Shown here piece by piece: positions 1 to 22,670 of a DNA stretch of 22,670 nt. Position 1 is the stretch's first letter. Every line of letters starts with the position of its first letter. Under the pieces are notes generated by a model, which worked only from the letters and a program-made list of their open reading frames with translations, had not been told where the DNA came from and ran no database searches. Origin of the DNA: a virus; IMG/VR virus record IMGVR_UViG_3300042549_002136, positions 1 through 22,670 of that record; one strand, 5' to 3'. The position numbers and the translations under genes are program-made.

Positions 1-15
1 TACAGCCACATCTAA
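1..15 (+). CDS. possible 3' end of an upstream gene (partial)
   Basis: Reading from base 1 gives Tyr-Ser-His-Ile and then TAA at 13-15. A gene ending here would fit the strong hairpin that follows and the phage gene order, in which a major capsid gene often precedes this position. Only four codons are visible, so identity cannot be judged. The other two forward frames stay open past 80, so the true end of the upstream gene could also lie at the TAA at 90-92. Confidence 0.25.
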   Translation, partial: YSHI

Positions 16-26
16 AGTCGCGGTGG

Positions 27-56
27 GGGGTGGTAGCACTTCGGCTGCTGCCCCCC
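27..56 (+). other. strong RNA hairpin in the leader before the first full gene
   Basis: The arms are GGGG (27-30) plus GGTAGCA (32-38) and TGCTGCC (46-52) plus CCCC (53-56). They form 11 pairs (one G-U) with T31 bulged and a 7-base loop containing TTCG. No T-run follows, so it is not a typical rho-independent terminator. A stable hairpin here could slow 3' exonucleases, partly attenuate transcription, or be a processing site between an upstream capsid gene and the gene at 82. Confidence 0.55.
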
Positions 57-81
57 ATTGGGATCAACTTGGAGACTTCAG

Positions 82-513
82 ATGGCGTATAACTTTTTTG
101 CTCCAAAGCCGGGGCGTCTTGGGACGCTGCCTGTCCCGCTCAACAGTGGCCGCTTTAACACGGGCACACTGGCGGCTGGCACAGACAACCACAACATTGG
201 CGGGTTCCCTGCCAAGGCGTATGTCAATCGGGCGACCCTGTGTGCGGGGACATTCCCGACCGCCGCGACGTCGTGTGTTGTCACGCTGTTCAAGATGACG
301 GGTGCGACGGCGGTGGCTCTTACGTCTGGTCTGGACGTTAACACCAAGACGGCAGACACGCCGTTGCAGTTTGTGTTCCTGACCTCGACCACGGACGCCC
401 AGCGGACGCTGACCACGGCGGACAGCCTTCGCGTGGCGATGGTGACCGTGGGTTCTGTAACCGTGCAGCCCGACGATATAACGGCCAACATCGAACTGCT
501 GGTGCAAGAGTAG
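82..513 (+). CDS. small virion-associated protein, possibly capsid decoration (hypothetical)
   Basis: This 143-residue protein is rich in Thr, Ala, Val and Gly and has no membrane segment, cysteine cluster or catalytic motif. Alternating hydrophobic and Thr/Ser stretches suggest an all-beta fold. I chose the ATG at 82 over the in-frame ATG at 58 because GGAG at 71-74 sits 7 bases before it and the upstream extension falls within the hairpin leader. It lies just before the head-tail adaptor and hub genes, where tailed phages often carry a small capsid decoration or head-completion protein. That role is an inference from position and composition only; I do not recognise the family. Confidence 0.7.
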   Translation: MAYNFFAPKPGRLGTLPVPLNSGRFNTGTLAAGTDNHNIGGFPAKAYVNRATLCAGTFPTAATSCVVTLFKMTGATAVALTSGLDVNTKTADTPLQFVFLTSTTDAQRTLTTADSLRVAMVTVGSVTVQPDDITANIELLVQE

Positions 514-514
514 C

Positions 515-958
515 ATGAACAAGCCCGTGATTCTGGTGAATCCTGCGGGCATCCCCGAGCCGTCGCCTGAGATTCAGCGGCGGCTTCGGGAGGTGCATAG
601 CGGACTGAAGTTGCGGCTTATGGACACAGGAGTGCCTACATGGTCTGTGTGCATGGAGTGGCAACCCGATGACCGCCGATGGGAGTGGGTGCAGCGCGAG
701 AGCTACGACGCACGAATGGCCTATGACATCATTGGCTATCTGCCGCTGGGATGTAGCCCCGACGAAGCCCCGTCATATTTAAGCAAGATGATTCGCACCT
801 TCCCGCGAGAAGACATCCAGCGGTTGACCGACTCCGTGGAGAACTACAACACGGGGATGATGTCTGCGGCGATGGACAGTGCCATTGGAGAAGTGCTGGA
901 TAGTGCCGATCCGTCTACCATGCGGCGTGGCCGTGGACGCCCTCGTAAAGTGAGCTAA
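515..958 (+). CDS. hypothetical protein with AT-hook-like basic tail
   Basis: This 147-residue protein starts one base after the previous stop. The N-terminal part (about 1-75) has several Trp residues and mixed charge, and the middle (about 76-130) looks helical. The C-terminus (137-145) reads RRGRGRPRK, which matches the GRP core of AT-hook minor-groove binders. Its place between a putative capsid accessory gene and the adaptor gene suggests a structural or assembly role. The basic tail could contact packaged DNA or simply be a flexible anionic-ligand tail. No Shine-Dalgarno is obvious, so translational coupling to the upstream gene is likely. I do not recognise the family. Confidence 0.7.
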   Translation: MNKPVILVNPAGIPEPSPEIQRRLREVHSGLKLRLMDTGVPTWSVCMEWQPDDRRWEWVQRESYDARMAYDIIGYLPLGCSPDEAPSYLSKMIRTFPREDIQRLTDSVENYNTGMMSAAMDSAIGEVLDSADPSTMRRGRGRPRKVS

Positions 959-966
959 GGAGAAGT

Positions 967-1653
967 ATGGCAACCGTCACCCTCGGACAGTTGGTTACCG
1001 ACACCCGCGAGTACATGGATGCGGTTGGCTCGACGCGGTGGTCAGACGCCACGATTAAGCTGGTGCTGAACAACGTCTTTGACAGCGAGTGGTCCAACAT
1101 CCTGAACGCTGCGCCATACTATCGGTTTGCCATCCGTCAGGTCAGCACGGATGTCAACGGCCAGTTTGCGTTTACCACGCTGGATAGCGGGTCTGGCGAT
1201 ACGCAACAGAACTTCTACCGTATGCTGTCCGTCAGCGACGGCAACGTGCTGTACGGGCAGACACGGTATCAAGATGTGCCGCTAGCGACGACGAGCAACT
1301 ACCTGCCGACCTACCCCCGCCTGTATTACATCGCGGGGCAGGCGGTACAGGCGTTGCCCGTGTCGTCGGCGCTGGGGCTGTATGTCGGCGTGAACTACAA
1401 GCCCACGGCTATTGCTGATCTGGTGGGTGATGCCAGTATCATCGACTATCCTGCCAACGCGCATCTGGTGTTGGTGTGGCAGGCGGCTGCTCTCCTCCTC
1501 CTCAAGGGTGGCACGGAAGCGGCGGCAGCAGCCAACCTAAAGGCGATGGCCGACGATGACCGCAAGTCGCTCCTCGACGACATCCGTCGCATGACGATCA
1601 ACCCGACGATGATGGCCTATCCAGATGTGAAGTATGACTGGAGTGGCGGTTAA
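967..1653 (+). CDS. head-tail adaptor protein (P22 gp4 / SU10 adaptor-like)
   Basis: This 228-residue protein opens with a helical region of the form LGQLVTDTREYMD...W.D..I..VLN (about 5-40), typical of phage adaptor proteins that dock under the portal. A beta-rich middle (about 50-150) and an Ala/Leu-rich C-terminal helical segment (about 165-205) follow. Such proteins form a ring joining portal to tail and close the DNA channel after packaging. AAGGAG at 957-962 precedes the ATG. The next gene, a P22 gp10-like hub, starts inside its stop codon (TAATG), matching the adaptor-hub order of short-tailed phages. Assignment is from motif shape and neighbours; residue-level homology was not tested. 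Confidence 0.7.
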   Translation: MATVTLGQLVTDTREYMDAVGSTRWSDATIKLVLNNVFDSEWSNILNAAPYYRFAIRQVSTDVNGQFAFTTLDSGSGDTQQNFYRMLSVSDGNVLYGQTRYQDVPLATTSNYLPTYPRLYYIAGQAVQALPVSSALGLYVGVNYKPTAIADLVGDASIIDYPANAHLVLVWQAAALLLLKGGTEAAAAANLKAMADDDRKSLLDDIRRMTINPTMMAYPDVKYDWSGG

Positions 1654-3182
1654 TGGCAGGCCGTGAGAAGGTCGTAGACCAGCAGCCCAAGTTTGATGGT
1701 GGGCTGAACAGCGTGTCCGATGATGCGAGCGTGCTGCCCAACCAGATGCGGAGGGCGGACAATGCGCGTCTGACAGACTACGGCGCGGTCACCAAGCGGG
1801 GTGGGACGAAGCGGACGACCGCCTCTCCCATTGCCGCTGCCAGTATCCTGAATGGATACACATGGCGGAAGGATGGTGGGACGCAAGAGTTGATGATTGT
1901 CTGCAACGGGCTGCTGCATACGTCCACCTATTTGTCTACCTACCCGTGGACATGGACCGCTCAAGCTGGCGCGTTGTCTACGACGGTCACTCCGTCCTTT
2001 GTGCAATTCCGTGATGCCACGGCAGATGTGGTCTACATCGCGGACGGTGGCCTCCTCAACGTGTGGAACGGCACCGCGCTGACGACCAACATTGCTGGGA
2101 CGCTTGCGGTCACCAATCTTGCGGTCCATAACCAGCGGCTGTGGGGATGCGGCAATGCAACGTTCCCCGATTCTATTTTCTATTCGGCGCTGAACAACGG
2201 CGACACGTTTGCCAACGGGTCAGCGGGTGGTGGGCAGATCATCGTCCGCACCTTCTCCGATGAAACGGTTGTCGGGCTTGCGTCAATCAACACCTCGCTG
2301 TTGATCTTCCATCGTCGCGGCATTAGCCGTTTGACAGGCTACGGGCAGGACGACATCACCGTTGCCCCGCAAGGTTTGACCGCAGACGTTGGCACCATTG
2401 CTCCACGATCCATTGTCAGCATTGGCAATCTGGGGTTCTTCGTGTCTGAGCGGGGGCTGTACTCCTGCAACGAATCAGAAGTGTCGGCAGTCGGTACGGT
2501 AGAAACGCCTGACCCCCTCTTGCCAGTCATTCGGAATCTGACCTCGGCACAGGTGGCAAATATCAGCGCAACGTTCAACCGTGCAACCCGTGAGTTGTGG
2601 GTGAACGTGCCGGTGTACGGCGTGTACGTCTATCATACCGTGCTTCGGGCATGGTCTGGGCCGTGGGATTCTGGGTTCTTGGACCCTGCCACGACCACCT
2701 TGTTTGATAGCATTGATTCGGATGGACTGCCTGCCTTGCTTCGGGGTGATGAGGATGGGTATGTCACAACCTGCGATGAGACGGGCGTGGTCGTTGATAA
2801 CCAACTGTCTGATGGCACGGGTGGGACTCCGTATACCATGACCATCCAGATGCACCGGATGTATTGCGGGGACGACGCGCTGGCGAAGTCGCTCCGTTTT
2901 GGCTACATCACGGCGTCACTGGACAGTTCTTCGTCAACTATTGTGAAGTGGGTAACAGACTCCACCTCGGACACCTATACGCTGCCGACCACTTTCGTCT
3001 CAAGTCGATGGGGCACTGGCATTTGGGGGTACGGGCTGTGGGGGAGTTCCAATAGCAGCAATTACCGTGTGCAGTTGAGCGGCACGGGGTATTACATCGA
3101 CGTCTCTATCATCGACGCAGGCCAAACCACCCCTATCTTTGGCCGTTTTCAAATAGAAACTTTTGCTCTTGGGAGGCGCTAG
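1653..3182 (+). CDS. tail hub / DNA stabilisation protein (P22 gp10-like)
   Basis: This 509-residue protein begins with a signature I associate with podoviral tail hub or stabilisation proteins: F.GGLN.......LP.NQ...A.NARL..YG...KRGGT (about 13-52). Repeated beta blades follow (about 60-350), including a VVGLA...TSLLIFHRRGISRLTG segment near 205-230 and W.GPW near 330. A beta-rich C-terminal domain (about 390-509) completes it. In P22, gp10 binds the adaptor ring and helps hold packaged DNA. GGAG at 1640-1643 precedes the ATG, which overlaps the adaptor stop by one base. The following fibre gene overlaps this stop by one base, so all three are probably translated as a unit. Confidence 0.75.
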   Translation: MAGREKVVDQQPKFDGGLNSVSDDASVLPNQMRRADNARLTDYGAVTKRGGTKRTTASPIAAASILNGYTWRKDGGTQELMIVCNGLLHTSTYLSTYPWTWTAQAGALSTTVTPSFVQFRDATADVVYIADGGLLNVWNGTALTTNIAGTLAVTNLAVHNQRLWGCGNATFPDSIFYSALNNGDTFANGSAGGGQIIVRTFSDETVVGLASINTSLLIFHRRGISRLTGYGQDDITVAPQGLTADVGTIAPRSIVSIGNLGFFVSERGLYSCNESEVSAVGTVETPDPLLPVIRNLTSAQVANISATFNRATRELWVNVPVYGVYVYHTVLRAWSGPWDSGFLDPATTTLFDSIDSDGLPALLRGDEDGYVTTCDETGVVVDNQLSDGTGGTPYTMTIQMHRMYCGDDALAKSLRFGYITASLDSSSSTIVKWVTDSTSDTYTLPTTFVSSRWGTGIWGYGLWGSSNSSNYRVQLSGTGYYIDVSIIDAGQTTPIFGRFQIETFALGRR

Positions 3183-4510
3183 TGGCGCAAACAATCGGTC
3201 AGCATGGCGTTGCCGCCTTTACCAGTCCGGTCAATGGCGACCTACTCAACGCAACGGTCGTCTTAAGCAACGACAACACTACCCGTAGTGCCTACGTCGA
3301 TCACGACATCGACAGTGGCATCCATGTGCAGTCGTCGCTGTTAGCCGCTCGTCCTGCGGCGGGCACGGTTGGGCGGAAGTGGATGACGACGGACACAGGC
3401 GATGTGAGCTTGTGGTTTGATACGGGTGCAGCGTGGGAAGAGATTGCCTATGTCCCGTCTGTTGGTGGAAATGCGGCAACCGCAACCGCATTGCAAACTC
3501 CGCGCAACATTAACGGCGTGGCGTTTGACGGGACTGCTAACATCACGGTGACGGCTGCGGCAGGAACGGTTACTGGCGCAACGTTAGCCTCTAACGTGTT
3601 GGCCTCAAGCTTAACAAGCGTTGGCACGTTGAGCGGACTAACCGTGACTGCGCCGATTACAGGCAGCGTCACGGGGTCAAGTGGCAGCACAACGGGCAAT
3701 GCGGCTACGGCAACGGCGTTGCAGACAGCACGGAACATTAATGGCGTGGCATTTGACGGCACCGCCAACATCACGCTCCCAGCTGCTGCGGCAGATGCCA
3801 GTACGCTGACTGGCGCAACACTGGCATCCAATGTTCTTGCCTCAAGCCTCACCAGCGTGGGAACGCTAACCAGTCTTGCCGTTACCGGCGATCTGACGGT
3901 GGACACCAGCACCCTCAAAGTAGACAGCACGAACAATCGGGTGGGCGTAGTCAACGCATCGCCAGCCTACACGCTGGATGTTGGCGGCAACGCCAATGTT
4001 TCCACTGGATCGACCTACAAGGTGAACGGCGTAGACACCCTGAGCGCCACAACGCTTGGGTCTGCCGTTGCTGCGTCAAGTTTGACTAGCGTCGGGACGT
4101 TGACCGCGCTGACGATGGGAGGCACCGTGTCGATGGCCGACAACGTGATAGGCCGTCCACGGTTCACGGACTACGCCGAGACGTACACCACGCCAGCAAT
4201 TAGCAGCGGAACGCTGACGCTCAACATTGAGAACGGTAACGTGTTCCGCGTCTCTCGCAACGCCAACATCTCAACGTTGACGATTAGCAACCCGTCAGGC
4301 ACGGGCAATGCCTGTTCGTTTACGCTGATCTTTGACGCCAACGGGACGAGCTATACGGTGACGTATCCAGCGGCGGTGAAGTGGCCTGCGGGGACTGCGC
4401 CGACAATTACAACCACGTCTGGCCGATCCGATATGTTCGTGTTCTACACCAACAACGCGGGCACAACATGGTACGCGATGACTGTCGCGCAAAACTTTGT
4501 GACGACCTAA
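3182..4510 (+). CDS. tail fibre with tandem structural repeats
   Basis: This 442-residue protein uses a GTG start behind a strong GGGAGG (3171-3176). Residues 1-92 form a compact N-terminal domain that recurs in the 89-residue protein at 5869 and is probably the virion-attachment part. Residues 96-150 and 172-230 are two copies of a repeat with the cores GNAATATALQT.RNINGVAFDG and GATLASNVLASSLTSVGTL; a third partial copy lies at 287-308. Residues 242-275 contain a DSTNNRVGV..ASP..LDV segment common in fibre shafts. The C-terminal domain (321-442), beginning VIGRPRFTDYAE, probably forms the tip or trimerisation unit. It is the first gene of the receptor-binding block and would act outside the virion in host recognition. 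Confidence 0.85.
   Translation: MAQTIGQHGVAAFTSPVNGDLLNATVVLSNDNTTRSAYVDHDIDSGIHVQSSLLAARPAAGTVGRKWMTTDTGDVSLWFDTGAAWEEIAYVPSVGGNAATATALQTPRNINGVAFDGTANITVTAAAGTVTGATLASNVLASSLTSVGTLSGLTVTAPITGSVTGSSGSTTGNAATATALQTARNINGVAFDGTANITLPAAAADASTLTGATLASNVLASSLTSVGTLTSLAVTGDLTVDTSTLKVDSTNNRVGVVNASPAYTLDVGGNANVSTGSTYKVNGVDTLSATTLGSAVAASSLTSVGTLTALTMGGTVSMADNVIGRPRFTDYAETYTTPAISSGTLTLNIENGNVFRVSRNANISTLTISNPSGTGNACSFTLIFDANGTSYTVTYPAAVKWPAGTAPTITTTSGRSDMFVFYTNNAGTTWYAMTVAQNFVTT
3467..3871 (+). repeat. two diverged repeat units in the tail-fibre gene
   Basis: Unit 1 (3467-3631) and unit 2 (3695-3871) encode nearly the same 55-59 residues but differ at many synonymous sites. The similarity is therefore kept at protein level and the duplication is not recent. 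A third, partial unit lies at 4040-4105. Repeats of this kind form the fibre shaft and can change in copy number by recombination. Confidence 0.8.
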
Positions 4511-4511
4511 G

Positions 4512-5339
4512 ATGCTAGCCAATCGTATGATGATGGCAACGACTAAGACGACAGGGCCAAGTCAGGTTGCCTACACTACTCCGGGAACGTACACGTTTAC
4601 AGTTCCAAGTGGGATTACGGATATATCGGTGTTGTGTGTTGGAGGCGGAGCAGGCGGAGATTCTGGATCAGGCAGCGGGGGAGACCTTACTTACCGAAAC
4701 AATTACTCTGTTACGCCGGGCGGTTCTTATTCCGTGGTTGTTGGCGCAGGTGGAAGTGCTGGGAATCCAGTAAGCGGGAACAGAGGATTCGGCAGCAACT
4801 CAAGTTTTGGCGGCACTATTGTTGTGGCTGCGGGTGGAGATTCTGGAGGCACAACCACCCCAGCTGGGCAAGCTGGTGGGAGCGGCTTTGACCGAGGTGG
4901 AGGTGGAGCCGCTGGTTATAGCGGGGCAGGTGGGGCCGGTTCAAGTGGTAATGGGCAAGCAGGCACCGGCGGTGGAGGTGGAGGCGGAGGTGGCGGAGAT
5001 ACCGTTAATCCATATCTTGGAAACCCAAATTTAATTCTATCTTACCCGGGCGGCGGTGGCGGCGGCGTTGGCCTCCTTGGAGCTGGGGCAAATGGAGCGG
5101 GCGGAGCATTTAATACCGGAGGAGGCGGGGGCGGCGGCGGGGGTTCTGGCGGCACATCGGGCGGTTCGCCCGGTAGTGGCGCATCATATGGTGGCGGTGG
5201 CGGAAGCGGGCAGTATGTTGAAGACCTATCCATCGGCGGTATTACTTCAGGGTCTCTGGGCGGTTACGGAGCGGGCGGCGCTGTCCGCATCATGTGGGGC
5301 GCTGGTCGATCCTATCCGTCAAACGCAGCGGACGCCTAA
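4512..5339 (+). CDS. polyglycine-rich tail adhesin-like protein
   Basis: This 275-residue protein has a short beta domain (about 18-50: YTTPGTYTFTVPSGITDISV.CVGGG) followed by a long glycine-rich domain. Several runs of 6-11 glycines or Gly-Gly-X repeats occur at about 155-165, 178-183 and 205-240. Similar Gly-rich modules sit on phage fibre tips; in T-even phages such as S16, gp38 adhesins use stacked polyglycine II helices to present variable receptor-binding loops. It lies one base after the fibre gene and before a fibre-assembly-like gene, which supports a receptor-binding role. No clear Shine-Dalgarno precedes the ATG at 4512, and starts at 4527, 4530 or 4533 (ATG ATG ATG) are possible. 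Confidence 0.75.
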   Translation: MLANRMMMATTKTTGPSQVAYTTPGTYTFTVPSGITDISVLCVGGGAGGDSGSGSGGDLTYRNNYSVTPGGSYSVVVGAGGSAGNPVSGNRGFGSNSSFGGTIVVAAGGDSGGTTTPAGQAGGSGFDRGGGGAAGYSGAGGAGSSGNGQAGTGGGGGGGGGGDTVNPYLGNPNLILSYPGGGGGGVGLLGAGANGAGGAFNTGGGGGGGGGSGGTSGGSPGSGASYGGGGGSGQYVEDLSIGGITSGSLGGYGAGGAVRIMWGAGRSYPSNAADA

Positions 5340-5361
5340 CTAAGAGAAAGAGAGATAAAAC

Positions 5362-5865
5362 ATGGGACTCACCATTTCTGATAGCGACTTGCTAGTCATT
5401 CAGGTACAAGACGGCGCACCCGTTAACTACCCGCTGACGTATAGCAACTTCCGTATGCTGTTCCCGCAGACCAGCTTCCCCGATCTGCCCGACAACAGTT
5501 TCTTGGTGGACTTCGGCTACGCGGTGTTCAAGTACGTTGAGCAGCCTGCGCCAGTCCAGTTTGAGAACACGAACGACGGGCCGATTGTGTGGGTCGAGGC
5601 GACGGATGCGTACAGCAACACATGGATCAACACGCCGTTCACGCCAGCCGAGATGGAGCAGGCCAAGCAGAATGCGTTAGCTGCCCTACGCCGGACCCGT
5701 GATACGAAGCTGCAAGCCTGCGATTACACGCAGTTGCCCGACGTGCCGCTGACGACTGAGAAGCGGGACGAGTGGGTGACGTATCGCCAGCAGTTGCGGG
5801 ATTATATGGGCACGGTGATCGACCCGTTTAATCCGCCAGCGTGGCCTATCCCGCCACAGGCGTAA
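5362..5865 (+). CDS. tail fibre assembly-like protein (Phage_tail_APC-like C-terminus)
   Basis: This 167-residue protein has an N-terminal beta-rich part (about 1-85). A helical C-terminal part (about 95-167) follows, with the pattern RRT.RDTKL..CD.....DVPL....R.EW..YRQ.LRD......DP.NP.WP.PP. That C-terminal pattern is typical of tail-fibre assembly or chaperone-type proteins placed next to fibre genes. It probably helps fold or attach the fibre or the polyglycine protein upstream, or forms part of the fibre. The start is the first ATG after an A/G-rich leader (5341-5360). Family match is from the C-terminal pattern; the exact role is inferred. Confidence 0.7.
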   Translation: MGLTISDSDLLVIQVQDGAPVNYPLTYSNFRMLFPQTSFPDLPDNSFLVDFGYAVFKYVEQPAPVQFENTNDGPIVWVEATDAYSNTWINTPFTPAEMEQAKQNALAALRRTRDTKLQACDYTQLPDVPLTTEKRDEWVTYRQQLRDYMGTVIDPFNPPAWPIPPQA

Positions 5866-5868
5866 CCG

Positions 5869-6138
5869 ATGGCCGTCCTCCTTCCTCTCCACCCGATCAA
5901 GACCTTCGCCTCGCCCGTCCTCAACGGGACTGGCACGGTCGATGCCAACACGGTACGGACCAACGACAACATCGCGGGTGCCGCCTTCAACGCGCATGAC
6001 GCCGATACGTCGATCCATATCCAGTCGGGCACGTTGGCGTTGCGGCCCGTGACGGCGACGGAGGGGAGTGTGTACGTCGGGACGGACACGTTGCTCATGT
6101 ACATTTTTACCGGCGGGTCGTGGAGTCAGGTGCTATGA
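5869..6138 (+). CDS. short paralogue of the tail-fibre N-terminal attachment domain
   Basis: This 89-residue protein aligns by eye over nearly its whole length with residues 1-88 of the tail fibre at 3182. Shared landmarks, in order, are F.SPV, NDN, HD.D..IH.QS..LA.RP, a TDT near residue 68, and a closing F.TG..W. It has no shaft, repeats or tip. It could be a stand-alone adaptor that receives another fibre, a capping subunit, or the remnant of a second fibre gene whose distal part was lost. It sits three bases after the assembly-like gene and overlaps the next start by four bases (ATGA). Confidence 0.7.
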   Translation: MAVLLPLHPIKTFASPVLNGTGTVDANTVRTNDNIAGAAFNAHDADTSIHIQSGTLALRPVTATEGSVYVGTDTLLMYIFTGGSWSQVL

Positions 6139-6308
6139 TGGGATCGAAGCGAAAGGTTGCGTTCTGGAAGAAGCCTGCCCCGAAAGGGGACAAGCCGACC
6201 ACACTGACTGACAGTCAGAAGGCGCAAGCCAAGGCCCGAGCCAAGGCGGCTGGACGACCGTATCCGAATCTGGTGGATTCCGTAGCCGCCATGAAGGGGA
6301 GCAAGTGA
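6135..6308 (+). CDS. small basic protein
   Basis: This 57-residue, Lys/Arg-rich protein has a KA.A.AKA.GRPYPNLVDSVAAMK segment near its C-terminus (about 30-54). I chose the ATG at 6135 rather than the in-frame GTG at 6120 because GGAG (6122-6125) sits 9 bases before it and it gives the four-base ATGA overlap usual in this genome. The composition fits DNA or RNA binding, or an internal virion protein, but no function can be assigned. It directly precedes the HNH gene and the internal virion block. Confidence 0.65.
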   Translation: MMGSKRKVAFWKKPAPKGDKPTTLTDSQKAQAKARAKAAGRPYPNLVDSVAAMKGSK

Positions 6309-6781
6309 AGCACTGCAACGGATGCTCAACACACAAAGACGAGTCAGAGTTCTGGAAATCACAGTCGCTCTGTGTTGTTTGCTCTAAAGATCGGCAGAAA
6401 TCCCGCTGGAACAGTCGCTCTCCTAAAAAGCGACTAGAGCAGCATTTGAAGTACAAGTACGGGGTCACTCATCAAGAATTTATCAGCGCATGGACCGCCC
6501 AAAGCGGGGAATGCTCTATATGCTTTGATGAACTACCAGACCTTATGCAGTACGCAAACCGCCGCAGAGGGTATGCCATTGACCACAATCACGAAACAGG
6601 AAAGTTTCGTGGCATACTGTGCCTAAGATGCAATTCTCTTTTAGGCATGGCTAAAGAATCGTCAAGGATTCTTGCAAGCGCCATTGGCTATTTGGAGAAG
6701 AACGGCTCTTATGAGCACATTCTGGTAGACAACGCCGCCGTAGCGCGGACTCAACGGACTCAACGTACAAGGGGGAACTAG
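6305..6781 (+). CDS. HNH / recombination endonuclease VII-like protein
   Basis: This 158-residue protein has Cys4-Cys7 and Cys23-Cys26 pairs at the N-terminus, then YGVT..EF.....Q.GECSIC (52-73). The endonuclease VII/HNH core follows: D93-H94-N-H96, then GKFRGILCLRCN (99-110) with Cys106 and Cys109. Zinc would be held by Cys70/73 and Cys106/109, with the DH pair catalytic. Free-standing genes of this type in phage structural regions usually behave as homing-type endonucleases; T4 endonuclease VII itself resolves branched DNA. The gene is visibly more AT-rich than its neighbours, which suggests transfer. It starts with GTG overlapping the previous stop (GTGA), and its last codons hold the Shine-Dalgarno of the next gene. 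Confidence 0.85.
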   Translation: MKHCNGCSTHKDESEFWKSQSLCVVCSKDRQKSRWNSRSPKKRLEQHLKYKYGVTHQEFISAWTAQSGECSICFDELPDLMQYANRRRGYAIDHNHETGKFRGILCLRCNSLLGMAKESSRILASAIGYLEKNGSYEHILVDNAAVARTQRTQRTRGN

Positions 6782-6783
6782 AC

Positions 6784-7446
6784 ATGGCACGGAAGCGTGG
6801 TGGGTTGGCAGGCATTTACGACCGCAACAAGAAGCTCATCAAGACGATTGCCCCAATTGCCGCAGGGTTTATCCCCGGTGTTGGTCCGCTGATCGGCGCT
6901 GGTCTTGGCGCAGCATTGGGCGGCGACACGGAAGGCAAGGGGTACTTCAAGGGGTTTAACACGGGCGGCGCTATTAAGGGCGGCGTCAGTGGTTACGCTG
7001 GTGCCAAGCTAGGCCAAGCGGCCAAGGGCGGGCTTGGCAATATGTTTACGGGTGGCGGTATCCCCAAACTCCCCAGTGCTACGTCCATCATGCCGGGTGG
7101 TCTTTCCCCCGATGTGATTTATGGCGGCGGGCAGATGGCTGGTGGGGTGCCGAGCAGCTATAAAGTTGGTCAAGCGATTGGGAGTGGCGCTCGGTTTATT
7201 AAAGAGAACGAAGATATTCTTGGCAAGGTTGCGGGTGGTATCCAAGCAGAACGGAAAGACGCCCGAGCCGACGAACAGGCGCGGCTGACACGGGAAGAAA
7301 CCGCCCGTATGTTTGACGAGCAGCAAAAGCTGCGGGTTCGTCAGCAGGGGAACCTTGACCAGACGGCCATGATGGACAAGCAGCAGTTTGACGAGTTGAA
7401 CGCCAACCGTGCCAGACTGCGGGCGCTTTTGACAGGGGGCATGTAA
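6784..7446 (+). CDS. internal virion protein candidate, glycine-zipper N-terminus
   Basis: This 220-residue protein has a basic start (1-19), then a hydrophobic Gly/Ala-rich stretch (about 21-46) with small-residue spacing typical of glycine zippers that insert into membranes. A further Gly-rich region (about 58-120) and a charged, Gln-rich helical C-terminus (about 150-215) follow. Small membrane-active proteins of this kind precede large ejection proteins in many podoviruses and help DNA cross the cell envelope. AAGGGGGA (6769-6776) precedes the ATG. The stop overlaps the next start (TAATG), tying it to the 913-residue gene. Function is inferred from composition and position. Confidence 0.65.
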   Translation: MARKRGGLAGIYDRNKKLIKTIAPIAAGFIPGVGPLIGAGLGAALGGDTEGKGYFKGFNTGGAIKGGVSGYAGAKLGQAAKGGLGNMFTGGGIPKLPSATSIMPGGLSPDVIYGGGQMAGGVPSSYKVGQAIGSGARFIKENEDILGKVAGGIQAERKDARADEQARLTREETARMFDEQQKLRVRQQGNLDQTAMMDKQQFDELNANRARLRALLTGGM

Positions 7447-10187
7447 TGGCAACGTTCAACACCGCGTTTGGCTCGTTGCCAAGCCCCAAGAAAGACCTGT
7501 TTGGCAATGCGCCGATGGGTGGGGACGACGACGACGATTACACCAAGGGGTTTGCGCCGGGGTCTACGACCGAAAAGACGGCAGCAGCCCCTCCGCCAAC
7601 GAACACGTTTGCCGACTTGCAGAAGCAGGGTGTGGCACGGCCAGCCCCTCGGGATACGTCTGCCGTCTCACCTGAGTTTGACGCAGCGGCTATGACGCCG
7701 ATGTTGTCGCAGTTGCAGGAACGGCTTCCTGAGGCTGCACCGGATCAAGCGGATGCTGCGCCGATGGCTGGGCCACAGGCCGTGCCGATGCTTGGGCAGT
7801 TGCAGCAGTCGTTGTCTGGTATGGCCGCGCCTGACGCTGGCGAATTTGTGCTTGGTGACGGGGCTGGTGGGTCTGGTGGGATTGGCAATGTTGGCGGTGG
7901 CGGTGGTACACCTCCTCCCCCTCCGCCGCCGCCCCCGCCGACGATGGGATACAGCGCCACGGGTGGGATTACCGGAACGCCGACGATTGACAAGGACACC
8001 GGCACGGCGACGTACACGAACGTTGAAGTGCCCGTGTCAAACGCGCCACAGTACAAGGCTGGGACGGTGCCGCCTCCGACCGCCCCGAACGGCTCGACGT
8101 TTGTGTCGAGCAGCGGCGTCACATGGACGAAGCGGGGTGGCGTGTGGGGCGCAGAAGCACGGGCTGGCGTTGCGATGCCCACGGGCTATGCCGCGCTGAC
8201 TCCCCCAGAGTTGGCCGCACAAACGCAAGCCAACCTCCCAAGTGGGGCGGCGGGATTTGGTGGAACCCTTAGCTCTGAGCCGGGTCAAGGGTCAGGGCTG
8301 TACCAGTTCCTCCGTAAATACGGGACGCCTACTTCGGAAGCGGAGTTTGCCACGCTGGCGCAGCAGGCAGGGAAGACGGTTGAGCAACTTAAGAGCTACA
8401 TCGCCTCCCAGCCTGCCAACACAAACTTTGGCACCAAGCGGGATGTCGATACCAATGCCGAAGAACAGGCGTGGAAGAAAGAGAACAAGGTTGACTCTGT
8501 TCCGTACAACTACGCCTATGTGCCAGCGAGCGAGGGTGGCCCTCGTCTCCGCAAGAAGTCGTATGAGGAGATGGTAGCCGCAGGCTATCAGCCGTATGGT
8601 GGCAAGGCATTGTATGACAGCCCTGCCAACGACTTGCGGTTGGCGCAGGCAAGTGGCACCACCAACCTCCTGCGGACCTTTGGCGGTCTTGCGGGTGGCG
8701 TGTCTAACCCCGGTGGTGCTGGCCCCGGAGGACCGGCTGAAGGTGGGCCTGAGCTAACAGACAGCAATCAGCCGTTGCCGCCGCGTGATAAGCCGCCAAT
8801 TCCTATTCTCCCCCCTCCCACGGGCGGCGGGACGCCGGGAACAACGGGTACTCCTCCAGCAACACCTCCAGCGGCAGCACCGCCGACAGGTGGCGGGACG
8901 CCGGTGACAACGGGCGGTGCCCCGACAGGTGGCGGTACCCCAGCGACAGCGGCTACTCCTCCGCGAGTGGCCTACACGCCGCCCCCAGTAGCAGGCGGCG
9001 GGGCGGCTACCCCAGCAGCGGCAGCCATCCCAACCTACACAGCGGCCACGGAAGGCGCTGGGCAGTTCTCCTTGTCTGCTCAGTCACAGGCGTTGCGGGA
9101 TGCGTTGCAGGCGCGGTTGGCAGAGTTAGGCAGTGGCCCGACCAAGATTCAGGGACAGTCCTACGAGGCACTACGGGCGGCACGGCAAGCTGAGTTGGGC
9201 GCAAAGTACGGCGCAGAACGCAGCAAGCTCGAAGAAGAACTCGCAGCCCGAGGGTTGTCGGCGTCCACGATTGGTGGGGGTCGCTACGGCGATCTGGCGG
9301 GTCAGCAGGCCCGTGCCTTGGGAACGCTGGATGCGGAACTGCTTGGGCAGCAAGCGGAGGCTGAAGCACGGGATCGTGCCCAGTACTTGAACACCATGCA
9401 GCAGTTTGCCCAGACCACCGGAACGCAGGACATCGGCACGTTTGAGGCCAATGTCCGGTCGAAGGAGGTCACGGCTACCATCAACCTCCGTGCGGCAGAG
9501 TTGCAGCAACGGGCAGCGCTGGAAGGCCGTTCGCTCGACTTGCAGCAGGCACGGGATCAGGCAACCTCCGAGTATCAGATGGGCCAGTTGGCCCTTAGCA
9601 CGGACGAGTTGGGCGAAACACGGCGTCGGAATCTTGCGGGGGAAAGCCAAGCAACGCTTGAGTTGGCCGAACGGAAGCGGAGTGGGTTGGCTGGAGAGAA
9701 GTTACAAGGCGACCAGCAGGCAGAAGACAAGCGCAAGAACGATCTGCTTGATAAGGTTCAGCAGGGTCAACTGACTCTACAGCAAGGAATTGCCGTGAAT
9801 CAATTGCTTTCCGACATCTACGCAGGCCGAGTTCCAGCAGAAGCGTGGGAAGCCACCTTGCGGGCGCTGGGCCTTAAACCTGCTGACTTTGTGAGCCTCA
9901 AGCCAGCAGCCAAGGAAGACAAGGCCGCAACAGACAAGGCTAAGGAAGACAAAGCCAAGGAAGACAAGGCTAAGGAAGATAAGGCCGCAGAAGATAAGGC
10001 CGCAGAAGATAAGCAAAGGGAAGCCGACGAGGCATTAGCAGCAGCAAAGCGCGGCTCCGGTACGCCCGGTGGCCCCGGTGGTTTGACAGGACGCCCCAAC
10101 CGACCCGGAGCTTTTGATAATGAAGTCGTCGGCAATTACCGCTGGAACGCTGGTGACTACCAGTGGGAGCAGTACACGGGATTCTGA
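7446..10187 (+). CDS. large low-complexity internal virion-type protein
   Basis: This 913-residue protein is largely disordered up to about 530. It has an acidic DDDDD cluster (27-31), a related pair of MLSQLQERL / MLGQLQQSL segments (about 82-125), a Gly run followed by ten prolines (156-165), and a Pro/Thr/Gly-rich linker (about 425-530). Residues about 545-800 form long helices rich in Ala, Glu, Gln and Arg, including a RGLS.STIGGGRYGDLAGQQ turn. A 34-residue Lys-Glu-Asp repeat (823-856) and a C-terminal motif ending NYRWNAGDYQWEQYTGF follow. It lies among other candidate ejection proteins. I see no enzyme motif. A scaffold or ejected protein is the most likely role. Confidence 0.7.
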   Translation: MATFNTAFGSLPSPKKDLFGNAPMGGDDDDDYTKGFAPGSTTEKTAAAPPPTNTFADLQKQGVARPAPRDTSAVSPEFDAAAMTPMLSQLQERLPEAAPDQADAAPMAGPQAVPMLGQLQQSLSGMAAPDAGEFVLGDGAGGSGGIGNVGGGGGTPPPPPPPPPPTMGYSATGGITGTPTIDKDTGTATYTNVEVPVSNAPQYKAGTVPPPTAPNGSTFVSSSGVTWTKRGGVWGAEARAGVAMPTGYAALTPPELAAQTQANLPSGAAGFGGTLSSEPGQGSGLYQFLRKYGTPTSEAEFATLAQQAGKTVEQLKSYIASQPANTNFGTKRDVDTNAEEQAWKKENKVDSVPYNYAYVPASEGGPRLRKKSYEEMVAAGYQPYGGKALYDSPANDLRLAQASGTTNLLRTFGGLAGGVSNPGGAGPGGPAEGGPELTDSNQPLPPRDKPPIPILPPPTGGGTPGTTGTPPATPPAAAPPTGGGTPVTTGGAPTGGGTPATAATPPRVAYTPPPVAGGGAATPAAAAIPTYTAATEGAGQFSLSAQSQALRDALQARLAELGSGPTKIQGQSYEALRAARQAELGAKYGAERSKLEEELAARGLSASTIGGGRYGDLAGQQARALGTLDAELLGQQAEAEARDRAQYLNTMQQFAQTTGTQDIGTFEANVRSKEVTATINLRAAELQQRAALEGRSLDLQQARDQATSEYQMGQLALSTDELGETRRRNLAGESQATLELAERKRSGLAGEKLQGDQQAEDKRKNDLLDKVQQGQLTLQQGIAVNQLLSDIYAGRVPAEAWEATLRALGLKPADFVSLKPAAKEDKAATDKAKEDKAKEDKAKEDKAAEDKAAEDKQREADEALAAAKRGSGTPGGPGGLTGRPNRPGAFDNEVVGNYRWNAGDYQWEQYTGF
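9912..10013 (+). repeat. KED/KAAED coding repeat
   Basis: A 102-base tract repeats the unit AAGGAAGACAAGGC with small changes and encodes alternating Lys and Glu/Asp (residues 823-856 of the 913-residue protein). The mixed use of GAC/GAT and AAG/AAA shows some drift between units. It would form a highly charged single helix or flexible spacer. Confidence 0.8.
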
Positions 10188-10216
10188 CCCACCTGACACC
10201 ATAGCACGGAGAGAAG

Positions 10217-11170
10217 ATGGCGCGAAGAGGATTTTTAGACTATGTGCTGGGTGGGGCCGTTGGTGGGCTAGAAGGGTTAGCCCAGAAGCGGGCGGCGGAG
10301 GAGGAGCGGAAGCGGATGGCGGATGCGGCGGCACGTACCCAGATGCTTGACACCATATCGCTCTTGAACGCTGGCTACGATCCAGAGGGGTTCAGTCAGG
10401 ATATGCCGGGGGCTACCCCTCGTACTCCGTTTGACACGCAGATGGTGGGCACCCGCAAGTTTACGCGATCCATGTCTCCGCGTCAGATGAAGCACATGGA
10501 GGACGTACAGGACGAGCAGGCAAAGACCCGATCCAAGCGGCTTGATGCGTCGTTAAAGCCCGCTGCCAATCTTCCCCTTCGCTACACAGAAGGGGAGACA
10601 GGGATCAGCGTGTTCAACCCTAGGGACGGAACATCAACATTCCAGCCATACCCCAAGGGCTTCACGCCTAAAAAGCCCGCTGAAAGAGCAGGCAAGCCAG
10701 AGCCGTCTGACGCAGAGAAGCGGAGGCTTGGCAATCAGTACTTGGCATCTCAAGCGCGGAACCCTGCGCTGATGGCGGCGTTGCAGACCACGTTTGCCAA
10801 CGAGCCTGAGTTGGCTGAAGACTCGGCGCTTGCTGCGTATGACATTATGATGTCAAAAGTTGTCACGAAGATTGGAGCTGGGAAAGGATACACGGCTCCT
10901 AAGTCGTCTGAGTCTGAGTCAGAAAGGTATGATCGCCAGCTTCGCGAAGAAGCGGCAGCGCGTAAGGCTGCAAAAGCAAAAGGGGCCACGCCTGTCAAGA
11001 CTGTCACGCCGTCGCCTGCACCGCAAGCGTCGACCCCTGCGCCTGCTACTAGTTCTGACGCCGCATACAAGCAATCTCAGCGCGCCGATCTTTGGGAATC
11101 CATCAAAGCAAGCAACCCCACACTCTCTGACGCTGACATCACGGCTCAGGTCATGCGGAGAATCCCGTAA
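10217..11170 (+). CDS. internal virion-type protein, mid-size (hypothetical)
   Basis: This 317-residue protein starts with MARRGFLDYVLGGAVGGLEG and then an Arg/Lys/Glu/Ala-rich helix (about 22-45). Residues about 60-165 look poorly structured. Residues about 165-220 are helical, then comes a charged stretch and a Pro/Ala/Ser/Thr linker (about 255-285) before a short helical C-terminus (288-317). GGAGAGAAG lies just before the ATG. Its stop overlaps the next start (TAATG), coupling it to the 1628-residue gene. By position and composition it is a further internal or ejection protein candidate; no family is recognised. Confidence 0.65.
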   Translation: MARRGFLDYVLGGAVGGLEGLAQKRAAEEERKRMADAAARTQMLDTISLLNAGYDPEGFSQDMPGATPRTPFDTQMVGTRKFTRSMSPRQMKHMEDVQDEQAKTRSKRLDASLKPAANLPLRYTEGETGISVFNPRDGTSTFQPYPKGFTPKKPAERAGKPEPSDAEKRRLGNQYLASQARNPALMAALQTTFANEPELAEDSALAAYDIMMSKVVTKIGAGKGYTAPKSSESESERYDRQLREEAAARKAAKAKGATPVKTVTPSPAPQASTPAPATSSDAAYKQSQRADLWESIKASNPTLSDADITAQVMRRIP

Positions 11171-14100
11171 TGGGTAACCCCTTTAAGCAGGCAACGACTG
11201 CCGTTACGTCTAAGGGGAACCCGTTCCGCACCAGTGATGCAGAAACCGCGATCAAAGATTCTGCACTGTCGCCTTTGCTGGAAGATCCGTTCCCGAAGGC
11301 AGGGCGGATAACGGCTGGTGCTGGCCCCCGCATTGGCATTGGCGCTGGGGTGGCTCCAGTCGTCACGTCTGCCCCTGCTCCAAAAGAGTTTGAGAAGCGA
11401 CTTGCCCGCGCTGTTGCACAGGGTACAAAGAAAACGGCCCCGTTTGGCGACGAGTCGGAGCTAACAAAGGAGCAGGCGCTTCAACTTGCCCGCGCAAAGG
11501 GGGCCGTTGCTGTTGCAGAAGACATCGGGCGATCTATTGCGGGTCAGCCTGCGCGGACACTGTATCGTACCGCCACGGGCATTGCTCGACTCCGCAACGA
11601 TCCCCGTGCCGAGCGACTGGCCGAGCAGACGCGAGAGATTGAAGAGAGCACCGCCCCGCAAACTGGGTTTGGGGAAGTCACAATCCCGTTGCCAAAGTCC
11701 TTAGCCAAAGCGGTGGGCGTTGATAAACTGCCAATCAACCTGCTCCGCGCTGGGGCAGAGATGGGGGCGTTTATCCCGTCTGGGATTGCGATGGGCGCAC
11801 TCCGTTCCGGTGTAGAGTCAGCGGCGGGCAAAGAGTTCAGCACCGTAGGACGAAACATTGACGACCCGCTAACCCGAGCGTTAGCTGATGCCGCATTTGA
11901 CTTGGCCATCCCCGGGTTGATGGCTACTCCAAGAGCCGTGCGGTCGGTCCGAAAGCTGGGGCGTGTTGGCGACGAGCTTGGCGATGCCTTCACGCAAGGC
12001 ATCCGCGAGGGAGCGCCCGAAGCCGCTGAGTCCGTCGTCCCGTCGTTGTCCAGAAAAGATGGGTACGTCCCACGGGCTGCCGCAGAAACGCAGATCAATC
12101 GCTTGCTTGCCCCGAAGGCGCAGGCAGGGTCGGCGCAACCGTTGTTTAGGATGCCGCCTATACCGGAAGCGGCTGGGGCAGAAGCTCCTGCCGTGGTACA
12201 GAGAACTGGTCGGCGCACGGCGGCTGAAGTCCTTGCCAAGCGCCCAGAGTTTGAGATGCCTGCGGCCCTCACGGCGGAACCCGCAGAAGTTGGCGCATAC
12301 ACGGCTGGCAAGTCTGTTGGGGGAGCAAGGGTTGCTCGCACCCCTATCGAGCAGGCATTTGCGAGCGCCGAAGAAGCGAGGAAGCTGCGTGACATTAACA
12401 TCCGAGAAGGCATCGGATCGCCAAGCGAGTTGCGGGAACGACTCCGCAAGACTGGCATCATTGGCGGGAGGGCAGAGAACGCTCCAGACTTAGAGCGGAC
12501 GCCAGACAGCGCGATGGAGCAAGCCGCGCAGGAAGTTTTGGGAGAAGCGTCAGTGGTTGGCGCAGAAGCCCCTGAAGCGTTCCGGGATATGCCGTGGGAG
12601 AAGATTGCAGCGGAGAGCAACAAGAAGATCAATCTTGCCAAAGCGTCGGATACCCAGCTTGAGGAGATTCTCAACAACCGCGCGATGAAAATTGCCGAGC
12701 TTGAGTCTCTGGTAAATAGCTGGGACGAGCGGGTTGGCGGCGTGATCGAAAGCTTTAAGGGCAAGACACGTTCCCCAAACCTGACGCCGGGGATGCGGGC
12801 AAAGGCGACCCGCGAGAAGGCGGTAAGAAACCCTGTTACTGGCGAGTTGATTGAGACGGCTGCTGAGAAGAACGCCCGCGAGCGGGGGATCAGCGACGAA
12901 AACTTGGCTCGACTTGAAGAAGCTGGGTTTGCAGATCGTGATGACTACTTTGACCAGAAACGTGCCGTTGATAAGGCGCGCCTTGTGCTGAACCCGTTGC
13001 GAAAGTCAGAGTACTTGGCGCAAAAAGAATACGTTCGGCGCTTCAACGAGGGGGTACGGTCTGGCAAGATTGAAGGTGAGCTTATGCCAGAGCCAGTAAC
13101 CCCAGCCAAGGGAGCGTCAGCAGAAGCCACTGCGAAAAAGGCCGAACAACAGGCGTTAGACAAAGAGAACGCTGCCGAACTGAAGAGACTCAAGCGTCCT
13201 CCTCCGTCTGGGTTTGCGAACCCGGCGTTGGTTCAGGGGCTTGGCGGGTTCGGGGCTGGAGCAACGGCTGGCGTTGCGACTGACGAAGAAGGCGGGATGT
13301 CCCCTTTGCAGCGAGCGTTGCTGTACGGGGCGGCTGGGGCTGCCGGTGGGGTCGGGATTGGCCGCGCCATGCGGGGGAAGGGCGGGGCAGTCGCGCCGTC
13401 TATCCCCGAACTCTCGGCAATCATGGGGACCATCAACACCGGGAAACGTGCGGGTGCTGAAGAAGTCCCGGGGATGCTGACCAGAGCACAGCGGTTGTAC
13501 GGCAAGCTGGTGTCTGAGACGTACCCGCTTGAGGAAGCTGCCCGACGGTTTGGGAGTCCCGAGCAGGGGAAAGAGCTTCCGGGTCTTGTTGCTCAAAAGC
13601 AAGGGTCTGGCCGTGCGGCTGAAGGGTATTTGCAAGACAACCTTTCTCCGCTGCTTCGGACGCTTTCCAAAGAAGAGAAGCAATCTGTTCGCGGGCTGCT
13701 CAAGTCGCGGCGTGATTTGCAGATCCGTCAGCTTGGGGGAGCCGCAAAGTCTGATGTCCCAACGGACGTGCTTGAACGTGGGGTAGCTGCGGGCAACGCG
13801 AACCCAAAGATTGCTGGTGTTGCAGACCGCATTACCGAGATGCACCGTGAGTTGCTGGAGATGCGGTACAAAGCGGGGCTGCTGACCGACGAAGCGTATG
13901 ATGCGATCATAAAGAGCGATGACTTCTACACGCCGCTCTACCGCGAGATTGTCCAAGATGCTGGCCCCGTCCGCACCACGCCGGGGGCACGGTCTGGGAA
14001 GTTCAACGTGTTTAGCTCTGGCGTCCGCAAGATGGACCGCACCGCCGAGGCGTTTGAGAAGACGGCGGACCCGTTGGAGATGGTCATTTCCGACGCAGCA

Positions 14101-16056
14101 CGGACGTATCGTGACGTGTCAAAGCAGCGCGCATCCAACGTGATCTTCAGCATTGCCGATGCAAACAAAATGGTTGGCCCAAACGGGCTTCCGCTTATTG
14201 AACGGATACAGGCTGATCCGATGTCCCCTCCGAAGGGACCGGACATCATACAACAGGTCCGTGGGGGCAAGCTGTACACCTACCGCGTTAACGACAAAGA
14301 CTTGATGGATGCGCTGTCCAGCCAAGACGATGTATCGGCAAATGCGATTGTCAAGTTTGCCAGCTTAATGAAAAACGTGCAAACGGCTGGCATTACGGTG
14401 TTGCCAGATTTTGCCGCCGCAAACGTAATCCGAGACGTGGCAATGTCTGGGGTCCAGCGTTTAGACCTCGGGCGCGCTGCGCGTGAGGGCGGTCTGGGCG
14501 CGCTTGTTGGCGGAACAACGGGAGCCGTGACTGCCGACTCTGAGGAAAGTGCTGTCAAACGGTTTATGACCGGGGCAGGGCTTGGCGTCGGCGTGGGGTT
14601 ATATGCGCGCCCACTCGCGCAAACATTGGGTGCCGTTAAGCAAATCATGTTCAACGAACAAATCTTCCGGGAGTTTTTGGCAAACGGTGGATCGACTGAA
14701 GGGTTTGCTGTCCGCAACGCTAATGATGCGGCAAAGATTCTCAAGGACTTAGAAAAGGGTCCGGGGTTTTCGGTCAGCGACATTATTATCCCGACAAACT
14801 GGTGGCAAACGCTCCGTAAGATCGGCAGCATTGGCGAGCAGGCCACTCGCGTTGCGGCGTTTCGGCAAGCCACTGACGCCGGGATGTCTGGGGCAGAAGC
14901 CGCGCTTTTCGCGCAGGACCGGACATTGCGGTTTGCAAGCAGCGGCGGGAGCAAGTCTGTCAAAAACCTTGCGGCGATGACCCCGTTCTGGAACGCAAAG
15001 GTGCAGGGCTGGGACAAGCTCGCCCGCATGATGAAAGACCCGAAGACGTATCCGCTGGCGGTTGGTATGCTGACTGCGCCCAGTCTCGCGCTCTGGTCGA
15101 TTAACAAGGACAACCCGGAATACTGGGAGCGCCCGATATACGAGCGCAACTTGTTCTGGTTGGTCCCGAAGAGTGCGGTGGGGGCTGAAGGTGAAAAAGG
15201 ATTCTGGCGTATCCCAAAGCCTTTCGAGTTGGGGTTCCTGTTTGCCTCCCTGCCTGAACGGGCGCTGGACTATGCCACGCAGGCTGGGTTAGACCTCCCG
15301 TTCTTTGGAGAGATCCAGAGCGCCAGCCCGCAGGTAGCAGAGCCGGGGCGCGCATTGAAGCGTTCTGCGGCGGACATCGGGACTGCAACGCTTGAGGGGA
15401 CGCTGCCTGTCCCTGAAGTGCTTTCGCTCCCCGCCCAGCTTTATATGAATAAGGACGTGTTCAGGAACAGGCCGATTGTGTCGCGGCCACAGCTTTCCCC
15501 AGAGTTGCAGATTACCGACGAGTCTTCCGCTATTGCCCGCGCTTTGGCAAAGGCTGGCGTTAGCCCTGAGAAGACGGACTTCTTCATCCGCAACGCCTTT
15601 GGCACGGCGGGGGCTGAAGCATCGAAGTTCATAGATGTTGTGGCGCGGGAGGAGGGTGTCCCAGCGTCTGAGCCTCCTGCCGGTCAGGCCCGCATCCCGG
15701 TTATTGGGCGGTTTGCGGAGCGGTTCTCGACTAGCACGAAGGGGCAGACTGACCCGGAGGCGATGGCCCGTGAGCGGTTGCGTGAGTTGACGCAGATCGA
15801 GGTAGACTACAAAGAGCTAAAGCGGATAGGAGATCGCGAAAAGCTGCTCGACTTTGCGGAGAAGCACATGGATGACTTAGACTTAGCCAAGCGGATTCAG
15901 CCGCTAGAAACAGAGCTTGAAAAGCTGTCCCGTCTCCGAACAAAGATCCGCAAAGACAACAGCTATTCTCCTGAAGACCGAAAGATCGCGCTAGAGATTC
16001 TTCGCGAGCGCGGGCAAGCACTGTCAGAAGCCTTAATCGGAGTCCCCAAGCGATGA
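11170..16056 (+). CDS. giant internal virion protein with LPD38-like region
   Basis: This 1628-residue protein is the largest in the window. Residues 1-110 look disordered and 190-215 hydrophobic. Residues about 440-680 are charged helices, and about 682-735 form a glycine-zipper-like hydrophobic stretch. Residues about 760-1060 are helical, and a second hydrophobic Gly-rich stretch lies at about 1105-1160. Residues about 1067-1400 resemble the large polyvalent protein-associated domain LPD38: LPDFAAANVIRD, IGEQATRVAAF, MTPFWNAKVQGWDKL and, near 1345-1365, FWRIPKPFELGFLFASLPER. The C-terminus (about 1530-1628) is probably coiled coil. I see no transglycosylase or protease motif. It is probably packaged in the virion and ejected, with the hydrophobic stretches acting in the membrane. 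Confidence 0.8.
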   Translation: MGNPFKQATTAVTSKGNPFRTSDAETAIKDSALSPLLEDPFPKAGRITAGAGPRIGIGAGVAPVVTSAPAPKEFEKRLARAVAQGTKKTAPFGDESELTKEQALQLARAKGAVAVAEDIGRSIAGQPARTLYRTATGIARLRNDPRAERLAEQTREIEESTAPQTGFGEVTIPLPKSLAKAVGVDKLPINLLRAGAEMGAFIPSGIAMGALRSGVESAAGKEFSTVGRNIDDPLTRALADAAFDLAIPGLMATPRAVRSVRKLGRVGDELGDAFTQGIREGAPEAAESVVPSLSRKDGYVPRAAAETQINRLLAPKAQAGSAQPLFRMPPIPEAAGAEAPAVVQRTGRRTAAEVLAKRPEFEMPAALTAEPAEVGAYTAGKSVGGARVARTPIEQAFASAEEARKLRDINIREGIGSPSELRERLRKTGIIGGRAENAPDLERTPDSAMEQAAQEVLGEASVVGAEAPEAFRDMPWEKIAAESNKKINLAKASDTQLEEILNNRAMKIAELESLVNSWDERVGGVIESFKGKTRSPNLTPGMRAKATREKAVRNPVTGELIETAAEKNARERGISDENLARLEEAGFADRDDYFDQKRAVDKARLVLNPLRKSEYLAQKEYVRRFNEGVRSGKIEGELMPEPVTPAKGASAEATAKKAEQQALDKENAAELKRLKRPPPSGFANPALVQGLGGFGAGATAGVATDEEGGMSPLQRALLYGAAGAAGGVGIGRAMRGKGGAVAPSIPELSAIMGTINTGKRAGAEEVPGMLTRAQRLYGKLVSETYPLEEAARRFGSPEQGKELPGLVAQKQGSGRAAEGYLQDNLSPLLRTLSKEEKQSVRGLLKSRRDLQIRQLGGAAKSDVPTDVLERGVAAGNANPKIAGVADRITEMHRELLEMRYKAGLLTDEAYDAIIKSDDFYTPLYREIVQDAGPVRTTPGARSGKFNVFSSGVRKMDRTAEAFEKTADPLEMVISDAARTYRDVSKQRASNVIFSIADANKMVGPNGLPLIERIQADPMSPPKGPDIIQQVRGGKLYTYRVNDKDLMDALSSQDDVSANAIVKFASLMKNVQTAGITVLPDFAAANVIRDVAMSGVQRLDLGRAAREGGLGALVGGTTGAVTADSEESAVKRFMTGAGLGVGVGLYARPLAQTLGAVKQIMFNEQIFREFLANGGSTEGFAVRNANDAAKILKDLEKGPGFSVSDIIIPTNWWQTLRKIGSIGEQATRVAAFRQATDAGMSGAEAALFAQDRTLRFASSGGSKSVKNLAAMTPFWNAKVQGWDKLARMMKDPKTYPLAVGMLTAPSLALWSINKDNPEYWERPIYERNLFWLVPKSAVGAEGEKGFWRIPKPFELGFLFASLPERALDYATQAGLDLPFFGEIQSASPQVAEPGRALKRSAADIGTATLEGTLPVPEVLSLPAQLYMNKDVFRNRPIVSRPQLSPELQITDESSAIARALAKAGVSPEKTDFFIRNAFGTAGAEASKFIDVVAREEGVPASEPPAGQARIPVIGRFAERFSTSTKGQTDPEAMARERLRELTQIEVDYKELKRIGDREKLLDFAEKHMDDLDLAKRIQPLETELEKLSRLRTKIRKDNSYSPEDRKIALEILRERGQALSEALIGVPKR

Positions 16057-16322
16057 CCGCTGAAACAAGTACCGCCCTCCTGATCGGCGCAGCCTCCGCT
16101 GCTGGCACGGCGGCGGCACAGTCAAGTCCGTTGGGCGGCGTACCGATTGCCCTGATCTCTGGGGTGGTCGGCGTGGCGGTGTCGTGGGGGATGATGCGGG
16201 TGACAGTCAAAACCGTGGAGCGGGATGTGGCATCCATGCATCACGATATCCGAGACATCTATATGCTGACCCGGGACATCAGTGATCGGGTTAGCAAAAT
16301 GGAAGGGAGGGCAGAGAAGTGA
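16053..16322 (+). CDS. holin-like small membrane protein
   Basis: This 89-residue protein has a weakly hydrophobic Ala-rich segment (8-22), a clear membrane segment (about 29-48) and a charged, amphipathic helical tail (about 52-87) that may be a coiled coil. It overlaps the previous stop by four bases (ATGA) and the endolysin start by four (GTGA). A small membrane protein directly before an endolysin is the usual place of a holin, which opens the inner membrane at lysis. With only one strong membrane segment it could also be a pinholin-type or accessory lysis protein. Confidence 0.65.
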   Translation: MTAETSTALLIGAASAAGTAAAQSSPLGGVPIALISGVVGVAVSWGMMRVTVKTVERDVASMHHDIRDIYMLTRDISDRVSKMEGRAEK

Positions 16323-16831
16323 AGCTGCCCCTCCCTCCTGCTGAAGTCCCTGTGCAGTCCGACGTGGCGATACTTGCCCCACACTTCCGTGATGCTGTTG
16401 ATCGTGTCCTCGACGACATGAAGGCGTGGGGCTACACTCCGCAAGTCTTTGAGGCAATGCGGACGAACGAGCGGCAGGCGTTCTTGTATGGCTTTGGGAG
16501 GGATTACGACGACGGGCGGGGCATTGTCACCCATAGCGCAACGGCAGACGACACATGGCACGGCTACGGGTTGGCCGTGGACATTATTTGCACTCGACGC
16601 AAATGGTCTGCTGCTCCTGACTTCTGGCACGTTCTTGGCACCAGCGCCAGACGGCATGGGTTGGTCTGGGGAGGGGACTGGAATGGTGATTGGTCCATCA
16701 CTGACGAGAAATTCATGGACCGCCCACATATCCAGTGGGGCGCTATGCGGAGAAGCCCCTCCTCCAATGCGCTTGCAGTACGGGCGAAAGGCGGCCTAGT
16801 CTCTGTCTGGGCTGTGGTCAGCGCCATGTAA
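16319..16831 (+). CDS. endolysin: M15-family L-Ala-D-Glu/D-Ala-type peptidoglycan peptidase
   Basis: This 170-residue enzyme would cut peptide stems of peptidoglycan. The M15 (VanY/Peptidase_M15_4) zinc site is complete. His81 and Asp88 lie in HGYGLAVD, and His137 in DRPHIQW. Asp134 is in the position of the catalytic acid, and the substrate-side motif EAMRTNERQ lies at 45-53. There is no signal peptide, so it needs the holin. The start is GTG behind GGGAGG (16305-16310), within the holin stop. The family usually ends soon after the last His; here 30 further residues (141-170) end in a mildly hydrophobic tail, and that part overlaps another open frame (16735-16914). Confidence 0.9.
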   Translation: MKLPLPPAEVPVQSDVAILAPHFRDAVDRVLDDMKAWGYTPQVFEAMRTNERQAFLYGFGRDYDDGRGIVTHSATADDTWHGYGLAVDIICTRRKWSAAPDFWHVLGTSARRHGLVWGGDWNGDWSITDEKFMDRPHIQWGAMRRSPSSNALAVRAKGGLVSVWAVVSAM

Positions 16832-16914
16832 CGTTCTACGCCCACCACAAGGAATCGGGAGTCCCCTGCACTAATCTGCGGGGGATTTTCTTTTGCAACC
16901 CCCTTGCGGAATAA
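16735..16914 (+). CDS. possible Cys-rich zinc-binding small protein overlapping the endolysin 3' end
   Basis: In the +2 frame relative to the endolysin, a GTG at 16735 opens a 59-codon frame ending at TAA 16912-16914. Its product has six Cys (12, 14, 24, 27, 41, 50) and three His (31, 37, 38), arranged as CLGCG, then HVTFYAHH, then C-x8-C, much like a zinc ribbon. Twenty-seven codons lie beyond the endolysin stop and keep the C/G-ending codon style of the genome. Against it, there is no good Shine-Dalgarno, only a GTG start, and the strong terminator at 16862-16894 falls inside the frame. It may instead be a fossil or chance frame. Confidence 0.3.
   Translation: MGRYAEKPLLQCACSTGERRPSLCLGCGQRHVTFYAHHKESGVPCTNLRGIFFCNPLAE
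16862..16894 (+). terminator. rho-independent terminator after the lysis cassette
   Basis: TCCCCTGCA (16862-16870) pairs fully with TGCGGGGGA (16877-16885), nine pairs including one U-G, around a 6-base loop. TTTTCTTTT (16886-16894) follows immediately. This is a textbook intrinsic terminator and probably ends the long late transcript. Confidence 0.9.
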
Positions 16915-16932
16915 GTAAAGAACATTCATAAT
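16904..16932 (+). promoter_or_regulatory. sigma70-like promoter for the DNA-metabolism operon
   Basis: TTGCGG (16904-16909) and CATAAT (16927-16932) are 17 bases apart, in a locally AT-rich stretch between a terminator and the first gene of a new operon. The -10 matches the consensus at five of six positions, the -35 only at its TTG. Start of transcription would be near 16939, giving a leader of about 40 bases before the ATG at 16978. Confidence 0.65.
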
Positions 16933-16977
16933 GTCTCCACCCGCTAGTATCAACGACAACATCTCACGGAGCAAGCG

Positions 16978-17181
16978 ATGACCGACCCGCCAGTGTCCCC
17001 TCTTGAAGATCGCCTCTCAAACGTTGAAGCTGAGTTGGCAGCAGTAATCATTGCAATACAGGTTCTTACGATGATGGTGCAAGTACAAGCGAGATCCGCT
17101 GAAGAGTTGGCGTCATTAGTGGAAGAAGCGACCGCCGCGTTCCCGCTGCACGAAACGCAGTTCTCCTCTCAAATCCAGTAA
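16978..17181 (+). CDS. small acidic coiled-coil-like protein (first gene of early operon)
   Basis: This 67-residue protein has a heptad-like hydrophobic pattern over about residues 9-50 (LEDRLSNVEAELAAVIIAIQ onwards), then a short polar tail. It has no Cys and no known motif. CGGAG (16967-16971) lies 6 bases before the ATG. As the first gene after the promoter it would be made early. Small early phage proteins often target host factors, but nothing here shows a target. The hydrophobic centre could also be a weak membrane segment. Confidence 0.6.
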   Translation: MTDPPVSPLEDRLSNVEAELAAVIIAIQVLTMMVQVQARSAEELASLVEEATAAFPLHETQFSSQIQ

Positions 17182-17192
17182 CCGGAGTTATC

Positions 17193-17666
17193 ATGGCAAT
17201 CCACAAGCTCGCGAACGGACCGATCACGTTGACGATTGCGTCTATCCAGAACACCGAAGGAAACTTTGGCCCGCAGGTCTGCTTCAATGGCGACAACGAT
17301 GTGGCCGTCTTTATCTCGGAGCTGTCTGCCACCAAGCAGTTGGCTCGCATTAACCTGACGGCAGAGTCCGCCATTGGGCAAACGTTGCATTTCGAGCAGA
17401 TCAAGAAAGACGGGAAAACGTACACCAACATCCTCCTCGCTGGCGAAGGCACGACGGTGGCAACGCCTGCTCCGGTTGCACATCTGGCTGTGCCTGTTGC
17501 CCCGAAGGCTCCCGTTGATCTTGCGGCCCTAGCCGTGCTGTACAGCGAGTGCTTCAGCATTGCGATGGCAACGCTGGGCGTGAAGTGCGAAGAAGCTGGG
17601 GTGCCGTATGACGCCGCTGCCTTGCAGGCCGCTGCTGCCACCATCTTTATCAAGGCAACCCGATAA
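17193..17666 (+). CDS. OB-fold-like, possible single-stranded DNA-binding protein
   Basis: This 157-residue protein has an N-terminal beta-rich domain (about 8-88) whose strand pattern, from ITLTIASIQNTEGNFGPQV to TLHFEQIKKDGKTYTNILLA, resembles small phage OB-fold single-strand-binding proteins. A Pro/Ala/Val linker (about 90-108) and a helical C-terminal region (about 110-157: YSECFSIAM, then AAALQAAAATIFIKATR) follow. It sits with a Cas4-like nuclease, an initiator and a primase-helicase, where a DNA-coating protein is expected. GGAG (17184-17187) precedes the ATG. The fold assignment is by eye and moderate in strength; it lacks the acidic tail of bacterial SSB. Confidence 0.65.
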   Translation: MAIHKLANGPITLTIASIQNTEGNFGPQVCFNGDNDVAVFISELSATKQLARINLTAESAIGQTLHFEQIKKDGKTYTNILLAGEGTTVATPAPVAHLAVPVAPKAPVDLAALAVLYSECFSIAMATLGVKCEEAGVPYDAAALQAAAATIFIKATR

Positions 17667-17920
17667 TGGACAGCAGCAAAAAATACGTCACGATCAACCT
17701 GTCGCCCGAAATGTTCGCGGTGCTGACTGGCTTGACGGGGTTGGCTATCGCCGTCATGCAGAACGATCAAGAAGTCGCGCAGGGGTTTGCCACGATGCTG
17801 TCTGACCCCGACATGGAGCCGGTTGCTAAGGAAATCGTGGACCTGCTGCAATCCATCACCCGCGATGTGATGGACGGGCAATCTGGCCCTGTCGCACCCA
17901 AGATTCAGATCGTAAGCTGA
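17666..17920 (+). CDS. hypothetical small protein
   Basis: This 84-residue protein starts with a strand-like YVTINLS segment, then a helical hydrophobic part (about 15-31: MFAVLTGLTGLAIAVMQ) and acidic helices (about 32-70). It is joined to both neighbours by TAATG and TGATG one-base overlaps, so it is probably made in step with the OB-fold-like protein and the nuclease and may act with them. The hydrophobic part is borderline for a membrane helix and more likely a core helix. I do not recognise the family. Confidence 0.6.
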   Translation: MDSSKKYVTINLSPEMFAVLTGLTGLAIAVMQNDQEVAQGFATMLSDPDMEPVAKEIVDLLQSITRDVMDGQSGPVAPKIQIVS

Positions 17921-18756
17921 TGGGCAAGATCACCAACATGCACAATCTGCCAGCCGCTATCGTTGCGGCTGTGCAGAACGACCCCTACGTCGGCGGTGGT
18001 GACATCTCCACGACGAAGTTGATTGACTCTCCCCAGATTCGGGTGCTGGGGGGCAAGCACAAGGACGAGATCTCCGTCGATGTCTCCGAGCGGGTGTGGG
18101 CGCTGCTGGGGCAGGCGGTCCACACGATTCTGGAACGGGCTGGGCTGCGGGAGGATGGCATGGTCGTGGAAGAACGACTGTATGCCGAGGTCAACGGTTG
18201 GCAAGTCAGCGGCCAAGTAGACCGGATGCACTGTGACTTGGGCAAACTGTCGGACTACAAAGTCACGACCGTGTACAAGAAAAACGGCAGCGACGGGTGG
18301 ACCCGACAGTTGAACGTTCTCCGCTGGCTGGCGCACCAGAACGGGCATGAGATCAATCAACTAGAAGTCATCGGCATCTTCCGAGACTGGCGCAAAACGG
18401 AAGCCGAGCGGAACCCTAACTACCCGCAAGCGGCCATTATGGCGATTCCGGTGCCGTTGTGGAGTCTGGAAGACGCCGAAGAGTACATCACCGAGCGGGT
18501 GTACATGCACCAAGCCGCCAGCCGGGGGGAATCAGCCCCCTGTACGGACGAAGAACGCTGGTTCAGCGGCAACAGCTATGCGCTGATGAAGCACGGGGCC
18601 AAGCGGGCGACCAAAGTCAGCAGCATTCGGTCTGACTTTGATCTCGCGGACCCGGCAGAGTACACGGTCGAGACTCGGGCTGGCGAGTACAAGCGGTGCG
18701 AACATTACTGTGAGGTTCGGGAGTTTTGCTCCCAGCGCAAGGAGGCGTCGTCGTGA
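17920..18756 (+). CDS. Cas4/RecB-like PD-(D/E)XK nuclease with Fe-S cysteines
   Basis: This 278-residue protein carries the RecB/Cas4 nuclease motifs in order: G64-x3-H68 (LLGQAVH), E84/E85, then GQVD with Asp101, D112-Y-K114, and a Gln130 helix (QLNVLRW). Cysteines 208, 260, 264 and 270 are spaced like the Fe-S cluster ligands of Cas4 and AddB, with one distal and three C-terminal (C-x3-C-x5-C). Such phage enzymes trim DNA ends for recombination or genome maturation. No cas1/cas2 or CRISPR array is near, so this is not a CRISPR adaptation locus. It lies directly after the OB-fold-like and 84-residue genes. Confidence 0.85.
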   Translation: MGKITNMHNLPAAIVAAVQNDPYVGGGDISTTKLIDSPQIRVLGGKHKDEISVDVSERVWALLGQAVHTILERAGLREDGMVVEERLYAEVNGWQVSGQVDRMHCDLGKLSDYKVTTVYKKNGSDGWTRQLNVLRWLAHQNGHEINQLEVIGIFRDWRKTEAERNPNYPQAAIMAIPVPLWSLEDAEEYITERVYMHQAASRGESAPCTDEERWFSGNSYALMKHGAKRATKVSSIRSDFDLADPAEYTVETRAGEYKRCEHYCEVREFCSQRKEASS

Positions 18757-18968
18757 AGCGTCAGAGGTTTCTGCACACGGGGCGCAAGCCTAACGAAGAT
18801 CGACGGCAAGCGGTGTCGTCAATGTATCAAGGCGGGATGTCGCTCCGAGCCATTGCCGAGATGGTTGGGGTGACCCCGCAAGCCGTGCAGTCAATGTTGA
18901 CTCGCATGAACATCCCTCGCAGACCTCCGGGTGGGAATACCGGAGGACACAGCAGACACAAGAAATAA
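18753..18968 (+). CDS. small helix-turn-helix protein
   Basis: This 71-residue basic protein has an HTH from about 30 to 52 (SLRAIAEMVGVTPQAVQSML) like those of resolvase or sigma-type HTH families, and a basic tail with RRPPGG and HSRHKK. I chose the GTG at 18753, with AAGGAGG (18739-18745) 7 bases upstream and a four-base GTGA overlap with the nuclease stop, over a TTG at 18726. It may be a regulator of this operon or an accessory DNA binder for the initiator that follows. No operator can be identified. Confidence 0.75.
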   Translation: MKRQRFLHTGRKPNEDRRQAVSSMYQGGMSLRAIAEMVGVTPQAVQSMLTRMNIPRRPPGGNTGGHSRHKK

Positions 18969-18985
18969 CCCCCGCCAACAGGACT

Positions 18986-19705
18986 ATGCCAAACCTTTCG
19001 ATTATCCCCGCCCATGCGGTTGCTGACCCAGAACTTAGTGACACGCAGATCCGTGTGCTATGCGCTATTGGGACGTTCAGCAACCGCCTCGGCGGGAATG
19101 TATGGGCCAGCGTTCAGACTATGGCGAAGGGCTGTGCGCTATCTCCTCGCACCGTGCAACGTGCGATCCCGAAGCTGATCGAGCGCGGGTATCTGCACTC
19201 CGTTGAGCGTCCGGGGCGCACGACGGTGTATGAAATTGCGCTGGAACCCCTGACACCACAGTCACCCACCCCCGTCACGGGAGTCACCCCACCCCAGACT
19301 CAACTGAGTCACCCTAACGATAAGAAGAACGATAAGAAGAACGATAGCAAAAGCATTGCGCGAGAAGTATGTGGTTCAATCTGGGATTTCTACCCCAAGC
19401 GGGATACGCCACACCTCTACCCGCCTGCTGTCCGCGCCGTTGCTGGGTGCATTGACGACGGCGCAGAACCCAACCGTCTGATCTCAGCGGCGTTCCTGTA
19501 CGCGGATGAAGTCCGTCGCAAGCAGATCGACCCCCGCTATGTGAAGACGATCCACAAATTCTTTGCAGATGGCGCATGGGAACACTACACCCAGTTAGTG
19601 CTGGTGCATGGGCGCACCCGCGAGGAGTGGGCACGGTCTGGGCAAGATGTGGCCGAGTTTGATCGACTTTCTCTCTCCTACACAGGTGAACCACATGTCG
19701 CATAA
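18986..19705 (+). CDS. replication initiator, winged-helix (lambda O-like)
   Basis: This 239-residue protein has an N-terminal winged-helix domain (about 17-86), with LSDTQIRVLCAIGTF, then SVQTMAKGCALSPRTVQRAIPKLIERGYL and a wing ending VYEI. The linker (88-125) is rich in Pro/Thr and then Lys/Asn/Asp. The C-terminal domain (about 130-205) has WDFYPKRD and ADGAWEHY, as in phage replication proteins. In lambda, O binds iterons within its own gene and recruits helicase through its C-terminal part. The linker DNA here carries repeats that could be such an origin. AGGA lies very close to the ATG, so initiation may be weak. A primase-helicase gene follows downstream in the operon. Confidence 0.75.
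   Translation: MPNLSIIPAHAVADPELSDTQIRVLCAIGTFSNRLGGNVWASVQTMAKGCALSPRTVQRAIPKLIERGYLHSVERPGRTTVYEIALEPLTPQSPTPVTGVTPPQTQLSHPNDKKNDKKNDSKSIAREVCGSIWDFYPKRDTPHLYPPAVRAVAGCIDDGAEPNRLISAAFLYADEVRRKQIDPRYVKTIHKFFADGAWEHYTQLVLVHGRTREEWARSGQDVAEFDRLSLSYTGEPHVA
19260..19347 (+). other. candidate replication origin: GTCACCC repeats plus A/G-rich 12-mers
   Basis: GTCACCC occurs at 19261, 19283 and 19308, with a GTCACGG variant at 19274. GAGTCACCC is identical at 19281-19289 and 19306-19314. GACTCA-AC-TGAGTC (19297-19310) is an inverted repeat joined to the last copy. The AACGATAAGAAG 12-mer then repeats at 19316 and 19328 with a partial third copy at 19340. The three GTCACCC copies fall in three different codon phases of the initiator gene, so they are not a by-product of a protein repeat. 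The layout resembles lambda ori within gene O. Confidence 0.5.
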
Positions 19706-20252
19706 TGTCAGCTTGCCCACCCACCGCTACGTCTACGTTGTCCCCAGCTTCGTCCTGCGTGACCCGCTGCGGACGGCGCTGATCCCTGCGATGTGGGTCG
19801 GCGTGAGTGTTACGCCGGGTCGGGCGCTCGGATGTCACGTCCTACTGGAGAACGGGGCGCTGGTGGTGGATGTCCCGCTTCATGCGTTGCGGGGGGAGAT
19901 GGTCGAGTACGCCCCGCTTGCTCTGCCAGCACTGGTGTCGTGGGACTGTTTCGGGTGGAGTGCCGAGGCATGGCAGCCAGAAGTCCTGTCTGGGCTTGCC
20001 TGTGCCATTCTGAGCGAGGATCACAAGCGGGCGATAGGCAGGGGCACCCTCTGGTTCTGTATCGACCACATGGGCGACGGGTACAGCATGGCACCAGAGC
20101 AGCACAAGCACTTGTGGATCGTGGAGAGAGAAGCGGATCGGGCGTTGATGCTCTTGCCGCAAGACCGCGTGTTGATCGAAGACAGCAGCTTCACCCACAT
20201 CGACGGCATCCCGCCGATCAAGCGGCAGTCGATTGTCTGGTATGCCGAATGA
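19695..20252 (+). CDS. hypothetical protein in replication operon
   Basis: This 185-residue protein has a beta-rich first half (about 10-75: RYVYVVPSF, then GCHVLLENGALVVDVPLHALR) and a second half with several Trp residues (WDCFGWSAEAW near 82-92) and a C-terminal beta/loop region. There is no Zn, nuclease or ATPase motif. I chose the ATG at 19695 because AGGTGA (19684-19689) lies 5 bases upstream; the longer open frame from 19608 would overlap the initiator far more. It overlaps the initiator stop by 11 bases and the next start by four (ATGA). The tight linkage suggests a replication accessory role, without direct evidence. Confidence 0.65.
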   Translation: MSHNVSLPTHRYVYVVPSFVLRDPLRTALIPAMWVGVSVTPGRALGCHVLLENGALVVDVPLHALRGEMVEYAPLALPALVSWDCFGWSAEAWQPEVLSGLACAILSEDHKRAIGRGTLWFCIDHMGDGYSMAPEQHKHLWIVEREADRALMLLPQDRVLIEDSSFTHIDGIPPIKRQSIVWYAE

Positions 20253-20488
20253 ACGAGAGCCAAGCATGGCGAGCAATCGCGGAGCAGTATGCGGTGCAAG
20301 CGGATTATTCCCTGTGGCTGCGCGCCTACGACCTGTATTTAGATCGGAACATTGACAACTTCACCTACCGTACGATGTGTGTGCGGATTGAATCGCACCT
20401 CAAGGCATCGGTAAAGCCGAACCGCTGGTGCCCGCCAATTAACGGGTGCCTTGTGGCGCTGTTTCTGGAGCTGGAGTCTGCCGAGTGA
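20249..20488 (+). CDS. hypothetical small helical protein
   Basis: This 79-residue protein starts at an ATG inside the previous stop (ATGA) and ends overlapping the GTG of the primase-helicase. It appears mostly helical, with W.AIAEQYAVQADYSLWLRAYDLYLDR at the N-terminus and a WCPPINGCL turn near 60-68. The same frame is open for 152 codons upstream, but that part lies over the preceding gene and reads as non-protein-like, Arg/Gly/Ser-rich sequence. Its position directly before the helicase gene would suit a loader or adaptor, but I see no loader motif, so that is only a guess. Confidence 0.65.
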   Translation: MNESQAWRAIAEQYAVQADYSLWLRAYDLYLDRNIDNFTYRTMCVRIESHLKASVKPNRWCPPINGCLVALFLELESAE

Positions 20489-22236
20489 ACTCCCTTGACG
20501 CGCACGGCCTGTTGAAGTCCGCCCTACTCCGTGGAGGGCATCATGCAAAGAAGACAGGCAAGGCCATAGCCTTCCGCTGTGTACGGCACAACGACAGCAC
20601 CAGTAGTGCGTGGCTGGGCGATCATGCGTGGGGATGCTCGGCCTGTGGCTTTACGGAGCCACTGGCGACACTGGCTGATGTGCTGGGGGTCACCCTGCCT
20701 GACGACGCGAAGGCGTCAAGTGGGCTGACGTTGGGGGAGTACGCCGAGCGGAAGGGGTTGTCGCTGGCAGGGCTGGCAAAAGCGGGGGTGGTCGAACGGG
20801 TAGGCAAGTTTGGCGATGCGATTGTCGCCATGCCGTACCGTCGTGCTGATGGCAGCGTCATCCGTACCAAGTGCCGCACCCGCAAGGGCACGTTCTGGGA
20901 CAGAGACGGAGAGGGCACCCCGCTGTACGGGCAGGATGTCTTGGCAAAGTCTTCTGTTGGCCCTGTGTTGATCGTCGAGGGCGAGAGTGATTGCCATGCG
21001 GGCTGGCAACGCGGGGTCACGGTGGTCGGCTTGCCCGGTGCGAGTCAGTGGAAGCCCGAGTATGCCAGCCTCTTGTCGGGCCGTGAGGTGATCGTGTGGC
21101 AGGAGCCTGACGAAGGGGGCGCAACGATGGTGGCGGCGATCTCTCCCTCGCTGCCGAAAGCCCGTATCCTGCGGGATGTGAAGCACCACGGTCAGCCCAT
21201 GAAAGACCTGTGCGACTTGCACCAGTCGGTGCAGTCACACGGCGATGACTGGGCAACGGTGTGGCAGGGGATCCTTGGCACCACCACACCCATCGGCGCA
21301 GAGCCGCCAGCCGTCGCCTTTGATTCGATCACGGGCGACACGTTGGATCAGATGTTGACCGAGAAGCTGGCCCCAGTGGACGCCGTGCCAACGCCGTTAG
21401 AGGCGTGGAACCGTGTGTGTGGATCAAGCGGTGGTGGCGTGGGCTTGGCAAAGAGTTGGCTGATTACGGTTGGTGCGAACACGGGCACGGGCAAGAGTCT
21501 GATCGGCATTAACCTCGCCGCCCGTGCCATCGAACATGGCGAGACGGTCACCTTCGTCTCGCTGGAGATGGGGCGGAGCGAACTCGCTACACGCCTGCTG
21601 TCGGTGGTCAGCAACGAGAGTGTGGTGCTGCTAGAGCAAGGGCCGATGTTCGATCAAGCGGTGTACGGACGAGCGGCACGGATGCTGAACGAAACCCGTG
21701 AACGCACGGGCGGTCATGTGTTAGTCAACCGTCGTCCGCTGTCGAGGATGTCTGATGTGTCGGCCTGCATTAAGCATCACGCCGAGGTGAGTGGCAGCAA
21801 GTACTTCATCATGGACTACATCCAACTCGCCAGCGTCAGCAACATGAATAACATCCACGACCGCATCGAAGCCGTCTCGCATGAACTCCGTGAGTTGGCG
21901 CAGACGCTGAACGTCCGCATGGTCACGCTGAGTCAGTTCAACAGACAAACCTCGGCCAACCGTGCCGAACGCCCGATCAGTCAGGGGCTGATGGGTGGGT
22001 CTGCGATTGAGAATGACAGCCACCAAGTCCTGCTGTTCGATCACTCCCGCTTCACCCGCTCTGGCAACTTGGCCGACACATGGTTGATCGTCGATAAGAA
22101 CCGTGTGGGTGGGTCGTGTGACATCCCCGTGCAGTGGGACTTCCGCACCCTCCGGTTGACTCAGCGGACGCCGAGTATCAAGGAGCAGGAAGAAAAGCAT
22201 GGCCCGATGATCCCCAAGTGGAAGGAGCGGAATTGA
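20485..22236 (+). CDS. primase-helicase (T7 gp4-like, DnaB-family helicase)
   Basis: This 583-residue bifunctional enzyme would unwind DNA and make primers at the fork. A zinc-binding motif lies at Cys32-x2-His35 ... Cys51-x2-Cys54. A TOPRIM fold follows, with Glu165 in VEGESD and Asp209 in WQEPDEGG. The DnaB-type RecA domain has Walker A GANTGTGKS (330-338), the helicase motif FVSLEM, Walker B with Asp444 in FIMDYIQL, and SQFNR. The start is GTG behind GGAG (20473-20476), within the previous stop; an ATG at 20446 would lie deep in the upstream gene. Length and domain order match T7 gp4 (about 566 residues). A phage polymerase is not in the window. Confidence 0.92.
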   Translation: MNSLDAHGLLKSALLRGGHHAKKTGKAIAFRCVRHNDSTSSAWLGDHAWGCSACGFTEPLATLADVLGVTLPDDAKASSGLTLGEYAERKGLSLAGLAKAGVVERVGKFGDAIVAMPYRRADGSVIRTKCRTRKGTFWDRDGEGTPLYGQDVLAKSSVGPVLIVEGESDCHAGWQRGVTVVGLPGASQWKPEYASLLSGREVIVWQEPDEGGATMVAAISPSLPKARILRDVKHHGQPMKDLCDLHQSVQSHGDDWATVWQGILGTTTPIGAEPPAVAFDSITGDTLDQMLTEKLAPVDAVPTPLEAWNRVCGSSGGGVGLAKSWLITVGANTGTGKSLIGINLAARAIEHGETVTFVSLEMGRSELATRLLSVVSNESVVLLEQGPMFDQAVYGRAARMLNETRERTGGHVLVNRRPLSRMSDVSACIKHHAEVSGSKYFIMDYIQLASVSNMNNIHDRIEAVSHELRELAQTLNVRMVTLSQFNRQTSANRAERPISQGLMGGSAIENDSHQVLLFDHSRFTRSGNLADTWLIVDKNRVGGSCDIPVQWDFRTLRLTQRTPSIKEQEEKHGPMIPKWKERN

Positions 22237-22670
22237 TCCTCACATTTACCGTCCCGTGGGCCGCCCTCTGTAGCGACAACCGCAAGTTTAAGTACCGCTA
22301 CATCCTGTCCGACCAGTACCGTGAAGCCAAGCTGGTGATCGGCACCCTTGCCAAGAAATCTGCAAAAATCTTTGGCTGGCCTCTTGTTGACGTTGACTTG
22401 GGGTTGTACGTTCTGGTCCGAGAGCCTGACCGCCGCCGCCGTGATCTCAACTTCTCGAAGAACCTGAAGGACGGGATCACGGATGTCGGCGGGGTCTGGG
22501 TGGATGATCGGCAAGTGCGAGATGAGCGGTGGGCGTTTCAACCTGCTGAGAAAGGAAAGACGGCGGGTGCCATCATTACAATCTGGAGGCTCGATGACGT
22601 GGACGTTCTGGGGGATGGTTGTGATTGCCGTAGTAGCGATAGCGCGGGGCGTGTACTGGGACACAAAGGC
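22233..22670 (+). CDS. RusA-like Holliday junction resolvase (runs off the window)
   Basis: A TTG start at 22233 overlaps the helicase stop (TTGA) behind AAGGAG (22222-22227), and 146 codons stay open to the window end. The product has a VPW and SDNR start like RusA, then PDRRRRDL (65-72), Lys76, Asp80 and VWVDDRQV (88-95). From memory of E. coli RusA the PDRRRRDLDN motif, Lys and DD pair are catalytic features. RusA cuts four-way junctions, resolving branched DNA before packaging. The second Asp of DLDN appears missing (DL then NF). After about residue 118 the sequence loses RusA likeness and overlaps a membrane-type frame, so the true C-terminus is uncertain. Confidence 0.8.
   Translation, partial: MILTFTVPWAALCSDNRKFKYRYILSDQYREAKLVIGTLAKKSAKIFGWPLVDVDLGLYVLVREPDRRRRDLNFSKNLKDGITDVGGVWVDDRQVRDERWAFQPAEKGKTAGAIITIWRLDDVDVLGDGCDCRSSDSAGRVLGHKG
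22594..22670 (+). CDS. possible small membrane protein (partial, overlaps resolvase frame)
   Basis: An ATG at 22594 with GGAGG at 22585-22589 opens a frame reading MTWTFWGMVVIAVVAIARGV and then YWDTK at the window edge. This is a clear N-terminal membrane helix flanked by Trp and Arg. It overlaps the resolvase frame by at least 77 bases in another phase, which is more than elsewhere in this operon. Either the resolvase ends soon after the window or both are translated. The stop is not visible. Confidence 0.4.
   Translation, partial: MTWTFWGMVVIAVVAIARGVYWDTK

Follow-up and report, generated by a model that had tools for sequence, protein, structure and literature searches.

Does a cluster of short repeats inside a phage replication initiator gene mark the place where the phage starts to copy its DNA, or do the repeats serve the protein, its messenger or transcription? 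The window, by which we mean the whole stretch of DNA analyzed, corresponds to a linear virus record 22,670 bp long, and it was found to be the same phage as a 33,447-bp record (G013; 99.995% identity over window positions 1207-22670). The original prediction, made from the letters of the window, was of a lambda-like origin within the initiator gene. Our analysis suggests that positions 19250-19374 are very probably an initiator-dependent replication origin inside the linker-coding part of this gene.

The initiator gene and its neighbors

A search of the initiator (Table 1) against Pfam revealed HTH_36 at the N-terminus (1.5e-13) as the one family above cut-off, with no match to Phage_rep_O, and its best matches in PHROG were phrog_270, replication initiation (2.4e-20), and phrog_391, O-like (1e-12). 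Leaving aside the ends and residues 35-37, the AlphaFold2 model has a single segment with pLDDT below 50, residues 88-115, which is predicted to be the iteron-coded disordered linker between the winged helix and the helical C-terminal domain. A structure search with the whole chain returned weak matches, and the winged-helix part was found to be similar to DnaD N-terminal and MarR-type domains. The primase-helicase gene of Table 1 encodes the probable helicase loaded at this origin. Elsewhere in the window, positions 11170-16056 encode a 1628-aa protein with a match to Large polyvalent protein associated domain 38 (PF18857).

Table 1. Coordinates of the initiator gene, the putative origin elements and the helicase gene in the window
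Feature	Position	Strand	Description
Replication initiator gene	18986..19705	+	239 aa; winged helix (HTH_36) at the N-terminus, then a disordered linker and a helical C-terminal domain
Iteron 1	19250..19267	+	CTGACACCACAGTCACCC; GTGAC-N6-GTCAC with one mismatch; position kept in relatives
Iteron 2	19272..19289	+	CCGTCACGGGAGTCACCC; degenerate left arm, includes the GTCACGG variant
Iteron 3	19297..19314	+	GACTCAACTGAGTCACCC; carries the hyphenated dyad GACTCA-AC-TGAGTC, 19297-19310
Putative DNA unwinding element	19315..19374	+	AT-rich and purine-rich; 40% G+C vs 59% for the record
Three AACGATA repeats	19316..19346	+	12-bp spacing; copies at 19316, 19328 and 19340
Primase (TOPRIM-like)/DnaB-type helicase gene	20485..22236	+	DnaB_C 2.7e-31; phrog_239 primase/helicase 2.8e-42

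Three iterons and an AT-rich segment in the linker DNA

The linker DNA was found to hold three 18-bp units, each with GTCACCC at its end, 22 and 25 bp apart. Perfect copies of GTCACCC start at 19261, 19283 and 19308, within 54 bases, and encode Gln-Ser-Pro (codon phase 2), Val-Thr-Pro (phase 0) and Ser-His-Pro (phase 1), as originally predicted; the inverted repeat anticipated at the last iteron is likewise present. The GTCACGG variant does lie at 19274, but it is not a fourth iteron because the corresponding site in relatives is occupied by the iteron 2 left arm. When the whole window was shuffled 200 times with dinucleotides preserved, no GTCACCC triplet arose within 54 bp. Three places in the window have any 7-mer three times in 54 bp, compared to a mean of 0.08 in the shuffles: the two arrays, of GTCACCC and of AACGATA, and a stretch near 9912 that codes for a lysine-rich repeat. 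This last is a 15-bp tandem repeat (9912-10000) encoding the Lys/Glu/Asp-rich AKEDKAKEDK segment of a 913-aa protein. At least three GTCAC/GTGAC within 60 bp were found at the linker array and nowhere else in the window.

The iterons of the window retain the right arm, GTCACCC, while their left arms are weakened. With a dyad weight matrix derived from three relatives, the linker site is picked out in most relatives; in the window, whose left arms are degenerate, the full-dyad score of the site is unremarkable genome-wide. The 60 bp after the last iteron have a G+C content in the lowest 0.25% of the record's 60-bp windows, and the tandem A/G-rich units expected after the iterons correspond to the three AACGATA repeats. 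GC skew proved uninformative because its minima are scattered, leaving the site unmarked, and the records are linear fragments in almost all of which the mean skew has one sign.

The repeats are conserved as DNA in related phages

Viral contigs searched with the initiator gene, and with DNA patterns drawn from its array, yielded loci of relatives at 35-78% identity; a separate search of a genome collection returned no relatives. The linker array is kept in 14 relatives (50-78% identical) with spacings of 22 + 23, 22 + 25 or 25 + 25 bp. Irregular spacing had been raised as a weakness of the prediction, but spacings of 22 and 25 bp are no argument against an array given that relatives conserve them. 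The repeating unit in the relatives is the hyphenated dyad GGGTGAC-N6-GTCACCC, seen most clearly in loci L021, L022, L026 and L032, and many units are full GTGAC-N6-GTCAC dyads. Because the 22-25 bp spacings are mostly not multiples of three, successive iterons mostly fall in different codon phases. Linker residues vary among the relatives (QSPTPVTGVTPP, ESLGGDMGVTPP or ESPHPRLSSVTPP) while the repeat spacing and phases are kept, so the proposed check, that repeats persist as linker residues change, was borne out. In two loci (L007 and L010) the third dyad is altered on both arms, to GACACA-GC-TGTGTC, with a Ser to Cys change. The relative with a 35%-identical initiator (G012) has its own perfect and different linker dyad, GTCGCATAGCTATGCGAC, so that linker motif and initiator diverge together. 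Two further loci, L034 and L035, differ in their initiators by extra tandem CAHSDTYP linker units of 24 bp each, as if slippage alters iteron number, and three others (L029, L030 and L031) match the C-terminal half of the initiator alone (residues 85-229).

The AACG repeats show the same behavior. Exactly three copies of AACG lie within 54 nt directly after the last iteron in 15 of the 15 genes compared. They are in codon phase 0 in the window group (Asn-Asp-Lys) and in phases 1,1,1 or 1,1,2 or 1,0,0 in the others (Lys-Arg, Glu-Arg, Ile-Thr), and the block CACCC[A/T]AACGA is translated as PNDKKND in the former and as PKREEER or PKRVKER in the latter. Given these differing phases, the CACCC[A/T]AACGA DNA is conserved across a reading-frame shift.

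A plain count of repeated 7-mers in a single gene was too weak under codon shuffling, so we used a pooled test in which codons were shuffled while preserving the proteins of the 15 genes. GTGAC/GTCAC was observed 62 times compared to 26.5 ± 3.0 expected, with a maximum of 37 in 4000 shuffles, and AACG after the last iteron was observed 45 times compared to 21.1 ± 2.9, with a maximum of 30 in 4000; in both cases the 15 genes are related rather than independent samples, and the motifs were picked from the same data. The AACG excess in the window group alone is not significant (p ~0.45), and its support comes from the relatives read in other frames. The retention of array and AACG across codon phases, together with the different linker dyad of G012, places the constraint on the DNA.

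A second cassette between the terminase genes of relatives

Of 24 occurrences of the pattern GTCACCCNAACG in 22 genomes, 17 lie in initiator linkers and 7 just upstream of the large terminase gene, terL; the reversed pattern gave 3 matches. Reading the sequence before terL in the 18 relatives in which the terminase was found, we identified a second cassette in nine (loci L072 in G001, L077 in G002, L069 in G007, L068 in G010, L064 in G011, L078 in G014, L065 in G016, L070 in G009 and L080 in G012). In eight of the nine it consists of at least one GTGAC/GTCAC dyad, then CACCC[T/A]AACG, then an AT-rich and often tandem-repeated stretch. The cassette is non-coding and lies between an Sf6-type small terminase gene and the large terminase gene (genes identified in G001). 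In eight of nine it lies 9.4-13.7 kb beyond the linker cassette in the downstream direction, a circular map being assumed for the distance in G011, and the seven of these with the GTGAC/GTCAC dyad have both cassettes on the same strand; in G009 it is inverted. In that genome (L055/L056) the terminase side, cassette included, is turned around with respect to the initiator, and the mean GC skew has the sign opposite to that of other records, which reflects either a real inversion or an assembly join.

In the divergent G012, the linker site and the terL site have both changed to the same new motif. With a matrix derived from the two dyads in its linker, the terL site scores 24.6 bits and the runner-up in 50.4 kb scores 13.8; the terL cassette is 10.4 kb from the linker dyads, and its AT-rich repeats precede the dyads. 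The simplest reading of these sequences would be that one factor recognizes both sites. That factor is most likely the initiator, since phages that lack the terL cassette still keep the linker array.

On the initiator tree the second cassette requires about six gains or losses. Two genomes with near-identical initiators differ in this respect, as G014 has the cassette and G004 (L079) does not; the terL gap of the latter holds an unrelated stretch with TTGACA in its place. For the phage of the window, no second cassette was found in the window or in the near-identical 33.4-kb G013, including the sequence before terL, although G013 does have a small terminase gene. The second site is, at about even probability, a second origin or a fork barrier. 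The chief competing reading, a late-gene operator, would be distinctly less probable, and a packaging-related role and some other role are each unlikely.

Alternative explanations for the linker repeats

Linkers are often repetitive, and Thr/Pro/Lys-rich codons yield similar DNA words, so the repeats might merely encode a low-complexity linker peptide. This seems highly improbable because the copies do not share one codon phase, the DNA is kept where the reading frame shifts and synonymous codons are used far from randomly, and a coding-only repeat was rejected on the codon-phase changes and synonymous shuffles. The claim that the repetition is at the DNA level was thus upheld by both the phases and the codon choice. 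We also considered that the dyad acts as an RNA hairpin in the initiator messenger, as GACUC/GAGUC pairing is possible in RNA, but the folding energy was only slightly better than that of shuffles (z = -1.4; 19 of 200 as good), leaving the hairpin unsupported. With the same dyads present in the non-coding DNA between the terminase genes as well, this role would be extremely improbable.

A further possibility is that the dyads are mainly an operator, which the initiator binds to control transcription while replication starts elsewhere. Perfect dyads are typical of operators, and nine relatives have the same kind of dyads before terL, where a transcriptional role is easily imagined. However, the linker site is mid-gene and adjoins conserved AT-rich repeats, and the dyads travel with CACCC[AT]AACG and the AT-rich flank in all except the divergent G012. 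A scan for a sigma-70 consensus promoter found none in the linker site, the terL cassettes of G001 and G002, or the terL gaps of G013 and G004, although this consensus may not apply in the host. An operator in the linker therefore appears very unlikely to us, and an intragenic origin of the lambda ori or SPP1 oriL type, with iterons and an unwinding region, is in all likelihood the best explanation.

Comparison with known origins and a proposed mechanism

The features of an intragenic origin found here are repeats inside the initiator coding sequence, conservation at the DNA level and an AT-rich region adjoining the iterons. From the directly observed repeats, their conservation as DNA, the position of the AT-rich segment, the initiator family and the gene neighbors, we infer that initiator binding, unwinding and helicase loading occur at 19250-19374. 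The winged-helix domain would bind the three 18-bp iterons, which follow one another at roughly two helical turns and each consist of a complete GTGAC-N6-GTCAC dyad or one half of it. The resulting complex would open the adjoining AT-rich segment with its three AACGATA repeats, and the C-terminal domain may then deliver the primase-helicase of the phage, whose gene lies 0.8 kb downstream, to the exposed strands.

A comparable layout is found in Salmonella phage P22, in which the origin lies within the initiator gene (gene 18) and a phage DnaB-type helicase gene (gene 12) is downstream, as in the window. Among isolated phages, Microcystis phage Mvi-Yong1342-1 (L082) and Sphingopyxis phage VSN-002 (L083) have HTH initiators with 37% and 33% identity, respectively, over the N-terminal domain. 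Both have four iteron-like linker repeats, spaced 17, 17 and 22 bp and unannotated in their records, but the iteron sequence is unrelated to that of the window and there is just one array per genome. In these two phages the linker arrays are followed by a common ACAAACCATCAAGAACCA stretch.

In lambda, ori lies in the middle of initiator gene O and consists of 19-bp iterons, each an imperfect inverted repeat, followed by an AT-rich tract, and two iterons plus the AT tract form the minimal unwinding unit (PMC7466680). The window is like lambda and the Stx phages P27 and 933W in having iterons followed by an AT-rich tract in the middle of the initiator gene. Unlike lambda, it has three iterons, spaced 22-25 bp apart and with a motif of their own, and three conserved AACG repeats in the AT tract, its initiator has no Pfam match to Phage_rep_O, and a fused primase-helicase rather than a lambda P-type loader is encoded downstream. 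What survives of the lambda-like origin first proposed is thus the order of iterons and AT-rich DNA within an O-like initiator gene, but not membership in the lambda family; the term probably describes a way of working.

Bacillus phage SPP1 oriL appears to be an equally good comparison for the origin of the window. SPP1 has one origin, oriL, within gene 38 and another, oriR, some 12-13 kb away in an intergenic part of the late region, and both contain direct repeats plus an AT-rich unwinding element and are bound by gp38 (PMC6316719, PMC3485210). When bound at oriR, gp38 is believed to halt forks and set off the change to concatemer formation (PMC6316719, PMC3485210). The phage of the window resembles SPP1 in that the origin is inside the initiator gene and the DnaB-type helicase is phage-encoded, but it has no second cassette beside terL. 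A second initiator-site cassette, as in a two-origin phage of the SPP1 type, is present in nine relatives, where it sits between the small and large terminase genes, and the 9.4-13.7 kb separation in eight of them likens these phages to SPP1 by layout. The relatives look like an independent case of the SPP1 layout.

We tentatively propose, at slightly less than even probability, that the relatives run an SPP1-like two-origin program with an unrelated iteron sequence. The initiator would fire the origin in its own gene and then bind the cassette between the terminase genes, either to stall a fork and trigger the concatemer switch or to time late transcription. The cassette would have come and gone repeatedly, probably together with the terminase module, leaving some members, including the phage of the window, without it.

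Our literature search, which was poor in subscription papers, found no publication that describes this phage group, which argues for novelty only weakly because most such papers were missed. The origin appears to be another case of a known type, and what adds to its interest is that the AACG repeats hold regardless of reading frame and that about half of the relatives checked carry the second cassette. It gives an uncultivated phage group a sequence-defined origin and a pair of initiator and site ready for in vitro work. Further, with G014 carrying the second cassette and G004 lacking it, the question posed by SPP1, why one initiator should have two origins, becomes open to a natural comparison. 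Finally, the linker offers a clear case of one sequence with two uses, in which a constraint on the DNA overrides the reading frame of the protein.
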